Origin: Salegentibacter sp. 24 | GTDB lineage: Bacteria > Bacteroidota > Bacteroidia > Flavobacteriales > Flavobacteriaceae | Direction of reading: 5' to 3' | DNA length: 64,000 nucleotides | Assembly: GCF_004362395.1 (NCBI RefSeq) | Contig: NZ_SNWE01000006.1 | Location: 62,001-126,000, forward strand | Shown here: piece by piece, positions 1-64,000 of the stretch | Numbering within the stretch: position 1 is the stretch's first letter | Layout of the letters: every line of letters begins with the position of its first letter | Position numbers and translations under genes: made by a program | The notes under the pieces: model-generated | Database searches by the model: none | What the model was told of the DNA's origin: nothing | Seen by the model: the letters and a program-made list of their open reading frames with translations, nothing else

Positions 1-1034
1 CTAAAATATTGGTTACCGGTGGACTTGGATTTATAGGTTCTCACACGGTAGTTGCACTCCTGGAACAGGGTTATGAAGTGGTTATTATAGATAACCTGTC
101 CAATTCTTCAATAGATGTCCTGGCCGGAATAACCAAAATCACTCAAAAGACTCCAATTTTTGAGAATATAGACCTTCGTAATAAATCGGAAGTAAAGGAT
201 TTTTTTGAAAAATACCCGGATATAGAAGGAGTAATTCACTTTGCTGCTTCTAAAGCAGTGGGAGAAAGTGTTGAAAACCCTCTATTGTATTACGAGAATA
301 ACCTTGCGAGTTTAATTTATCTGCTGCAGGAGTTACAGTTGAAGGAAAAGGCATATTTTATCTTTAGTTCTTCTTGTACAGTCTATGGTCAGGCTGATAG
401 CTTGCCAATTACTGAAAACGCCCCGGTAAAAAAAGCGGAATCTCCTTATGGAAATACCAAGCAAATAGGAGAGGAGATCATTACGGATACAGCAAAGATA
501 AACAAGAATTTTAAGTCGATTTCTCTTCGATATTTTAATCCCATAGGTGCGCATCCTTCCGCTGAAATTGGAGAACTACCAATTGGTACTCCCCAAAATT
601 TAATTCCTTTTATTACGCAAACCGCCATAGGAAAAAGAAAGGAACTATCGGTTTTTGGTGATGATTATCCTACACCAGATGGCACTTGTATAAGAGATTA
701 TATTCATGTCATGGATCTGGCTCAAGCCCATGTAGTGGCTTTGGAACGACTTCATAAAAATAAAGAAAAAAGCAATTTTGAAGTCTTCAACCTGGGAACA
801 GGAAAAGGTAGTTCTGTTTTAGAGGTAATTAATTCTTTTGAACGCTCAACCGGCGAAAAACTACCTTATAAAATTGTGGCCCGAAGGGAAGGAGATATTA
901 TTGCTGCCTATGCTGATACACAAAAGGCCAACGAAGAATTAGGTTGGAAAACTGAAAAACATTTGGATGAAGCATTAAAAAGTGCTTGGGACTGGCAGAA
1001 AGAGGTTGTAAGAAGAGAGGAGAAAGAAAATTAA
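1..1034 (+). CDS. galE: UDP-glucose 4-epimerase GalE (5' end cut by window)
   Basis: Interconverts UDP-glucose and UDP-galactose for envelope sugars; cytoplasmic, NAD-dependent extended SDR. The visible frame opens with K-I-L before VTGGLGFIGSHT, so only a few N-terminal residues lie outside the window and the TTG at position 9 is internal. About 343 residues are visible, close to the usual 330-345. The nucleotide-binding GGLGFIG loop, an SSSCTVYG strand and the catalytic YGNTK (YxxxK) are all present. A strong terminator follows immediately. The assignment is secure; only the true start is missing. Confidence 0.93.
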   Translation, partial: KILVTGGLGFIGSHTVVALLEQGYEVVIIDNLSNSSIDVLAGITKITQKTPIFENIDLRNKSEVKDFFEKYPDIEGVIHFAASKAVGESVENPLLYYENNLASLIYLLQELQLKEKAYFIFSSSCTVYGQADSLPITENAPVKKAESPYGNTKQIGEEIITDTAKINKNFKSISLRYFNPIGAHPSAEIGELPIGTPQNLIPFITQTAIGKRKELSVFGDDYPTPDGTCIRDYIHVMDLAQAHVVALERLHKNKEKSNFEVFNLGTGKGSSVLEVINSFERSTGEKLPYKIVARREGDIIAAYADTQKANEELGWKTEKHLDEALKSAWDWQKEVVRREEKEN

Positions 1035-1048
1035 TTTTTTAATTTTAA

Positions 1049-1084
1049 TCAAAAAGGTCTGGTTTTAAGTCCAGACCTTTTTGA
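1049..1084. terminator. Bidirectional rho-independent terminator
   Basis: A perfect 14-bp stem (TCAAAAAGGTCTGG with its complement) encloses an 8-nt loop, with A/T runs on both flanks. It lies between galE (+) and the convergent Pmp3-like gene (-) and can serve both. Confidence 0.85.
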
Positions 1085-1100
1085 TTTGCTGTTGTTAAAA

Positions 1101-1253
1101 TTATCTTGTTCCATTTACTATGAAGGCATGGATCACCCCTGGAATCCAGCCCAAGGCGGTTAACAATAAACTTATTAAAAAAGTAACTCCTAAGCCATGT
1201 TTTAAAAAAACAGCCAATGGTGGTAATAGAATATTTAGAATGATCGTTAACAT
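1101..1253 (-). CDS. YqaE/Pmp3 family small membrane protein
   Basis: A 50-residue protein read from the minus strand, starting at ATG 1253. It has the family layout: a first hydrophobic helix with LLPPLAVFLKHG, then a second helix ending in LGWIPGVIHAFIV. These proteolipid-like membrane proteins are linked to salt, cold and membrane-potential stress in bacteria, yeast and plants; the molecular role is not settled. The C-terminus NGTR and the 50-aa length are normal. Longer ORFs overlapping here in other frames are shadows. Confidence 0.9.
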   Translation of the reverse strand: MLTIILNILLPPLAVFLKHGLGVTFLISLLLTALGWIPGVIHAFIVNGTR

Positions 1254-1350
1254 AATTATTTTTTTTATTGGTTATTTCCATCGAAATTACGTAGAAAAAC
1301 CACTCCTTTAATTAGATTTAACGAGTTCTTGGTATGGGTTTAACAAAATA

Positions 1351-2130
1351 TCATGCTTTGAATTTTCGGTATTTAGCCAGCATAAATACATATATACTGT
1401 AACACACAAAACCTGCTGCAACTAATCCCATCAGCCACGAACCATATTGAGATTCCTGTAAAAAAGAGAAGGCATCAGCTGTTCCTTTTATATTGGAAGT
1501 GTTTGATGCCAGGGCTGCTCTGATAAAAATATAAGCCAGAACTCCGAAAATAATTCCACGGGCTATTAAGCCAAGATAACCGGTATTTTTAATTGTTTTT
1601 CGTTTTTTTTCATCCCCGATGGAATCATATCCAAAATCTTTTAAAAATTCTTTTGATTTAGCTTTTTTGAACTGGGCAATACTTGCGATAATAAGACCTA
1701 TCCCTATAATTGCAAAAACAACGACCCCAAGGGTTCCGGTAAGAACCTGGCCACCGGAGCCTCCAGAAGAACCGGCATTGATAAGTCTCATAAAAGCGAA
1801 AATAGCAAGACCAAGATATAAAAACGCACTGATGAAATAAGCTGCGCGTTTCCCTTTTCCATTCTTATCATCTCCAATATTTTCAGGATCCTGGATAGAC
1901 TGAATAAAACGCCATGCGGAATAACAAAGCAGTCCTATTCCAATTAGAACAAGTAATACATTACCAAAAGCCTGATTTTCTAAAAATTTTATCACCTGTA
2001 AATTCCCTGTTTTTTGCCCTCCCATATTGAAGGCCGCAAGAAAGGTGAGTATTCCAGTAATTCCATAGACAGTGGCCTTGGCGAAATAACCCACCCTAGC
2101 CATCTTTTTTAATTTAGAATCCATTTTCAA
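1351..2130 (-). CDS. DUF1206 domain membrane protein
   Basis: A 259-residue integral membrane protein with about six hydrophobic segments arranged as three two-helix repeats. Repeat starts are visible as RVGYFAKATVYGITG near the N-terminus, KRAAYFISAFLYLG in the middle and GLIARGIIFGVLAYI near residue 190; a short basic first residue stretch points to a cytoplasmic N-terminus. This is the DUF1206 pattern, whose function is unknown. It stands alone between the Pmp3-like gene and a DedA-like gene, so the three form a loose group of envelope proteins rather than a tight operon. Confidence 0.85.
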   Translation of the reverse strand: MKMDSKLKKMARVGYFAKATVYGITGILTFLAAFNMGGQKTGNLQVIKFLENQAFGNVLLVLIGIGLLCYSAWRFIQSIQDPENIGDDKNGKGKRAAYFISAFLYLGLAIFAFMRLINAGSSGGSGGQVLTGTLGVVVFAIIGIGLIIASIAQFKKAKSKEFLKDFGYDSIGDEKKRKTIKNTGYLGLIARGIIFGVLAYIFIRAALASNTSNIKGTADAFSFLQESQYGSWLMGLVAAGFVCYSIYVFMLAKYRKFKA

Positions 2131-2292
2131 GAAAATTTTTGGTTAGTAAATTAAATTTACTCCATTGAAAATAGATAAAAGAAAACTTGGGAAAATTTTA
2201 AACTTTTACTATCGAGATTGAGATGGAAACAGATTAATATTTTTGGTACAAGCTCAGACTTAAGTTATCATAAATTTATGTGCCTATGGGGT

Positions 2293-2910
2293 TTAAACCA
2301 TTTCAAAAATAACCAGTGCATAGAGATAAAAACGTATAAAGCGAAGCAAACCAAACATCAAGTAGCTTGGAAAAGGAAATTTGATTATTCCTGCCGCAAT
2401 ACTGGTCATAGCAAATGGAATAGGTAACAAGGCTCCTACGATAATTAAAAAACCACCCCATTTTCGTGTATTTTTAATATGCTGTGCCATTTTAACTTCA
2501 ATAGCTTCATGCACGGCAGGGATCTTTGTCATCCATCTTCCTATAAAATAGGAGACCACTCCGCCGAAATAAGAAGCGAGCGCTAATAACGAAAGGTATA
2601 AAATAGGACTAGCAGATTTTCCTGACCATGCAATAAATAATTCTGGCGGAACAAGTCCCAGTAGGGATTCTGAAACAAAGAAAACACTGATAATACCAAG
2701 TGGAGAGTAAGTCTCGGTTACTGTGACCAGCATTTGTTCTATATCAAGCACCCAACGATCCAGTGCCAATAATGCTGCTACAAATAAAATTATGGGTAAA
2801 ATTGCCTTTTTAACACTTTTCCAAACAAAGCTGTAAAAACCGGTATAGCTATAATATTGGTGTAACAAGCGTATGCGCGACTTCTTTTTAGATTTCGCAT
2901 TTTTCTTCAT
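2293..2910 (-). CDS. VTT/DedA-like membrane protein (YqaA family)
   Basis: A 205-residue membrane protein with a basic N-terminus, a first helix (PIILFVAALLAL) and the VTT/SNARE-associated core: ESLLGLVPPELFIAW, a glycine-rich helix ending YFIGRWM, and GALLPIPFAMTSIAAG. DedA-superfamily proteins are membrane proteins linked to lipid scrambling or undecaprenyl-phosphate recycling. I choose ATG 2910 because the longer reading would need a TTG at 2928. The specific substrate cannot be told from sequence. A second VTT-domain gene of the TVP38 type lies at 26825. Confidence 0.8.
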   Translation of the reverse strand: MKKNAKSKKKSRIRLLHQYYSYTGFYSFVWKSVKKAILPIILFVAALLALDRWVLDIEQMLVTVTETYSPLGIISVFFVSESLLGLVPPELFIAWSGKSASPILYLSLLALASYFGGVVSYFIGRWMTKIPAVHEAIEVKMAQHIKNTRKWGGFLIIVGALLPIPFAMTSIAAGIIKFPFPSYLMFGLLRFIRFYLYALVIFEMV

Positions 2911-3011
2911 CAAATTCTCCTTTAGCAATTCTCTTATCGAGGTATTTCAATAAGATTTGTAAGTAGACTGTCTTTCAAATATCAGGCCGTAGTATATATT
3001 TAAGTTATGAT

Positions 3012-3386
3012 TTAATTTTCTTCAGCATATTCATTGAAAGCCCTTACGTACTCACGCAATTCTATTTCATTCACACGATTCGAAGGATCGGCCATTAGAG
3101 ATAGTAAATAATCCAGACTTTCCTGTCCAGTGGTTTCTTCCTGTAGCGGTGCTTCCTGGCCCTCTTCTAAAGGATCATCTTCGGGGATGGCAATATTGAA
3201 TGAATCATAAGCGTCTACATGTTCGTAGGTTAACCTGATGGTTTTTGCCAACAAAGGCTGTCCTTCTTCTACAACAAGAGTTCTTAATTCTTTCAGTTCA
3301 CTTACCAAGGTATTGGTAATAATTCCGTTACGCATTAAATCGCGTTGAATTTTATTGAGTAATTTTTGAGCTTTGATATTATTCAA
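3012..3386 (-). CDS. Conserved hypothetical protein, acidic, cytoplasmic
   Basis: A 124-residue soluble, acidic, largely helical protein without signal peptide or membrane segment. It opens with KAQKLLNKIQRDL and has a Glu/Asp-rich linker (residues about 66-88) before a helical C-terminal part. I do not recognise a domain. The only upstream in-frame start is TTG 3386; the first ATG would remove 17 residues that look like part of the first helix, so TTG is favoured. It precedes the SDR gene divergently across about 240 bp. Confidence 0.6.
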   Translation of the reverse strand: MNNIKAQKLLNKIQRDLMRNGIITNTLVSELKELRTLVVEEGQPLLAKTIRLTYEHVDAYDSFNIAIPEDDPLEEGQEAPLQEETTGQESLDYLLSLMADPSNRVNEIELREYVRAFNEYAEEN

Positions 3387-3629
3387 GAGAATATAAGTTA
3401 ATCAGGTTACACTATATTTTTTGCAAATGTACTGCTTTAGTCGTTTTATAAAACATTTTAACAAAGAAATTAAGCGAAATCAAAAAGTTTTTAAAAAGCA
3501 TTTTTTGGATTGGAACAGTATAGAAACTTCAGGTTTAACTTTTAAAATTAACAATATCTTAGTCCTTCAAATTTTATTAAAATAGCATTGTTTATTAGTT
3601 TTAACGTAATCAAAAAAAATAAAAATACT

Positions 3630-4340
3630 ATGAGTTCATTAAAAGGAAAAGTTGCATTTATAACCGGAGGAAGTAAGGGTATTGGCTACGGTGTAGCACA
3701 ATCACTTTTAGCCCTGGGCATGAAAGTGGCCATTACCAGCCGGTCTAAAGATGCAGCTGAAAAAGCGGCTAAGGAATTAAGCGCTACCGATGCCTTAGGA
3801 CTAGAAGCCGATGTCAGAAATTTTGAAAGTCAGCAGAAAGCTGTAAATGCAGCATTAGATAAATTTGGACAACTTGATGTGATGGTCGCCAATGCGGGAA
3901 TTGGGCACTTTGGATCTATAGATGAACTTACTCCTAATAAGTGGCAGGAAACAATAGACACCAATCTAACAGGGGTATTTTATAGCGTTAAATCCAGTTT
4001 AGAAGCTTTAGAAAAATCCAAGGGGTATCTTATTACTATTTCCAGTCTTGCCGGAACTAATTTCTTTGCGGGGGGTGCTGCCTATAACGCCAGTAAATTT
4101 GGTTTAACCGGATTTACTCAAGCCGTAATGTTAGATCTTAGGCAAAAAGGGATTAATGTAAGTACCATTATGCCAGGATCGGTGGCTACCCATTTTAATG
4201 ACCACACTCCAAATAAAGAGGATGCATGGAAAATTCAGCCAGAAGATATAGGTGAATTAGTGGTAGATCTGCTTAAAATGAATAAACGAACCTTACCCAG
4301 TAAGATAGAAGTAAGGCCATCACAGCCACCAAAGAAATAA
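3630..4340 (+). CDS. SDR family oxidoreductase (FabG-like)
   Basis: A 236-residue classical short-chain dehydrogenase/reductase, NAD(P)H-dependent and cytoplasmic. Visible motifs: TGGSKGIG cofactor loop near the N-terminus, NAGIG, the ISSLAG strand with catalytic Ser, YNASK (YxxxK) and PGSVATHF after it. Start ATG 3630 is chosen because the 14 residues upstream in frame are Lys/Asn-rich and precede the normal SDR N-terminus. Substrate is unknown. It lies just before the arsenic operon but is separated from it by a hairpin. Confidence 0.85.
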   Translation: MSSLKGKVAFITGGSKGIGYGVAQSLLALGMKVAITSRSKDAAEKAAKELSATDALGLEADVRNFESQQKAVNAALDKFGQLDVMVANAGIGHFGSIDELTPNKWQETIDTNLTGVFYSVKSSLEALEKSKGYLITISSLAGTNFFAGGAAYNASKFGLTGFTQAVMLDLRQKGINVSTIMPGSVATHFNDHTPNKEDAWKIQPEDIGELVVDLLKMNKRTLPSKIEVRPSQPPKK

Positions 4341-4360
4341 TAGCATGTAATTCTAATAAG

Positions 4361-4399
4361 AGAGGTTATATAAGTTTAGCTTAGAGACCTCTTTTTTTA
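4361..4399 (+). terminator. Probable terminator after SDR gene
   Basis: AGAGGT pairs with ACCTCT, an inner TAAG/CTTA adds pairing, and a seven-T run follows. It separates the SDR gene from arsR. Confidence 0.6.
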
Positions 4400-4414
4400 G
4401 AAATCAATTTATCG

Positions 4415-4426
4415 TAATATTGCAAT
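4415..4426 (+). promoter_or_regulatory. Candidate arsR promoter -7 box with palindrome
   Basis: TAATATTG matches the Bacteroidetes TAnnTTTG -7 consensus at all but one fixed position, and overlaps the palindrome ATTGCAAT (4419-4426), 13 nt before the arsR start. Autoregulation by ArsR at this site is an inference. Confidence 0.35.
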
Positions 4427-4439
4427 AAACAATTAAAAA

Positions 4440-4772
4440 ATGGGACTGACAAAATCCGAAATATTTAGCCCTTTACAAAATGAATTGGCCGGTCTGGCAA
4501 AGGTATTAGGGCATCCTGCAAGAATTGCTATCCTGCAAGAAATTATAAAATCGAAATCCTGTATATGTGGTGATCTAGTTCAAGAGGTTGGACTTGCTCA
4601 ACCCACCATTTCACAACATTTAAAAGAGCTTAAAAACAGTGGTATAATTAAAGGAGATATTGAGGGCACGAGGGTTTGCTATTGCATCAACAATGAAAAA
4701 TGGATAACAATAAAAGAACTTTTTATGACCTTTTTCGATTCCCAAATTACTGAAAGAGACGAATGCTGCTAA
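4440..4772 (+). CDS. arsR: ArsR/SmtB family metalloregulator
   Basis: A 110-residue winged-helix repressor. The recognition region reads LAQPTISQHLKELKNSGII, typical of the family, after ALGHPAR-like GHPARIAIL. Cys41 and Cys43 in SCICGDLV sit at the classic helix-alpha3 arsenite site (ELCVCDL in E. coli ArsR), and a C-terminal Cys-Cys pair (109-110) could contribute. It is the first gene of the set with acr3 and the ArsO-like gene, and probably represses it until As(III) binds. Confidence 0.9.
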   Translation: MGLTKSEIFSPLQNELAGLAKVLGHPARIAILQEIIKSKSCICGDLVQEVGLAQPTISQHLKELKNSGIIKGDIEGTRVCYCINNEKWITIKELFMTFFDSQITERDECC

Positions 4773-4821
4773 TTACCTTGGCTATATATACATTATATCA
4801 TAGAAAAAAATCACTCTCCAT

Positions 4822-5859
4822 ATGGCTCGAAAAAAAATGAATTTTCTTGACAAATACCTCACCCTTTGGATTTTCCTCGCAATGTTTATTGGCGTTGCCA
4901 TTGGATATTTCGCTCCCCAGAGTGCGGATTTTATTGGTTCTTACCGTGTTGGCTCAACGAACATTCCTATTGCAATTGGTTTAATTTTAATGATGTACCC
5001 ACCACTTGCGAAAGTAAATTATAAATACCTCCCCCGGGTTTTTAATAATATAAAAATCCTTAGCATCTCCTTATTGCTCAATTGGATCATTGGGCCTGTT
5101 CTTATGTTTTTTCTGGCAATAATTTTTCTTCAGGATCATCCGGAATATATGGTAGGGCTAATTCTAATTGGTCTCGCTCGTTGTATCGCTATGGTTTTGG
5201 TGTGGAACGACCTAGCCCAGGGAAGTAGCGAATACGGTGCTGGTTTAGTTGCTTTAAACAGTATTTTTCAGGTGTTTTTCTATAGCTTTTATGCATGGAT
5301 TTTTATTAGCGTTTTACCGCCGTATTTTGGTTTCCAGGGAGCCATTGTTGATATTTCTATAGGCACGATTGCAGAAAGTGTTGCGATTTACCTGGGAATT
5401 CCTTTTCTGGCAGGTTTTCTAAGTAGGTTTTTCCTGGTTAAAGCTAAAGGGGAGGTATGGTATAAAACAAAATTCCTTCCGACAATTTCTCCCCTTACTC
5501 TTATGGCACTTTTATTTACAATTTTGGTAATGTTTAGTCTAAAAGGGGAAACCGTAGTAGAGATCCCTTTAGATGTAATGCTTATTGCAGTTCCTTTAGT
5601 TGTTTATTTTATCCTTATGTTTTTTATTAGTTTTTTCTTATCGAAATTTTTTGGGGCCGCCTATAAACAAAATGCCTCTATTTCTTTCACGGCAACCGGA
5701 AATAATTTTGAACTCGCAATTGCTGTAGCAATTGCTGTTTTCGGAATTGATAGCGGACAGGCTTTTGCAGGGGTGATTGGGCCATTAGTAGAGGTCCCTG
5801 TTTTAATCGGGTTGGTCAGTGTCGCCTTTTGGTTAAAGCAAAAATATTACCCTCAATAA
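4822..5859 (+). CDS. acr3: Arsenite efflux transporter, Acr3 family
   Basis: A 345-residue, ten-helix inner-membrane permease that exports arsenite (or antimonite). The family signature [16 protein letters not shown] with its conserved Cys is intact, as are the [20 protein letters not shown] and [13 protein letters not shown] segments. Length is normal. It follows arsR by 49 bp and is followed by the ArsO-like gene after only 11 bp, which supports a three-gene ars operon. No arsC arsenate reductase is present here. Confidence 0.95.
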
Positions 5860-5870
5860 AAATTAGAATA

Positions 5871-6926
5871 ATGGTTAACTTTTATGATGTAATTATAATT
5901 GGTGGTGGGCAAAGCGGACTTGCTTGCGCCTATTATTTAAGGCGAACCGGACTGAAATATCTAATTCTTGACGACCAAAAAACCTGTGGGGGGGCATGGT
6001 TAAACACCTGGGATTCCCTTAGGCTTTTCTCCCCAGCCGATCATTCTTCGCTTCCAGGTTGGTTGATGCCAAAATCAGAAGAAGGGTTTCCACCTAAAGG
6101 TCATGTAATTAATTATTTATGCAACTATGAAAAGCGATATGAGTTCCCTATAAAACGTCCTGTTCTGGTAGAAAATTTGGCAAAAGAATCAGGTACTTTT
6201 CATCTTAAAACATCAGCGGGAGGTTTTTCGGCAAAAGCTGTGATTTCCGCTACTGGCACCTGGAAAACACCCTTGATTCCAAAGATTAAAGGAATTGAGA
6301 TTTTCAAAGGAAAACAACTTCATTCAGCTCATTATAGAAATCCAAATGGTCTTAAAGATAAAAATGTACTCATTGTGGGTGAAGGTAATTCTGGTGCTCA
6401 AATCTTAGCCGAAGTTTCTAAGGTAACCAATACAGGCTGGGCTGTTTTAAAGGATCCTGATTATCTGCCAGATAAGGTTGATGGAAGGGAGCTTTTTAAT
6501 ATAGCTACGGCAAAATATAAAGCTGAAAAAGAAGGAAAGAAATTTAATCCTGAAAAATATAATCTTGGTAAGATAGTGATGGTTCCAAGTGTAAAAGAAG
6601 CCCGAAAAAGGGGAGTGCTGGAAAGCAGGGGCAGTTTTAAAGAATTTTTCGAAGATGGAGTAATTTGGGGTGACGGAACCAAAGAGAAATTTGATGTCGT
6701 AATATGGTGCACCGGGTTTCATTATGCTACAAATCATTTAAATAATATTGTAAAACCTGATTCCCAGGGCAAAATCAAAACCCAGGGAACTAAAGCCAAA
6801 CATACAAATGGACTTTGGTTAGTAGGTTATGGCGGTTGGACTGGTTATGCTTCAGCAACTTTGATTGGAGTTGGGCGAAGTGCTAGAACCACTATTAAAG
6901 AAATTAGTGATTTTCTTGAAGAATAA
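5871..6926 (+). CDS. arsO: ArsO-like flavin-dependent monooxygenase
   Basis: A 351-residue two-dinucleotide-binding flavoprotein. The FAD loop is IIIGGGQSGLACAYYL at the N-terminus, the NADPH loop is VGEGNSGAQILAE near residue 165, and VIWCTGFHY follows near residue 280. ATG 5871 sits directly before the FAD strand; the longer reading would overlap acr3. ArsO-type proteins occur in ars operons and are proposed to be flavin monooxygenases, but their reaction is not well established. Position 11 bp after acr3 supports the arsenic link. Confidence 0.8.
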   Translation: MVNFYDVIIIGGGQSGLACAYYLRRTGLKYLILDDQKTCGGAWLNTWDSLRLFSPADHSSLPGWLMPKSEEGFPPKGHVINYLCNYEKRYEFPIKRPVLVENLAKESGTFHLKTSAGGFSAKAVISATGTWKTPLIPKIKGIEIFKGKQLHSAHYRNPNGLKDKNVLIVGEGNSGAQILAEVSKVTNTGWAVLKDPDYLPDKVDGRELFNIATAKYKAEKEGKKFNPEKYNLGKIVMVPSVKEARKRGVLESRGSFKEFFEDGVIWGDGTKEKFDVVIWCTGFHYATNHLNNIVKPDSQGKIKTQGTKAKHTNGLWLVGYGGWTGYASATLIGVGRSARTTIKEISDFLEE

Positions 6927-7105
6927 ATCATCCAGCTTAGAACAATAAATTCCAAAGTAAAATCCTTTCTAAAAATTTTAAGACCTCGGCGATATTTCTA
7001 TTGATATATGTTAGGTTTTTCCGTTAAATGCATACTAAAATTCTAAAATTACTGGTGTTTAGCTACTCATTAATCTAGTTTTGAATGAAAATAAAAAATA
7101 TAGAT

Positions 7106-7852
7106 ATGAGTATTAAAGGAAAGACAATAATTATTACCGGGGCTTCAAGTGGTATTGGAGAAGCTACCGCAAAAAAATTATCTCAGGAAGGTGCAAATGT
7201 AGTATTAAGTGCACGCCGAAAGGAGCGGTTAAATGCTTTGAAAGATGAAATTGAAAAAAACGGAGGAATGGCTTTGGTTGTTCCGGGCGATGTCACTAAA
7301 AAAGAAGATTTTAAAAACATTATATCAGCAACCTTAGAGAAATTTGGAAGTATTGATGGAATTATTAATAATGCAGGATTAATGCCGTTGTCATATGTTA
7401 AAAATCTTCATACTGATGAATGGGATAAGATGATAGATGTGAATATTAAAGGCGTAACCAATGGGGTAGCGGCCGTTCTTCCAACGATGATGGAACAAAA
7501 AAGTGGGCACATTATCAACATATCTTCAAGTGCGGGACATAAGTATTACCCAGGCGGAGCAGTCTATTGCGCTACTAAGGCCGCAGTAAAAATGTTTAGC
7601 GAGGGACTTAGAGCTGAATTAGCTCCTCATTTCGGAATTAATGTAACCTCAATTGATCCAGGTTTTGTATCAACAGAATTGACCGATACCATTACCGATG
7701 AGCAGATTAAAAAGGATATGGAACCAATGTTTAAAGAGCTGACCCCATTGCAAGCGCAGGATATTGCGGATGCAATTTACTATTCTTTAAGCCAGCCTAA
7801 ACGAGCAAATATCAACGATGTTTATATTATGCCCACTGATCAAGAACAATAG
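7106..7852 (+). CDS. SDR family NAD(P)-dependent oxidoreductase (YdfG-like)
   Basis: A 248-residue classical SDR: TGASSGIGEATA cofactor loop, NNAGLMP, NISSSAG, catalytic YCATK, and PGFVSTEL. It resembles the broad-specificity 3-hydroxy acid / serine dehydrogenase group. ATG 7106 (MSIKGKTIIITG) gives the normal family N-terminus; ATG 7085 would add seven residues and cannot be excluded. It has its own 180-bp leader after the ars genes and its own terminator, so it is probably a separate unit. Confidence 0.85.
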   Translation: MSIKGKTIIITGASSGIGEATAKKLSQEGANVVLSARRKERLNALKDEIEKNGGMALVVPGDVTKKEDFKNIISATLEKFGSIDGIINNAGLMPLSYVKNLHTDEWDKMIDVNIKGVTNGVAAVLPTMMEQKSGHIINISSSAGHKYYPGGAVYCATKAAVKMFSEGLRAELAPHFGINVTSIDPGFVSTELTDTITDEQIKKDMEPMFKELTPLQAQDIADAIYYSLSQPKRANINDVYIMPTDQEQ

Positions 7853-7871
7853 ACTTTTTTAAAGCAATTGC

Positions 7872-7912
7872 AAAGAGGTTGAATGGAGTTTATCCAGGCA
7901 ACCTCTTTTTTG
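7872..7912 (+). terminator. Rho-independent terminator
   Basis: AAAGAGGTTG pairs with CAACCTCTTT (10 bp) and continues into a T run. It ends the SDR unit; the convergent reductase gene stops 45 bp further on. Confidence 0.8.
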
Positions 7913-7956
7913 TAGTATTCACGAGTTTAAATCTTATCTCTCTTGTATAATTTTAA

Positions 7957-8952
7957 TTAAACTTCAACCACCATTTTCCCAGTATTTTTACCTTCAAAAA
8001 GATCTAAAAATGCCTGCGGGGTTTCTTCAAAACCTTTTATTATGGTTTCATCATATTTTAATTTTCCATCCTTTAACCATCCTGCCAACTCTTTAATGGC
8101 ACTTTCAAATTCTTCAACATGATTTCGAACCAAAAAACCTTGCATTAATGCACTTTTTTTAATTAAAATTCCTTCCAGTCTTGGACCCGTAGGTATTTCC
8201 TTTTCATTATAAATTGAGATAGCACCGCAATTAATAATCCGGGCAAAACGATTAATATTCATCATAACCGCGTCCAGGGTTTCACCACCAACATTATCAA
8301 AGTACACATCTACTCCGTCGGGGCAGTTTTTAGCGATAGCTTCCTGCATATTATCAGTAGTTTTGTAATTAATACCTTCATCGTATCCAAATTTTTCTTT
8401 GATATGATTAATTTTATTATCGGTTCCCGCGATTCCAATTACCCTACAACCCTTAATTTTTCCAATTTGTCCTGCTATACTTCCGACAGCACCAGCCGCC
8501 CCAGAAACTACAAGCGTTTCATTGTTTTTAGGTTTTCCAATATGTTTTAATGCCAAGTATGCCGTTAAGCCAGTCAAGCCTAAAATACCAAGATAAGCAC
8601 TGGGTTTAGCCAGGTTGGTGTCAATTTTATTTAAATTCTCTCCTTTATTGGTTTGCAAAAGTTTCCATTCCAACATTCCACTCACAAAATCTCCTTCCTT
8701 GAAATTATCATGATTACTTTTAATTACTTCAGCAACCACCATAGATTCTAATGGCTTATTCAATTTAAATGGAGGGATATAGGATTCCTCATCTCGCATT
8801 CTACCTCGTAAATACGGATCCACTGAAATATACTTAGTGGCTAGCAAAATTTCACCATTTTTAGGAGTTGGTTCATCAATCTTGGTTATTTCGAAATCTA
8901 AAAGACTGGGTTTTCCTGTTGGGCGGTTTTTTAACAATATACTTTTATTCAT
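7957..8952 (-). CDS. NADP-dependent oxidoreductase, CurA / leukotriene-B4-dehydrogenase type
   Basis: A 331-residue zinc-less medium-chain dehydrogenase that reduces activated C=C bonds of enals and enones with NADPH. The N-terminal GroES-like part contains SVDPYLRGRM, the Rossmann part VSGAAGAVGSIAGQIGK and FDNVGGETLD. Length is exactly that of the YncB/CurA group. It faces the upstream SDR convergently. Together with the neighbouring SDRs and ArsO-like enzyme it may help detoxify reactive carbonyls, but this is an inference from context only. Confidence 0.9.
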   Translation of the reverse strand: MNKSILLKNRPTGKPSLLDFEITKIDEPTPKNGEILLATKYISVDPYLRGRMRDEESYIPPFKLNKPLESMVVAEVIKSNHDNFKEGDFVSGMLEWKLLQTNKGENLNKIDTNLAKPSAYLGILGLTGLTAYLALKHIGKPKNNETLVVSGAAGAVGSIAGQIGKIKGCRVIGIAGTDNKINHIKEKFGYDEGINYKTTDNMQEAIAKNCPDGVDVYFDNVGGETLDAVMMNINRFARIINCGAISIYNEKEIPTGPRLEGILIKKSALMQGFLVRNHVEEFESAIKELAGWLKDGKLKYDETIIKGFEETPQAFLDLFEGKNTGKMVVEV

Positions 8953-9246
8953 TTTTCAGTATTATTTAATTAGTATTTTGGAAGCCAAAAATATAAAGAC
9001 TGGTTCCGAGAAATTCACTTCCCGATTAATGTACTGTTAAGTTGAAAACTCTGCAACTCAGAATTATTAATTTAAACTTAAAGTCAATATTTGGAAATAA
9101 GAATGAAGTTCTTATATCTGAAAAAATATTTTGAAGGCAGGAAAGCAATTATTTAATTTCTTTTATCTGGAAATGTTATGATTTCTTAAAGTAAAGACTA
9201 ATAGTCTATAATACACCGTAACTTTGCCCATATAAAAGCACAAAAT

Positions 9247-11490
9247 TTGCCCAACATAATACCAAATTATTGGCAGGAATTCCTGAAGTATCTCAGAAGT
9301 ACGGACTTCTCTAAGGCTATGGTACTTACCCTAGCAATAGCTTCCCCAGTTGGAATTTTTATTTGGATGGGAAAATTTGAAATAGGGGTTGTTCTGGCAA
9401 TGGGGGCTTTACTGAGCTCACCCAGTGATATTCCAGGAAGTTTTAGACACAGAAATATTGGGGTGATACTTGCAGCCCTGTTGGCGGGTATTGTTTCCGT
9501 AATCATGGCATATGCGGCTGCATATCTTTGGTTGGTAATACCCTTGCTAGGACTTTTAATGTTTGGGATCGCCTATCTGGCAGTTTATGGTTTTAGGGCG
9601 TCCCTGGTTGCCTTTGCAGGTTTGTTTGCCATTGTATTGAGTTTTTCGAATATTTCCACGGAAATCTTAGCCTGGGAACGCGGTTTGCTTATATCCGGGG
9701 GTGGGTTATGGTATTTACTGTTAAGTAATTTATGGACATTTATATATCCGAAGCACCATACCGAACAGCTTTTAGCAGAATGTTTCGAACTTACCGCCAA
9801 ATACCTAAAAACAAGGGCACATTTACTTACTGAAACCAGGGAAAGGGAGAGGCTGCAGAAAGAATTATTTACCCTGCAAACCGACCTTAATGAGAAACAC
9901 GAAAGTTTGCGAAATTTACTCATTACTGCCAGACGAGCTTCAGGAAACTCCAATTACGCTCGTAAGCGCTTAATGGTTTTCATAGAGTTAGTAGATATTT
10001 TGGAATTGGCGATGGCCAATCCAGTGGACTACAAAAAAATGGATGCAGTATTAAAAGATGATCGGGCATTACTGGAACGCTTTAAAAAATTGATTAAAAA
10101 GATCGCTGCTCAACTTGATGAAATTTCGGTAGTTATCGAAACGAAGAAAAAATCTTCATTTAAAGAAATTTCGGAATATTTAGCAGGAATAGAAGAAAAT
10201 TTCAAGGATGTTCGTGTTCTTATTTCTTCGGAGAATACTGAAAAAACATTTTTGCTTCAGAATTTGTTCGATTATCTGGAAAAACAAGGACAAAAAATCA
10301 ATACCATAGTCAGAGTTTTACATAACTTGGATACGCGTGAGCCTCTTTTATTGAAAAATAAAGAAGTTTCCCAGTTTATAACTCCTCAGGATTACGATCC
10401 AAAAACTCTAGTAGAGAATTTTAATTTCGGCTCACCCATTTTTAAACATTCCCTGAGGCTTGCTATTGTTATTCTTGTTGGTTTTAGTGTAGGTTTGTAT
10501 TTTTCTTTTGAAAATGCTTATTGGATCATTCTTACCATAGTGGTAATTATGCGCCCTAACTATGGCCTTACCAAAGACCGGTCTAAACAGCGAATTATAG
10601 GAACACTTATTGGCGCCGTGATCGCCCTGGGTATCATTTCTGTAACCAAAAACCAGGTTGTTTATGGAATTTTAGGGTTGTTTTCCCTTACACTGGCTTT
10701 TTCCTTATTACAAAGAAATTACCGTACCGCAGCAGTTTTTATTACCCTGAGTATTATTTTTATTTATGCACTTTTAAAACCAGATGTTTTCAATGTGATT
10801 CAATTCAGAGTAATAGATACTGTATTGGGAGCCGGCCTGGCTGCACTTGGAAATTTGATTTTATGGCCCACCTGGGAATCGCAGCATATTAAAAATGTGA
10901 TTGTTCAAAGTATTAGCGCCAATAAAAAATATTTGGAGCAAATTGATGATTTTTACCACGAAAAAGGAAGCTTGCCCACTTCCTATAAACTCTCCAGAAA
11001 AAAGGCTTTTTTAGAAATGGGAAATTTAAGTGCCTCTTTTCAAAGGATGACGCAAGAGCCAAAATTCAAACAAAAAGAATTGAGCCAGTTATATAAAATC
11101 GTAGGTTTAAATCAGACCTTTCTTTCAGCTTTGGCTTCTTTAGGGACTTTTATTCAAAATCATAAAACTACTGCGGCTTCGAAAAACTTTGAGATTTTTG
11201 TTTCACATATTTGCACAAATCTTGAAAATGCTAAAAAGGGTCTTGAAGAAACTAAAGCATTAAAAAGCCTTGATCCTTCGAGAACAGAAAAAGCAGCCTC
11301 GGATTTATTTAAAGCCTATAAGGAATTACTTAATGAAAGGGAGAAACAATTGAAAGAAAAGCCAAATCGAAATCAAAAAGATGTACAACTGAGATTGCAA
11401 GAAGCTCAACTTGTAAGCAGCCAACTGCAATGGTTGCTGGAAATTTCAGAGAATCTTCAAAAAACAATAGCAAAAACAAAATTCAGTTAA
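9247..11490 (+). CDS. FUSC family membrane protein (YccS/YhfK-like)
   Basis: A 747-residue inner-membrane protein. About six helices lie in residues 20-170, a long soluble part with coiled-coil (ETRERERLQKELFTLQ) spans roughly 180-395, and a second membrane block with the FUSC signature FSFENAYWIILTIVVIMRPNYG begins near 415, followed by a helical tail. Such proteins resemble aromatic-acid efflux pumps and YccS. The start is TTG 9247; no upstream ATG is in frame. The next gene starts on the base after its stop, so the pair is cotranscribed. Confidence 0.85.
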   Translation: MPNIIPNYWQEFLKYLRSTDFSKAMVLTLAIASPVGIFIWMGKFEIGVVLAMGALLSSPSDIPGSFRHRNIGVILAALLAGIVSVIMAYAAAYLWLVIPLLGLLMFGIAYLAVYGFRASLVAFAGLFAIVLSFSNISTEILAWERGLLISGGGLWYLLLSNLWTFIYPKHHTEQLLAECFELTAKYLKTRAHLLTETRERERLQKELFTLQTDLNEKHESLRNLLITARRASGNSNYARKRLMVFIELVDILELAMANPVDYKKMDAVLKDDRALLERFKKLIKKIAAQLDEISVVIETKKKSSFKEISEYLAGIEENFKDVRVLISSENTEKTFLLQNLFDYLEKQGQKINTIVRVLHNLDTREPLLLKNKEVSQFITPQDYDPKTLVENFNFGSPIFKHSLRLAIVILVGFSVGLYFSFENAYWIILTIVVIMRPNYGLTKDRSKQRIIGTLIGAVIALGIISVTKNQVVYGILGLFSLTLAFSLLQRNYRTAAVFITLSIIFIYALLKPDVFNVIQFRVIDTVLGAGLAALGNLILWPTWESQHIKNVIVQSISANKKYLEQIDDFYHEKGSLPTSYKLSRKKAFLEMGNLSASFQRMTQEPKFKQKELSQLYKIVGLNQTFLSALASLGTFIQNHKTTAASKNFEIFVSHICTNLENAKKGLEETKALKSLDPSRTEKAASDLFKAYKELLNEREKQLKEKPNRNQKDVQLRLQEAQLVSSQLQWLLEISENLQKTIAKTKFS

Positions 11491-12012
11491 ATGAGTAAGC
11501 GTCAATTGAAGAAATACCTTGAGGAGTTAGATAAAGACCAGCTTGAAGATCAAATTTTAGACCTCTATGAACGTTTTAAACCGGTAAAAATCTTTTATGA
11601 TTTTGTATTTAATCCACGGGAGGATGAGTTAATGCGGAAAGCCAAACTTAAGATTTCCAAAGAATATTTTCCTGAGACAAAACGAAGGCCCAAAGCCCGA
11701 AGATCTGTAGCCCATAAGGAAATAAAGATGTTTCAGCAACTTGGTGTAGAACCTTATTTAGTTGCAGACCTGATGCTTTTTAATATTGAACTTTCCCAGA
11801 CTTTCGCTAAGGAAAAAAACAATTTAAAGGATCCTTTTTATAAAAGTATTTTCAGATCTTTTGAGGAAGCGGTGAAGTTTATGATCAAAGAAGGGATTGT
11901 ATCAGATTTCAAACCTAGAATTTTAAATATTTCCGAAGAGACCGAAAGTCAAGAATGGCCAAATGCTTATAAATTCGAAAAAATTGGAATGCAATTTCAG
12001 GGTGTGTCGTAA
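11491..12012 (+). CDS. DUF6155-like conserved protein
   Basis: A 173-residue soluble, charged protein with no signal peptide. It starts MSKRQLKKYLEELDKDQLE and has a basic stretch KRRPKARRSVAHKEIK near residue 65, which matches my recollection of the DUF6155 family in Bacteroidetes; function unknown. The ATG follows the FUSC stop codon without any gap, so translation is likely coupled. Naming is from pattern memory, the coding call itself is firm. Confidence 0.75.
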   Translation: MSKRQLKKYLEELDKDQLEDQILDLYERFKPVKIFYDFVFNPREDELMRKAKLKISKEYFPETKRRPKARRSVAHKEIKMFQQLGVEPYLVADLMLFNIELSQTFAKEKNNLKDPFYKSIFRSFEEAVKFMIKEGIVSDFKPRILNISEETESQEWPNAYKFEKIGMQFQGVS

Positions 12013-12030
12013 TTGTGTATTTTTGAGAAA

Positions 12031-13884
12031 ATGAAAATTTACTTATTTTTTTGTTTTCTTATAATTTCTTCTTCCGTATCTGCCCAGCTGGGTTTTTGTG
12101 AGGGAAACACCGGTAATCCTATTTTTCACGAGAATTTTGAAGCGGCCTCGGAATTACCTGCTGGTACTACTAATTATTCTTATATCAATCAGGATCCTCA
12201 AGATGGCCAGTATACGGTTTCAAACCAAATTGGTAATTTAATTACCTCCTGGCGCTCCAATTTACCGTCAACAACAGTTTCTAATCAAAATGCTCTTATT
12301 GTAAATGCATCATTTACCTCAGGTCTTTTTTACCAAACGAAGATCACGGGACTATGTGAGAACACCAGCTATGAGTTTTCAGCTTTTCTAATTAATATTT
12401 ACGATCGATCCAGTGCGGTTTGTACCAATGGAGGAATTCCTATAAATGTACGTTTTGAAATTTGGAATGAAAACGATTCCAATTTACTAAAACAAGGCAA
12501 CACTGGAGACATTGCTTCACTTTCCACGGCTGAGTGGGAACAATATGCTCTTACATTTCAGACAGAAGTAGGGCAGGAAGCCGTTATTTTAAAAATGTTT
12601 AATAACGGAAATGGAGGCTGTGGAAACGATTTGGCTATAGATGATATTATTTTTAGATCCTGTGGAGATCTCACCACTGTTACCACAGAAAATAATCAAA
12701 ATAGAATAGATATTTGCGCTACAGACGTACCTGTTAGTCTAATCTTGGAAGCAATCCCGGATTATTCTGTTTATAACTCCCACGCTTTTCAGTGGCAGGA
12801 AAGTACGAATAATGAAATCTGGACAGATATTCCCGGGGAGAATGACGAAAATTTTAAAACACCACCTTTAATATCGTCGCGGTTTTATAGAGTAATAGTG
12901 GCCGAAGACCCTATGAATCTAAATACTAACCTATGTAGTTCAGTCTCTGAAGTTTTTACAGTGAATATTTTCGATATGCCACTTCCCCCAAGAAGTGAAG
13001 GCGATGTGAGTATTTGCAGTGACGCTCCCATCCCTGAATTGAATGTTGAAGTTAATGAAAATGAAACTGTAAATTGGTATGATGAAGACAACAACTTAGT
13101 CTCTGAAAATACTACTTCCTTTTTACCGGAAAGTTCCGGAATATATTATGCTCAGGCTGTTATTAAAGGATTTGATTGTAAACCGAGTGCAAAAACGGCT
13201 ATTGAATTTACTATATATGAAAGTCCTCAGGTAGACGATGAATTTTTAGATCTGTGCGATGGCGGTAGTTTAATTCTCAACGCCGGTATACCTGGACTTG
13301 TTTATCAGTGGTCTACAGAGGAAAGTTCACAAGAAATCGAAATACGATCAGCAGGAAATTACAGCGTTATTTTAACCACGGCTAGTGGTTGCACGGCCAT
13401 TAAAAACTTTGAAATAAAAAAGACAGCTATTGCGGAAATAGGGTCAGTGACTTCTAATCTAGATGAGATACTGGTAACCCCAGGCAACCAGGGGAATTTT
13501 GAATATTCTATAGATGGTACAAATTTCCAAACTTCCGGAATTTTCACTTCTATTCCCAGTGGAATTTATACCATATATATGCGGGATCTTTCTGCATGTA
13601 AAACCGTTATGCAAGAATTTCCACATATTGTAGTTCCTCAATTTGTAACGCCCAATGTAGATGGCTACAATGATCATTTTAGCATTAACGGACTTGAATA
13701 TTTTCCTTCTTCAGAAATAAAAATTTTTAATCGGTATGGAAAATTATTGAAAATGGGACAAGGGAGCACATTCACCTGGGATGGAACTCTTAACAACCGA
13801 CCCCTTCCATCTGATGATTATTGGTACCATATAATAATTCAAGGTTATAAAACGCTCAAAGGATCTTTTAGTTTAAAACGCTGA
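12031..13884 (+). CDS. Secreted protein with T9SS type B sorting domain
   Basis: A 617-residue exported protein. A signal peptide (MKIYLFFCFLIISSSVSAQ) sets the start at ATG 12031. The middle consists of several beta-sandwich-like modules with Cys pairs (for example FDCKPSAKTAIEFTIYESP). The last about 80 residues form the gliding-motility-associated C-terminal domain: FVTPNVDGYNDHF, IKIFNRYGKLL, TFTWDG, and a basic end. This targets it through the type IX secretion system to the cell surface. No enzymatic domain is recognised; an adhesin-like role is likely. Its end overlaps the convergent MFS gene by 12 bp. Confidence 0.88.
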   Translation: MKIYLFFCFLIISSSVSAQLGFCEGNTGNPIFHENFEAASELPAGTTNYSYINQDPQDGQYTVSNQIGNLITSWRSNLPSTTVSNQNALIVNASFTSGLFYQTKITGLCENTSYEFSAFLINIYDRSSAVCTNGGIPINVRFEIWNENDSNLLKQGNTGDIASLSTAEWEQYALTFQTEVGQEAVILKMFNNGNGGCGNDLAIDDIIFRSCGDLTTVTTENNQNRIDICATDVPVSLILEAIPDYSVYNSHAFQWQESTNNEIWTDIPGENDENFKTPPLISSRFYRVIVAEDPMNLNTNLCSSVSEVFTVNIFDMPLPPRSEGDVSICSDAPIPELNVEVNENETVNWYDEDNNLVSENTTSFLPESSGIYYAQAVIKGFDCKPSAKTAIEFTIYESPQVDDEFLDLCDGGSLILNAGIPGLVYQWSTEESSQEIEIRSAGNYSVILTTASGCTAIKNFEIKKTAIAEIGSVTSNLDEILVTPGNQGNFEYSIDGTNFQTSGIFTSIPSGIYTIYMRDLSACKTVMQEFPHIVVPQFVTPNVDGYNDHFSINGLEYFPSSEIKIFNRYGKLLKMGQGSTFTWDGTLNNRPLPSDDYWYHIIIQGYKTLKGSFSLKR

Positions 13885-15088
13885 AGTTGTTTTGGTAACG
13901 TTCATTATTCGTTGTGAATTAATGCTGATCAAGAACATTGCTCCAAATAAACCGAGTATAATTGTATGGAAGTCAAACCCGCTATCAATCATAAACCCCA
14001 CAAGTAAAGGCCCTAGTGCGGTGCTAATAACCATAAACATCGTAAAAACACTTCTGATGGCCCCCATTTTATGAGTCCCGTAAATTTCGGCAATAAGAGA
14101 GGTCTTTACTGTGCCCGCCATTCCTGTGGTAATTCCTGCCGTAATTAAAAATAAAAGTGCACCGATAATGCTATCCATTAAAGCAAAAGGAATCAGGCCT
14201 AATGTCATTGGAATAAGATAAACTTTGAACATTTTCCGGGCACTGAATTTATCCACCCAGGTTCCTCCAAATAAGGAAAACATAAATCTTGAAATTGCAT
14301 AAACAGTAAAAAAAATAGCATAAAGTTGGGGTGACCAGCCTTTATCTTCTACAAAAACATATTGATAAAAGAAAATAGCAGTATTGGTGAAACTTAAAAT
14401 AAAACTAGCGGGCATCATAATACCAAAACGCTTATCTGAAACCACTTCCTTATAATCTTTTAAGAGTGACAAGGTAGAAGGTTTACCTTCCACAGAAAGT
14501 TGTTTGTCAAAATCTAAAAGATTTGTAAACTTCAACCTTATTAAGTACAAAAGTAAAGCTACACCGCTCACAATAGCAGCAATTCTCCAATCAAAAAAAG
14601 CGATAACTGAAGTAATTATTATGGGAAACACAGCTTCCCCCATAGAATAACCGAGTGAAGAAATACTAAGAGCCTTCCCCCGGTTTTTATCGAAATATTT
14701 AGAAATAATAGTCATACTAATATGGCTCATCAACCCCTGACCACAAAGCCTAAGTCCAATTAAAGCGATAAAAAGTACCACGATATTATAAGAAAAGCCC
14801 AATAAAATACTGGATAAACCCAGACTTAAAACCGTGAAAGCAGTTACTTTTTTTTACCGGTTTATGATCTACCATATGGCCGACACTAAGCATTATTATT
14901 GAAGCTGTCACCGTACAGCCTGCGTAAATAGCCCCAAAAGCACCTTCGGTTATCGAGAAAGCTTCAACAATTTCCGGCACATATAACGAAATAAGAAAAG
15001 TCTGGCCGAAACTTGATAAAAACGTTAGTAGCCAACCAAAACTAACTTTCTTGAAATTATCGCGTAAAAAGTAAAAGTATGTTATCAA
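13873..15088 (-). pseudogene. MFS transporter, frameshifted
   Basis: Two adjacent minus-strand frames make one major facilitator protein of about 400 residues. The first (start 15088) carries helices 1-2 and the motif-A loop GHMVDHKPVKK, then runs out of frame. The second continues the protein with LGFSYNIVVLFIALIGLRL through the remaining helices to the stop at 13873. Both join smoothly if one base is removed from the eight-A run (T8 on the plus strand, 14848-14855). It could be a true pseudogene, a sequencing error or slippage. Substrate unknown. Confidence 0.8.
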
Positions 15089-15180
15089 AAATGCTTTATT
15101 CAGATGTAGAAAGTTCCAAAGTTAAGCTTACCTGGAAAAAATTGAAAGTCTATAAGTTTAAATTCATTTCAAATATAAAA

Positions 15181-15199
15181 GCCACCCTTGAGAGGTGGC
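15181..15199 (-). terminator. Rho-independent terminator of the small Lys-rich gene
   Basis: GCCACC pairs with GGTGGC across a 7-nt loop. Read on the minus strand it is followed by TTTTAT. It lies about 30 bp beyond the stop of the 35-aa gene. Confidence 0.7.
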
Positions 15200-15231
15200 C
15201 TGAATTTTGATTTTTTCTAAATTCACCCAAA

Positions 15232-15339
15232 TTATTTTTTAGCCTTGTCTTGTTTGGGTGGTTGTTTTTTGGGTGTGGCCGATGTTTTTTTAGGCTCTTT
15301 CTTAGCATCTCCCATTTTTTGGTTTCCTTGCTGTGCCAT
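15232..15339 (-). CDS. Small Lys/Pro-rich basic protein (35 aa)
   Basis: A 35-residue ORF starting MAQQGNQKMGDAKKEPKK and ending in KQDKAKK. It is rich in Lys, Gln and Pro, with no hydrophobic segment, and a terminator follows it, which supports a real transcript. The composition suggests an unstructured nucleic-acid-binding or stress-related peptide, but no family is recognised. A 64-aa ORF in another frame over the same place looks like a shadow. Confidence 0.55.
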   Translation of the reverse strand: MAQQGNQKMGDAKKEPKKTSATPKKQPPKQDKAKK

Positions 15340-15516
15340 TTCAATTAAATTTAATTGGTTTATAGAATAAAGATATAATTATAAAAAACTGATTTAAAGT
15401 TATTTATGAAATAATTAACTCAGATATTTTTTAAAGTAATCCAAATACCCTAGAAAATATATAGGTTAATCGAAAGCATTTATAGGAAAATAAATGCAAT
15501 TTGATTTGCTATTGTT

Positions 15517-15524
15517 TACTTTTG
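15517..15524 (+). promoter_or_regulatory. Candidate -7 box for cysE-cysM
   Basis: TACTTTTG is a full match to the Bacteroidetes TAnnTTTG -7 element, 40 nt before the cysE start. No -33 TTTG at ideal spacing is evident. Confidence 0.4.
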
Positions 15525-15564
15525 AAATAGAACAAAAGTTATCCTTCTAAAATTAAAGTTTTAA

Positions 15565-16353
15565 ATGGGCCAGAACGAAGTTATAGAAAAAATAAAAGCA
15601 CAAAAGAAAATACCAAATTTAAAATTCAGTATTAAAGAAAAAACCGAAGCTTTTACAAAAAAACTTTTTTATACGCTGTTTGATGAAGAAACACCAGTAG
15701 AAGAAAATATTATAAAGTTAGGGAAAGATTTTGAAGAACTGGCAAATTTGGTATGCTGGAGGCCAAACACTCCCTGTCGTGATATTTGGCAAGATTATTT
15801 AGATCTCTTACCTGAGATCCTGGAAAAGCTCAATAAAGATGCGGAAGCTATATCTCAAAATGATCCGGCCGCCAATTCGATAGAGGAAGTTATACTTTCA
15901 TATCCAGGTTTTTTTGCTATTGCCATTTATCGCTTTAGTCACGAATTTTATAAGTTCGGTCTTCCCTTAGTACCTCGTTTAATGACAGAATGTGCTCACG
16001 GACTTACAGGAACTGATATTAATCCCGGAGCCCAGATAGGAACTCCATTTTTTATAGATCACGCTACAGGAGTGGTGATAGGAGAAACAGCAGTAATAGA
16101 AGATAATGTAAAGATCTACCAGGGAGTAACTCTTGGGGCACTTTTTGTAGACCGTAATTTAAAAAATATAAAAAGACATCCTACAATCGAAAAAAATGTT
16201 ACAATTTACGCGAATGCCACAATTTTAGGAGGGGAGACCATTATAGGTGCAAATAGTATAATTGGAGGAAATGTTTGGTTAACAGCTTCAGTTCCAAAAG
16301 ACTCGATGGTTTCTCATAATCCTCAGATCAATATTAAAAATACGAGTAAATAA
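15565..16353 (+). CDS. cysE: Serine O-acetyltransferase
   Basis: Makes O-acetylserine from serine and acetyl-CoA, the first step of cysteine synthesis. The 262 residues comprise an alpha-helical N-terminal part and a C-terminal left-handed beta-helix with hexapeptide repeats; catalytic His166 lies in [17 protein letters not shown], followed by YQGVTLGA. It belongs to the EpsC-like long form common in Bacteroidetes. Its TAA stop shares a base with the cysM ATG (TAATG), so the two enzymes of the pathway are translationally coupled. Confidence 0.93.
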
Positions 16354-17237
16354 TGAGTAATTCAATTTTAGATTTAATAGGGAATACCCCTCTTGTTAAA
16401 GCACAAACACTTGTTCGAAATCCGAAGGTTAAACTTTATTTCAAGTTGGAAGGACAGAATCCTGGTGGTAGCGTTAAAGACCGGGCCGCTTATAATATGA
16501 TTAAAAGTGCATTAGAAAGAGGAGATATTAACAAAGACACCAAACTCCTCGAAGCTACCAGCGGAAATACAGGAATTGCTCTAGCAATGATCGCAGGTAT
16601 CTTTAAGTTGGATATTGAACTCGTTATGCCTGAAAACTCTACCATTGAGCGTGTACAAACGATGCGCGCTTATGGAGCTAAAGTTACCCTCACCAATGCT
16701 GAAAAGGGTATTGAAGGTGCTCGTGATTATGCAGAAGAAAAAATGGCTAATGGAGATTATTTTATGATCAACCAGTTTAGTAATAATGATAATTGGCAGG
16801 CGCATTATAATTCTACTGGGCCTGAAATATGGAATGATACCAAGCATAAGATCACCCATTTTGTTTCTTCTATGGGCACCACGGGAACAATAATGGGAAC
16901 TTCGACATATTTAAAAGAAAAAAACAAAGACATTCAAATTGTTGGCGTTCAACCAACCGATAATTCCCGTATTCCAGGGATAAGAAAATGGCCGAAAGCC
17001 TATCTGCCTAAAATATTTAAACCTGAAAAAGTTGATCGTATTTTGGAAGTCAGCGAAGATGAAGCTATAGCTATGAGTAAAAAATTAGCTAGGGAAGAAG
17101 GGATTTTTGCAGGAATGAGTAGTGGAGGCGCCGCTGCTGCCGCGGTTAGGTTAACAAAGGAGCTCGATGAAGGTATTGTGGTAAGTATTGTGTGCGATCG
17201 TGGAGATCGCTATTTGTCTTCTAATCTTTTTGATTAA
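16353..17237 (+). CDS. cysM: Cysteine synthase B (O-acetylserine sulfhydrylase)
   Basis: A PLP enzyme of 294 residues that converts O-acetylserine and sulfide to cysteine. Lys42 in GGSVKDRAAYNM is the PLP Schiff-base lysine; TSGNTG binds the substrate carboxylate; the SSGGAAAAAV loop binds the PLP phosphate region. The short length and GNTPLVKAQ start match CysM rather than CysK. It overlaps cysE by one base, forming a two-gene cysteine operon, and is followed by a hairpin. Confidence 0.93.
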   Translation: MSNSILDLIGNTPLVKAQTLVRNPKVKLYFKLEGQNPGGSVKDRAAYNMIKSALERGDINKDTKLLEATSGNTGIALAMIAGIFKLDIELVMPENSTIERVQTMRAYGAKVTLTNAEKGIEGARDYAEEKMANGDYFMINQFSNNDNWQAHYNSTGPEIWNDTKHKITHFVSSMGTTGTIMGTSTYLKEKNKDIQIVGVQPTDNSRIPGIRKWPKAYLPKIFKPEKVDRILEVSEDEAIAMSKKLAREEGIFAGMSSGGAAAAAVRLTKELDEGIVVSIVCDRGDRYLSSNLFD

Positions 17238-17246
17238 GTAATAATT

Positions 17247-17280
17247 CTCCGGAAGTAATGGCATCCATCAACTTCCGGAG
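17247..17280. terminator. Hairpin between convergent cysM and a periplasmic-protein gene
   Basis: CTCCGGAAGT pairs perfectly with ACTTCCGGAG around a 14-nt loop. There is no strong T run on either side, so termination is probable but weaker than at other sites. Confidence 0.5.
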
Positions 17281-17295
17281 TGAACATCAAAAAAT

Positions 17296-17853
17296 TTATT
17301 CAATTGTCGCAACGGCCATGCCTGAGGCATCTTTACTTATATTTAATTTTACAATTTTACTTTTATTTCCATTTTCAAGTTTGGCCTTGTAAAATTCTTT
17401 TTCTATTTCTTCCCCGGAACCTGAATAAGCTAAATGTTTAGTGCCAGTCAGTGTATACCCTTTATTAGCTTTTAAAATACTTATCATAGCGTTATATGGC
17501 AACCTGACATCTTTAAACATTTGGTAGCTAGAAATGATTTCTCCTTTATCATTGTAATTCACCTTTAAATTTCCTTTGTTGGTTTTAAAAGTTACTTCAT
17601 AGGTATCAAAATCTTTACCCTTGTTGGCTTGAATTAATTCCATTAAATTAAAATTATCCTTAGCATACTTAAGAGGATTGGAATGAAACTGTCCCTTATA
17701 ATCCTCATTGACATTCAAGGTTATAGCATTGGTAGCTTCATCAATTTCAAGATTTGGTGGATTAACCATCATTTCATCTAGCTTAATAATTCCCTGTGAG
17801 TAAGCCACCCCTGATATGGCTATACACAATAAGCTTAAGATTAACTTTTTCAT
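17296..17853 (-). CDS. Exported hypothetical protein
   Basis: A 185-residue protein with a clear signal peptide (MKKLILSLLCIAISGVAYSQG), so periplasmic or surface. The mature part is polar with alternating strands such as YEVTFKTNKGNLKVNYNDKG, resembling small beta-sheet accessory proteins, and ends in SGMAVATIE. No domain is recognised with confidence. It sits downstream of the Crp/Fnr gene, same strand, 104 bp apart, and may be cotranscribed or a target of it. Confidence 0.7.
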   Translation of the reverse strand: MKKLILSLLCIAISGVAYSQGIIKLDEMMVNPPNLEIDEATNAITLNVNEDYKGQFHSNPLKYAKDNFNLMELIQANKGKDFDTYEVTFKTNKGNLKVNYNDKGEIISSYQMFKDVRLPYNAMISILKANKGYTLTGTKHLAYSGSGEEIEKEFYKAKLENGNKSKIVKLNISKDASGMAVATIE

Positions 17854-17957
17854 AATAATTTTGTTTAGAGATTAATAAATAAATGTTTGTTAAAGATAAT
17901 CTTGTATTACTTTAGGTTAAACTACTTAAGTATCAATAAAACAGTATTTAACAGTAT

Positions 17958-18680
17958 TTAACTTATTGTTTTCTTTGGATTGTTCAATGCTTTTTTAAAT
18001 AGTAATGGCACATTAATAACCTCCATTTTTTTCCTGCCAATTCTAAGTATTCCCTCCTTTTTAAATTCCTGAAAATGCCGGTTAACTACAGCGCGCGTAG
18101 TGCCTATTAGATTTGCAATTTCATCGTTGGATAGATCATCAATGAGTTCTATTTTTTTTGAATCTGGATTAAGATTTTTAATAATAAGACGAGCAAGACG
18201 AACGGGAATTTCGAATAGAGTATGACTAATAGCGTATTCTTCTAAAGTTAAAAGCTGTTTTATCACATAGGGAAGTAATTTCTGATTTAAAACAGGATAT
18301 TTTCTTAACCATTCGTGCATGGTTAGCATAGGAATTGAAATCATTCTAACCTTTTCCAGAGATTCATAATAAATTGTGTGAGGACCGGCTTCAAGTAAAG
18401 AAATCACATCAAAAAAATCATTTTTGCTAAGTAAAAAGATAGTAAACTCACGACCGGTCTCTTTATCTGTATTAAAAATTTTTAAACGGCCAGAAGCTAT
18501 AATGTGAAATTTATGTTTTAGGTAGTGGCAATGGCTACAAGTATGGGCCGGCCATATTTCTTCAGTAAAATTGGAAGCAATTTTAGAAATGAGTTCTTTA
18601 TCAAAATCTTTGAAAAGAATATGATTGCTTATGATTTTAAAAACAAGATTATTTGTTCCTCCTTTTTGGTTCATAATCAT
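17958..18680 (-). CDS. Crp/Fnr family regulator with Cys/His-rich N-terminal segment
   Basis: A 240-residue transcription factor: an N-terminal cyclic-nucleotide-binding-like beta-roll and a C-terminal winged helix with LSNDEIANLIGTTRAVVNRH. At the start of the beta-roll the usual KGEVIF-like strand is replaced by a Cys/His-rich stretch (residues 46-59: H46, C48, H50, C51, H52, H56, H59). Metal, FeS or redox sensing is thus possible. It is divergent from the helicase gene; targets unknown. Confidence 0.85.
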   Translation of the reverse strand: MIMNQKGGTNNLVFKIISNHILFKDFDKELISKIASNFTEEIWPAHTCSHCHYLKHKFHIIASGRLKIFNTDKETGREFTIFLLSKNDFFDVISLLEAGPHTIYYESLEKVRMISIPMLTMHEWLRKYPVLNQKLLPYVIKQLLTLEEYAISHTLFEIPVRLARLIIKNLNPDSKKIELIDDLSNDEIANLIGTTRAVVNRHFQEFKKEGILRIGRKKMEVINVPLLFKKALNNPKKTIS

Positions 18681-18833
18681 ATAGTTTGATAAAATGAAGC
18701 ATTTTCGGAGGGAGAAAAATTGAAACCTAAATTTACTTAATTTTAGTTTGTCAGTTTGTATTTCTATCCTAAATATTTCTTTAAACCTAAGAAATCAGCT
18801 ATTTTTGCAAACTTGCAGATCTGAAAAAAAATT

Positions 18834-20348
18834 ATGGCGGTAGAAACCTTTGGAATAGAAGACAAAAAAGTAGATAAGGAACTTTACGACTATCAACAAA
18901 AAGATATAGATAAGATCTTTAATGTTATAGATGAGCATCCTGAACATTACAACCTGCTTTATCAGTTGCCTACCGGTGGTGGTAAAACGGTGATTTTTTC
19001 ACAAATGGTGCGGGAATATATTCAACGTACTCAAAAGAAAGTGCTTATTCTTACCCACAGAATAGAATTGTGTAAACAAACCTCTAATATGTTAGATGGT
19101 TTTGGTGTGCTAAATAAAATCATAAATTCTAAAGTAAAGGAATTACCAGATCAGGAAGACTATATGTGTTTTGTGGCAATGGTTGAAACCTTAAACAACC
19201 GCCTACATGACGAAAAACTGGAAATCCAGGATATTGGATTAGTAATTATTGATGAAGCACATTATAATTCCTTTCGAAAATTATTTAAATTCTTTGAAAA
19301 GTGCTTTATCCTTGGGGTAACGGCTACTCCGCTTAGTTCCAATATTAAATTACCTATGAAGGATAATTACCGAGAGCTAATCGTAGGTGATTCCATAGGC
19401 TCGCTGATTGAAAAAGGCTTTTTAGCCAGAGCGAACACCTTTAGTTATAATGTAGGCTTAACCAGTTTAAAAGTTGGTATGAATGGAGATTATACTGTAA
19501 AATCTTCCGAAGAATTGTATTCTAATATTTCCATGCAAGAGAAATTACTCACGGCGTATTATGAACGCTCACGTGGAAAAAAAACCCTCATTTTCAATAA
19601 TGGTATTAATACTTCCATTGAAGTTTACGAGACATTTAGAAATGCAGGTTTACCTATTCGCCATTTAGATAACACTACAAGCAAACAGGATAGAAAAGAT
19701 ATACTAAAATGGTTCAAGCATACACCAGACGCTATTGTAACATCAGTCAGTATTCTTACTACTGGTTTTGATGAACCCACTGTTGAAACCATTGTCCTGA
19801 ACAGGGCCACAAAATCATTGACCCTGTACTTTCAAATGATAGGTCGTGGTTCCAGGGTATTACCGGGGAAATCGGAATTCAACGTGATAGATCTAGGAAA
19901 CAACCTTGCTCGCTTTGGAGAATGGAGTGCACCGGTAGACTGGAAACAGATCTTTAGGGCTCCGGATTTCTATTTTGAAAACCTGTTGAGTGATGAAGAA
20001 ATCGAACGTGAATTTAAATACGTGATGCCTCCTGAGATCAGAGAACAATTTTCTAATACCGAAGATGTAGATTTTGATGTAGAAGAGGCCTATGACAAGG
20101 TAATTAAAACAGGCTTGAAGTCTAAAGCTGTTCTTGAATGGTCCATGGAGCAACATGTAAAAATGTGTGTAGAAAATTCAGAGGATGTATTTGATGCCCG
20201 AATCTTGGCGAAAGAGCTTAAGGATGATATTGCATCCCGGATAAAACAATATTCTTATTGTATTAGTAAAAGTACCAAAAATTACCGCGATTGGCTTGAA
20301 GAGGATTATTCCCGAAAATTAAGAATGGCCATTAATAAAGAATTTTAG
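18834..20348 (+). CDS. SF2 DEAD/DEAH-box helicase (restriction-subunit-like)
   Basis: A 504-residue superfamily 2 helicase. Walker A PTGGGKT is at 46-52, motif Ia LTHRIELC, DEAH box VIIDEAHYNSFRK near 140, motif III GVTATP, and helicase C motifs VTTGFDEP-like TTGFDEPTVE and QMIGRGSR. The layout resembles the ResIII/UvrB-related ATPases in type I and III restriction systems, but no methylase or specificity gene is adjacent, so it is an orphan helicase. The C-terminal 110 residues are helical without a recognised domain. Confidence 0.85.
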   Translation: MAVETFGIEDKKVDKELYDYQQKDIDKIFNVIDEHPEHYNLLYQLPTGGGKTVIFSQMVREYIQRTQKKVLILTHRIELCKQTSNMLDGFGVLNKIINSKVKELPDQEDYMCFVAMVETLNNRLHDEKLEIQDIGLVIIDEAHYNSFRKLFKFFEKCFILGVTATPLSSNIKLPMKDNYRELIVGDSIGSLIEKGFLARANTFSYNVGLTSLKVGMNGDYTVKSSEELYSNISMQEKLLTAYYERSRGKKTLIFNNGINTSIEVYETFRNAGLPIRHLDNTTSKQDRKDILKWFKHTPDAIVTSVSILTTGFDEPTVETIVLNRATKSLTLYFQMIGRGSRVLPGKSEFNVIDLGNNLARFGEWSAPVDWKQIFRAPDFYFENLLSDEEIEREFKYVMPPEIREQFSNTEDVDFDVEEAYDKVIKTGLKSKAVLEWSMEQHVKMCVENSEDVFDARILAKELKDDIASRIKQYSYCISKSTKNYRDWLEEDYSRKLRMAINKEF

Positions 20349-20673
20349 ATTATTTTTCTTATTTGAATCTAAAAGTGTAATTGATACCCCGGCAAGGGTA
20401 GAAAGCTCATGCAGATACTTTTTTACAAACCTATATCGAGCATCATTTATTCGAACTAGGCATCTAGGTTATTAGAACCAATTTCTTATTCGGTATTTGT
20501 AAAATAATTGCACAAGTTTTATTTACCATATGATTTATTTATAAACTCCCAGAATTATGACTGTATTCCGTTTCAAATTAGTGTTTTAATTATAGGTTTT
20601 ATTTAACAAGGTTAAATTTTAAAATAGCCATTTATTTTGGAATTTTAAACAAACCATTAAATAAACCAGAGTT
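20349..20673. other. Intergenic region upstream of katE
   Basis: This 325-bp AT-rich stretch holds no ORF of note. It likely contains the catalase promoter: CATTTATTTTGG near 20632 has a TTATTTTG that resembles a -7 box, about 40 nt before the ATG. No clear repeat or terminator is visible. Confidence 0.4.
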
Positions 20674-22824
20674 ATGAAAAATGAGAAAAAAAAGAATTCT
20701 GAAGTTAACAAGAAACTTCAAGACCTGGACAGAAATCGAGAAGATGCTCAGGACCAGTATCTAACCACTAACCAAGGAGTAAGAATAAATGATAATCAAA
20801 ATTCGCTCAAGGCCGGAGACCGAGGTGCATCATTATTAGAAGATTTTATTCTCAGAGAAAAGATCACACATTTTGACCATGAGAGAATTCCAGAGAGAAT
20901 AGTTCACGCTCGCGGTTCTGCAGCCCATGGTTACTTCCAGGTATACGAATCCATGGAGAAATTTACCAAAGCTGGTTTTTTACAGGATCCCACTAGAAAG
21001 ACACCAGTTTTTACAAGGTTTTCTACAGTTGCCGGGTTTAAAGGTTCTACTGACTTAGCTCGGGATGTACGAGGTTTTTCGGTTAAGTTTTACACTGATG
21101 AAGGAAACTATGATCTTGTAGGCAATAATATCCCGGTTTTCTTTATTCAGGATGCGATAAAATTTCCCGATTTAATCCATGCTGTAAAACCTGAACCTCA
21201 TAATGAGATTCCTCAGGCAGCCTCAGCTCACGATACCTTTTGGGATTTTGTCTCCCTAATGCCAGAATCTATGCATATGATTATGTGGGCAATGTCAGAT
21301 AGAGCTATTCCCAGAAGTTTAAGAATGATGGAAGGGTTCGGGGTTCATACGTTCCGATTGGTGAACAAAGAAGGGCAAGGAACTTTTGTGAAATTCCATT
21401 GGAAACCCTTATTAGGAACTCATGGGGTGACATGGGATGAAGCGCAAAAGATTTCAGGCAATGATCCCGATTTTCATAGAAGAGATCTTTGGAATGCTAT
21501 CGATAATGGGCAGTTTCCAGAGTGGGAACTGGGTGTTCAGTTAATTCCAGAAGAAGACGAACATAAATTTGATTTTGATTTATTGGATGCTACAAAATTA
21601 GTTCCTGAAGAATTAGTGCCGGTTAAAAAAATAGGAAAAATGGTCTTAAACCGAAACCCCAATAATTTCTTTGCGGAAACTGAGCAGGTAGCTTTCCATC
21701 CCGGCCATATTGTACCGGGAATAGATTTCACCAACGATCCGCTTTTACAGGGAAGATTATTCTCTTATACCGATACCCAGTTAAAACGTCTGGGTGGTCC
21801 GAATTTTCACGAAATCCCAATTAACCGCCCAATTGCTCCAGTGCATAATAATCAACGGGACGGACATATGAGGCAGGAAATTAATAAAGGTCAAACCAGT
21901 TACCAACCTAATTCCCTACGTGGTGGATGCCCATTTCAGGCTAAAATTGAAGAGGGTGGTTTTGATAGTTATCCTGAAAAAATTGATGCTAAAAAAGTTC
22001 GCGAACGCAGTGAAAGTTTTAAAGACCATTTTAGCCAGGCCACTTTATTTTTCAAGAGCCAGACGGATGTTGAGCAACGCCATATCATAGATGCCTTTAG
22101 TTTCGAATTAGGGAAAGTTGGTGTCTCGGAAGTACAGGAAAGAGTACTGGGATTACTAAATGAGGTAAGTGGTGATTTGGCTAACAAGGTTGCTGCTAAT
22201 TTAGGGGTAAATGTGCCTCGCAGAAAAGAACAGTTAAATCACGGGGTTCCAGCGGATTTTGATCCAAAACGATACGAGCCCAGTAAAAGCAACCCCTCCT
22301 TAGAAAAAGATCCCGCGCTAAGTATGATGCATAAAGGCTTTGGAAATATAGCCACCCGCAAAATAGCCTTTTTATGTGCAGAAGGTGTGGAGGATGCTTC
22401 CGTGCAGGAGATGAAAAAAGCTTTGGAAAATAAAGGTGCTATGGTAAAAATCCTTGGACCAAATTCTACTGAAATTAAAACTGCGGAGGGCAAATCGCTA
22501 AAAATAGATGAGGCATTTAGAACGACTGCATCCGTAGTTTTTGATGCTTTTTATATTCCTTCAGGAAATAAAGCTCACAAGGCTCTCTCGAATATACCCA
22601 AAGCGATACATTTTTTAAATGAAGCTTATAAGCATTGTAAACCTATTGCCTCGGTACAGGATAAAGGCTTGCTTGACCAAACTTATTTCTGGAAGAATTT
22701 GGATAAGAAAAATCTGATTGAAGACGGTATAATTTTAGGGAAAGATAAATCATCAGAATTTATTAAAGCCATTGGAAAACACCGTTTCTGGAAAAGAGAG
22801 GAAAAGGATTATATTCCTGCATAA
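20674..22824 (+). CDS. katE: Large-subunit catalase HPII (KatE)
   Basis: A 716-residue clade II monofunctional haem catalase that disproportionates hydrogen peroxide. Catalytic His78 lies in RIVHARGSAAHGYF, and the proximal haem ligand Tyr365 in GRLFSYTDTQLKRLGGPNFH. A C-terminal flavodoxin-like/DJ-1-type domain (KIAFLCAEGVEDASVQEM onward, about 560-710) is typical of large catalases. The long, charged N-terminal tail is also normal. It stands alone with its own terminator; stress or stationary-phase control is plausible. Confidence 0.95.
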   Translation: MKNEKKKNSEVNKKLQDLDRNREDAQDQYLTTNQGVRINDNQNSLKAGDRGASLLEDFILREKITHFDHERIPERIVHARGSAAHGYFQVYESMEKFTKAGFLQDPTRKTPVFTRFSTVAGFKGSTDLARDVRGFSVKFYTDEGNYDLVGNNIPVFFIQDAIKFPDLIHAVKPEPHNEIPQAASAHDTFWDFVSLMPESMHMIMWAMSDRAIPRSLRMMEGFGVHTFRLVNKEGQGTFVKFHWKPLLGTHGVTWDEAQKISGNDPDFHRRDLWNAIDNGQFPEWELGVQLIPEEDEHKFDFDLLDATKLVPEELVPVKKIGKMVLNRNPNNFFAETEQVAFHPGHIVPGIDFTNDPLLQGRLFSYTDTQLKRLGGPNFHEIPINRPIAPVHNNQRDGHMRQEINKGQTSYQPNSLRGGCPFQAKIEEGGFDSYPEKIDAKKVRERSESFKDHFSQATLFFKSQTDVEQRHIIDAFSFELGKVGVSEVQERVLGLLNEVSGDLANKVAANLGVNVPRRKEQLNHGVPADFDPKRYEPSKSNPSLEKDPALSMMHKGFGNIATRKIAFLCAEGVEDASVQEMKKALENKGAMVKILGPNSTEIKTAEGKSLKIDEAFRTTASVVFDAFYIPSGNKAHKALSNIPKAIHFLNEAYKHCKPIASVQDKGLLDQTYFWKNLDKKNLIEDGIILGKDKSSEFIKAIGKHRFWKREEKDYIPA

Positions 22825-22852
22825 TTTTGTCCAAAGCAAGGATTTTATAAGT

Positions 22853-22902
22853 AAGGCATCATTAGCTCACCTGGAACGGAGTCAGGTAAATAATGATGCC
22901 TT
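22853..22902. terminator. Bidirectional terminator between katE and PBP1A gene
   Basis: AAGGCATCATTA pairs with TAATGATGCCTT (12 bp), with further inner pairing (CACCTG with CAGGT). It sits between the two convergent stops. Confidence 0.85.
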
Positions 22903-22904
22903 TA

Positions 22905-25199
22905 TTAATTTTTATCCTTACCACCAAAAAGTCGCTTAAAGAACCCTTTCTTTTCTTCCTCTTTTTCTTCTTTTTTTGGTTTATTATTCTTACCACCAAA
23001 AAGTCGTTTAAAAAAATTATTTCGCTTTTCTGGTTGACAGTCCATCATTTCTTTGATGTCCGAGGAAACCGGTGCAAATTTAGCTTGAGTAATCTCATTA
23101 AAATCCGAATCATTATTCATTTTCTGCATTAGTCTAGCAAAAACCGGCAAGGCCGAATTGGCGCCCTGTCCAATATAGGTGTTTCTAAAACCTATACGAT
23201 GGTCGTCAGACCCAACCCAGGTTACTACTAGAAGATTAGGAGTAATGCCCACAAACCATCCATCTTTATTATCCTGTGTAGTTCCGGTTTTACCTGCAAT
23301 GTCATTTCGTAAACCATAGGTTGTTCTTAGTCTTCTTGCTGTTCCTTCATTCACGGTGGCTTTCATCATTTCGATCATGATTTGCCGGTTGGTATCAGAA
23401 ATAGAAGTATTTTCTGAAATTTCAGGCTCAAATTCCGCCAAAACATTACCTTGACCATCTTCTATTTTTGTAATATAATAGGCCCTGCTCGTTTTCCCTT
23501 CATTTACAAAAGGAGTATAGGCTTCTGTTAATTCCAATAAATTCAAGGAAGCCGTTCCCAGGGCTATAGAAGGTACTTCCGGTAAATCTGAGGTAATCCC
23601 CATCGCCTTAGCCTGATTTACTACATTTTCAATTCCGGTTTCCATCAATACTTTAACCGCAATAGTGTTCATAGACTTGCTCAAAGCCTCTTTTAAATTA
23701 TAATTCATATGCGGATCGTCCTGCGGGCTACCGGAGTTTGAAGGTGTCCATCCATTGGCATATGTTACCTCCCTGGCTGAAAAATATTCACATGGTTTTA
23801 TACCATTTTCCAAAGCGGCCGCATAAACAAATGGCTTAAAAGTTGAACCCACCTGACGTTTGCTTTGAGAAACATGATCGTATTTAAAGTACCTGAAATC
23901 AATTCCGCCAACCCAGGCTTTTACCGCCCCGGTTTCTGGAGAAACAGCTAACATTCCTGCATTGAGAAATTTCAGGTAATGGGCTACACTATCCTTTACG
24001 CTGACATTTTTGGTTTCTTTTCCATCGTAATTAAACAATTCTGTAGGATGTTTCCGGTTTAAAACTTCCATAATTTCGGCTTCATTATAACCTTCTTTTA
24101 CCAGGTTTCTCCAGGATGAAGTCTTTTTTAATGCATCTTTTACTATTTTCATATTAGTTAACCAGGGGGCATCCTTTCCCCAGGCTTCTTCGTGCTGTTT
24201 TTGTAATATTTGAAGATGTTGGGTTAAGGCTTCTTCAGCTAATACTTGCATTTTATAGTCCAGCGTTGTGTGAACGCTTAAGCCATCTCTATAAATATTG
24301 AATTTTTTTCCATCCTTATTTTTTAAGGTGTCCAAAATCTGGCTTACATCTTTTCTTACCTGTTCCCGAAAATATGGAGCAAGTCCTTTATCATGACTGT
24401 AACTTTTATAATCCAGCACTAATTCGCGTTGTTTGGCTTGCTTTACTTCTGATTCTGTAAGGTAACCGTATTTTCCCATCTGTTCCAGGACTACATCTCT
24501 TCGCAACCTGCTTCTTTCAGGAAAAATCCTTGGATTATAGGAATGAGAAGCCTTTAAAGTACCCACTAGGACTGCGGCTTCTTCAAGATTTAATTCGGAA
24601 GTATGTTTTCCGAAAAATTTCATAGCCGCGCTTTCAATTCCGAAAGTATTATCACTAAAAGGTACGGTATTAAAATAGAGCCTGATAATTTCTTCTTTTG
24701 AATAGATATCTTCCAATCTTTTCGCAATAATTCCTTCCTGAAATTTATTTACAATAATTCCCAGCGTACCATAATCTTTTCGGCCATAAATATTTTTTGC
24801 TAGTTGCAGACTAATGGTACTTCCACCTCCCGCTGATTCATCCTGAAGCAATATAGACTTGAAAAGCACCCTTAAAAGGCTTCGTTTATCTATTCCGTCA
24901 TGTTCGAAAAAACGGGCGTCTTCGGTAGCCACTAAGGCATTAATTAAATGGGGAGGAAGTTCTTTATAAGATATAGGCTGCCTGTCAAAAATATAAAATT
25001 TACCAATAAGCTTTCCATTCTTGGCCAAAACTTCGGTAGCCCGGTTTTGTTTAAGTTCCCTTAATTCGGTAGAGGAGGGGAGTTCACCCCATGCGCCAAA
25101 ATAAACACTGGCAAAAAATAGCACGAAGATGGAGAAAAGGCTGATTAATATAATTATAGCCCATTTAAATTTGGGAGATTTTTTAATCTTATTTATCAT
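22905..25199 (-). CDS. mrcA: Penicillin-binding protein 1A (bifunctional transglycosylase/transpeptidase)
   Basis: A 764-residue class A PBP that polymerises and crosslinks peptidoglycan in the periplasm. One N-terminal membrane anchor is followed by the GT51 domain (EDARFFEHDGID, GGGSTISLQLAKN), then the transpeptidase domain with the active-site STFK in QVGSTFKPF (about residue 452), SMN and KTGTT near 636. ATG 25199 gives the basic MINKIKKSPKFK start before the anchor. The C-terminal tail is Lys/Glu-rich and repeats the amphipathic motif FFKRLFGGK twice. Confidence 0.93.
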   Translation of the reverse strand: MINKIKKSPKFKWAIIILISLFSIFVLFFASVYFGAWGELPSSTELRELKQNRATEVLAKNGKLIGKFYIFDRQPISYKELPPHLINALVATEDARFFEHDGIDKRSLLRVLFKSILLQDESAGGGSTISLQLAKNIYGRKDYGTLGIIVNKFQEGIIAKRLEDIYSKEEIIRLYFNTVPFSDNTFGIESAAMKFFGKHTSELNLEEAAVLVGTLKASHSYNPRIFPERSRLRRDVVLEQMGKYGYLTESEVKQAKQRELVLDYKSYSHDKGLAPYFREQVRKDVSQILDTLKNKDGKKFNIYRDGLSVHTTLDYKMQVLAEEALTQHLQILQKQHEEAWGKDAPWLTNMKIVKDALKKTSSWRNLVKEGYNEAEIMEVLNRKHPTELFNYDGKETKNVSVKDSVAHYLKFLNAGMLAVSPETGAVKAWVGGIDFRYFKYDHVSQSKRQVGSTFKPFVYAAALENGIKPCEYFSAREVTYANGWTPSNSGSPQDDPHMNYNLKEALSKSMNTIAVKVLMETGIENVVNQAKAMGITSDLPEVPSIALGTASLNLLELTEAYTPFVNEGKTSRAYYITKIEDGQGNVLAEFEPEISENTSISDTNRQIMIEMMKATVNEGTARRLRTTYGLRNDIAGKTGTTQDNKDGWFVGITPNLLVVTWVGSDDHRIGFRNTYIGQGANSALPVFARLMQKMNNDSDFNEITQAKFAPVSSDIKEMMDCQPEKRNNFFKRLFGGKNNKPKKEEKEEEKKGFFKRLFGGKDKN
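22917..23006. repeat. 18-bp direct repeat in the PBP1A C-terminus
   Basis: CTTACCACCAAAAAGTCG occurs at 22917-22934 and 22989-23006, exactly 72 bp (24 codons) apart. It encodes the duplicated FFKRLFGGK tail motif. Confidence 0.85.
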
Positions 25200-25316
25200 A
25201 GTAGGTATTATTACTACAAATAAACAAATACCATACAAATGAGATTTAAAATTTAAAGATAATTTAGGTTTTATAAAAGTCGGTGTTACAAAAATGATAG
25301 TCTTAAGAAATAAAAA

Positions 25317-25347
25317 AGCCGGTCACAAATTAATATTTGTTCCGGCT
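25317..25347 (-). terminator. Terminator of the tandem small-ORF unit
   Basis: Read on the minus strand, AGCCGG-A-ACAAAT pairs with ATTTGT-G-ACCGGCT-like sequence around a short loop, then six T. It marks a minus-strand transcript ending about 40 bp beyond the last small ORF. Confidence 0.75.
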
Positions 25348-25383
25348 AGGTTTTATGGAGTGTCATGAGGGAATTTTTAATTA

Positions 25384-25518
25384 TCACATTGTTCTCACAT
25401 TTAAACACCAGTTATTCCTGGTGAAGTTCTCGTGGAATTTACAGCCTAGTTTCTTTCCAAAAACCTGGGACTCTAGAGTAATTCCAGAATTTAAGTTTAT
25501 ATATTCCTGAATTTTCAT
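25384..25518 (-). CDS. Small ORF C in tandem cluster (44 aa, tentative)
   Basis: A 44-residue reading frame starting MKIQEYINLNSGITLE and ending VRTM. It starts only 4 nt after the stop of small ORF B and lies before the terminator. It has two Cys residues and no membrane helix. It shows only a vague likeness to ORFs A and B (NNW), so its coding status is uncertain. Confidence 0.35.
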   Translation of the reverse strand: MKIQEYINLNSGITLESQVFGKKLGCKFHENFTRNNWCLNVRTM

Positions 25519-25522
25519 GGTC

Positions 25523-25615
25523 TTATAGTTTAAAGAAACGGCGTTTAGTATCCCAGCTGCTATGGTTAGAAGATTTTTCCTGATTTAAAAATAGTCTGTT
25601 TTGTGAATTTTTCAT
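25523..25615 (-). CDS. Small ORF B, paralogue of ORF A (30 aa)
   Basis: A 30-residue basic peptide that ends SSWDTKRRFFKL. It shares the pattern NQ-x-K-x-SN-x3-W-x2-KRR-aromatic with ORF A, ten identities in about twenty aligned residues, and the bases before both ATGs are alike. A recent tandem duplication of a tiny gene is the simplest reading. No family recognised; no hydrophobic helix. Confidence 0.5.
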   Translation of the reverse strand: MKNSQNRLFLNQEKSSNHSSWDTKRRFFKL

Positions 25616-25633
25616 GATTGCTAATTTTTGAGA

Positions 25634-25729
25634 TTATTTTAAATAACGTCTTTTGTTGTTCCAGGTGTTTTTATTGCTATGCTTAGCCTGGTTATAAAAC
25701 GGTCTGCTAATACTTTCAAAAGTTTTCAT
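25634..25729 (-). CDS. Small ORF A (31 aa)
   Basis: A 31-residue basic peptide starting MKTFESISRPFYNQAK and ending WNNKRRYLK. First of three small ORFs on one probable minus-strand transcript. Its similarity to ORF B and the downstream terminator argue that the unit is real. Function unknown; the basic, Trp-containing C-terminus could bind RNA or membrane, which is inference. Confidence 0.5.
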   Translation of the reverse strand: MKTFESISRPFYNQAKHSNKNTWNNKRRYLK

Positions 25730-25785
25730 AATTTCTAAATTTTAAAGGTTATATCTAATAGACTGCTTAATAAATGGTTTGTTAC

Positions 25786-25808
25786 AGTACTATGCTATAA
25801 ATAGTACT
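25786..25808. promoter_or_regulatory. Inverted repeat upstream of the small ORFs
   Basis: AGTACTAT and ATAGTACT form a perfect 8-bp inverted repeat with a 7-bp spacer, about 57 bp before small ORF A on the minus strand. It could be an operator or a leader hairpin. The rest of the 230 bp up to 25957 is AT-rich and otherwise featureless. Confidence 0.4.
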
Positions 25809-25957
25809 AAATTAACTAATTTTTAACATGTAAAGCTCATTTAAATGTTTTTGGATCCTTTCATTTAGCTAATTTTTAAAATCAAATGTTAATAATATTT
25901 AATTATGATGACAGGATTTAATATTAAACCTATTTTAGAATTTCACTTCCATCATAT

Positions 25958-26815
25958 ATGAAAATGAATAGAATTATAACAGGAATAATTGCTGCTGTTT
26001 TTATTTTGGCTGGACTTATCTATTGGTTTTTTAAAGACAATAGTTATATCTCCTTCGATGAGGATAATAAAACTTATACTGTTGAAAAAAAATGGGAGTT
26101 ACCTTCAACCCTGGAAGAAATTTCTGGAATTAGTATCCTTGGGAATAACAAAGTTGCCTGTATAACAGACGAAGAAGGCATCCTATACATTTTTGACCTG
26201 AAAACTTTTAAAATATCATCGCGCATTACTTTTGGTGAGAGGGGAGATTATGAAGCTTTAACCGTGACAAAAGAGAATGCTTATGTGGCTCAAAGCGATG
26301 GAACAATATTTAAAATTGCTAATTTCAGAAATAAATCACCCCAGGTCGACACCTTTGAAATTTCTGGAATTGATATCAATGAAATGGAGAGTCTGGAAGT
26401 AGATGTAAAGAATAATCGTTTGTTGTTTGCCGTAAAAGAATACAATAATCGCCAAGAAACCAAAGGAGTATATAGCTTTAATCTCCTAACAGAAAAACTT
26501 AATCCTGAGCGTTATTTTACCCTGGATGGAGGGGATGAAATTTACAAAAAATTAAAAGGAGGGAACTCTTCCCAAATTATAAGACCCTCCGCAATAAGGT
26601 TGCATCCAAAGACTGGTGAATTATATATTTTAGAAGCAAATCAGCCAAAATTAATTATTCTGGATAGGTATGGGGAAGAGGTGAAAATTCACCTATTAGA
26701 TCCGGAAACTTTCCCTCAGCCAGAAGGCCTTGCATTTGATGAAGAAAACCGACTTTATATATCAAATGAAAGACGACTGCAACCCGCAAATATTTTAAGG
26801 GTCAAACTTAAATAA
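25958..26815 (+). CDS. SdiA-regulated-domain beta-propeller protein
   Basis: A 285-residue protein with one N-terminal membrane anchor (IITGIIAAVFILAGLIYWFF) and a periplasmic six-blade propeller-like domain: ISGISILGNNKVACITDEEG, GDYEALTV, MESLEVD, RPSAIRLHPKTGELYILEA, PQPEGLAFDEENRLYISNE. This is the SdiA-regulated (YjiK-like) family pattern, function unknown. The start is ATG 25958 (or the Met two codons later). It is followed after 9 bp by the TVP38-type gene, so both form a unit. Confidence 0.82.
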   Translation: MKMNRIITGIIAAVFILAGLIYWFFKDNSYISFDEDNKTYTVEKKWELPSTLEEISGISILGNNKVACITDEEGILYIFDLKTFKISSRITFGERGDYEALTVTKENAYVAQSDGTIFKIANFRNKSPQVDTFEISGIDINEMESLEVDVKNNRLLFAVKEYNNRQETKGVYSFNLLTEKLNPERYFTLDGGDEIYKKLKGGNSSQIIRPSAIRLHPKTGELYILEANQPKLIILDRYGEEVKIHLLDPETFPQPEGLAFDEENRLYISNERRLQPANILRVKLK

Positions 26816-26824
26816 TCAGATTAT

Positions 26825-27541
26825 ATGCCCGATTCTATTGAAACTACCTCTGTACGTAAAAGTAAAATTCCATTAATTGTATCTGGAGTAATAATAGCTA
26901 CTCTTATTGCCTCATATTTTTTCGTTCCTGGTATTAGGGATTTTTTTACTGAAGCCTGGTCTGTTTTGACCAGTAACGACGAGAAGAAAATTACCCAATG
27001 GGTTTCCAACTTTGGGTGGATGGGTCCAACTATTCTTATTTTAGCAATGATAGCGCAAATGTTTTTAATCGTTATTCCTTCGGTAGCATTAATGGTGGTT
27101 TCCATTTTAGCGTATGGTCCTGTTTTTGGTAGTTTAATCATTTTTGCAGCTATTTTTTCAGCTTCCAGCGTTGGATATTTTATAGGGCGGTATTTTGGTC
27201 CGGTGATCGTTCAAAAATTAATTGGTCATAAGAATGAAAATAAAATAGAAGACTTTATTGAAGATTATGGTTTTTGGGCTGTAATCGTTACCCGAATAAA
27301 CCCCTTTCTTTCAAACGATGCTATTAGTCTTGTAGGAGGAATCCTTAAGATGGGATATTGGAGGTTTATCGGCGCTACCCTCGTGGGTATTGCACCGCTC
27401 ACCATATTTATCGCAATAATAGGAAAGAGCACCGATGGCCTTAAGACCGGTTTATTATGGGGATCTGTTGTCAGTTTAGTGATTTTTATTCTATACGTGT
27501 GGTGGGATAAAAAGAAGCGTAAAAAAATAGGAGGGAAGTAG
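26825..27541 (+). CDS. TVP38/TMEM64 family membrane protein
   Basis: A 238-residue protein with about six helices and a VTT domain: PSVALMVVSILAYGPVFGSLI, a glycine helix ending GYFIGRYFG, a loop with FWAVIVTRINPFLSNDAISLVGG, and a Lys-rich C-terminus. It resembles TVP38/TMEM64 members of the DedA superfamily, which are implicated in lipid handling. It is the second gene of the unit with the SdiA-regulated-like protein. Confidence 0.88.
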   Translation: MPDSIETTSVRKSKIPLIVSGVIIATLIASYFFVPGIRDFFTEAWSVLTSNDEKKITQWVSNFGWMGPTILILAMIAQMFLIVIPSVALMVVSILAYGPVFGSLIIFAAIFSASSVGYFIGRYFGPVIVQKLIGHKNENKIEDFIEDYGFWAVIVTRINPFLSNDAISLVGGILKMGYWRFIGATLVGIAPLTIFIAIIGKSTDGLKTGLLWGSVVSLVIFILYVWWDKKKRKKIGGK

Positions 27542-27601
27542 AACTTTTAAAAACATTCATTTTTTATTCGTTTCAAATTAAGTAATTTAATTCCTATCAC
27601 T

Positions 27602-27609
27602 TATCTTTG
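27602..27609 (+). promoter_or_regulatory. Candidate -7 box and long leader of cold-shock gene
   Basis: TATCTTTG is a full TAnnTTTG match, 135 nt before the start codon. A transcript from here would have a leader of about 130 nt, as known for cold-shock mRNAs in other bacteria. This is inferred, not shown. Confidence 0.4.
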
Positions 27610-27744
27610 TAGAAGTTTAAGCAGTATCCTTATAAGGATTCTTTATATTTACAGAAGGTTAAAGGCAATACAGGCCGGGTTTCTACGACTGGTATCTTCA
27701 CAAAATTCAAGCTTACTCACTCAATTACTAATTAAAATTAATTA

Positions 27745-28197
27745 ATGGGCAAATCGCAACAAACATTCAGTAAAACTGAAAAAGAAAAAAAGAAAATAAA
27801 AAAACGGAAAGAAAAAGAGGCCAAAAAGCAAGAGCGCAAGGAAAACTCTAATAAAGGAGGTAATTTCGAGGATATGATCGCTTATGTAGATGCTGATGGA
27901 AATCTTACCGATACTCCTCCAGATCCTTCTCAAAAGGTTGAAGTGGAAGCTGATAGTATTGAAATTGGTGTTCCAAAAAAAGAAGATATGCCGGAAGAAG
28001 ATCCGCAAAGAAACGGAAAGGTATCTTTCTTTGATCATTCTAAAGGTTTTGGATTTATTATAGATTCAGAAAATAACGAAAAATATTTTGTTCATGTTAC
28101 CGGATTAATTGATGAGATTGATGAAAATGACAAGGTAACTTTTGAACTCGAACGTGGAATGAAAGGCATGAATGCCGTTCGCGTTAAACAACAATAG
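27745..28197 (+). CDS. Cold-shock domain protein with Lys-rich N-terminus
   Basis: A 150-residue protein. The first 35 residues are almost all Lys, Glu, Arg and Gln (KEKKKIKKRKEKEAKK), then comes an acidic linker and, from about residue 88, a cold-shock domain: GKVSFFDHSKGFGFI (RNP1) and EKYFVHVTGL (RNP2-like). It likely binds single-stranded RNA or DNA. The basic extension is common in Bacteroidetes members. It has a long leader, a terminator, and an RNA helicase gene right after, suggesting shared RNA metabolism. Confidence 0.9.
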   Translation: MGKSQQTFSKTEKEKKKIKKRKEKEAKKQERKENSNKGGNFEDMIAYVDADGNLTDTPPDPSQKVEVEADSIEIGVPKKEDMPEEDPQRNGKVSFFDHSKGFGFIIDSENNEKYFVHVTGLIDEIDENDKVTFELERGMKGMNAVRVKQQ

Positions 28198-28210
28198 TTT
28201 ACAACATCCT

Positions 28211-28247
28211 AAAGGTTCGGCAAATTAAGATTGCTGAGCCTTTCTTT
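28211..28247 (+). terminator. Terminator after cold-shock gene
   Basis: AAAGGTTCGGCAA pairs with TTGCTGAGCCTTT (13 bp, two G-U pairs), followed by a T-rich tract. Confidence 0.8.
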
Positions 28248-28320
28248 TCTTATTACTTATCTTTCCTATTTAGGATATATCCCTTCATAGTCTTCTTTAA
28301 GACTAATTATTTCAAACTAC

Positions 28321-29622
28321 ATGCAAACTAAGAATATACAGGAGATCCTGAATAAATTGGAGATTTCCGAGCTTAATGCGATGCAGCAGGAAGCTTTTAA
28401 AATTATCAGGAATAGTTCAAATACTATTTTACTTTCACCAACAGGCTCAGGGAAAACACTGGCCTTTTTACTTCCTTTACTCGAAATTTTAGACACAGAC
28501 CTGGCTGAAGTACAAACTTTGATTCTAGTTCCTTCCAGAGAACTGGCGATCCAGATAGAACAGGTAACCAGAGAAATGGGTGCAGGTTTCAAGGCAAATG
28601 CGGTATACGGCGGAAGGGCCTTTTCTAAAGATAAAATAGATCTACATCACCCTCCTGCAATATTAATAGGCACTCCCGGTAGAATTGCTGACCATTTTAG
28701 AAGAAAAACTTTTTCCACAAAAAATATTAAAGCGCTAGTTTTAGATGAATTTGATAAATCTTTAGAAGTAGGGTTTGAAAATGAGATGAAGGAAATTATT
28801 GCTGAACTTTCTGGTTTACAAAAGCGAATTCTGACATCTGCCACCCAAAACATTACTATTCCTGACTTTGTAAATTTAACGGCGCCTAAACGGATAGACT
28901 ATTTAAAAGGAGAGCAACCGTCTTTGGAGATTAAAACCATACAGGTCAATCCCAGATTAAAGCTACAAAGTCTGTTAAATTTACTTTCTGAAAATCATGA
29001 AGGTTCCGGGATTATTTTTTGCAATTTAAAAGATAGTATTGCCGAGGTAAGTGATTTCCTGAGTGAAAATCGAATTGAGCATGGCACTTTTTCCGGTGGA
29101 ATGGAACAAAAAGACAGGGAGAGATCTCTTATTAAATTCAGAAATGGAACCCACAGGTTGTTAATAGCAACCGATCTTGCAGCCCGGGGAATTGATGTCC
29201 CTGAAATTGATTTTATAATTCATTATCAGTTACCATTTAAAGCCTCTGAATTCACTCATAGAAATGGGCGTACCGCAAGAATGCGTCAGGAAGGAATCGC
29301 CTATGTATTATCTGATAGAGATACACTGCCGGATTTTATTAAAACTAATGATTATAAAGTTCAGCTCGCAAAAAAAGATACTGATATAGTTGAAAAAACT
29401 ACATTATTCATTTCGGGAGGAAGAAAGGATAAGATATCAAAAGGAGATATCGCGGGACTTTTCTTAAAACAGGGAAAACTTAAGAAAGAGCAACTTGGAC
29501 TCATTGAACTTAAGCAGGACTGTGCTTTTGTTGCTGTACCAGAGAAGAAAGCAGAAGAACTTATTAATTTACTAAATAATTCTAAGCTTAAAAAGAAAAA
29601 GGTTAGAGTTCGTTATATTTAA
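28321..29622 (+). CDS. DEAD-box RNA helicase with DbpA-like C-terminal domain
   Basis: A 433-residue SF2 RNA helicase. Motifs: Q-motif region LNAMQQEAF, Walker A SPTGSGKT, PSRELAIQ, TPGRIADH, motif II VLDEFDK (DEFD instead of DEAD), motif III TSAT, and motif VI HRNGRTARM. The last about 75 residues (LFISGGRKDKISKGDIAG to VRVRYI) fit a DbpA-type RNA-binding RRM fold, which targets 23S rRNA in DbpA. Role in ribosome assembly is therefore likely. It is followed 3 bp later by a VF530 gene. Confidence 0.88.
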   Translation: MQTKNIQEILNKLEISELNAMQQEAFKIIRNSSNTILLSPTGSGKTLAFLLPLLEILDTDLAEVQTLILVPSRELAIQIEQVTREMGAGFKANAVYGGRAFSKDKIDLHHPPAILIGTPGRIADHFRRKTFSTKNIKALVLDEFDKSLEVGFENEMKEIIAELSGLQKRILTSATQNITIPDFVNLTAPKRIDYLKGEQPSLEIKTIQVNPRLKLQSLLNLLSENHEGSGIIFCNLKDSIAEVSDFLSENRIEHGTFSGGMEQKDRERSLIKFRNGTHRLLIATDLAARGIDVPEIDFIIHYQLPFKASEFTHRNGRTARMRQEGIAYVLSDRDTLPDFIKTNDYKVQLAKKDTDIVEKTTLFISGGRKDKISKGDIAGLFLKQGKLKKEQLGLIELKQDCAFVAVPEKKAEELINLLNNSKLKKKKVRVRYI

Positions 29623-29625
29623 AAG

Positions 29626-29841
29626 ATGGAAGATTCCCAGATCAATAATCCACTCCATGGAGTAAAACTTATAGATATTCTTGAATTTCTGGTGAAATAC
29701 TATGGCTGGCAAGAAATGGCTAACAAGATTAATATAAAATGTTTTGCCAAGGATCCTTCTATTAAATCCAGCTTAATATTTTTACGTAAAACTCCCTGGG
29801 CCAGAAGTAAGGTGGAAAAGCTCTATCTTGACTCAATTTAG
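29626..29841 (+). CDS. VF530/DUF2132 family DNA-binding-like protein
   Basis: A 71-residue soluble protein matching the VF530 family: [21 protein letters not shown], then [26 protein letters not shown] with the typical KTPWAR ending. Structures of the family show a small helical fold proposed to bind nucleic acid. It starts 3 bp after the helicase stop and is surely cotranscribed with it. Confidence 0.88.
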
Positions 29842-29875
29842 CTTTTAACATATCGAATGTGGATTTCCGTAAAAA

Positions 29876-29906
29876 AACATCAAAGAGAGGAAATACCTTT
29901 GATGTT
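29876..29906. terminator. Hairpin after the helicase/VF530 unit
   Basis: AACATCAAAG pairs with CTTTGATGTT. Its long A run is on the 5' side, so it looks stronger for minus-strand transcripts, though no minus-strand gene is seen here. Confidence 0.5.
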
Positions 29907-29919
29907 ATATAAATAGTAG

Positions 29920-30033
29920 ATGAGAAGCTTAATAATTTGGTTAAAATATAATTGGTTAAAATTGTTTGTTGCCATTATAGCTGGTTTAATAACCTACGAA
30001 TTACTCGATTGGCTGTATCTGCAAAAACTTTGA
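29920..30033 (+). CDS. Single-span small membrane protein (37 aa)
   Basis: A 37-residue peptide: basic/aromatic MRSLIIWLKYNWLKL, then a hydrophobic helix FVAIIAGLITYELLDWLYL and a short QKL tail. The composition of a start, a transmembrane stretch with charged edges and a stop in a gap between two genes argues for coding. No family recognised. Confidence 0.5.
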   Translation: MRSLIIWLKYNWLKLFVAIIAGLITYELLDWLYLQKL

Positions 30034-30121
30034 TTACAAGCAAGAGAAAAATACAGTCAAAATAACTCGTGAAGTATTCAGTAAAAAGAAGTAGTTTTGC
30101 CGACTATTTAAAATTAACAGG

Positions 30122-30577
30122 ATGAAACGGGTAAACAAATACAAAAAACTCTTCAATATCGAAAAAGAGATAGAACTTAAGGAACTTAAAACTTCATATC
30201 GAAATTTAGTGAAAGAATGGCATCCTGATAAATTTAGGGAAACCGATGAAAAACACGCTGAAGCTGAGATTAAAAGTAAAGAAATTATAGATGGATACCA
30301 TTTTTTGGTAAGTATTGCACCACAAACCAGGGACGCCAATCTTGAGGAGTATAATCGTACTATAAACGAAGCAGGAATTGCCGATTACCAACATAAAGGG
30401 AATTTACTGGAGATTTCCTTTACCAATGGAACTACTTATGAATATTTTGGAGTAAATAGAAAGCTTTTCATGAAATTTATAAGTTCCGACAAACAGGTAA
30501 GATTTGCGAAGAGAAATATTTATAATTCTTTTTTATATAGAAAATCCAAAAAGGATCTTGAGCTACAATCAGCCTAA
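30122..30577 (+). CDS. J-domain protein with C-terminal KTSC domain
   Basis: A 151-residue soluble protein. Residues about 8-60 form a DnaJ-like helical hairpin with the invariant HPD at 34-36 (EWHPDKF). Residues about 92-140 match the KTSC domain, which follows lysyl-tRNA synthetase in some proteins: LLEISFTNGTTYEYFGVNRKL, then FAKRNIYNSF. It may recruit DnaK to a nucleic-acid or ribosome-bound partner; that is inference. It stands alone with a terminator. Confidence 0.82.
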   Translation: MKRVNKYKKLFNIEKEIELKELKTSYRNLVKEWHPDKFRETDEKHAEAEIKSKEIIDGYHFLVSIAPQTRDANLEEYNRTINEAGIADYQHKGNLLEISFTNGTTYEYFGVNRKLFMKFISSDKQVRFAKRNIYNSFLYRKSKKDLELQSA

Positions 30578-30596
30578 TTTCATAGTCTGATTATAG

Positions 30597-30622
30597 AAGG
30601 TCATCCAGTATCGGATGACCTT
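30597..30622. terminator. Terminator after J-domain/KTSC gene
   Basis: AAGGTCATCC pairs perfectly with GGATGACCTT (10 bp) around a 6-nt loop, shortly after the stop. Confidence 0.75.
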
Positions 30623-30761
30623 ATCAGTTAAATGCACTATAATTTATATTATGTAAAATTGAACCCAATGTAACCAACGTTCATATTCTTGTTAGTTTAT
30701 TCTTTGATTATCAAAGTTTAATTTACTTTTCTTAAATTGTAGAATCTCTATTTTCCTTATT

Positions 30762-31130
30762 ATGAGAATTATATCAGTACAATTTAAAAGCAATAATCAG
30801 GTTCCAATTCTTATACAGGATTTTACTCCCTGTTATTTGCCATTGAAATTCTACATTCTGAAATTAAAGTCCAAATCATACAGAATTCAATATAGCTATT
30901 TAAATTCTATTAAATTATTATTGGATTTCTATCAGTCAATAAATATTGAATTCGAAAAAGAAATTATTATAAATAAAAATTCTAAAATTATTTATGATTA
31001 TTCTGAAAGTTTAATATCCTGGTTAAACAACAATTGTATTGATAATCAAAAAGGTTTTAATACTTCTCCTTTAACTTACAACAATCACCTTTGTAAAATT
31101 AGAAACTTTTTAGTCTGGATTACACAGACT
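30762..31130 (+). pseudogene. Tyrosine recombinase (integrase) N-terminal fragment
   Basis: About 120 residues resemble the N-terminal arm and core-binding (SAM-like) domain of phage-type integrases: LKSKSYRIQYSYLNSIKLLLDFYQS and TYNNHLCKIRNFLVWI. The catalytic domain is absent: after about base 31130 the frame runs antisense into the tail of the decarboxylase gene and ends at 31211. It is more AT-rich than its neighbours. I read it as a remnant of a mobile element left by a deletion; the assignment to integrases is by pattern and moderate. Confidence 0.55.
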
Positions 31131-31748
31131 ATAATGGGATTGGGAAACTCCCAGCCTCATACTTATATTCATATGACCTTTAGCCATTGGAGCAAGATCT
31201 CCCATAGTTAATAATGCCGCTACGGTGGCTATCTCCCTTTCCTTAAAAGACAATACGCCTCTTTTAAAAATATCTGCGAACAAATGCTCTTTCAGGAATA
31301 CCTCAATGATCGGTACGGTTTTAGCATAGGCCGCCTTTGGCCTGTTTTCAACTCCGGATAGCTCAGCAAGAACCTCCTTTCCAATTTCATATTTATCACC
31401 ATTCTTTAAATCAGTCGGTTTTTCTCCTGTTTCGTCTTTAATCCCCCTGTCTTTTCTATCTTCTAAAACTTCCGTCAGGGTATTTATCGCCATAAGGCTT
31501 CGCGGAAATCCACAATAGGCATATAGATGAACAAGTTCCTCCTTAATCTTATTTATGCTAAGCCCGTTATCCAGGCCTTCATGTAACGCATCCTCTAAGG
31601 TTTCGAGATCACCCTTCGCGGTAGCCGCAGAAATTCTGGCTATGCTATACTCTTCCGGACTTAATTCTTCAGATTCTGTTTGTGCGAAAACAGACAGATT
31701 GGCTGCGATGAATAAAGTAATAATTAATCTTATAGTTTTCAATTTCAT
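31110..31748 (-). CDS. Exported carboxymuconolactone decarboxylase family protein, C-terminally truncated
   Basis: A 212-residue protein with a signal peptide (MKLKTIRLIITLFIAANLSVFAQ). The CMD/AhpD-like fold is visible: VHLYAYCGFPRSLMAINTL and a second half with FKEREIATVAALLTMGD and GHMNISMRLGVS. Directly after GVS (about 31145) the sequence turns into QSHYSLCNPD and stops, so the usual final helices are missing. It has one Cys in the AYCGFPRS motif, not the CxxC of AhpD. Last gene of the five-gene operon. Confidence 0.75.
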   Translation of the reverse strand: MKLKTIRLIITLFIAANLSVFAQTESEELSPEEYSIARISAATAKGDLETLEDALHEGLDNGLSINKIKEELVHLYAYCGFPRSLMAINTLTEVLEDRKDRGIKDETGEKPTDLKNGDKYEIGKEVLAELSGVENRPKAAYAKTVPIIEVFLKEHLFADIFKRGVLSFKEREIATVAALLTMGDLAPMAKGHMNISMRLGVSQSHYSLCNPD

Positions 31749-31752
31749 AATT

Positions 31753-32358
31753 CTATGATTTTTCTAATAACCCGATGCTGGTTAACCAGGTTATAACCTG
31801 ATCTTCGACCTTCTCCTTGCGTTCTCCTTTGATCGCCAGTAAAACCCCTTTCTTTTCATATCCTCCTTCTACCGAAAAGCCTTTCAGGATCTTACTATCT
31901 GGACATAATTCTCTTAACTGGTCAAATCCCTGACCTACCCCAAAACCTGCATTGGTATTGAAGGGGATTACAGTTATACCGCTCAGATCATTTTCAGTTA
32001 AAAAGCTCTTCATGGGAGGCGGCATTTGCATATCCCAGGTAGGGAAACCAACAAATAAAATATCATAGTCTTTAAGGTTTTCAATTTTAGTTTTCAAAGG
32101 AGGTAGGTATCCTTCTTCATTTTCCCTGTCTACCTGAGCAACTATTTCCTGATAATTCTCCGGGTATGGATCTTGCTTTTCCAAGGCAATTAAATTACCC
32201 CCAACTTTTTCCTGAATAAGCTTAGCTACAGCTTCTGTATTTTCTGTTCTCGATAAATAAACAACGGCGATTTTTTCCTGGGCATTAGATTGAATACCAA
32301 TAATCATAAAGACGATTACAAATAGACCAAAGAGTTTATTTGATTGAACAATTTTCAT
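31753..32358 (-). CDS. Exported flavodoxin-like protein
   Basis: A 201-residue flavodoxin fold protein preceded by a signal peptide that ends near IQSNAQ. The FMN phosphate loop is YLSRTENTEAVAK, followed by a FVGFPTWDMQMPPPMKSFL loop and a final helix. It is likely FMN-bound and periplasmic, which is unusual for flavodoxins. It lies 4 bp before the decarboxylase gene and 20 bp after the cupin gene, inside the operon. Confidence 0.85.
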   Translation of the reverse strand: MKIVQSNKLFGLFVIVFMIIGIQSNAQEKIAVVYLSRTENTEAVAKLIQEKVGGNLIALEKQDPYPENYQEIVAQVDRENEEGYLPPLKTKIENLKDYDILFVGFPTWDMQMPPPMKSFLTENDLSGITVIPFNTNAGFGVGQGFDQLRELCPDSKILKGFSVEGGYEKKGVLLAIKGERKEKVEDQVITWLTSIGLLEKS

Positions 32359-32378
32359 TTCAATTATTATTTAAAGAC

Positions 32379-32852
32379 TTATTTTTTCAGCTTTTCCGCT
32401 ACCTTATCATAATACTCCTGGGTGAGTACCTCGGTCCAGGTAGTGGGTTGTTCTCCTCCATACACAGCCAGATAAGTTACATCACTGTCTTTGGTGGATG
32501 AATGCCAATGCTCTGTTTCCTTTTCACATTTTATCACGTCACCAGCTTTTAGGACAACAGGGGCTTTTCCTCTTTCCTGATAGTAGCCTTCGCCTTCAAC
32601 ATAAATCAACACCTGGGTAGAGGCATGTTTATGCCAGTCCAGAGTAGAATTTGCTTTGAAAGTGGCCTTGGTGATATGAAAATTTAAATCTCTCTCAACC
32701 TCCAGCAATCCATTTAACCAGGCCTCTCCTAAATAATGGGTATTAGGAGCTTTGGTGCCTTCCTCCAGATATGATGAGACTGAATAAGATTCCTCCTGAG
32801 CAAAAACACATATTGGAACAATAAATAATAATACTGTGATTAGATTTTTCAT
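32379..32852 (-). CDS. Exported cupin domain protein
   Basis: A 157-residue protein with signal peptide (MKNLITVLLFIVPICVFAQ). The single cupin barrel shows LDWHKHASTQVLIYVEGEGYYQERG (metal-binding His pair, then Glu region) and GDVIKCEKETEHWHSS (final His). It probably binds a metal in the periplasm; substrate unknown. Six base pairs separate it from the upstream hydrolase gene. Confidence 0.85.
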   Translation of the reverse strand: MKNLITVLLFIVPICVFAQEESYSVSSYLEEGTKAPNTHYLGEAWLNGLLEVERDLNFHITKATFKANSTLDWHKHASTQVLIYVEGEGYYQERGKAPVVLKAGDVIKCEKETEHWHSSTKDSDVTYLAVYGGEQPTTWTEVLTQEYYDKVAEKLKK

Positions 32853-32858
32853 TTTATT

Positions 32859-33971
32859 CTATTTTTTAGTTAATCCTTTTTCTTTTAGCCAGCTATACAT
32901 TAATTCCGCTACTTTCTTATTGTTAAGGTCTGACATGGGGAAATGGGTATTGCCCTTTAATCCTGCTTCAGGAAGTGGTACTAAAGTCACATCTCCCCCG
33001 TATTTATTTACCGTATCACGCCATTTCCTGGCCATAGCCAGTGCAACCCTCCATTGTTCTTTTCCAGGATTCTGCACAGGCTCCTCAGGAATATAATCCC
33101 CATAATAGATGATAATTGGAATTTCTGTCAGGCGATTGAATTCATCCATAGGAACACCCCTGGCACTCAACTCTCCACCGAGATAAGGCATTGGTTCAGG
33201 CACTTCTCCTTCAGGAAATACGAAATTACTTCCTGGTTCATAGGAAACTATTGCCTTAATATTATCGTTTTTAAGGGCCGTGAGCCATCCCTGTCCTCCG
33301 CTATGAGAATGTGTAACAAGTACTGAAGGACCTATTTTATCAAACAATGCTGAAACGGCATCGATATTTACATCAATTTCCAAGGGCCCAGTATCCGGGG
33401 TCATTTGGCGGTAAAACTGATCTAAAGCTTCAGGATCTTTAGAAAATTGAACTCCTGGGTAAAAATTATTTCCTAAGCCAAGCCTGAAAATGCCAAACCA
33501 AAGTTGATCATCTGTAGCTGCACTAATACGAGTAGGTTCTGTGCTTCGCCCGGAAAGACCTCGACGAGGTTGATCCAGTAAATAAACCGGGAAATCTTTC
33601 CGCAGAAAAATACTTTGAAAACCTTCTCTGCCATCAGGGGTGGTTTGCCAGGTCCTCATAGACTGCCCATAGCCGTGCCAGAATACTAAAGGAAATTCAT
33701 TAGCATTTACCGGAATTTGGTAATATACGGTAGCATGATCTCCATGCAGGGTTTGGCCTTCGGTACTTTGATTGCTGGGATTGAAAGCTCCATGTTCTAT
33801 AGGATCAAATGTTCCAGGACTCTCCTTTACTGTTCCTCCCACGGCAAAACTTCCTTGTTTTTTTAAAACAATTGCATCGGTGGAAATAGATTTAGATCCT
33901 AAGCAAGAACAAAGAAATAGAGATATTCCTAGTATAAAGCTTATTCTTATTTTTTGGTACAGCAGTTTCAT
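32859..33971 (-). CDS. Alpha/beta hydrolase lipoprotein (esterase-like)
   Basis: A 370-residue protein with a lipobox (LFLCSC), so membrane-anchored. The hydrolase fold shows LVFWHGYGQSMRTWQ (oxyanion region), LDQPRRGLSGRS, and the nucleophile elbow in VTHSHSGGQGW; the acid in DYIPEEP-like segment and a late His (NTHFPMSD) complete the triad. It resembles the esterase 713 group of alpha/beta hydrolases, a comparison from memory. It is second in the operon, 79 bp after the reductase gene. Confidence 0.82.
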   Translation of the reverse strand: MKLLYQKIRISFILGISLFLCSCLGSKSISTDAIVLKKQGSFAVGGTVKESPGTFDPIEHGAFNPSNQSTEGQTLHGDHATVYYQIPVNANEFPLVFWHGYGQSMRTWQTTPDGREGFQSIFLRKDFPVYLLDQPRRGLSGRSTEPTRISAATDDQLWFGIFRLGLGNNFYPGVQFSKDPEALDQFYRQMTPDTGPLEIDVNIDAVSALFDKIGPSVLVTHSHSGGQGWLTALKNDNIKAIVSYEPGSNFVFPEGEVPEPMPYLGGELSARGVPMDEFNRLTEIPIIIYYGDYIPEEPVQNPGKEQWRVALAMARKWRDTVNKYGGDVTLVPLPEAGLKGNTHFPMSDLNNKKVAELMYSWLKEKGLTKK

Positions 33972-34050
33972 TTTATATTGTTCAGTTTTCTACAATTTAG
34001 TAAAAGTATCAGGAAAGGTTAGATTTTATAATTATTCTTCCTAAAAGAAT

Positions 34051-35241
34051 CTATTTCTTTATTGGTGCTTCAACCCCCATAGCAGCCATAACAGGCTCTG
34101 CATTTTGTGCTCCTACAATTTCAATTTTAGACAGACCCAGATCAAATTCCTTTAATTCTTCCTTACTGAATGAAATTTCATTAGCTCTTAAATTTTCCCT
34201 GAGGTGCACAGAATTAGAGGTTCCGGGAATTGGAACTATCCAGGGCTTTTGAGCCTGTAACCAGGCTAAGGTTATTTGCGCTGGTGTTGCATTTTTTCGA
34301 AGACCCCATTCCTCAATATAGTAAAGAATTTGGAGGTTTTGTGGTATGTTTTCAGGAGTTGTTCGTGGTAGAATGATGCGAAAATCACCTTCAGAAAACC
34401 TGGTATTTTCGTTAATAGCATCGGCAAAAAAACCATAACCCAGGGGACACCATGGTACGAAACCTATTCCCAATTCTTCACAAAGGGGCAACACATCAGA
34501 TTCTGGATTGCGCGTCCAGGGAGAATATTCATTCTGGATCGCGGTAAGTGGTTCCACGGCGTGAGCACGACGAATCGTATTTAATCCTGGTTCAGATAAT
34601 CCCCAATGAAGCACCTTTCCTTCTTTCATCAAATCCTGAACAGTACCAGCAACATCTTCAATTGGAACATTCGGATCTACCCGGTGTTGATATAACAGGT
34701 CTATATAATCGGTTCTTAGCCTTTTCAGCATACCTTCCACGGCTCTGCGAATGGTTTTTGGATTACTATCTAATCCTCCTCGTTCGCCGGTCTCAGGATT
34801 AATATCGAAACCGAACTTTGTAGCGATCTTCACATCTTTCCTAAACGGCTCAACCGCTTCACCTATCTGTCTTTCACTGATCAATGGTCCGTAGACCTCT
34901 GCGGTATCAAAAAATGTAACTCCATTGTCATAGGCTTCCCGATAAAGCTTATTTACCTTGTATTGATCGCGAACCCCGCCAGTATAAAACCCAACCACAG
35001 AAAGGGCTCCTAGACCAAGTGGAGAAACCTCCAGATTTCCAAGTCTTCTTTTATCCGGATTTATATTCTGTTGTTGAGATTTATTAATCTTTCCCTGGCT
35101 TGTGTCATTACCTTTTGTATTTGCCCACATTGAAAACGGATTCAAACTAAGCCCAACACCAGCTATAGTAGAACTACTTAAAAATTTCCTTCGGCTAAAG
35201 CTTTTCCCATTCTGAAAACTATTAGAATCTCTATTTTCCAT
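34051..35241 (-). CDS. Tat-exported aldo/keto reductase
   Basis: A 396-residue NADPH-dependent AKR with a twin-arginine signal (FSRRKFLSSSTIAGVGLSL). Catalytic residues: Asp/Tyr in FFDTAEVYGP, Lys in IATKFGFD, His in YQHRVDP. The C-terminal ITLAWLQAQKPWIVPIPGT matches the family's cofactor-binding part. Tat export fits a protein folded with its cofactor in the cytoplasm. First gene of the operon, divergent from the AraC regulator gene. Confidence 0.88.
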   Translation of the reverse strand: MENRDSNSFQNGKSFSRRKFLSSSTIAGVGLSLNPFSMWANTKGNDTSQGKINKSQQQNINPDKRRLGNLEVSPLGLGALSVVGFYTGGVRDQYKVNKLYREAYDNGVTFFDTAEVYGPLISERQIGEAVEPFRKDVKIATKFGFDINPETGERGGLDSNPKTIRRAVEGMLKRLRTDYIDLLYQHRVDPNVPIEDVAGTVQDLMKEGKVLHWGLSEPGLNTIRRAHAVEPLTAIQNEYSPWTRNPESDVLPLCEELGIGFVPWCPLGYGFFADAINENTRFSEGDFRIILPRTTPENIPQNLQILYYIEEWGLRKNATPAQITLAWLQAQKPWIVPIPGTSNSVHLRENLRANEISFSKEELKEFDLGLSKIEIVGAQNAEPVMAAMGVEAPIKK

Positions 35242-35286
35242 AATTATATATTATATGTTATTACTGCTTTACTAAAAATCTTAATA

Positions 35287-35294
35287 CAAATATC
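35287..35294 (-). promoter_or_regulatory. Candidate -7 box of the aldo/keto reductase operon
   Basis: On the minus strand GATATTTG matches TAnnTTTG at all but one fixed position, about 46 nt before the reductase ATG. The nearer 12-bp repeat ends up just upstream of the expected -33 region. Confidence 0.35.
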
Positions 35295-35324
35295 CCCCAA
35301 TCTAGAGGTATATCTGGTATACAG

Positions 35325-35357
35325 ATTACTGATATTCTAACCATAATTACTGATATT
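35325..35357. promoter_or_regulatory. Two 12-bp direct repeats, 21 bp apart (probable AraC operator)
   Basis: ATTACTGATATT occurs perfectly at 35325-35336 and 35346-35357, in the same orientation, with a 21-bp period (two helical turns). The spacing is typical of AraC/XylS half sites. It lies between the divergent regulator and the operon. Binding is inferred. Confidence 0.6.
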
Positions 35358-35391
35358 AGTCACGAGATCAATTTCTTAAAACACAGATTGA

Positions 35392-35399
35392 TATATTTG
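35392..35399 (+). promoter_or_regulatory. Candidate -7 box of araC-type gene
   Basis: TATATTTG is a full match to TAnnTTTG, 25 nt before the ATG at 35424. Confidence 0.45.
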
Positions 35400-35423
35400 T
35401 ATTGAAGTAAAAAAGCAAGAACT

Positions 35424-36317
35424 ATGGAAGATATATTGAAGGTTGAAAGTATTGCCCAATACAATGCTCTTAAAGAGATTAAAACCAGGCATCCTTTAAT
35501 CACATCTTTTGATAGCGGAACAGCAAAACCCTTGTCAAGTGGGAAGTTTAGCTTTGAGTTTTATGCGATCTTTTTGAAGGGAGTGAACTGTGGTGAATTG
35601 AAATACGGTAGAAATACTTATGATTACGAAGAAGGAACCATGGTTTTTATGGGACCAGGCCAGGTTGTAGGTATTAAAAGTGCCAAGGATTATAACCCAA
35701 AAGGTTTCGCCCTATTATTTCATCCTGATTTTATCAAAGGCACACCGCTTGCAAGCAAGATTCATACGTATTCCTTCTTTTCCTACGACCTTAATGAGGC
35801 CCTGCATTTATCTGAAAAAGAGCAGCAGATCATTACCGAATTATTCCTGAAGATAGATTACGAACTCGATCAAAATATTGATAAACACAGTAAAACTATC
35901 ATTACCAGTAATATTGAATTATTGCTTAATTATTGTGAACGATTCTATGACCGGCAATTTATAACCCGAGAAAATTTGAATCAGGGTATAGTGTCCAAAT
36001 TTGAAGGTTTACTGAATGATTATTTTCAGTCTGAAAACCCTCAGAAATACGGCCTGCCTTCTGTTGGTTATTTTGCTAATCATCTAAATCTTTCTGCAAA
36101 TTACTTCGGAGACCTGGTGAAAAAGGAAACCGGTAAATCGGCTATGGATCATATTCATTTGAAATTAATTGATGTTGCTAAAGACCGGATTTTCGATACC
36201 GATAGCTCCATTAGCCAGATCGCTTATGAATTAGGATTTAAATACCCTCAGCACTTCAACAGGATGTTTAAGAAAAATACTGGTCATACTCCAAATGAGT
36301 ATAGGAATTTGAATTAG
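35424..36317 (+). CDS. AraC family transcriptional regulator
   Basis: A 297-residue regulator: an N-terminal sensing cupin-like domain (KYGRNTYDYEEGTMVFMGPGQV) and a C-terminal double helix-turn-helix. The first HTH lies in YFANHLNLSANYFGDLVKKE and the second in SISQIAYELGFKYPQHFNRMFKK, ending GHTPNEYRN. It is transcribed away from the exported-protein operon with 182 bp between, so it is the likely activator of that operon. Ligand unknown. Confidence 0.92.
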   Translation: MEDILKVESIAQYNALKEIKTRHPLITSFDSGTAKPLSSGKFSFEFYAIFLKGVNCGELKYGRNTYDYEEGTMVFMGPGQVVGIKSAKDYNPKGFALLFHPDFIKGTPLASKIHTYSFFSYDLNEALHLSEKEQQIITELFLKIDYELDQNIDKHSKTIITSNIELLLNYCERFYDRQFITRENLNQGIVSKFEGLLNDYFQSENPQKYGLPSVGYFANHLNLSANYFGDLVKKETGKSAMDHIHLKLIDVAKDRIFDTDSSISQIAYELGFKYPQHFNRMFKKNTGHTPNEYRNLN

Positions 36318-36465
36318 TCTCATTCATGAACATGGGTTATGAACATATTTTTTTGGAATATTCTCTCAACACTTGTCAATTAAGATATAAATAGTATTTA
36401 TGAACATTCTACATTGGATACTTGTAAAATAGAATAATTAAGATTAGATAATAGTGAATTGTTTT

Positions 36466-36960
36466 TCACTCCTCTTTTTCATTTTTAAGTTCATCAATTT
36501 GCCCCTGATAAGAAATAAAAGAACGATCACTACTAGTTACTCTTGTGTCTGCGCTTCCCTCAGAATATACGGTGATCATAAAATTTAAACTTTCGGTACC
36601 TTTATCGGCAGAAAATTTTATTTGGGTATTTTTATCTTCGGTGTTAACATCCAAATCTTCTATAAGCCCCTTATAAACTATACCGCCTTCCGAATTATAA
36701 CCACCACCTGAATATCGCTCCCCAAAATAAGGTAAGAATAAATCAACGGAGTCCTTATTAAACCTAATGTAATTTGGATTGCCAATAAGATTTATCCGTC
36801 CTCCAATTATGGGATTTGCCCATTCATGCTGAATTTCAAATTGCATACTATCTACCAGCAGCTTTGTTTTTGAAACCTTGCTTGCATCTGCACTACCACC
36901 ACAGCTTTGCAGAATTAGTAGGAATCCTAAAATATATAAATAATTAATTTTTAGTTTCAT
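36466..36960 (-). CDS. DUF4251 family lipoprotein
   Basis: A 164-residue lipoprotein (lipobox LILQSC). The mature part reads IIGGRINLIGNPNYIRFNKDSVDLFLPYFGERYSGG-like, the DUF4251 pattern common in Bacteroidetes, with strands and a Lys/Glu-rich C-terminus. Function unknown. It stands alone between the AraC regulator and the hibernation factor gene. Confidence 0.82.
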   Translation of the reverse strand: MKLKINYLYILGFLLILQSCGGSADASKVSKTKLLVDSMQFEIQHEWANPIIGGRINLIGNPNYIRFNKDSVDLFLPYFGERYSGGGYNSEGGIVYKGLIEDLDVNTEDKNTQIKFSADKGTESLNFMITVYSEGSADTRVTSSDRSFISYQGQIDELKNEKEE

Positions 36961-37199
36961 AATAAATTGTAATAGAACTCAGCTTAAGATACAATGTTTA
37001 ATTCAGGATTGATCTTAAAAGAATTTTAAATTCAATCCTGAAGCTGCAATTCTTATATCCTATTGAATTGTAAGGACCATCACCTAGTGAATAATTTTAA
37101 TCCAATCAAAATATTCTTAAAGCTTTGCTAAGAATCACTTAATTGATTTGGGTACTTGTATAATTATGGGTTTCTTGTTGCCATAAAACAAAATTATTT

Positions 37200-37505
37200 A
37201 TGGAAGCAATATATCAGTTCGTAAAACTTGAAAAGAGCGAAAGCTTACAGGAATTCGCACAAAAAAAATTGAATAAACTTGAAGTAAAATACGATTTTAT
37301 AGTTAAAGCTGAGGTTTATTTTAAAAAGGAAGAAGCGCAGGATACAAATGGATATATCTGCAATATTAAATTAAGTGTTCCTGGTCCTCAACTTTTTGCT
37401 GAATCTAATAAAGATTCATTCGAATCTGCCACAGCAGAGAGTGTAAAAGATCTTGATCGGCAATTATCCAAGAAAAAAAGCCAGATGAAAACACATTCCA
37501 ATTAG
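37200..37505 (+). CDS. hpf: Ribosome hibernation factor HPF/RaiA family
   Basis: A 101-residue protein with the beta-alpha-beta-beta-beta-alpha layout of the short HPF/RaiA group: SESLQEFAQKKLNKLEVKY, then KAEVYFKKEE and CNIKLSVPGPQLFAE, with a basic end. It binds idle ribosomes and protects or dimerises them in stationary phase. A perfect terminator follows it. Confidence 0.88.
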   Translation: MEAIYQFVKLEKSESLQEFAQKKLNKLEVKYDFIVKAEVYFKKEEAQDTNGYICNIKLSVPGPQLFAESNKDSFESATAESVKDLDRQLSKKKSQMKTHSN

Positions 37506-37528
37506 ATTTTGGATTTATGCATAAAATA

Positions 37529-37562
37529 AAAACCCTGATATTTCTTATATCAGGGTTTTTTA
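37529..37562 (+). terminator. Terminator after hpf
   Basis: AAAACCCTGATA pairs with TATCAGGGTTTT (12 bp), then more T. Confidence 0.9.
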
Positions 37563-37654
37563 CCTCTTTTTATTCTAAAAACTTATATATAATCTCAATT
37601 GGATCAGATTAGTAAAATTTAGAATTATGATCAAGTTCAAAGATTTTTCTACCT

Positions 37655-39676
37655 TTATTTTGTTTCTGCTTGATCAGCATCCTTTGCTTTCCCCTCCCCG
37701 AGTTCATTGGCTTCTATACGCTCTTTAAATTCGTTAATAATTCCACCTTTTAATAGAATATTAATTTGCCGGTCACTCATGCTGTGTTTGGTTTCAAATT
37801 CTAATTTTTCACCATTTGCTTTTCTTACAATTACCTTTATATTATTTCGGTTTTTAATATCCTCTCTAAGATTCTTGAAAATAATCTGATCATCTTGCTC
37901 TATTTTCTCATAGTCCGCAATATCTATAAATTCCAAGGGAAGAATTCCAAAATTCACAAGGTTTTGCCAGGCAATTCTGGCATAACTATTAGCGATTACA
38001 GCCACCTGACCCAAATATTTTGGTGCAATTGCCGCGTGTTCCCTACTAGATCCCTGGGCATAGTTATCTTTTGCCACTACAATATGGCCACCGTGTTCCC
38101 CTTTGGCTTTTATAGCACGATCATAAAATGTCTCATCAATAACCGTATAAGAAAATTTACTGATTTCAGGAAGATTACTTCTAAATGGCAACACCTCTGC
38201 TCCCGCTTTGAGAATTTCATCGGTAGAAACATTATCGCCCATCTTAAGCATTACGGGAACACTGTAATGATCCTGCATTGGTTCAATATAAGGAAGTGAT
38301 TTAATATTCGGTCCTTTCTGAAGTTCAACTTTGGATCCGTCCTCCGGCGGAGCTACAAGCATATCCTCTTTAATAATATGAAATTCCGGATATTCAAACT
38401 GAGGATATTTCATATTGTACAGCTTTTCCAAATCCCTGGGGTCTGTGATCTTTCCGGTTAAAGCTGAAGCAGCTGCGGTCTCAGGACTGCATAAATATAC
38501 CTGATCATCTTTTGTTCCTGAACGATCTGGAAAATTTCTTGGCATCGTACGTAAACTAATAGTATTGGATGCAGGTGCTTGTCCCATACCTATACACCCC
38601 ATACATCCAGACTGGTGAAAACGTGCTCCTGCCTTAATTAAATTAGCAAAAGTCTTGTTTTCGATCATATTTTGAATAATCTGCCGGGAGGTGGGATTAA
38701 TATCAAATGAGACATCGCTACTTATTGCTTTATCCTCAACTATAGCTCCTGCTATCCAGAAATCACGTAAACCTGGGTTTGCCGAGGAACCAATAACCAC
38801 CTGGCTAATAGGTTTTCCTGCAACCTCGCTTACCGGCACTACATTTCCGGGACTCGTTGGCAAGGCAATTAGTGGAACAAGATCATCTAAAATTATTTCT
38901 TCATGAAGATCGTATTCGCAACCCTCATCGGCTAATAATTCGCGCCAATCGTTTTCTCTTTGCTGAGATTTTAAAAATCTTTTTGTTTCCCCATCACTTG
39001 GAAAAACAGTAGTTGTTGCACCAAGTTCAGCACCCATATTAGCAATTACATGACGGTCCATGGCACTTAGATTTTTAAGGCCATCACCATAATATTCTAT
39101 TACTTTTCCAACTCCACCTTTTACATCATGCCGACGAAGCATCTCCAGGATCACGTCTTTCGCACTTACCCAATCAGGTAAATTACCGGTAAGTTTAACG
39201 CCCCAAACCTGGGGCATTTTTACAAAATAAGGTTGACCCGCAATAGCTGCAGCTACGTCAAGTCCACCGGTTCCAATGGCAAGCATTCCTAAAGATCCTG
39301 CAGCTGGTGTATGACTATCGGATCCAACCATAGTTTTTCCAGGTTTTCCGAAGCGTTCCATGTGCACCGGGTGACTTACTCCATTTCCTGGTCGACTATA
39401 CCATAGCCCGAATTTTTGTGCAGCAGATAGTAAAAACAAGTGATCATCCGCATTTTTGAAATCAGTTTGCAATAAATTGTGATCTACATACTGAACGGCT
39501 ACTTCGGTTTGTGCTTTATCCAATCCCATAGCCTCCAATTCCAACTGTACTAAGGTTCCCGTTGCATCCTGAAGTAAAGCCTGATCTATTTTAATTCCAA
39601 TTTCCTTTCCGGCGGTCATTTCCCCCTTAAGCAAATGTTCCTTAATTAATTTCTGTGTTACATTTAATTTCGACAT
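37655..39676 (-). CDS. acn: Aconitate hydratase, Aquifex-like type
   Basis: A 673-residue fused LeuC/LeuD-type enzyme that isomerises citrate and isocitrate. HPVHMERFGKPGKTMVGSDSHTP and the Cys358-x2-Cys361 pair in SGCMGCIGMGQ are intact, as is the C-terminal swivel domain with ILKAGAEVLP and AQGSSREHAA. However, the first cluster-ligand motif that reads GSCTN in classical enzymes is GSSANPG here (Ser298). Shorter than the AcnA type and not flanked by other TCA genes; housekeeping TCA or a side role cannot be told. Confidence 0.85.
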   Translation of the reverse strand: MSKLNVTQKLIKEHLLKGEMTAGKEIGIKIDQALLQDATGTLVQLELEAMGLDKAQTEVAVQYVDHNLLQTDFKNADDHLFLLSAAQKFGLWYSRPGNGVSHPVHMERFGKPGKTMVGSDSHTPAAGSLGMLAIGTGGLDVAAAIAGQPYFVKMPQVWGVKLTGNLPDWVSAKDVILEMLRRHDVKGGVGKVIEYYGDGLKNLSAMDRHVIANMGAELGATTTVFPSDGETKRFLKSQQRENDWRELLADEGCEYDLHEEIILDDLVPLIALPTSPGNVVPVSEVAGKPISQVVIGSSANPGLRDFWIAGAIVEDKAISSDVSFDINPTSRQIIQNMIENKTFANLIKAGARFHQSGCMGCIGMGQAPASNTISLRTMPRNFPDRSGTKDDQVYLCSPETAAASALTGKITDPRDLEKLYNMKYPQFEYPEFHIIKEDMLVAPPEDGSKVELQKGPNIKSLPYIEPMQDHYSVPVMLKMGDNVSTDEILKAGAEVLPFRSNLPEISKFSYTVIDETFYDRAIKAKGEHGGHIVVAKDNYAQGSSREHAAIAPKYLGQVAVIANSYARIAWQNLVNFGILPLEFIDIADYEKIEQDDQIIFKNLREDIKNRNNIKVIVRKANGEKLEFETKHSMSDRQINILLKGGIINEFKERIEANELGEGKAKDADQAETK

Positions 39677-39808
39677 AGTTGGTTATTTTAAACTTTAAAA
39701 TATTACAATTTCGAAGAAAAATGGCTCCGTTTAACAATATCTTATATCTTAAGGGCTAAACTTAATCTTCTATTAACGAATCAATTTCAAATTATTCAGC
39801 AGAAAAAA

Positions 39809-39846
39809 AGCCATAAAAAAGAAGATCAACTTCATTTTTTATGGCT
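39809..39846 (-). terminator. Terminator after the MBL-fold gene
   Basis: On the minus strand AGCCATAAAAAA pairs with TTTTTTATGGCT plus inner GAAG/CTTC, followed by seven T. It ends transcription from the MBL-like gene and any read-through from the polyketide operon. Confidence 0.8.
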
Positions 39847-39945
39847 GCTTTCTAAAAAAGCTGTTTGAAAAATAGCCTTTAAAATATTCTGAACCTTAGT
39901 TGTGAAATATCCATCCGGTTATTCTCGAAACAGCCTGATTATTTT

Positions 39946-40662
39946 TCAATTCTTACTTAGGGTATTTAGAATATCGGTCTGTTGACCTTCTTCAATGTTA
40001 AAGCCCGGTTTACCTTTTCTGGGAAATAAATATGTAAACTCTTCATCAAAAGCACTCCAACTCCCTGCTAGACCGAAATCATCATTCGACCTGTCCATTT
40101 TTGGACGTTTAAAAGTATTTAAATCAGAATTATATGGGGAGCCTTCCGCATCTTCCCCCGGAAATAACATACCGTCATTGATCTCTGAATAAATTACCAC
40201 TGTAGCTCCGCCATTACCAGGTAAATCAAATACTTTTAGACCGAAATCTTTTAAGACTCCTTTTCTTTCGGTAATATCTTTTGTTTTAAAATTATCTTTA
40301 AAATTGTTACGTGGATGGGCGAAAATAGGCGCACCACCGGCATCTTCAGAAATAGTTTTTAGATCGGCATAAGCATCTTTTAAAATTCCGTCGCAGGTGA
40401 TTAAAATACCTTTAATTTTATAACCATCCGTAAGTAATTTCTTTACCGCATCTTTGGTAGAATCTTCTACCACATCTATTAGTAAAATATCTTGTCTATT
40501 AATATGTCTTAGAGCGTAACCCTGATTGAATATACCATCCTTTTCTTCACCTTTAATTATAAAAGTATCGGGAATTAATTTTAAAAATTTACCGCTTTCA
40601 CCTTTTTCAACAAATTCAGCACTTTGGCTGTGCAGTACTTCCATTTTATCAACAGTCTTCAT
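39946..40662 (-). CDS. Degenerate metallo-beta-lactamase-fold protein
   Basis: A 238-residue protein. The fold pattern is visible (ILLIDVVEDS, then ILITCDGILKDAYADLKTI, GGAPIFAHP, FDLPGNGGATVVIYSE, GMLFPGEDAEG) but the HxHxDH motif is replaced by TCDGILKDA, so the metal site is lost. It is probably a pseudoenzyme or a binding protein. ATG 40662 is used; a TTG two codons upstream is less likely. It follows the phosphopantetheinyl transferase gene by 73 bp, same strand, and could be read from the polyketide operon or its own promoter. Confidence 0.65.
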   Translation of the reverse strand: MKTVDKMEVLHSQSAEFVEKGESGKFLKLIPDTFIIKGEEKDGIFNQGYALRHINRQDILLIDVVEDSTKDAVKKLLTDGYKIKGILITCDGILKDAYADLKTISEDAGGAPIFAHPRNNFKDNFKTKDITERKGVLKDFGLKVFDLPGNGGATVVIYSEINDGMLFPGEDAEGSPYNSDLNTFKRPKMDRSNDDFGLAGSWSAFDEEFTYLFPRKGKPGFNIEEGQQTDILNTLSKN

Positions 40663-40735
40663 AATCAAAATCGTTTTAAATTAGTTGTTTCAAGATACAA
40701 ATAAGGCGAGGCTTTTACAATGCTGGAATCGGGTT

Positions 40736-41299
40736 TTAGGACATATTTAACGAGACAGCATAAGCAGAATAAGCTCCGTGGTGAGAAAGACTAAATGGAA
40801 TTCTCAGATTATCACCATGGTAGGTTATAAAAGGTATTCCCTCCTTATCTTTACTAATGTTAAGGGATTCTAATGTAATATTAAGTTGGTTGGAGATTTT
40901 ATGGAGAAGATTGGAATTGGAATTATTACCTTCTGAAATCAATGAAAATTCAGTATTGGCTGTAAATGAGTGGATTTTATCGGAAGTTAAAACTGAAATG
41001 GTCTTTATAAGTTCATTATCAAAATTGACAACTCCCATAGACCTTTTGGAATTAAAATCAATTTGGTGGCAGATAAATCGTGTCGGATTATAAAAACGGA
41101 CCAATTTATATTTTCGCTGCACAGCTTTATAAACGGCCTCTTTCATGCTCCAAAATAACCAAATATTAACTTCAGGATTTGCCGAATTCAATATAAACCT
41201 TTGCTCCTTCTCTGTAAATACTTTTTGAAGAAAACCCCGTCTTGACCAGTTACTCTGAAACTTAGTTAAATTTAAGTCTATAATATCATTGCCTATCAT
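40736..41299 (-). CDS. 4'-phosphopantetheinyl transferase
   Basis: A 187-residue Sfp/AcpS-superfamily enzyme that attaches the 4'-phosphopantetheine arm to carrier proteins. Motifs: GNDIIDL near the start (Asp5, Asp8) and WSMKEAVYK (50-58). It overlaps the ACP gene by 4 bp and probably activates that ACP. Last gene of the coupled operon. Confidence 0.9.
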   Translation of the reverse strand: MIGNDIIDLNLTKFQSNWSRRGFLQKVFTEKEQRFILNSANPEVNIWLFWSMKEAVYKAVQRKYKLVRFYNPTRFICHQIDFNSKRSMGVVNFDNELIKTISVLTSDKIHSFTANTEFSLISEGNNSNSNLLHKISNQLNITLESLNISKDKEGIPFITYHGDNLRIPFSLSHHGAYSAYAVSLNMS

Positions 41300-41550
41300 G
41301 TTTTTCCTAGTTTCTGTTCAATGATATTCTTAGCATTGCCCACAGTAAGCATTCCACTCATAGATTCGTTATCTATTTCTATATTAAATTCGTCTTCTAC
41401 ATCTAGAATAACATCGACCAGGTTAGCTGAGTTCACTTCAAGATCCTTTATAAAATCCGTATCCTCATTGAAATTATCTAGACCTTCTTTTCTCTGAGTA
41501 TAAGGCGTCACAATCTTTTTAATGGAATCAAGTATTTTTGTATCATTCAT
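41296..41550 (-). CDS. Acyl carrier protein of the polyketide operon
   Basis: An 84-residue four-helix ACP. The attachment Ser41 is in DLEVNSANLVD (NSA instead of the usual DSL), followed by VEDEFNIEID. It overlaps the transferase gene and follows the ketosynthase gene by 10 bp. It likely carries acyl chains for the pathway's ketosynthase, dehydratase and reductase. Confidence 0.9.
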   Translation of the reverse strand: MNDTKILDSIKKIVTPYTQRKEGLDNFNEDTDFIKDLEVNSANLVDVILDVEDEFNIEIDNESMSGMLTVGNAKNIIEQKLGKT

Positions 41551-41560
41551 TTTTTTAAAA

Positions 41561-42823
41561 TTATAATTTCTTAAAAATCACTACCGCATTTACATCTCCG
41601 AATCCAAAACTCGACTTAGCGATAATCTTCACAGATTTCTCTATAGTTTTCCTTGGAACTTTATCTTCGGAAATCAGATTAGAAATCTGAGGGTTTAAAT
41701 CTTCGGAATTCACATTACCGAAGATAAAATTTTTATCCAGTTGGAGCACACTTGCTACGCATTCTATACTTCCTGATGCAGCCAGACAGTGCCCTGTCAT
41801 TCCTTTTAAAGAATTTATATATGGAAAATCTTTTCGTTTAAGTGCTATTTTCCAATTCTCGATTTCCAAGGCATCCTTTGTAGTAGCGGTAAGGTGACCA
41901 TTAATTACCTCTATTTCTTCTTTAGAAATTCCTGAACATTCAATAGCTTCTTTGATACAACGAATAACAGCTTCACTATTGGCAGCGGTCATACTACCAC
42001 CACCTCGTTGCCCACCACTATTGACTGCTCCTCCTAAAACTTCGGCATAAATTTTTGCACCCCGCTCCTTAGCAGCTTCATATTCTTCCAGCACCAGTGC
42101 TCCAGCCCCACTTGCAGGGACGAAACCACAGGCCGTTGCACTCATCGGTCGAGAAGCTATAGTGGGATTCTTATTATATTTTGCCGGTAAAATGCGCATG
42201 GCATCAAACCCGCCCCAAATATATGGTCCATGATCACTGCAGCTTCCAATTAGCATTCGTTTTGCTTTACCGGCAACAATTCTATCAGCACCCATTAATA
42301 AGGCTTCGGTTCCCGTAGTGCATGCTGAAGAATTAGTGGTCACCTGGTTTCCGCAACCAAGAATTCCACCCAGATAGGCGCTAATGCCACTGGCCATAGT
42401 TTGCATTACACTTGTACTTCCCAAACGTCTTGTCTTCCCTTGTTCAATAAGGTGAATAGCTTCCCTAAATTTATCCACCCCTAAAATTCCGGTGCCAAAA
42501 ATTATCCCACTATCCCATTGGGGTGTTTCGCTTTCTTCAATTTTAAGTCCGGCGTCTTTCCAGGCATCGGTACCTGCCATTACTCCATAAATTAAACCGC
42601 TGGAATTTAAACCTCTAAGTTGAAGTGCTGTGAAATATTCAGCAATTTTTTTTTCAGAAACTTCAGGTTTTCCCGCAATCTGGCAACTGAATTTCAAACG
42701 CTGCAATTCCTCTTGAAACCGAATCCCGCTTTTACCCATTCGAAGGGCTTCTTCAAAGTTGCTCAAACCTACCGCATTTGGCGCAACAACTCCCATTCCA
42801 GTTATAACCACTCGTTTATTCAT
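41561..42823 (-). CDS. Beta-ketoacyl-ACP synthase (KAS II type)
   Basis: A 420-residue thiolase-fold condensing enzyme. Catalytic Cys168 in NSSACTTGTEAL, His310 in INGHLTATTKD and His345 in GMTGHCLAASG form the Cys-His-His triad; Lys340 is in place. Chain extension with malonyl-ACP is expected. It is separate from general fatty-acid genes and lies inside the operon with a type III PKS. Confidence 0.9.
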   Translation of the reverse strand: MNKRVVITGMGVVAPNAVGLSNFEEALRMGKSGIRFQEELQRLKFSCQIAGKPEVSEKKIAEYFTALQLRGLNSSGLIYGVMAGTDAWKDAGLKIEESETPQWDSGIIFGTGILGVDKFREAIHLIEQGKTRRLGSTSVMQTMASGISAYLGGILGCGNQVTTNSSACTTGTEALLMGADRIVAGKAKRMLIGSCSDHGPYIWGGFDAMRILPAKYNKNPTIASRPMSATACGFVPASGAGALVLEEYEAAKERGAKIYAEVLGGAVNSGGQRGGGSMTAANSEAVIRCIKEAIECSGISKEEIEVINGHLTATTKDALEIENWKIALKRKDFPYINSLKGMTGHCLAASGSIECVASVLQLDKNFIFGNVNSEDLNPQISNLISEDKVPRKTIEKSVKIIAKSSFGFGDVNAVVIFKKL

Positions 42824-42833
42824 CCAAGAAATT

Positions 42834-43280
42834 CTAAACAGATTTGCCTTTCACCATTCCCGCGATCTTACCGCGGCAAATTAATTTGTCTGATTTATCA
42901 TACATTCTTACTTCACATTTCAATTTATTAAACCTAAAAAAAAGCTTTTCAGAAACTACCCTAACCGTATCTCCAGGAAAAACTGGAAGGTAAAAATCTA
43001 CTTCCGAAGAACTTAATCCTAATTTTATATCCAATGGCTCATTTTTCTCCTCCTGAAGAAGAAAAATACCCAGACATACTACACCAATCTGCGCCATACA
43101 TTCCGTTAAAATAACTCCAGGAGTTACCGGATTGTTTTTAAAATGTCCTTTATAGAAAAAGGAATCTATAGGAAAAGTATAAAAACCTTCCGCAGATTTT
43201 TCATCAATATTCACCAATTTATCTACAAAAAGAAATGGAACTGAATACGGAAGCTTCTCAAGTATTTCTGTATAATCCAA
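42834..43280 (-). CDS. 3-hydroxyacyl-ACP dehydratase, FabZ-like
   Basis: A 148-residue hot-dog-fold protein. His46 in FYKGHFKNNPVTPG and Glu60 in ILTECMAQ are the FabZ catalytic pair. It dehydrates 3-hydroxyacyl-ACP to enoyl-ACP. Between reductase (7 bp) and ketosynthase (10 bp) genes of the operon. Confidence 0.88.
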   Translation of the reverse strand: MDYTEILEKLPYSVPFLFVDKLVNIDEKSAEGFYTFPIDSFFYKGHFKNNPVTPGVILTECMAQIGVVCLGIFLLQEEKNEPLDIKLGLSSSEVDFYLPVFPGDTVRVVSEKLFFRFNKLKCEVRMYDKSDKLICRGKIAGMVKGKSV

Positions 43281-43287
43281 AATTCGC

Positions 43288-44082
43288 CTATTTTAAATGT
43301 TCACCTCCATTGACCGGAATTATAGTACCGGTAATCCAGCCAGCTTCATCTTTACTCAAAAGGTAAACCACATTGGCAACATCATTAGGAACCGTAAGCC
43401 GTTTAAATGGATTATGTTTTAGCGCGTGTACCCTTAAAGTTTCGTTGCCGGGTATCATTTGAAAAGACCGAGTAACTGTAACTCCAGCCTGAATACAATT
43501 GGCACGGATACCGTGAGGTGCAAATTCCAGGGCAATACTTCTGGTTATTGCTTCTAGTGCAACCTTGGCCGCAGAAACTGCTGCGTAATTGGCCCAGGCT
43601 TTTTTATTGCCTTCACTGGTGAAGGAAATAATTCTAGCGTCTTTGGCAAATAATTTAGCATTGAAAATAGTTTTTACCCAATCGTAGAGGCTAATGGCCA
43701 TAGCATCTATGGTGAGCTGGAAATCTACATTTTCAAGATTCGGTCCCTCCCCGGTCATCGGTTTTAAATTTCCTTTAGCTAAACTATGTACCAGAGTCCT
43801 TACTTTGCCTTCCTTTCCCAGAATTTTATGAATTTGGTCGATCAGAATTTGTCTTTTTTCGGCATTTGTTGCATCAATATTAAAACTTTCAAAATGGACA
43901 TCCTGCTCTCTGATATCTTCAAAAGCTTCTTCAATTTCAGCTATATCAGCACGCCTGTCACGATGAATAATAATTATATTCATTCCGTGATGTGCCAGTT
44001 TCCTGGCTGTAGCAAACCCAAGGCCACTACTCCCTCCTAAAATAATTGCCCAGTAGTTTTTGTCTTTAAATTCGGTTACCAT
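43288..44082 (-). CDS. SDR reductase, FabL/FabI-like (Y-x6-K)
   Basis: A 264-residue SDR. The cofactor loop is LGGSSGLGFAT; the catalytic pair is Tyr166 and Lys173 in NYAAVSAAK, spacing Y-x6-K as in enoyl-ACP reductases FabI and FabL rather than YxxxK of FabG. It most likely saturates the enoyl-ACP. A ketoreductase for the same cycle is not in the operon. Overlaps the type III PKS gene by 7 bp. Confidence 0.8.
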   Translation of the reverse strand: MVTEFKDKNYWAIILGGSSGLGFATARKLAHHGMNIIIIHRDRRADIAEIEEAFEDIREQDVHFESFNIDATNAEKRQILIDQIHKILGKEGKVRTLVHSLAKGNLKPMTGEGPNLENVDFQLTIDAMAISLYDWVKTIFNAKLFAKDARIISFTSEGNKKAWANYAAVSAAKVALEAITRSIALEFAPHGIRANCIQAGVTVTRSFQMIPGNETLRVHALKHNPFKRLTVPNDVANVVYLLSKDEAGWITGTIIPVNGGEHLK

Positions 44083-45128
44083 TCTAATAAAATTCTTTGT
44101 GCCGAAAAACCCGGACCAAAACTTAGCATTAAGCCCTGTTCTCCAGTTTTTGGCTGTTTTTTAATAAATTCCTCTAGTACGTATAAAACTGTCACACTGC
44201 TCATGTTCCCATATTTCCGCAGTACTTCACGAGTTTCGTCTATATTCTTCCCTAAGTTACCAAAAAGATCTTCAACAGTTTGTACAATTTTCTTACCTCC
44301 TGGATGAAAAATCAGATGATTAAGCCTTTCTATATTTGAATCCAGTTTTTGTAAAAATGGATGTACAATCTCGGGAAAATGCGTTGCGATAGTTTGCGGT
44401 ACTGCTTCATTCAGGATCATTTTAAGTCCATGATTAGTGAGATCAAAACCCATTAAATGAGTAGCCTCATAAAAGTGATACATTTCTTCACCTACAATTC
44501 TTGGACCTTGGGCTTGATCTTCTGAAGAAAGCAAAACACAGGCGGCGCCATCGCCAAAAATAGCAGCGCTTACCATATTAGCCATAGAAAAATCATCTAG
44601 CTGAAATGTTGAAGTAGGACTTTCAACCGCGATTACAGCAGCACGTTTTCCTGGATTGGCTTTAAGAAAATTTGCTGCATATATAATTCCGGAAATTCCG
44701 GCCGCACAACCCATTTCTGTAACCGGCAAACGGGTTATATCTTTTCGCATTTCCAATGAATTGATTAAATAGGCATCCAAGGAGGGAATCATAATTCCTG
44801 TGCAACTCACGGTGATAATAAAATCTATTGAAGTTGCATTCCATTCCATACTCTTTAGAGCTTTTTGCAATACGTTCTTCCCAAGTTTTTTTACCTCCCT
44901 GACATAAATATTATTCTTCTGTTCAAAGGAACTCGCTGTGAATACTTCCTTAGGATCCATAATGGAATAGCGTTTATCTACATCTGCTCCCTCAAAGATT
45001 TTTAAAACCTTTCTACGGAATCGATCATCTTGCTTTCCCAGCCAATCCTCCACAAATGGCAGAATATCTTTGGTCTCACTGGAATAATCAGGCAGTTCTT
45101 TTTCTACACTTACAATTTTTACACTCAT
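44076..45128 (-). CDS. Type III polyketide synthase (chalcone/stilbene synthase family)
   Basis: A 350-residue homodimeric condensing enzyme (from ATG 45128). Catalytic Cys141 in TEMGCAAGISG, His275 in LIFHPGGKKIV and Asn308 in YGNMSSVTVLY form the Cys-His-Asn triad. It extends an acyl starter with malonyl units and cyclises to a pyrone or alkylresorcinol. The ATG overlaps the methyltransferase stop (ATGA). The starter is probably made by the downstream fatty-acid-like module; this is inference. Confidence 0.92.
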   Translation of the reverse strand: MSVKIVSVEKELPDYSSETKDILPFVEDWLGKQDDRFRRKVLKIFEGADVDKRYSIMDPKEVFTASSFEQKNNIYVREVKKLGKNVLQKALKSMEWNATSIDFIITVSCTGIMIPSLDAYLINSLEMRKDITRLPVTEMGCAAGISGIIYAANFLKANPGKRAAVIAVESPTSTFQLDDFSMANMVSAAIFGDGAACVLLSSEDQAQGPRIVGEEMYHFYEATHLMGFDLTNHGLKMILNEAVPQTIATHFPEIVHPFLQKLDSNIERLNHLIFHPGGKKIVQTVEDLFGNLGKNIDETREVLRKYGNMSSVTVLYVLEEFIKKQPKTGEQGLMLSFGPGFSAQRILLEW

Positions 45129-45844
45129 ATTTTTTCTTTCTGAATTATCCATTGATAGCGAAATGCCCATTTCCAGGTAATTCTATGACTAGTCCGCGGA
45201 ATTCTTTCAGCAAAATACTGTAGTTCCTCCTTTTTGAAACCGCGTAGAATAGAAATTAAACCATCTTTTCGAGCAATCTCATTATTGATAAACACCGCAC
45301 AAAAAGCTTGAAATAATCTATAAGCAAATTTTGATCGGTGCAAATCATTTATAATCACTCCTAATTTAGATTGATCATTAAATTTTTTCAATAAGGCTAA
45401 AATCTCTCTGTCCTTAAAATGATGAAGCGTTAGGGTACATAAAATAATATCACATCTTAAGCTTTTAAAATCCTCGCTAAGCATATCTATTTCATGAAAT
45501 TCTATCTCTTGAAAGTCAGTAGACATTGTTTTACCAAGGGCAATGGCATGGGAGTTGGCATCAATACCGGTAAGTTTAAGTTTATACCCCTGTTTTCTTC
45601 CCCAATCTGCAATCTCCCGCAAAACGCTTCCATTACCACAACCTACATCAACAATATGGAGCTGTTGATTATACGAAACTTTGGTAACAATATTTTTAAT
45701 TCCTTCCAGGGTAATTTTATTTCCCCCTAGCCATTTATTAATCTTATCCAGATCACGCAAAGTTTTATCCAATTCACTTCCTTGCAGATCAAAATCATCC
45801 ATAATTTCAACCGCTTTGATTCTTTTTGAGGTATCTATACTCAT
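45125..45844 (-). CDS. Class I SAM-dependent methyltransferase
   Basis: A 239-residue Rossmann methyltransferase. The SAM motif VDVGCGNGS lies at 65-73, then GIDAN and ILCTLTLHHF. It overlaps both neighbours by 4 bp (ATGA). In type III PKS clusters such enzymes methylate the phenolic product; likely the same here. Confidence 0.88.
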   Translation of the reverse strand: MSIDTSKRIKAVEIMDDFDLQGSELDKTLRDLDKINKWLGGNKITLEGIKNIVTKVSYNQQLHIVDVGCGNGSVLREIADWGRKQGYKLKLTGIDANSHAIALGKTMSTDFQEIEFHEIDMLSEDFKSLRCDIILCTLTLHHFKDREILALLKKFNDQSKLGVIINDLHRSKFAYRLFQAFCAVFINNEIARKDGLISILRGFKKEELQYFAERIPRTSHRITWKWAFRYQWIIQKEKI

Positions 45845-46968
45845 ATAATTGGTTGTCCGTGGGTTCTATTAATAATTTTCTCTAATAAGTATGGAAAATT
45901 TTTGACCAAATTTTGTGAAGTGGTAGCTAGAAGAGGATTTATTAGTATCTTCTGGAGTATTCTTCCTGTTCTTAATCGGCTACGGAATTGGGAGTTCCAG
46001 TTCTCTCTATATTGATTTTCCAGGTTTTCCCGATTTAAATTATTTCCTTGTAAATTACTCAGGACAGCTTCTGAGGCTATTTTTCCAGAATGAATTGCCA
46101 TAGCCATTCCGTTGCCACATAAGGGATGAATTAATCCAGCAGCATCTCCCAACATTAAAACGTGTTCTTTAATAATTGATTTTTCCTCAAATGAAATCTG
46201 AGCGATACTCAGATCATTTTCAAAAACAGGTTTTGCTTTTATAAAAAACCCCTTTAGATATGGATTGTTAAATAAAATTTGTTTTTTGAATTCTTTGGTA
46301 TTCTTATACTTTTTGAAACTTTTATAAGAAACCATATAACAGGCATTCACCAAACCAGTTTCTATTTTTGATAAACCACAGTATCCGCCTTCAAAATTAT
46401 GCAGGGCTACTAAATTATCCGGAAATTCAGGATTCTCGTAATGTCCTTTTAAAGCTAGCCATGAGGATTTTTGCTTTTCAAACTCCCGTCCGAGACTTTT
46501 ATCAAGATTAGCGCGTTTTCCAAATGCTCCTAAAACTATTGCAGTTTTAAATTCTTTTCCAGAAGAAAGTTTTAGTCTGAATTCATCATTTTCAAAATTG
46601 ATATTTTCCACTGATCCCAAGAGAATTTCCGTGCCATATTCTTGCGCTTTCTTAAAGAGAAAGTTATCCAAATTATAACGGCTTATTCCCATTCCGCCAA
46701 GTTCCAACTTGGTTTCAATAGTCTTTGCATTCTGAGTGCTGTAGAGCAATCTTTGAATATTTATGGGTTTTAAGCTGCCCTTGAGGTCTATATCTAGAAA
46801 ATTGAAATAAGGGAGCACTTCGTTGGAAAGATACTCCCCACATACTTTATGTCTTGGAAAAGCCTTTTTTTCAATTAGCAAAACCTGCTGGCCTTCCCGG
46901 GAAAGATGGATTGCAGCAGTTAATCCTGCCAGGCCTCCACCTACAATAATCACTTTAAAGTCTGCCAT
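45841..46968 (-). CDS. FAD-dependent oxidoreductase (UbiH / geranylgeranyl-reductase type)
   Basis: A 375-residue flavoprotein: FAD loop IIVGGGLAGLTAAIHL, VCGEYLSNEV motif, and the second FAD site VLMLGDAAGLIHPLCGNGMAMAIHSG. It could hydroxylate the phenolic ring or act on the side chain. First gene of the operon. A terminator of the upstream OmpA-like gene lies only 27 bp before its start, so promoter placement is tight. Confidence 0.88.
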   Translation of the reverse strand: MADFKVIIVGGGLAGLTAAIHLSREGQQVLLIEKKAFPRHKVCGEYLSNEVLPYFNFLDIDLKGSLKPINIQRLLYSTQNAKTIETKLELGGMGISRYNLDNFLFKKAQEYGTEILLGSVENINFENDEFRLKLSSGKEFKTAIVLGAFGKRANLDKSLGREFEKQKSSWLALKGHYENPEFPDNLVALHNFEGGYCGLSKIETGLVNACYMVSYKSFKKYKNTKEFKKQILFNNPYLKGFFIKAKPVFENDLSIAQISFEEKSIIKEHVLMLGDAAGLIHPLCGNGMAMAIHSGKIASEAVLSNLQGNNLNRENLENQYRENWNSQFRSRLRTGRILQKILINPLLATTSQNLVKNFPYLLEKIINRTHGQPII

Positions 46969-46995
46969 CGGTTGAAGATAAATAAAAGGATAAAA

Positions 46996-47019
46996 AAATC
47001 CCGGAAAATTCCGGGATTT
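46996..47019 (-). terminator. Terminator between OmpA-like gene and polyketide operon
   Basis: AAATCCCGG pairs with CCGGGATTT, with seven T following on the minus strand. It ends the OmpA-like transcript 27 bp before the operon's first ATG. Confidence 0.85.
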
Positions 47020-47042
47020 AATAGTTGTTTTAGGGATAAAGG

Positions 47043-47741
47043 TTAATCCTGCTGTTCTGCCATTTTTTTGGCTTCCTCTTTTAATTCCTCGCTGGCAACA
47101 ATTGCCAACTCTACCCTGCGGTTTTTAGCACGGCCTTCAGCTGTTGAGTTATCATACTTAGGTTGAGATTCTCCATACCATTTGGTTTCGAACCTTTCCC
47201 TGTTTAAACCCTGGTTTAATAAAAAACCAGTCACAGCCTGAGCTCTATTTTTAGACAGCGTTAAGTTGTAGTATTCACTACCAGTATTATCAGTATGGCC
47301 CTCTATCAGTATATTAGAGTCTGGGTATTCTTCAAAAATATCTGCTAATTTATTTAAGGTAGCCTCAGATTTGGCGTTGATATTATATTGCTCACTGTCA
47401 AAATATACCCCGCTACTCTCATCAAAAGTAACGTTTATACCTTCACCAACTCTTTCGACTTCAGCGCCAGGAATTTCTTGTTCTATTTCCTTTGCCTGTT
47501 CATCCATTCTATCCCCTATAATTGCACCAGCTGCTCCACCTACAACTCCACCGATTATAGCACCAAGTGCAGTATTTCCATCACCGGTATTATTTCCAAT
47601 AACACCGCCAATTACGGCACCGCCAGCTGAACCAATTACGGCTCCTTTTTGTTTATTATTTGCATTCTTAGTGGCTTCACAACTAAAAAGTAAAGTAGCT
47701 GAGAATAGAATAACAAATATTCTGTTTATAGTTGTCTTCAT
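47043..47741 (-). CDS. OmpA family lipoprotein with glycine zipper
   Basis: A 232-residue lipoprotein (lipobox LLFSC). Residues about 33-80 form a glycine-zipper segment (GAVIGSAGGAVIGGVIG), then the OmpA/MotB peptidoglycan-binding domain with VYFDSEQYNIN, IEGHTDNTGSEYYN and NRRVELAI. It probably tethers the outer membrane to peptidoglycan. Fifteen base pairs after the lipocalin-like gene. Confidence 0.92.
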   Translation of the reverse strand: MKTTINRIFVILFSATLLFSCEATKNANNKQKGAVIGSAGGAVIGGVIGNNTGDGNTALGAIIGGVVGGAAGAIIGDRMDEQAKEIEQEIPGAEVERVGEGINVTFDESSGVYFDSEQYNINAKSEATLNKLADIFEEYPDSNILIEGHTDNTGSEYYNLTLSKNRAQAVTGFLLNQGLNRERFETKWYGESQPKYDNSTAEGRAKNRRVELAIVASEELKEEAKKMAEQQD

Positions 47742-47756
47742 AGTAAATTGATTTAT

Positions 47757-48236
47757 TTAAAGTTTAGAAAAATTCATTCGAATCACAAAGGGAGAGCCCT
47801 CTAACATTACAGATTGCTCCCAAACCATTTGGGTTTCCGAAAGTGATTTTAAATTTAAACGGAATCCTTGATTTCCGGTTGTTGAATTATAATCTTCATC
47901 GGTAGGTTTCAGTAAGAAATCGTAAACGCCGTTAACAGTATTTTCCTCGTCTATTGACCATATAAAATATCGCTGGCCTCCATTGCAATTAGCACCCTGA
48001 ACAGAATATGCTCCTTGATTGTTATTAGAAACAAAATTCCATGTGCTATTTTCAAAACATGAAGCATCAGCATCATTAAACAAAGTTACATCATACTCTC
48101 CCGAACTATTTGGGTAAGTAACATTGGTAAGGGTCCAGTCTCCATTGAAGGTTTTTCTTGCTTCTTTTGCAGTTTTACTCGGTCCACATGCGGCAAATAA
48201 TACGGCTACCAAACCAAGAATTAATATTTTTTTCAT
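47757..48236 (-). CDS. Lipocalin-like lipoprotein
   Basis: A 159-residue lipoprotein (lipobox LFAAC). The mature barrel reads FNGDWTLTNVTYPN, then STWNFVSNNNQGAYS and a final LSETQMVWEQ strand, typical of lipocalin-like proteins in Bacteroidetes. Ligand unknown. Cotranscribed with the OmpA-like gene. Confidence 0.82.
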   Translation of the reverse strand: MKKILILGLVAVLFAACGPSKTAKEARKTFNGDWTLTNVTYPNSSGEYDVTLFNDADASCFENSTWNFVSNNNQGAYSVQGANCNGGQRYFIWSIDEENTVNGVYDFLLKPTDEDYNSTTGNQGFRLNLKSLSETQMVWEQSVMLEGSPFVIRMNFSKL

Positions 48237-48265
48237 TTTTAGTTATTTGGGTTATACATAAAAAC

Positions 48266-48303
48266 CCAATGTTTGCCGATAATCATCTGGCGCAATACAT
48301 TGG
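48266..48303. terminator. Terminator after DUF1328 gene
   Basis: CCAATGT pairs with ACATTGG, inner TTGCC/GGC-GCAA adds pairing, and A/T runs flank both sides. It separates DUF1328 from the lipocalin-like gene. Confidence 0.65.
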
Positions 48304-48330
48304 ATTTTTTCCTTTATAGTTAATTATGTT

Positions 48331-48492
48331 TTATCTTCTGAAAAGTCTGCTTACTAATGAAATCACTAACAATACAAGAAAAATGTAAAAAATTATTTTA
48401 GCAATATCTGCAAAACCTTCAGCAATTCCACCAAAACCAAAGATGGCTGCCACCAAAGCAATGATTAGAAAAATAACGATTAATCGTATCAT
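48331..48492 (-). CDS. DUF1328 family small membrane protein
   Basis: A 53-residue protein starting [22 protein letters not shown] and ending SRLFRR, with two hydrophobic helices. It matches the DUF1328 (YtjA) family, often stress-induced, function unknown. ATG 48492 is chosen; the longer frame (48549) adds a polar leader foreign to the family. Confidence 0.88.
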
Positions 48493-48620
48493 AATATAAG
48501 ATTTTTGATTAGTTAAATCTAAATTACAGTAGGTATAGTCCTGAGACAAAAGATTATTAATACTTTAACAGCAGAACTGTTAAGGAATCTTAAAATATAT
48601 AATTATTGGGCTACTTATTA

Positions 48621-50627
48621 TTAATAGTCTATTAATTGCTGTATTTTCTCTTTCAATCTTTTTTTAGGAAGATAGCCATCTTCGAGCGCTGTAGCAAAAG
48701 GAATGGGGATTTCTTCACTACCTAACCGCATAACAGGGGCGTCTAAATACTCAAAGCATTCCTCTGAAATAATCGCTGAAACCTCTGACGCCAAACTACC
48801 AAATAAAGAATCTTCTGTAAGAACAAGTGCTTTACCGGTCTTCTGCACCGAGTTTATAATTGTATTTTTATCTAAAGGTTGCAGGCTTCTCAGGTCTAGA
48901 AGTTCAATACTTTTTATTTCCATTTCATCAATAATATCTAAAACCCAATGTACTCCGGCTCCATAAGTAATTATAGTGAGTTTTTCCCCTTCTTTTAAAA
49001 CTGATGCTTTTCCAAATGGCAAGGTATAGTAATCAATAGGGACTTCCTGGCGAATACTTCGGTACAAGGCTTTATGTTCAAAAAACATTACAGGGTTTGG
49101 ATCGTTAAAAGCGGTATTGAGTAAACCCTTTGCATCGTAAGGAAAGGCAGGATAAACTACTTTTAGTCCGGGAATCTTAGTAAACCAGGCTTCATTTGTC
49201 TGGCTATGAAAAGGTCCTGCTCCCACGCCTGCACCACAAGGCATTCTTATCACCACATCCGCGTTCTGATTCCACCGATAATTACTTTTAGCCAAGTAAT
49301 TCACAATGGGATTGAAACCTGAGCTCACAAAATCTCCAAACTGCATTTCTACCATGGCCTTCATCCCATTGATGGAAAGTCCCATTGCGGTCCCTACAAT
49401 GGCTGACTCACAAATGGGAGTGTTTCTAACCCTTTCTTTACCAAATTCTTCCAGCAATCCTTCTGTAATTTTAAAAACTCCTCCGTATTCTGCAATATCC
49501 TGTCCCATCAAAACCAGGTTGTTATGCCTTTGCATAGATTGTCTGATAGCTTGTGCAATGGCGTCTACAAACCTTATATTCTCAGTGTGGTCTCCTTCCT
49601 TATATTGCTCATCAACAAACTCTTGATAAACATCATTTAATTCAATGGTTTTATTGAATTCCGAACCTGCTTCTTGGTTAGCTTCCTTAAGGTTTAAATC
49701 TATTTCGGATTTAATTTCATTTTTAAAATGAGCATCCTGCTCTTTAGAAAGTATATTTTCATCGGTTAAAAATCTCCTGAAATTATCTACCGGATCTTTT
49801 TGCTGCCAGAAATTCAATAAGTCATCAGGTATATATTTGGTTCCACTGGCTTCTTCGTGGCCTCGTATTCTAAAGGTTTTAAATTCCAATAAAACAGGAC
49901 GGGAATTTTGTCTTATACGTGCTGCAATTTCACTTACCTTAGTATAGACTTCAATAATATTATTGCCATCTATAATATGGGATTCCATACCGTATCCTTT
50001 AGCACGATCGGCCAAATCTTTACAACGATATTGTTCATTTGTGGGGGTTGAAAGTCCATAGCCATTATTCTCTATGCAAAACAAAACTGGTAAATCCCAT
50101 ACGGAAGCAATATTTAGGGCTTCGTGAAAATCCCCTTCACTTGTTCCTCCCTCACCGGTAAAAACCGCCGTGACCATATTCTCTTTTTTTAGTTTGTGCG
50201 CTAATGCAATCCCATCGGCAACGCCAAGTTGCGGGCCAAGGTGGGAGATCATTCCTATAATCTTGTATTCTTGCGTTCCAAAATGGAAACTTCGATCACG
50301 CCCTTTGGTGAATCCGTTTTGCTTACCCTGCCATTGTGAGAAAAGGCGTTTTAAAGCGACATTCCGGGCAGTAAACACTCCCAGATTTCGATGCATCGGC
50401 AAAATATACTCCTGTGCATTTAGCGATTTAGTTACTCCTATAGAAATGGCTTCCTGCCCTATTCCACTAAACCATTTGGATATTTTACCCTGTCTGAGCA
50501 GAATTAGCATTTTCTCTTCAATAAGCCGGGGTTTTAATAGCTCTTTATATAAATCTAATAATTGAGCAGAGGAGAGTATGCCTTTATTAAATTTTATAGT
50601 GGATTCTGCTGTAGAATTTGGTTGCAT
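48621..50627 (-). CDS. Branched-chain 2-oxoacid dehydrogenase E1, alpha and beta fused
   Basis: A 668-residue thiamine-diphosphate enzyme. The alpha half (to about 330) has GEGGTSEGDFHEALN and IENNGYGLST, the ThDP site; the beta half has MGQDIAEYGGVFKITEGL, TPICESAIVGTAMG and FEHKALYRS. It decarboxylates 2-oxoacids and passes the acyl to E2. ATG 50627 gives a normal start. E2 and E3 are not here. Divergent from the oxygenase gene. Confidence 0.9.
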   Translation of the reverse strand: MQPNSTAESTIKFNKGILSSAQLLDLYKELLKPRLIEEKMLILLRQGKISKWFSGIGQEAISIGVTKSLNAQEYILPMHRNLGVFTARNVALKRLFSQWQGKQNGFTKGRDRSFHFGTQEYKIIGMISHLGPQLGVADGIALAHKLKKENMVTAVFTGEGGTSEGDFHEALNIASVWDLPVLFCIENNGYGLSTPTNEQYRCKDLADRAKGYGMESHIIDGNNIIEVYTKVSEIAARIRQNSRPVLLEFKTFRIRGHEEASGTKYIPDDLLNFWQQKDPVDNFRRFLTDENILSKEQDAHFKNEIKSEIDLNLKEANQEAGSEFNKTIELNDVYQEFVDEQYKEGDHTENIRFVDAIAQAIRQSMQRHNNLVLMGQDIAEYGGVFKITEGLLEEFGKERVRNTPICESAIVGTAMGLSINGMKAMVEMQFGDFVSSGFNPIVNYLAKSNYRWNQNADVVIRMPCGAGVGAGPFHSQTNEAWFTKIPGLKVVYPAFPYDAKGLLNTAFNDPNPVMFFEHKALYRSIRQEVPIDYYTLPFGKASVLKEGEKLTIITYGAGVHWVLDIIDEMEIKSIELLDLRSLQPLDKNTIINSVQKTGKALVLTEDSLFGSLASEVSAIISEECFEYLDAPVMRLGSEEIPIPFATALEDGYLPKKRLKEKIQQLIDY

Positions 50628-50748
50628 AATATGAAATTGTTTACCAAATGTAACCAAAATTATATATGCTAAGAAATATTAAAAGCCTCGACAACTCCTT
50701 ATTTTTATTTAACTTTGTATGTTAAATTCTCAAAAAACAAAGCATATT

Positions 50749-51705
50749 ATGGCGATGAATAATATCCCCAGTGTAGATCTTGCTGATTTTCTTTCTGACG
50801 ATCCAAATAGAAAACAAAAATTCGTTGAGGAAATTGGTAAAGCTTATGAAGAAATTGGTTTTGTAGCTTTAAAAAATCATTTTCTTGAAAGCGAGCTGGA
50901 AGAAAACCTTTATAAAGAGGTAAAAAGTTTTTTTGGCCTGCCATTGGAGGTTAAAAAGAAATATGAAATTGAAGGACTTGCCGGGCAGCGAGGTTATATT
51001 TCCTTTGGAAAAGAGCACGCCAAAGGTAAAAAGGAAGGTGATTTAAAGGAATTCTGGCATTTTGGTCAGGAACCCGAAAAGGATGCTAAACTAACTGAGG
51101 AATATCCTGAAAACGTGCAGGTGGCTGAACTTAAGGATTTCAATAAAGTAGGGATGGAAGCTTACAGAATGCTGGAGAAAACTGGTATTTATGTACTAAG
51201 GGCTTTAGCTTTATATATTGGTTTAGAAGAACATTATTTCGACCACTGGGCCAGCAATGGAAACAGCATCTTAAGGCCTATACACTACCCTCCGATTACT
51301 GAGGAACCCAAAGGCGCTGTGAGAGCAGGTGCTCACGGAGATATAAATCTTATCACCTTATTGATGGGAGCTTCTACCGGTGGCTTGCAGGTGTTGAGAA
51401 AAGATGGTCAGTGGATTGATGCTATCCCACAGGAGGATGAACTGGTTATAAATGTTGGTGATATGTTGGAAAGACATACCAATAACAAGTTACGTTCTAC
51501 CATTCATAGAGTCATTAATCCTCCAAAAGAAGAATGGAGCAAGCCAAGATATTCCATACCTTTCTTTATGCATCCCAGAAGTGAAATGCGTCTTGATTGT
51601 CTTGAAGAATGTATCGATGAAAAAAATCCAAAACAATACGAGGATATTAGTGCAGGCGAATTTTTACATCAACGTCTGGTTGAAATCGGACTCTTAAAAA
51701 AATAA
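50749..51705 (+). CDS. Isopenicillin N synthase-like 2OG-Fe(II) oxygenase
   Basis: A 318-residue non-haem iron oxygenase. The iron ligands HxD in AGAHGDINLITLL and the later His in TIHRVINPP, plus the RYSIPFF 2-oxoglutarate-binding Arg/Ser pair, are present. The N-terminal domain FVALKNHF is typical. Substrate unknown. The next gene starts 3 bp after the stop. Confidence 0.88.
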   Translation: MAMNNIPSVDLADFLSDDPNRKQKFVEEIGKAYEEIGFVALKNHFLESELEENLYKEVKSFFGLPLEVKKKYEIEGLAGQRGYISFGKEHAKGKKEGDLKEFWHFGQEPEKDAKLTEEYPENVQVAELKDFNKVGMEAYRMLEKTGIYVLRALALYIGLEEHYFDHWASNGNSILRPIHYPPITEEPKGAVRAGAHGDINLITLLMGASTGGLQVLRKDGQWIDAIPQEDELVINVGDMLERHTNNKLRSTIHRVINPPKEEWSKPRYSIPFFMHPRSEMRLDCLEECIDEKNPKQYEDISAGEFLHQRLVEIGLLKK

Positions 51706-51708
51706 ATC

Positions 51709-52059
51709 ATGGCAAAGAAAAAATTGGGACTTGAAGACCTAGGCGGTTTTGTTTTTTCTACAAACGAAGATTTTGATAGAAATGAACACGAGGAAACCAA
51801 TATAACTTTAGCCCCGAAAGAACAGCAACTCGAAGCTCATTTTAGCAGTAAAGGTCGCGGTGGTAAAACGGTGACTATTATTAAAGGTTTCCAGGGAACT
51901 AATGATGATCTGGTCATTCTTGGAAAAAAGCTAAAGAAGAAATGCGGTGTTGGTGGTTCGGCAAAGGATGGTGAAATTATTATTCAGGGAGATGATCGCG
52001 AAAAGATTATGGAACTGCTTGAAAAAGATGGATATAATGTAAAACGGGTAGGTGGTTAA
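51709..52059 (+). CDS. SUI1/eIF1-like translation factor (YciH family)
   Basis: A 116-residue protein: KGRGGKTVTIIKGFQ, the SUI1 beta-strand region, and LKKKCGVGGSAKDGEIIIQGD, ending KRVGG. This is the bacterial eIF1 homologue, proposed to affect start-codon fidelity. Between the oxygenase gene (3 bp) and the DUF1835 gene (25 bp). Confidence 0.92.
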   Translation: MAKKKLGLEDLGGFVFSTNEDFDRNEHEETNITLAPKEQQLEAHFSSKGRGGKTVTIIKGFQGTNDDLVILGKKLKKKCGVGGSAKDGEIIIQGDDREKIMELLEKDGYNVKRVGG

Positions 52060-52084
52060 TTTTCACTACTTTTAAATTCTCCCT

Positions 52085-53017
52085 ATGGATGGTACAGCGC
52101 TGCATATAGTGAATGGTGATAGCTTAACCGAACAAGTTGAGCAACTCGACCTAAGAGGACAAATTATTGTGTGGCGGGAACTTCTATGTGAAGGCCCATG
52201 TGTTAAAGAGGTAGGATCTTTAAAATTCATTAAACAAAGGGAAAATTTTTTAAAGCAAGCTTACGATATTTCTTCTGAAAATTATCAGCAGCGCTTTGTT
52301 TCTCAGCTTAAAAGGCTAAAAGAAGCTAAAGATTATGATCACGTGGTTCTCTGGTTTGAGTTCGATCTTTTTTGTCATATTAATATGATCGCTGCAATAA
52401 GTTTTTATCTAGAGCATCAACCAAAGGTTCCTTTTTACCTGGTTTGCAGTAAGCGGTTGAAAGGTGAAGATGAATTCCTACCCCTCTCCAGGCTTACTGA
52501 TAAGCATTTACTTAACCATTTTAAACATAAAATTCAATTACAGGAAGAAGATCTGGAGCTTGCGAGTTTGGTATGGGAACTTTATTGTGGTAAAGATCCT
52601 ATAAAACTAAAACAACAGATTAAGAAAACTTCTAATTTTGAATATTTATCCAGTTGCATAAGGGCTCATATAGAGCGATTCCCAAACAGTAAAACAGGCA
52701 TTAATTCTCTTGAGAAAAATGTCCTTAAATTAGTGGAAAATCAACATATAACTTCCAAGAACCAACTATTAGGTTATGCCTTACAGTATCAGGGATATTA
52801 CGGTTATAGCGATTCTCAAATGGAAAGAGTGCTGAATAAACTAGATATTTTCTATAATGTAGAAGAAGATCGGGTGATACTTAGCCAGAAAGGCCAGGAA
52901 GTATTAAATAAAAAGAAAAATTTTTACCAGGAACTTAAAAATGATGAATTTTTAGGAGGTGCACGAGTTTTCGACTTTCTTTACGACTCTGATTCTCACA
53001 AAGTTTTAAAATTATAA
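52085..53017 (+). CDS. DUF1835 domain protein
   Basis: A 310-residue soluble protein. The N-terminal part reads LHIVNGDSLTEQV, IIVWRELLCEGP and VVLWFEFDLFCHIN, the DUF1835 pattern; the C-terminus is helical, winged-helix-like (LLGYALQYQGYYGYSDSQ). Function unknown. Directly before the phosphorylase gene (1 bp). Confidence 0.85.
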   Translation: MDGTALHIVNGDSLTEQVEQLDLRGQIIVWRELLCEGPCVKEVGSLKFIKQRENFLKQAYDISSENYQQRFVSQLKRLKEAKDYDHVVLWFEFDLFCHINMIAAISFYLEHQPKVPFYLVCSKRLKGEDEFLPLSRLTDKHLLNHFKHKIQLQEEDLELASLVWELYCGKDPIKLKQQIKKTSNFEYLSSCIRAHIERFPNSKTGINSLEKNVLKLVENQHITSKNQLLGYALQYQGYYGYSDSQMERVLNKLDIFYNVEEDRVILSQKGQEVLNKKKNFYQELKNDEFLGGARVFDFLYDSDSHKVLKL

Positions 53018-53018
53018 T

Positions 53019-53888
53019 ATGCCAATAAAAGCTTCAGAATTTATACAAAATAGCGATGGTAGCGTTTACCATTTAAATTTACTTCCGGAACATCTTGCAA
53101 ATACCGTAATTACTGTAGGTGATCCGGATCGTGTAGAAAGAATTACAAGGCATTTTGATAAAATAGAATTCAAAATAAAAAAAAGGGAGTTCCATACCCA
53201 AACCGGAATTTACAAAGGAAAACGTATCAGCGTAATTTCTACGGGAATTGGATCGGATAATATTGATATTGTTTTAAATGAACTCGACGCTCTGGTTAAC
53301 ATTGATTTTAAAACCCGAGAGCTTAAAAAGGAAACTACAAGTTTAGATATTATTAGGATTGGTACCACCGGTTCCATTCAGGAGAATTTGCCAGTAGATT
53401 CTTTTTTAATAAGTGAAAGCGCAATTGGTTTTGACGGGCTTCTTCATTTCTACCAGAGCGAGCATATTCAAGATTTAGAATTTGCTAAAGTTTTTAGTAA
53501 GCACTTAAACTGGTTTGAGAAAAAAGCTGCGCCTTATGTAGTCAAAGGAAGTGAAAACCTCATGACCCTTATGTTATCTGATAATGTTCATAAAGGTGTT
53601 ACGGGAACTAATATTGGATTTTATGGGCCACAGGGTAGAATTTTACGTTTAGCGCTTCAGGATGATAAAATGAATGATAAACTGGCCTCATTTTCATTCA
53701 ATAATAAAAAAATCACCAATCTTGAGATGGAAACTTCCGCTATTTACGGTTTATCAAGATTACTAGGACATAATGCAATTTCTATGAATGCAATAATTGC
53801 TAATCGGCCAGCTGGAACTTTCTCTGAAAATCCCACAAAAGCGGTTGACGAACTGATTGCATATACTTTAGGAAGATTAGTGAAATAA
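53019..53888 (+). CDS. Nucleoside phosphorylase (uridine phosphorylase-like)
   Basis: A 289-residue PNP/UDP-family enzyme: TVGDPDRVERIT (phosphate loop), STGIGSDNIDIVLNEL, IIRIGTTGSIQ, and LEMETSAIYGLS for the ribose. It cleaves a nucleoside with phosphate in salvage. The exact base is not clear from sequence. One base after the DUF1835 gene; last of the four-gene unit. Confidence 0.88.
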   Translation: MPIKASEFIQNSDGSVYHLNLLPEHLANTVITVGDPDRVERITRHFDKIEFKIKKREFHTQTGIYKGKRISVISTGIGSDNIDIVLNELDALVNIDFKTRELKKETTSLDIIRIGTTGSIQENLPVDSFLISESAIGFDGLLHFYQSEHIQDLEFAKVFSKHLNWFEKKAAPYVVKGSENLMTLMLSDNVHKGVTGTNIGFYGPQGRILRLALQDDKMNDKLASFSFNNKKITNLEMETSAIYGLSRLLGHNAISMNAIIANRPAGTFSENPTKAVDELIAYTLGRLVK

Positions 53889-53969
53889 GATTTTATAACT
53901 TGAAGTATTTTATACTTTAGTAAGTAAGCATTTAACACAAAATTAAAAGCAAACCTCTGCCCTTATTTG

Positions 53970-53977
53970 TATTTTTG
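53970..53977 (+). promoter_or_regulatory. Candidate -7 box for ppk1
   Basis: TATTTTTG is a full TAnnTTTG match, 19 nt before the ppk1 start, so the leader would be very short. Confidence 0.4.
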
Positions 53978-53996
53978 ATTAAACCACTAATCAATA

Positions 53997-56051
53997 ATGC
54001 AAGAACCACAAGAAATCCCTTTAAGGCACAGAGACCTTAACTGGCTCAGTTTTAATGCCAGAGTTTTGCAGGAGGCTGAAGATAAGATTAATCCGCTTTA
54101 CGAGCGGATTCGTTTTTTAGCCATTTTCTCTTCAAATTTAGATGAATATTTCAGGGTAAGAGTTTCGCAGCTTAGACAGATGAAAAGAGTGGAAAAAAGT
54201 ATTCGTAAAAAACTTGCTTTAAAGCCAACCAAAACTACAAAAGAGATCATTGAAGAGGTTAAACTTCAGCAGCATAAATTTGGATCGATCTATAAAAGGC
54301 AAATTCTCCCGGAATTAGCCAAAAATGGAATTCACTTGATAGATGCAGCTCATTTTAATCCGCGCCAAAATAAATTTGCATTAAATTATTTTCATAAAAA
54401 TATAAAAGATCATATTCAGCCTGAAGTAATAGACCTTAAGCAGGAAAATGAACTGTTTTTAAAAAATGCTGAATTGTACCTGGTTGTGAGTTTTTCCGAT
54501 AAAGAGAAGCTTGGAATTGTGAATATTCCTGTTGATGCCTGTGGAAGGTTTGTTAATTTGCAGGGTACAGGTGAAGATCATTCAATAACCTATTTAGACG
54601 AAGTTATTAGGAGTCAGATAAGTCCCATTTTTAATGAGTATGATATTGATGGTGTTTATCAAATAAAACTTTCCCGGGATGCTGAGCTATATATCGAAGA
54701 TATTTATGAAGGAGTTTTGGCCGAAAAAATATATAATTCCCTTGCACAGCGAACTGACGGGCAGCCTACACGTTTGTTGTATGATGCGCAAATGCCTAAT
54801 TCTCTTCAAAAGAAGATTAGAAAGCTTTTAGGGCTTGGTAAAATTGATATGATGCCAGGTGGGAAATATCACAATTTCAATGATTTCTTTTCTTTCCCTG
54901 ACCCAACCAATAACCCTGAGCTTCATTATGCTTCAATGCCAGATATTAAGCATAAAGTTTTACAGGGATCAACTAATTATTTTGAAAGTATTTCTCAAAA
55001 GGATCAGGCAGTGCACTTTCCTTATATGTCTTTCGCTTATGTAGAGAATTTCTTAGAACAAGCAGTTTATGATAAAAATGTAGAGGCCATAAAAATTTCT
55101 CTATATCGTGTTGCCGATGAATCCAGATTGACCAGCCTGTTATTAAAAGCTTTGGAAAATGGAAAACAGGTTACCGTTTTCGTAGAGGCTAAGGCCAGGT
55201 TTGATGAAGAAAACAATATCGTTTGGGGTCGAAAATTCGAGAAAAAAGGAGCAAATGTAATTTACTCGTATCCCAAAATCAAGGTCCATTCCAAGATTAT
55301 GCTGGTGCAGCGAAGGGAAGGAGAGGATTTAATTGACTATTCTTATATCGGGACGGGTAATTTTAATAGTGAAACTTCAAAGATATATTGCGATCACGCT
55401 ATTTTTACATCAAACAAGCAAATTACAAAAGAATTAGCAAGATTATTCAAGGTATTAGAAGGAGAATTGATAATACCACGAGAGAAAAATCTATTGATCT
55501 CACCCTTTTCTACACGGCAGGAATTTGTAAAATTAATTTATAATGAAATTGATAACGCTCATGCAGGAATAAAGGCCAAGATTACTGCTAAGATGAATAG
55601 CCTTGAGGATCCTGAAATAATTGAACTACTATACAAAGCAAGTAATGCTGGAGTGGAAATTAGATTATTGATTCGCGGTTTTACGTGCTTAATACCGGGC
55701 ATTGATGGTTTAAGTGAAAATATTTATATTACCAGTATTGTTGACAGGTTTTTAGAGCATGGAAGAATTTACATCTTCGAAAATGCAGGGGATGAAAAAT
55801 TATATTTTGGAAGTGCGGACTTGATGACAAGAAATCTTTCTCGTCGAATAGAGGTACTCTCTCCTATCCTAGATAAAGATTTAGTCAAGGAATTTAAAGA
55901 TATCCTTGAGATTCAGTTAAACGATAATGTAAAGGCCAGAATCCAGGAATCCGATGAAAAAAATAAATATGTAGATAAGCCCAGTAACGAAAAACCGATA
56001 AGATCACAATATGAGATTTACAATTATTTAAAGGAAAAACATAACTCATGA
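53997..56051 (+). CDS. ppk1: Polyphosphate kinase 1
   Basis: A 684-residue enzyme that makes polyphosphate from ATP at the membrane. The N-terminal domain starts LSFNARVLQEAEDKINPL; the catalytic, phosphorylated His431 lies in IKVHSKIMLV; FVEAKARFDEENNI and YIGTGNFNSETSKIYCDH follow the pattern. Length is normal. It overlaps the next gene by 4 bp (ATGA). Confidence 0.95.
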   Translation: MQEPQEIPLRHRDLNWLSFNARVLQEAEDKINPLYERIRFLAIFSSNLDEYFRVRVSQLRQMKRVEKSIRKKLALKPTKTTKEIIEEVKLQQHKFGSIYKRQILPELAKNGIHLIDAAHFNPRQNKFALNYFHKNIKDHIQPEVIDLKQENELFLKNAELYLVVSFSDKEKLGIVNIPVDACGRFVNLQGTGEDHSITYLDEVIRSQISPIFNEYDIDGVYQIKLSRDAELYIEDIYEGVLAEKIYNSLAQRTDGQPTRLLYDAQMPNSLQKKIRKLLGLGKIDMMPGGKYHNFNDFFSFPDPTNNPELHYASMPDIKHKVLQGSTNYFESISQKDQAVHFPYMSFAYVENFLEQAVYDKNVEAIKISLYRVADESRLTSLLLKALENGKQVTVFVEAKARFDEENNIVWGRKFEKKGANVIYSYPKIKVHSKIMLVQRREGEDLIDYSYIGTGNFNSETSKIYCDHAIFTSNKQITKELARLFKVLEGELIIPREKNLLISPFSTRQEFVKLIYNEIDNAHAGIKAKITAKMNSLEDPEIIELLYKASNAGVEIRLLIRGFTCLIPGIDGLSENIYITSIVDRFLEHGRIYIFENAGDEKLYFGSADLMTRNLSRRIEVLSPILDKDLVKEFKDILEIQLNDNVKARIQESDEKNKYVDKPSNEKPIRSQYEIYNYLKEKHNS

Positions 56052-56899
56052 AAACAATTAAAGTAGGTGGTGTACCAGAACATTTTAACCTTCCGTGGCA
56101 TTTATGCATAGAGGAAAAACGTTTTGAGACACGTGGTCTAAATGTAATATGGAAAGATTTTCCCGGTGGAACCGGAGCAATGAATAAAGCTTTGCGCTCT
56201 GGAGAAATTGATGTTGCTGTAATTTTAACAGAAGGTATTTTAAAAGATATAATTTCCGGTAACGAAAGTAAAATTGTGCAAAGCTATATTGGCTCTCCTT
56301 TGATCTGGGGAATTCACGTTGCTGCTGGCTCTAAATTTAAATCGGTTGAGGAACTTAAGAATACTAGAGCTGCTATTAGCAGAAAAGGCAGCGGTTCACA
56401 TCTTATGGCTTATGTAAATGCCCAAAATCATCAATGGGGAATCGATGATCTCCAGTTCGAAATTGTAAAAGATCTCAATGGGGCAGTAAAAGCGCTGAGC
56501 CAGGATAATGCACAGTATTTTATGTGGGAACATTTTACAACCAAACCCCTGGTGGACAACCATACCTTTAGAAGGCTAGCCGATTGTCCCACTCCCTGGT
56601 CGTGTTTTGTCATCGCCGCCAGAAACGAAAGCTTAAAAAATGATTCCGAAAGACTTAAAATAATGCTTGAAATTTTAAATAGGGAAACCAGACGTTTTAA
56701 GGATCTTCCTAAAATTGCCGAAAAAATAGCTGAGAAGTATGATCAGCGTATAGAAGATATCCAAAATTGGCTGAATATCACCCATTGGAGTCAGGAGCAA
56801 ATTACGGACAATGAGATAGAGAAAGTACAGGACAAATTATTAGAGCTTAATTTAATCTCAAAAAAACAGCCATCTTCCGAATTTATTTATAATTTGTAG
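56048..56899 (+). CDS. Soluble NMT1/THI5-like substrate-binding protein
   Basis: A 283-residue periplasmic-binding-protein fold but with no signal peptide: MKTIKVGGVPEHFNLPWHLC, then FPGGTGAMNKALRSGEIDVAV and AAISRKGSGSHLMAYV. No permease or ATPase gene is near. It recalls the cytoplasmic Ca3427-like NMT1 family. Overlaps ppk1 by 4 bp, so translation is coupled. Ligand unknown. Confidence 0.78.
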   Translation: MKTIKVGGVPEHFNLPWHLCIEEKRFETRGLNVIWKDFPGGTGAMNKALRSGEIDVAVILTEGILKDIISGNESKIVQSYIGSPLIWGIHVAAGSKFKSVEELKNTRAAISRKGSGSHLMAYVNAQNHQWGIDDLQFEIVKDLNGAVKALSQDNAQYFMWEHFTTKPLVDNHTFRRLADCPTPWSCFVIAARNESLKNDSERLKIMLEILNRETRRFKDLPKIAEKIAEKYDQRIEDIQNWLNITHWSQEQITDNEIEKVQDKLLELNLISKKQPSSEFIYNL

Positions 56900-56926
56900 G
56901 CATTATTCATCAATCATCTCATTTAA

Positions 56927-57502
56927 ATGAAAAAATTAATTTTACCTCTGTTCTTATTTCTTTCAACATTAACTTTTGCACAGGAAAAGGATACAATAAT
57001 TCAAAATGGGACTCCTGACAAAAGAGATACTTCTCAAAATGAATTGAGTATTGGGGCCCTTAATCTGGTAGCTTTTGGTGCTATTGATCTCACTTATGAA
57101 CGCATTATAGACCAAAACTCCAGTTGGTCCATAGAAGCTTTTATTCAGGCTTTAGATAAAGACAGCGAAGATGTTGCTGATGCTTTTTATAAAGATTTTT
57201 CGTTAACTGGAAAATATAAATATTTCTTTGGAGATAATTATGCCCGTGGATTCTATGTTCACGGTTTTGGAATGTTATCCAGCGGTGAGTATGAAGATAG
57301 TTATATCAGTGGTCCCGATGGTGGTTATTATGAAAACGAAAATTACACGGATTTTGCGCTTGGATTTGGCGTTGGAGGTAAATTTGTTTCTAGTGGTGGC
57401 TTTTTCTTAGACCTAGGCGCTGGAATCGGTAGAAATCTACTCAGTGAAGATTCTCCGACAATTGTAGGTCAATTCAATGTTAATATTGGTTTCCGATTTT
57501 AA
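56927..57502 (+). CDS. Outer-membrane beta-barrel protein
   Basis: A 191-residue protein with signal peptide (MKKLILPLFLFLSTLTFAQ). The mature part alternates polar and hydrophobic residues (LSIGALNLVAFGAIDLTYERI) and ends FNVNIGFRF with the terminal Phe of barrel proteins. It resembles the DUF3575-type small barrels. Ends one base before the ung stop, convergent. Confidence 0.8.
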   Translation: MKKLILPLFLFLSTLTFAQEKDTIIQNGTPDKRDTSQNELSIGALNLVAFGAIDLTYERIIDQNSSWSIEAFIQALDKDSEDVADAFYKDFSLTGKYKYFFGDNYARGFYVHGFGMLSSGEYEDSYISGPDGGYYENENYTDFALGFGVGGKFVSSGGFFLDLGAGIGRNLLSEDSPTIVGQFNVNIGFRF

Positions 57503-57503
57503 A

Positions 57504-58169
57504 TCACCAATCAATAGGATCTTTGCCGTGGTCTTTTAAATACTTATTTGTTTTGCTAAAGTGTTTATTTCCGAACCAGTAACCACGGTTAGCACTTAAA
57601 GGAGAAGGATGACCACTCGTTAAAACAAGATGTTTTGAGGAATCAATTTTAACACCTTTCTTTTTTGCATAACCACCCCAAAGCAAAAAGACAACATGTT
57701 CTTTTTCCTTTGAAATAATTTCGATAATCCTATCTGTAAATTGCTCCCAACCTTTATTTTGATGTGATCCTGCCTGGTGCGCTCTTACGGTTAAAGTAGC
57801 ATTCAGCAATAATACCCCCTGTCTTGCCCATCGTTCTAAATCCCCTGATTCCGGCACCCTCTTTCCTAAATCTTGCTCGATTTCCTTAAATATATTCTGA
57901 AGCGAAGGCGGTAATTTCATCCCTTCATTTACCGAAAAACAGAGTCCATTGGCCTGCCCTGGTCCGTGATAAGGATCCTGTCCTAATATCACTACTTTAG
58001 TGTTGGAGAATGTAGCATGATCAAAAGCTGAAAATATATCATTGCCTTTGGGAAAACAAGTATAAACTGCATACTGGTCCTTTACAAATTCAACCAATTT
58101 TTTGAAATATTCTTTCTCAAATTCTTCAGCCAGTTCTTTTTTCCATCCGGGGTGTATAGCTACCTTCAT
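57504..58169 (-). CDS. ung: Uracil-DNA glycosylase
   Basis: A 221-residue family 1 UDG that removes uracil from DNA. Motif A GQDPYHG at 63-69 (Asp65) and motif B HPSPLSANRG with catalytic His are intact; LLLNATLTVR follows the fold. Length is normal. Divergent from mutS2 with 46 bp between, so both DNA-repair genes share a promoter region. Confidence 0.96.
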   Translation of the reverse strand: MKVAIHPGWKKELAEEFEKEYFKKLVEFVKDQYAVYTCFPKGNDIFSAFDHATFSNTKVVILGQDPYHGPGQANGLCFSVNEGMKLPPSLQNIFKEIEQDLGKRVPESGDLERWARQGVLLLNATLTVRAHQAGSHQNKGWEQFTDRIIEIISKEKEHVVFLLWGGYAKKKGVKIDSSKHLVLTSGHPSPLSANRGYWFGNKHFSKTNKYLKDHGKDPIDW

Positions 58170-58215
58170 TTTATTAAGTAAATTTGCAAGACCTCAAAAG
58201 TAGGGAAATTTATTT

Positions 58216-60402
58216 ATGATTAAAATTGCACCAAAAAGCCTTATAGACCTTGAGTTCCCGGTTGTTTGTCAACAAATTTCCGATTTGTGCATTACAGGAC
58301 CCGGTAAAGAAAAAGCTCTAGAACTCCAACCATATAAAACGGGAAAAAAAACACTTTTTAGCCTTCATCAAACCAATGAGTACGTAAGTTCTAAAACCCG
58401 GGAAAGCCAAATTCCAAATCATGGATTCGATGCTATAAAAAATGAATTACGAACCCTTGAAATAGAAGATTCCATACTGGAAATTGGAAGTTTTAGAAAA
58501 ATTTTAAGCCTTTCAGAAACCGTCAATACCCACATCAAGTTTTTTAAAAAATTCGAAGAATATTATCCTTGTCTATTTGAAACGACTTCAGAGGTCGAAT
58601 ATACAACCGAAATTGTAGATAGTATAGCTGCGATTATCAATAAATTTGGTGAACTGAAGGATGACGCCACTGCGCATTTACAATCGCTTCGGCGCTCTAT
58701 AAATTCGGTTAAAGGTCAAATTAATTCCAGTTTTGCCAAAGCGCTCACCACTTATCATTCCTATGGTTATTTAGATGAAATCCGGGAAAGTGTGGTGGAA
58801 AATGTGAGGGTTTTAGCAGTAACGGCAATGCACCGTCGTAAGGTTAAAGGTGGGATTTTAGGAAATTCCAAGACCGGAAGCATTGTTTATATTCAGCCAG
58901 AAGCTACGTATCAATACACCCGTGAGCTTAATAACCTGGAATATGAAGAAAAGGAAGAAATAAAACGTATCTTAAAAGAGCTCACCAATAAACTCAGGCC
59001 ATTTAAGCCGCTGCTGATAGATTATCAGAGTTTGCTCTGTGAGATCGATGTTATTGCAGCTAAAGCTAAATATGCTGACATGACTAATGGTCTGCTGCCA
59101 AAAATCACTAAAGAACGAGAATTGCAACTTAAAGAGGCTTATCACCCTCTACTCTATTTAAGTAATAAGAGAAAAGGAGAAAAGACTTATCCGCAAAGTA
59201 TTGAACTGGCAAAAGATAACAGGATAATAGTTATTTCCGGGCCTAATGCCGGAGGAAAGAGTATAACGCTTAAAACCGTTGGTTTGTTACAGTTAATGCT
59301 CCAAAGCGGAATTTTGGTACCGGTTCATGAATATAGCCGAATGTGTTTATTCGAGAAAATCTTAACCGATATTGGTGACAATCAGTCCATAGAAAATCAT
59401 TTGAGTACCTATAGCTACCGACTCAAGAATATGAATTATTTCCTTCGAAAATGTGATGACAAAACCCTTTTCCTTATCGATGAATTTGGTACGGGAAGTG
59501 ACCCTGAACTTGGGGGTGCTTTAGCTGAAACTTTCCTGGAAGTTTTTTATGAAAAGGAGTCTTTTGGAATATTAACCACCCACTACGCCAATCTTAAGAA
59601 GCTTGCAAATGAAATGCCTAATATGAGCAATGCCAATATGCTCTTTGATTCCAGTAGCCTGGAGCCGATATATAAATTACAAGTTGGGGAAGCCGGGAGT
59701 TCATTTACATTTGAAGTAGCTCAGAAAAATGGGATTCCCTATAGTTTGATTAACCGTTCCAGGAAAAAAGTTGAAAAAGGTAAAATAAGATTTGACAGAA
59801 GTATCGCAAAACTTCAACAGGAGCGTTCCAAACTTCAAAAAACTACTGATTCTCTTAAAAATAAAGAACAGAAAGCTGCTCTTGAAAAAGATAAACTTGA
59901 AGAAACTAATAGTAGAATTCAACAGAAACTGGAAAGCTATCAGGAATTATACGACAGTAATCAGCGCCTCATTTATATGGGGCAAAAAGTAAATGAGTTA
60001 AGTGAAAAATATTTTCAGAATAAAAAGAAGAAAGAACTTATAGGGGAATTTTTGAAGTTTGTGGAAATAGAAAACTCCAAGCGGAAAAAAGAATCCGCCA
60101 AACAATTAAAAATCCAAAAAGAAAAAGAGAAAAAAGTTCAGCAAGAAGTTAAAAAGAAAGTCGATGTAATTCGGAAAAAGAAAAAAGAGGAAAAGGAAAA
60201 TATCAACGAAAAAAAACGTCAGGAGGACAATAAACCGAAAATTCCTCCAAAAATTGGCGATAAAGTGAGATTAGAAGATAGCCGATCTGTAGGTACTTTA
60301 GACAAAATTGAGAAAGGAAAAGCAATAATAAACTACGGCATGTTTACCACTCAGGTAGATTTAGAAAAACTTGAACTGGTGCAAAAAATGAAAAAGAAAT
60401 AA
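58216..60402 (+). CDS. mutS2: MutS2-family ATPase without Smr domain
   Basis: A 728-residue MutS-like ATPase. The N-terminal helical core is followed by Walker A SGPNAGGKSITLKT near 341, Walker B LIDEFGTGSDPELGG, a THYANLK H-loop, and a long Lys/Glu-rich coiled coil (about 515-670). The C-terminus is a KOW-like beta domain (GDKVRLEDSRSVGTLDKIEKG) and the endonuclease Smr domain of classical MutS2 is missing. Likely acts on recombination intermediates or collided ribosomes. Confidence 0.9.
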   Translation: MIKIAPKSLIDLEFPVVCQQISDLCITGPGKEKALELQPYKTGKKTLFSLHQTNEYVSSKTRESQIPNHGFDAIKNELRTLEIEDSILEIGSFRKILSLSETVNTHIKFFKKFEEYYPCLFETTSEVEYTTEIVDSIAAIINKFGELKDDATAHLQSLRRSINSVKGQINSSFAKALTTYHSYGYLDEIRESVVENVRVLAVTAMHRRKVKGGILGNSKTGSIVYIQPEATYQYTRELNNLEYEEKEEIKRILKELTNKLRPFKPLLIDYQSLLCEIDVIAAKAKYADMTNGLLPKITKERELQLKEAYHPLLYLSNKRKGEKTYPQSIELAKDNRIIVISGPNAGGKSITLKTVGLLQLMLQSGILVPVHEYSRMCLFEKILTDIGDNQSIENHLSTYSYRLKNMNYFLRKCDDKTLFLIDEFGTGSDPELGGALAETFLEVFYEKESFGILTTHYANLKKLANEMPNMSNANMLFDSSSLEPIYKLQVGEAGSSFTFEVAQKNGIPYSLINRSRKKVEKGKIRFDRSIAKLQQERSKLQKTTDSLKNKEQKAALEKDKLEETNSRIQQKLESYQELYDSNQRLIYMGQKVNELSEKYFQNKKKKELIGEFLKFVEIENSKRKKESAKQLKIQKEKEKKVQQEVKKKVDVIRKKKKEEKENINEKKRQEDNKPKIPPKIGDKVRLEDSRSVGTLDKIEKGKAIINYGMFTTQVDLEKLELVQKMKKK

Positions 60403-60404
60403 AA

Positions 60405-60818
60405 ATGGACCTTCCACAAGACAAAAAAATAATTCTATTTGACGGGGTTTGCAACCTATGTAATGGGGCAGTGACCTTTATAATAAAGCATGACAAAAAG
60501 GATATCTTTCGTTTTGCATCTTTACAGAGTGAGATCGGCAAAAAACTGATGGAAGAACGCGGGATGGAACCACAAGAATTAGATTCTATCGTTCTTATAG
60601 ATCCCGGTCTTGCTTATTACCGAAAATCCACCGCGGCCCTGGAAATTTCAAGGGAACTATCAGGGGGCTATTCATTGTTTAAAAATTTAAGCTTTATTCC
60701 CGAAGGATTACGGGATAGTATCTATACTTTTGTGGCCAACAACCGTTATAAATGGTATGGCAAAAAAGAATCCTGTATGATTCCCACTCCAGAACTAAAG
60801 TCTAAATTTCTTGATTAA
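60405..60818 (+). CDS. DCC family thiol-disulfide oxidoreductase-like protein
   Basis: A 137-residue protein with the DCC signature ILFDGVCNLCNGAVTFI (DxxCxxC) and FRFASLQSEIG. Function in redox or thiol chemistry is presumed. It starts 2 bp after mutS2, so it is cotranscribed, and overlaps the convergent symporter gene by 4 bp. Confidence 0.9.
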   Translation: MDLPQDKKIILFDGVCNLCNGAVTFIIKHDKKDIFRFASLQSEIGKKLMEERGMEPQELDSIVLIDPGLAYYRKSTAALEISRELSGGYSLFKNLSFIPEGLRDSIYTFVANNRYKWYGKKESCMIPTPELKSKFLD

Positions 60819-62167
60819 ACTTTTTCCTTATTTTTCTCTTCTGTTTGATTTTCTTCAGCATTATTATCTGGATGATAATCGCTGTCCCATTCCTTCACAT
60901 TAGGTGGTCCCATTTTGTCTACAGATTTAGCTACCATTAAAGCTACAGCGGCATCCCCGGTTACATTTACAGTAGTTCTACACATATCCAGGGGTCTGTC
61001 AACTGCAAAAATCAAAGCTAATCCGGCTTCTGGTATTCCTGCCTGAGCAAGTACAATCACCAACATTACCATACCTGCTCCTGGTACTGCAGCAGATCCA
61101 ATAGAAGCTAATGTAGCGGTAGCAATTATTCCCAGCTGAGCTCCAACACTTAAATCCATCCCAAAAGCCTGAGCAATAAAAACTGCGGCAACTGCCTGAT
61201 ATAGACTGGTACCATCCATGTTGATAGTTGCTCCAATGGGAAGAACAAAACTGGAAACTTCACGACTGACACCCATATGTTCCTCTACCCTTTCCATAGT
61301 TACAGGCAGAGTGGCTGCACTGGAACTAGTGGAAAACGCCAGCAATTGTGCTGGTGCGATTCCGTTTATAAAGAAAGAAGGTTTATTCTTAGTGGTAATC
61401 CATACTAAAAGAATGTAAAATCCGATCATCAAAGCCAGACCTAATAGCACAGTTACACCATACATCGCAAGAGCTGCAAAAAGATCGGTGCTTGGAGACT
61501 CCACTACCAGAGCTGCTAAAAGAGCAAATACACCGTAAGGTGCTGCCAACATTATAATATCAATCATTTTCAGAATCACCTCATTAAAACCATCAAAGAA
61601 ATCCTTGACTGGTTTGGCAGTTTTTTCTGGGATCAAGATAAGTCCGATTCCGAAGAAAATCGCGAAAAAGATCACCTGTAACATATTAGCATTATCACCC
61701 GCTGCAGCAAAAATATTTTCAGGAACAATATCTTCTAAAGCCTGTAGTGGCCCAGACTCACGTTGCTTGTCAGCATTCGCTTTTACTCCCGAGGCGTCCC
61801 CTTCATAACTGCTAATAAGATCCTGTTGGGTTTCAGCAGTTATCGCACCTCCTGGATTAATAATATTTACCAATACCAAACCAATAGAAACGGCAATGAC
61901 AGTGGTGAAAATATAAATCCCGATAGTTCGAGCCCCCATTTTAGAAAGTTTGGAAATGTCCTTTAAATCTGAAATTCCTTTTACTAAAGAAGCCAGAATA
62001 AGAGGCACCGCGATGAGCTTTAATGCATTGATGAAGATATTCCCGAAAGGTTTTATCCAGTCGCCAATAAACTCCGCTCCCCAGGTAAAATTGGTTAGAA
62101 TTAGTGCAAAAATAACACCAGCAGCCATTCCTAATAAAATCTGCCAGTGAAGTGCAAGTTTTTTCAT
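60815..62167 (-). CDS. Dicarboxylate/amino acid:cation symporter (DAACS family)
   Basis: A 450-residue GltP/DctA-like membrane transporter. The signature serine-rich hairpin STSSSAATLPVT, NMDGTSLYQAVAAVFIAQ and the GSAAVPGAGM loop are present, with about eight helices. It imports glutamate, aspartate or C4-dicarboxylates with Na+ or H+. The C-terminal tail is acidic and long. Confidence 0.93.
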   Translation of the reverse strand: MKKLALHWQILLGMAAGVIFALILTNFTWGAEFIGDWIKPFGNIFINALKLIAVPLILASLVKGISDLKDISKLSKMGARTIGIYIFTTVIAVSIGLVLVNIINPGGAITAETQQDLISSYEGDASGVKANADKQRESGPLQALEDIVPENIFAAAGDNANMLQVIFFAIFFGIGLILIPEKTAKPVKDFFDGFNEVILKMIDIIMLAAPYGVFALLAALVVESPSTDLFAALAMYGVTVLLGLALMIGFYILLVWITTKNKPSFFINGIAPAQLLAFSTSSSAATLPVTMERVEEHMGVSREVSSFVLPIGATINMDGTSLYQAVAAVFIAQAFGMDLSVGAQLGIIATATLASIGSAAVPGAGMVMLVIVLAQAGIPEAGLALIFAVDRPLDMCRTTVNVTGDAAVALMVAKSVDKMGPPNVKEWDSDYHPDNNAEENQTEEKNKEKV

Positions 62168-62194
62168 GCTAAGTAAATTTCAGGATTATATCAA

Positions 62195-63259
62195 TTAAAT
62201 TTTTGAACTTTTATTCTGAAGAAAATAATCGGCGATCACAAGTGCTGCCATTGCTTCAACGATCGGTACCGCACGGGGCACCACACAGGGGTCATGTCTC
62301 CCTTTCCCCTGCATTTCAACATTTTCACCCTGTTTATTTATCGTATCCTGCTTTTGCATAATGGTGGCAACAGGTTTAAAAGCTACGTTAAAATAAATAT
62401 CCATACCATTGGAAATTCCGCCTTGTATACCTCCACTTAAATTCGTTTTAGTACTGCCATCCTCATTAAATAGGTCATTATGTTGACTACCTTTCATTTT
62501 GGTGCCTTCAAAACCGCTACCGTATTCAAATCCTTTCACAGCATTAATAGAAAGCATTGCTTTACCTAATTCCGCATGAAGTTTATCAAAAACAGGTTCT
62601 CCCAGACCTTTGGGCATATTTTTAATCACACATTGAACGGTGCCTCCCACCGTATCTCCTTCCTTCCTTATTTGCTTAATATAATTTTCCATTTTTTCAG
62701 CGGAAGCAGGATCAGGACAACGTACGTCGTTGGTTTCAATCAGACTGAAATCAAGGTTTTCAATAGTTTTGTCAATTTCAATGTCCCCCACAGAAGCCGT
62801 ATAGGCGTTAAACTGAATATCCTTTAAAAATTGTTTGGCTACCGCACCGGCCACTACCCTACAAGCGGTTTCTCTAGCAGAGGATCTTCCACCACCGCGA
62901 TAATCCCGTACCCCATATTTTTCATCATATGTATAATCTGCGTGACTTGGACGGTAAGTATCCTTTATATGTGAATAATCCTTAGACTTCTGGTTGGCAT
63001 TTCTAATAACAAAACCAATAGGGGTTCCGGTGGTTTCTCCTTCAAAAATTCCTGAATAAAATTCAACGGTGTCCGGTTCTTTTCTTTGAGTTACAATTGC
63101 CGATTGACCAGGTTTTCTTCGGTTAAGCTCGGTTTGGATGCTTTCGAGATTTAATTTTATTCCGGCCGGGCACCCGTCTATAATTCCTCCAATTGCCTGC
63201 CCATGGGATTCTCCAAAAGTGGTGAGTTTAAATAATTTTCCAAAGGAATTTCCTGCCAT
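62195..63259 (-). CDS. aroC: Chorismate synthase
   Basis: A 354-residue FMN-dependent enzyme that makes chorismate, the last shikimate step. Signatures [46 protein letters not shown] and [18 protein letters not shown] are all present. ATG 63259 ([18 protein letters not shown]) gives the canonical N-terminus; the 11 residues upstream are not typical. Confidence 0.96.
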
Positions 63260-63434
63260 TTTAGTGATTTTGAACAAATGTAATTTTTTCATTCAATATT
63301 TGAAAATGTAAGTTGATTTAATATTACGTTAACAAATCACTGTGATGTTAATGATTTAGTAAATATTCTTTAAAAGGAATTAAAGGAGGTAAAGCTTTGT
63401 TTTGCTGTAATTTGTAATTAAGAACCACATTACA

Positions 63435-64000
63435 TTGGTCAGAAAAAGAAAACCCGAAATAGTAGTCATATCAGACGTTCACCTTGGAACCTATGGATCT
63501 CATGCCACGGAATTATGCGAATACCTGGAAAGCATTCAGCCGGAAAAACTGATATTAAACGGAGATTTTATCGATATCTGGCAATTCAGAAAAAGTTTTT
63601 TTCCAAAAGCGCACCTTGAAGTAATAAAAAAAATAATTGACCTTAGCACCAAAGGTACAAAGGTCATATATATTACAGGAAATCACGATGAATTCCTGAG
63701 AAAGTTCAGCGATACCCAAATTGGGGATCTACTCATTACCGATAAGTATGTTCTCAATTTAGACGGGAAAAAAGCCTGGTTTTTTCACGGTGACGTGTTT
63801 GATGTAGGTATACAGAAGGCAAAATGGATCGCTAAACTTGGGGGTTGGGGCTATGATTTATTGATTATACTAAATCGCTTACTGAATTGGATTTTAATAA
63901 AAATGGGGAAAAAGAAATATTCCCTTTCGAAAAAAATTAAAGACAGTGTTAAAAATGCCGGAAAATTTATAGCCAGTTTTGAAAAAACAGTTTCAGATCT
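63435..64000 (+). CDS. UDP-2,3-diacylglucosamine diphosphatase-like phosphoesterase (cut by window end)
   Basis: At least 188 residues of a calcineurin-like phosphoesterase of the LpxH type, which cleaves UDP-diacylglucosamine in lipid A synthesis. Metal motifs: VISDVHLGTYG (DxH), LNGDFIDIWQF (GDxxD), TGNHDEFL (GNHD) and FFHGDVFD. The only start between the upstream stop codon and these motifs is TTG 63435. The C-terminal part lies beyond the window. Confidence 0.85.
   Translation, partial: MVRKRKPEIVVISDVHLGTYGSHATELCEYLESIQPEKLILNGDFIDIWQFRKSFFPKAHLEVIKKIIDLSTKGTKVIYITGNHDEFLRKFSDTQIGDLLITDKYVLNLDGKKAWFFHGDVFDVGIQKAKWIAKLGGWGYDLLIILNRLLNWILIKMGKKKYSLSKKIKDSVKNAGKFIASFEKTVSD

Follow-up and report, generated by a model that had tools for sequence, protein, structure and literature searches.

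A conserved type III polyketide synthase operon of the Flavobacteriaceae that carries its own type II acyl genes

In a 64,000-nucleotide stretch of DNA from Salegentibacter sp. 24 (the window), a gene for a type III polyketide synthase (T3PKS) lies among genes resembling those of type II fatty-acid synthesis, which raises the question of whether these genes serve the synthase and, if so, what the set makes. The ORF list of the window places eight ORFs on the minus strand at 40736-46968, from a flavoenzyme through to a phosphopantetheinyl transferase (PPTase), with inter-gene gaps in that order of -4, -46, -7, 7, 10, 10 and -4 nt. Gene families were assigned by Pfam domain matches, and NCBIfam bit scores were read against the cut-off of each model. 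The sequence-only reading of this DNA had described eight tightly packed minus-strand genes, and span, gaps (-46 to +10 nt) and Pfam families all agree with it. The features, in descending order of position, are as follows:

46996..47019, minus strand: terminator-like hairpin, a 10-pair stem followed by a T-rich tail (a consensus match only)
45841..46968, minus strand: FAD-dependent oxidoreductase, geranylgeranyl-reductase/flavin-monooxygenase-like (Pfam FAD_binding_3 and others)
45125..45844, minus strand: SAM methyltransferase (MT; Pfam Methyltransf_25/31)
44076..45170, minus strand: type III PKS (Pfam Chal_sti_synt_N/C; Cys155/His289/Asn322, Cys123, Phe242)
43288..44082, minus strand: SDR, FabL-type enoyl reductase (Tyr166-x6-Lys173; optional)
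42834..43280, minus strand: FabZ-like hotdog dehydratase (DH; TTG start; His46/Glu60; Pfam FabA-like domain)
41561..42823, minus strand: beta-ketoacyl-ACP synthase (KAS), FabB/FabF-like (Cys168/His310/His345, also Lys340)
41296..41550, minus strand: acyl carrier protein (ACP; Pfam PP-binding; Ser41 in a divergent DLEVNSANLVD)
40736..41299, minus strand: 4'-phosphopantetheinyl transferase (Pfam ACPS; optional)

The hairpin sits between the operon and an upstream gene for an OmpA-like protein. The catalytic residues of the KAS, ACP and dehydratase are present as previously numbered. Those of the PKS triad are present too, but their earlier numbering (141/275/308) takes an internal Met (MSVKI), close to the start of several relatives, as its first residue and corresponds to Cys155/His289/Asn322 in the 364-aa ORF. 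This Cys-His-Asn triad is invariant in 14 aligned sequences and, together with the fold domains, marks the protein as a type III PKS.

Mining of gene order across the family, as the sequence-only reading had proposed, showed that the order FAD-MT-T3PKS-(SDR)-DH-KAS-ACP-(PPTase) recurs in all 71 named loci with full flanks, the other 9 of 80 loci (<18 kb) having been left out of the count. The operon is real and conserved beyond chance. Its constant core is six genes; the SDR (54 of the 71 loci, absent at 17) and the PPTase (detected in 31) are optional. Across a family sample of 249 genomes, 85 (about a third) hold a close T3PKS relative. The flavoenzyme (1e-50) occurs in all 85 of these native-T3PKS genomes and in no other, close relatives of the KAS (E below 1e-140) in 84 and in no other, and the SDR (1e-50) in 76, being absent in nine and present in one further genome (G031). 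The exception for the KAS, G138, has FAD-MT-T3PKS-SDR; DH, KAS and ACP were not found at its T3PKS locus, nor was a close KAS found genome-wide, and truncation by a contig end does not explain the gap, as the T3PKS begins ~10 kb into the contig. At one other locus (L093, in G118) no DH was detected.

Distances between T3PKS sequences correlate most closely with those of the KAS (r = 0.80) and flavoenzyme (0.78), then with those of the MT (0.68), DH (0.61), a neighbouring E1 gene (0.51) and the ACP (0.48). Distances of the ACP, which is short, follow E1 (0.65) more closely than the T3PKS (0.48) or DH (0.37). The upstream OmpA-like neighbour is common to 57 of the 71 loci, which favours long vertical descent, though the other 14 lack it and three genomes from other orders of the class also carry the operon (G325, G378 and G486, the first two without the SDR). 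A plasmid origin was rejected, since a search of the plasmid collection with the KAS gave nothing at 1e-80 and so many loci share a neighbour. Downstream of the operon some further genes recur, among them those for TerC-like, YceI-like and small membrane proteins (named by reading), but they are non-biosynthetic and not constant.

Conserved linkage bears on the simplest alternative, that KAS, ACP, FabZ and SDR belong to general fatty-acid synthesis and adjoin the T3PKS by chance. They are homologues of FabF, ACP, FabZ and FabL, and G031 keeps the SDR without the operon. However, the operon KAS (258/494 bits) and ACP (39/70 bits) do not reach the NCBIfam cut-offs for housekeeping fatty-acid synthesis, the dehydratase matches fabZ at 69.2 bits (cut-off 155), and the housekeeping counterparts of the operon KAS, ACP and FabZ are distinct genes located elsewhere in the genome: a fabF-acpP pair, whose ACP motif is DLGADSLDTVE, and an lpxC/fabZ fusion. 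Housekeeping scores exceed their cut-offs for FabF (597; 494), ACP (139; 92), LpxC/FabZ (751; 465) and FabG (345; 298). A FabI-like protein elsewhere reaches at best 134 bits, under every FabI cut-off, and all 14 models that it matches (1e-20) are enoyl-ACP reductases; a second ACPS-family gene also lies elsewhere. Moreover, no sampled genome without the T3PKS has the close KAS type, which refutes chance adjacency for the KAS in this sample, and two genomes in which the operon is split (G190 and G144) still group DH-KAS-ACP and keep the T3PKS-MT-flavoenzyme triad. Chance adjacency is thus highly improbable. Because housekeeping fabF-acpP, lpxC/fabZ, fabG, FabI-like and PPTase genes are all separate, the acyl module looks dedicated to the operon, in line with the earlier proposal that the T3PKS has its own type II set.

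What the T3PKS would accept from such a module is a question for the enzyme itself. It is the only copy in the genome, where three further matches score <=31 bits. Its nearest named relatives, from Salegentibacter, are 85-86% identical, and other named carriers include Zobellia uliginosa, Z. barbeyronii and several Flavobacterium species. Identity to the T3PKSs encountered outside its own clade is about 35% at most, so that starter specificity is not transferable from relatives. The closest solved structure by both sequence and fold is M. tuberculosis Pks11 (TM 0.89, 28% identity in the fold alignment), whose PDB entry title names methyl-branched alkylpyrones and whose gene setting differs from this one. 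The next fold match is cylindrocyclophane CylI (24% identity in the fold alignment), a T3PKS whose substrates are acyl and beta-ketoacyl thioesters, with PDB entry titles naming both substrates and a resorcinol product; upstream of CylI act a fatty acyl ligase and a type I PKS, unlike in this operon. The counterpart of Phe242 is Trp in Pks11, Tyr in THNS and Leu in CylI, three enzymes whose ring types differ, so this position does not discriminate between ring types. In ArsB, a Trp281 rule separates resorcinol from pyrone formation (accessible part of PMC6274091).

By sequence, Pks11 is followed by THNS and only then by CylI, which makes THNS, a malonyl-primed enzyme, the second-best distinct PDB protein with both the single protein and the profile. 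The T3PKS might accordingly be malonyl-primed in the manner of THNS, DpgA or PhlD and make a small polyphenol, the acyl chain being made separately and joined later. Cys123 (VSCTGIMIPS) is invariant and lines up with the cysteine in the SCTG of THNS, presumably THNS Cys106; among 15 outgroup sequences its equivalent is Cys in L073, L085 and L086, whereas the remaining 12 have Ser or Thr there. The top NCBIfam model is also that of DpgA, a malonyl-only enzyme. Against these points, the nearest folds are Pks11 and CylI with THNS only at row 31, the DpgB/C/D-type neighbours that a DpgA-type system requires are not in the operon, and the conserved core holds no acyltransferase, ligase or ester synthase that could join chain to ring. 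We therefore regard malonyl priming as unlikely. Identity as DpgA (3,5-dihydroxyphenylacetyl-CoA synthase) itself was rejected at 162.8 bits, well under the cut-off of 425.

An acyl chain built in the operon would need a ketoreductase (KR), and none is found among the eight ORFs. The sequence-only reading was right on this. Of the two ways out that it offered, a shared FabG agrees with the need to borrow the activity; its other suggestion, that the SDR might double as ketoreductase, does not hold up well, since the SDR is FabL-like and optional. Its best NCBIfam model is FabL at 133.4 bits (cut-off 328), so it is classed as FabL-like, not FabL; its best PDB match is the enoyl-ACP reductase 3oic; and Y166 and K173, invariant in 12/12 aligned sequences, form the Tyr-x6-Lys motif of FabI and FabL. 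Being dispensable, and surviving alone in a congener (G031), the SDR might serve another purpose.

The missing ketoreductase would be less of a problem if the KAS handed beta-ketoacyl-ACP directly to the T3PKS, with DH and SDR working in earlier cycles only. CylI, a top fold match, was solved with a beta-ketoacyl-SNAC substrate, and germicidin synthase uses acetoacetyl-CoA and hexanoyl-ACP (accessible part of PMC6274091). The dehydratase, however, is as constant as the KAS (71/71 loci), which implies that a borrowed KR takes part in one reductive cycle or more, although L093 lacks a detectable dehydratase. Direct transfer seems to us quite improbable.

Of the two tailoring genes, the flavoenzyme matches GG-red-SF at 128.8 bits (cut-off 158.8), and its model (pLDDT 85) matches flavin halogenases and monooxygenases in fold; ring oxidation is its likely role. 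A flavin-dependent halogenase was set aside despite the top fold matches: the motif of these enzymes is WxWxIP, and the protein has no WxW and only two Trp (KSSWLAL, ENWNSQF). The methyltransferase, kept in 71/71 loci, matches PRK06202 at 143.8 bits (cut-off 243).

A T3PKS-methyltransferase-flavoenzyme triad is of a known kind; what is added here is the type II acyl module. Among 11 further T3PKS loci, two (L085, L086) have a homologous triad without acyl genes. Streptomyces srs likewise has a T3PKS, methyltransferase and hydroxylase without an acyl module, a comparison at the level of gene content. The Azotobacter Ars fatty acid synthase is of type I and serves two T3PKSs, whereas the operon here has discrete type II proteins, a single T3PKS, and a methyltransferase and flavoenzyme besides. 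An Ars-type alkylresorcinol operon is ruled out by the discrete KAS, DH, SDR and ACP and the one T3PKS in the genome. What ars (ArsABCD) shares is the pairing of a T3PKS with a dedicated fatty acid synthase and an acyl chain passed from an ACP domain, and acyl-ACP is accepted by the T3PKSs ArsB/C and Gcs (accessible part of PMC6274091). The available portions of two further reports tie adjacent T3PKS, methyltransferase and oxidoreductase genes, in small operons widespread in aquatic bacteria, to hierridins in cyanobacteria (hidABC; PMC8086630) and to alkylresorcinols in planctomycetes (PMC10896814). The same three genes are adjacent here, a likeness of gene content and not of sequence identity, but in the order FAD-MT-T3PKS and with the extra acyl-module genes. 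No characterised cluster of identical content, and no product for this gene set, was found in searches of open-access papers.

Taken together, these data favour, with somewhat better than even confidence, a dedicated lipid-polyketide pathway in which private acyl-ACP feeds the T3PKS and the ring is then methylated and oxidised; the fatty chain is probably made by the operon itself and ends up in a ring compound that is methylated and oxidised. In this scheme the operon ACP would be activated by its own or the shared PPTase and the operon KAS would elongate the chain on it; housekeeping FabG would reduce the beta-keto group, the FabZ-like enzyme would dehydrate, and the FabL-like SDR, or housekeeping FabI where the SDR is missing, would reduce the enoyl group. 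The T3PKS would receive the chain from the ACP, add malonyl units and close a resorcinol or pyrone ring, which the methyltransferase and flavoenzyme would then methylate and oxidise to a hydroxylated (hydroquinone- or quinone-like) alkyl phenol or pyrone. The scheme builds on gene content, catalytic residues, genetic linkage and conservation, from which the acyl-ACP starter, the chain, the ring type, the tailoring order and the product are inferred. In outline it agrees with the sequence-only reading, which had suggested a bespoke acyl starter and a methylated, oxidised phenolic lipid; a phenolic lipid is a candidate for the product. Counting against this pathway are the lack of an operon ketoreductase, the dispensable SDR, ACP distances that track E1 better than the T3PKS, the Cys123 match to THNS, DpgA as top NCBIfam model, G138 without acyl genes and L093 without DH.

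More speculatively, the product may be no antibiotic but a membrane lipid or alkyl (hydro)quinone that is specific to the family, almost as important as a housekeeping compound and new to lipid chemistry. The operon would then draw on a private pool of acyl-ACP and would have been inherited over a long time at a single chromosomal site; we hold this reading to be doubtful. It cites the conservation of the T3PKS, which matches that of the neighbouring E1 gene, a gene of central metabolism: over the same 82 loci, mean pairwise identity is 75% for the T3PKS and 72% for E1. Published surveys put T3PKS clusters among the more frequent types of biosynthetic gene cluster in the Flavobacteriaceae (9% and 10.74% of such clusters in two surveys, PMC7440613 and PMC10734526, whose accessible text does not describe gene content), yet searches of open-access papers found no product assigned to them. 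The operon offers a clean case of a T3PKS recruiting a dedicated acyl carrier. That it is so strongly conserved suggests that it does more than provide occasional antibiosis. With a six-gene core and its own type II acyl supply, an anonymous cluster class becomes a testable pathway.

The eight minus-strand ORFs at 40736-46968 have exactly the coordinates that the sequence-only reading had claimed, with intergenic gaps of -4, -46, -7, 7, 10, 10 and -4 nt along the operon. Pfam and NCBIfam returned the families it had named (flavoenzyme, methyltransferase (MT), type III PKS (T3PKS), SDR, FabZ-like dehydratase (DH), β-ketoacyl-ACP synthase (KAS), ACP and PPTase), and the catalytic residues it had listed are present. 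The window is part of contig 6 of a 4.15-Mb genome. Beside the operon lie:

46996-47019, minus strand: terminator-like 10-pair hairpin in the gap separating the operon from the OmpA-like gene, 27 nt ahead of the first codon of the flavoenzyme
39946-40668, minus strand: 240-aa ORF immediately downstream of the operon, occurring in 17 of 71 named loci

The hairpin leaves scant space for a separate operon promoter, and transcription may be driven by read-through or by a promoter within the OmpA gene. The downstream ORF matched nothing in Pfam or NCBIfam at 0.001.

The eight-gene set forms a unit. A T3PKS search at 1e-30 hit 86 of 249 sampled genomes of the Flavobacteriaceae. In 85 of them the enzyme was native (a close relative of the window's); that of G072 was excluded as a different enzyme, with no operon genes associated with it:

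L073 (G072), 8134-9234: T3PKS sharing 34% identity; its residues at the THNS-like positions are Cys and Tyr

The flavoenzyme (1e-50) occurred in all 85 native-T3PKS genomes, the operon-type KAS (below 1e-140) in 84 and the SDR (1e-50) in 76; at the same thresholds neither KAS nor flavoenzyme was found in the other family genomes, and the SDR appeared in one only, G031. Forty family loci were fetched, 39 of them native, and 38 of these held the flavoenzyme, MT, T3PKS, DH, KAS and ACP together. In the remaining one (G190) DH-KAS-ACP is located elsewhere in the genome. Further odd cases, chosen by hand, were G144, split in the same way, G138, the one KAS exception, where a search of the locus found no DH, KAS or ACP, and G118, where no DH was found. 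In a scan of named genomes (best 80 of 548 relatives retained), checking gene order as had been proposed showed the six genes in a single order at all 71 loci with full flanks, joined by the SDR in 54 and the PPTase in 31. The closest T3PKSs in this set are those of Salegentibacter species (85-86%), and carriers among the matches listed include Salegentibacter, Christiangramia, Gillisia, Zobellia, Maribacter, Arenibacter, Aquimarina and Flavobacterium. At L091 (G150, 5745-8663; genome 86% complete) T3PKS and flavoenzyme are both in two pieces, through either sequencing error or decay of the copy.

The T3PKS was found at E below 1e-150 in 33 of 395 genomes drawn from the phylum; 30 of these belong to the family and 3 to different families of its class, and after them the best match was 7.5e-63 (34%). 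OmpA-like and lipoprotein genes resembling the window's adjoin the operon in 57 of the 71 named loci, and the window's neighbouring central-metabolism gene, E1, does so in 51. Pairwise distances were compared over 82 dereplicated loci, drawn from 89 having all seven genes needed. T3PKS distances correlated with those of KAS (r=0.80), flavoenzyme (0.78), MT (0.68), DH (0.61), E1 (0.51) and ACP (0.48), the ACP tracking E1 (0.65) more closely than T3PKS. Mean pairwise identity was 75% for T3PKS, 72% for E1, 67% for KAS, 56% for DH and ACP, 52% for the flavoenzyme and 45% for MT, indicating a tightly held synthase with drifting tailoring enzymes. E1 was present in 10 of 12 T3PKS-less genomes searched, and six such sites were fetched. 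In five of them the stretch of about 16 kb examined contained no operon genes; the sixth, from G031, which belongs to the same genus as the window, has the order OmpA-SDR-ORF-aconitase:

L191 (G031), 8157-8948: lone SDR, 76-77% identical, occupying the operon's site, with OmpA on one side and aconitase towards the other

The pathway has been lost from G031, the SDR being its sole remnant.

That the operon has its own type II set was borne out, since housekeeping copies stand elsewhere in the genome: a fabF-acpP pair, an lpxC/fabZ fusion, fabG, a FabI-like gene and another ACPS-family gene, besides a weak third FabA-domain match (24.3 bits). The housekeeping FabF, ACP, LpxC/FabZ and FabG reach their NCBIfam cut-offs, whereas the operon copies score far below them. 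The FabI-like protein is also under the cut-offs, all 14 models it matched at 1e-20 being enoyl-ACP reductases. For the other PPTase, NCBIfam gave no match at this limit. The operon ACP reads DLEVNSANLVD, against DLGADSLDTVE in the housekeeping ACP.

The T3PKS structure model (mean pLDDT 84) is closest in fold to Pks11, whose entry title names methyl-branched alkylpyrones, and CylI, whose title names acyl and β-ketoacyl substrates and a resorcinol product. Ranked by sequence, Pks11 comes first, then THNS and CylI. Position 242 is Phe in all 14 aligned clade members; of 15 outgroup sequences, 14 have Trp there and one (L073) has Tyr. The residue does not discriminate between ring types. The clade comes out as monophyletic (support 0.86), with a long stem, in a small midpoint-rooted tree that sets 21 of its members against 15 chosen outgroup sequences, so that function is not transferable from a near relative. 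Some evidence goes against an acyl starter, and the enzyme may, judging from sequence, be malonyl-primed: its invariant Cys123 aligns with the SCTG cysteine of THNS, and DpgA is its top curated (NCBIfam) model, though under cut-off.

A T3PKS with a dedicated fatty acid synthase is known in type I form. In two surveys, T3PKS clusters account for 9% (PMC7440613) and 10.74% (PMC10734526) of Flavobacteriaceae BGCs, and a Leeuwenhoekiella T3PKS cluster, which may or may not be this operon, had no MIBiG match (PMC9859067). Searches of open-access PMC literature turned up no paper giving this gene set together with a product, in keeping with the earlier reading. Around a T3PKS and isoprenylcysteine-methyltransferase pair, L187 (CP031730.1, labelled Stenotrophomonas rhizophila) and L189 (Lysinibacillus fusiformis pMGMM7) have much the same gene order; the L187 plasmid record may carry the wrong label or include contaminating sequence.

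Known T3PKSs, ArsB/C and germicidin synthase, accept acyl-ACP (PMC6274091). The hierridin plan sets a methyltransferase and an oxidoreductase beside the T3PKS (PMC8086630), and planctomycete enzymes of this sort yielded alkylresorcinols in a heterologous host, where adding one MT-oxidoreductase pair gave a probably C-methylated derivative, the oxidoreductase role being unsettled (PMC10896814). Two of 11 other T3PKS loci examined (L085, L086) carry a homologous T3PKS-MT-flavoenzyme triad without acyl genes. The operon shares this triad but adds acyl genes, and on these grounds we read it as the triad supplemented by a putative private acyl supply. The triad is already known, and its combination with a type II module was not found in searches of open-access PMC literature. 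Ketoreduction would be borrowed from outside the operon. The SDR is, by motif and best matches, a predicted enoyl reductase, and since it is optional, FabI probably substitutes for it; alternatively, strains without the SDR may make an unsaturated chain.
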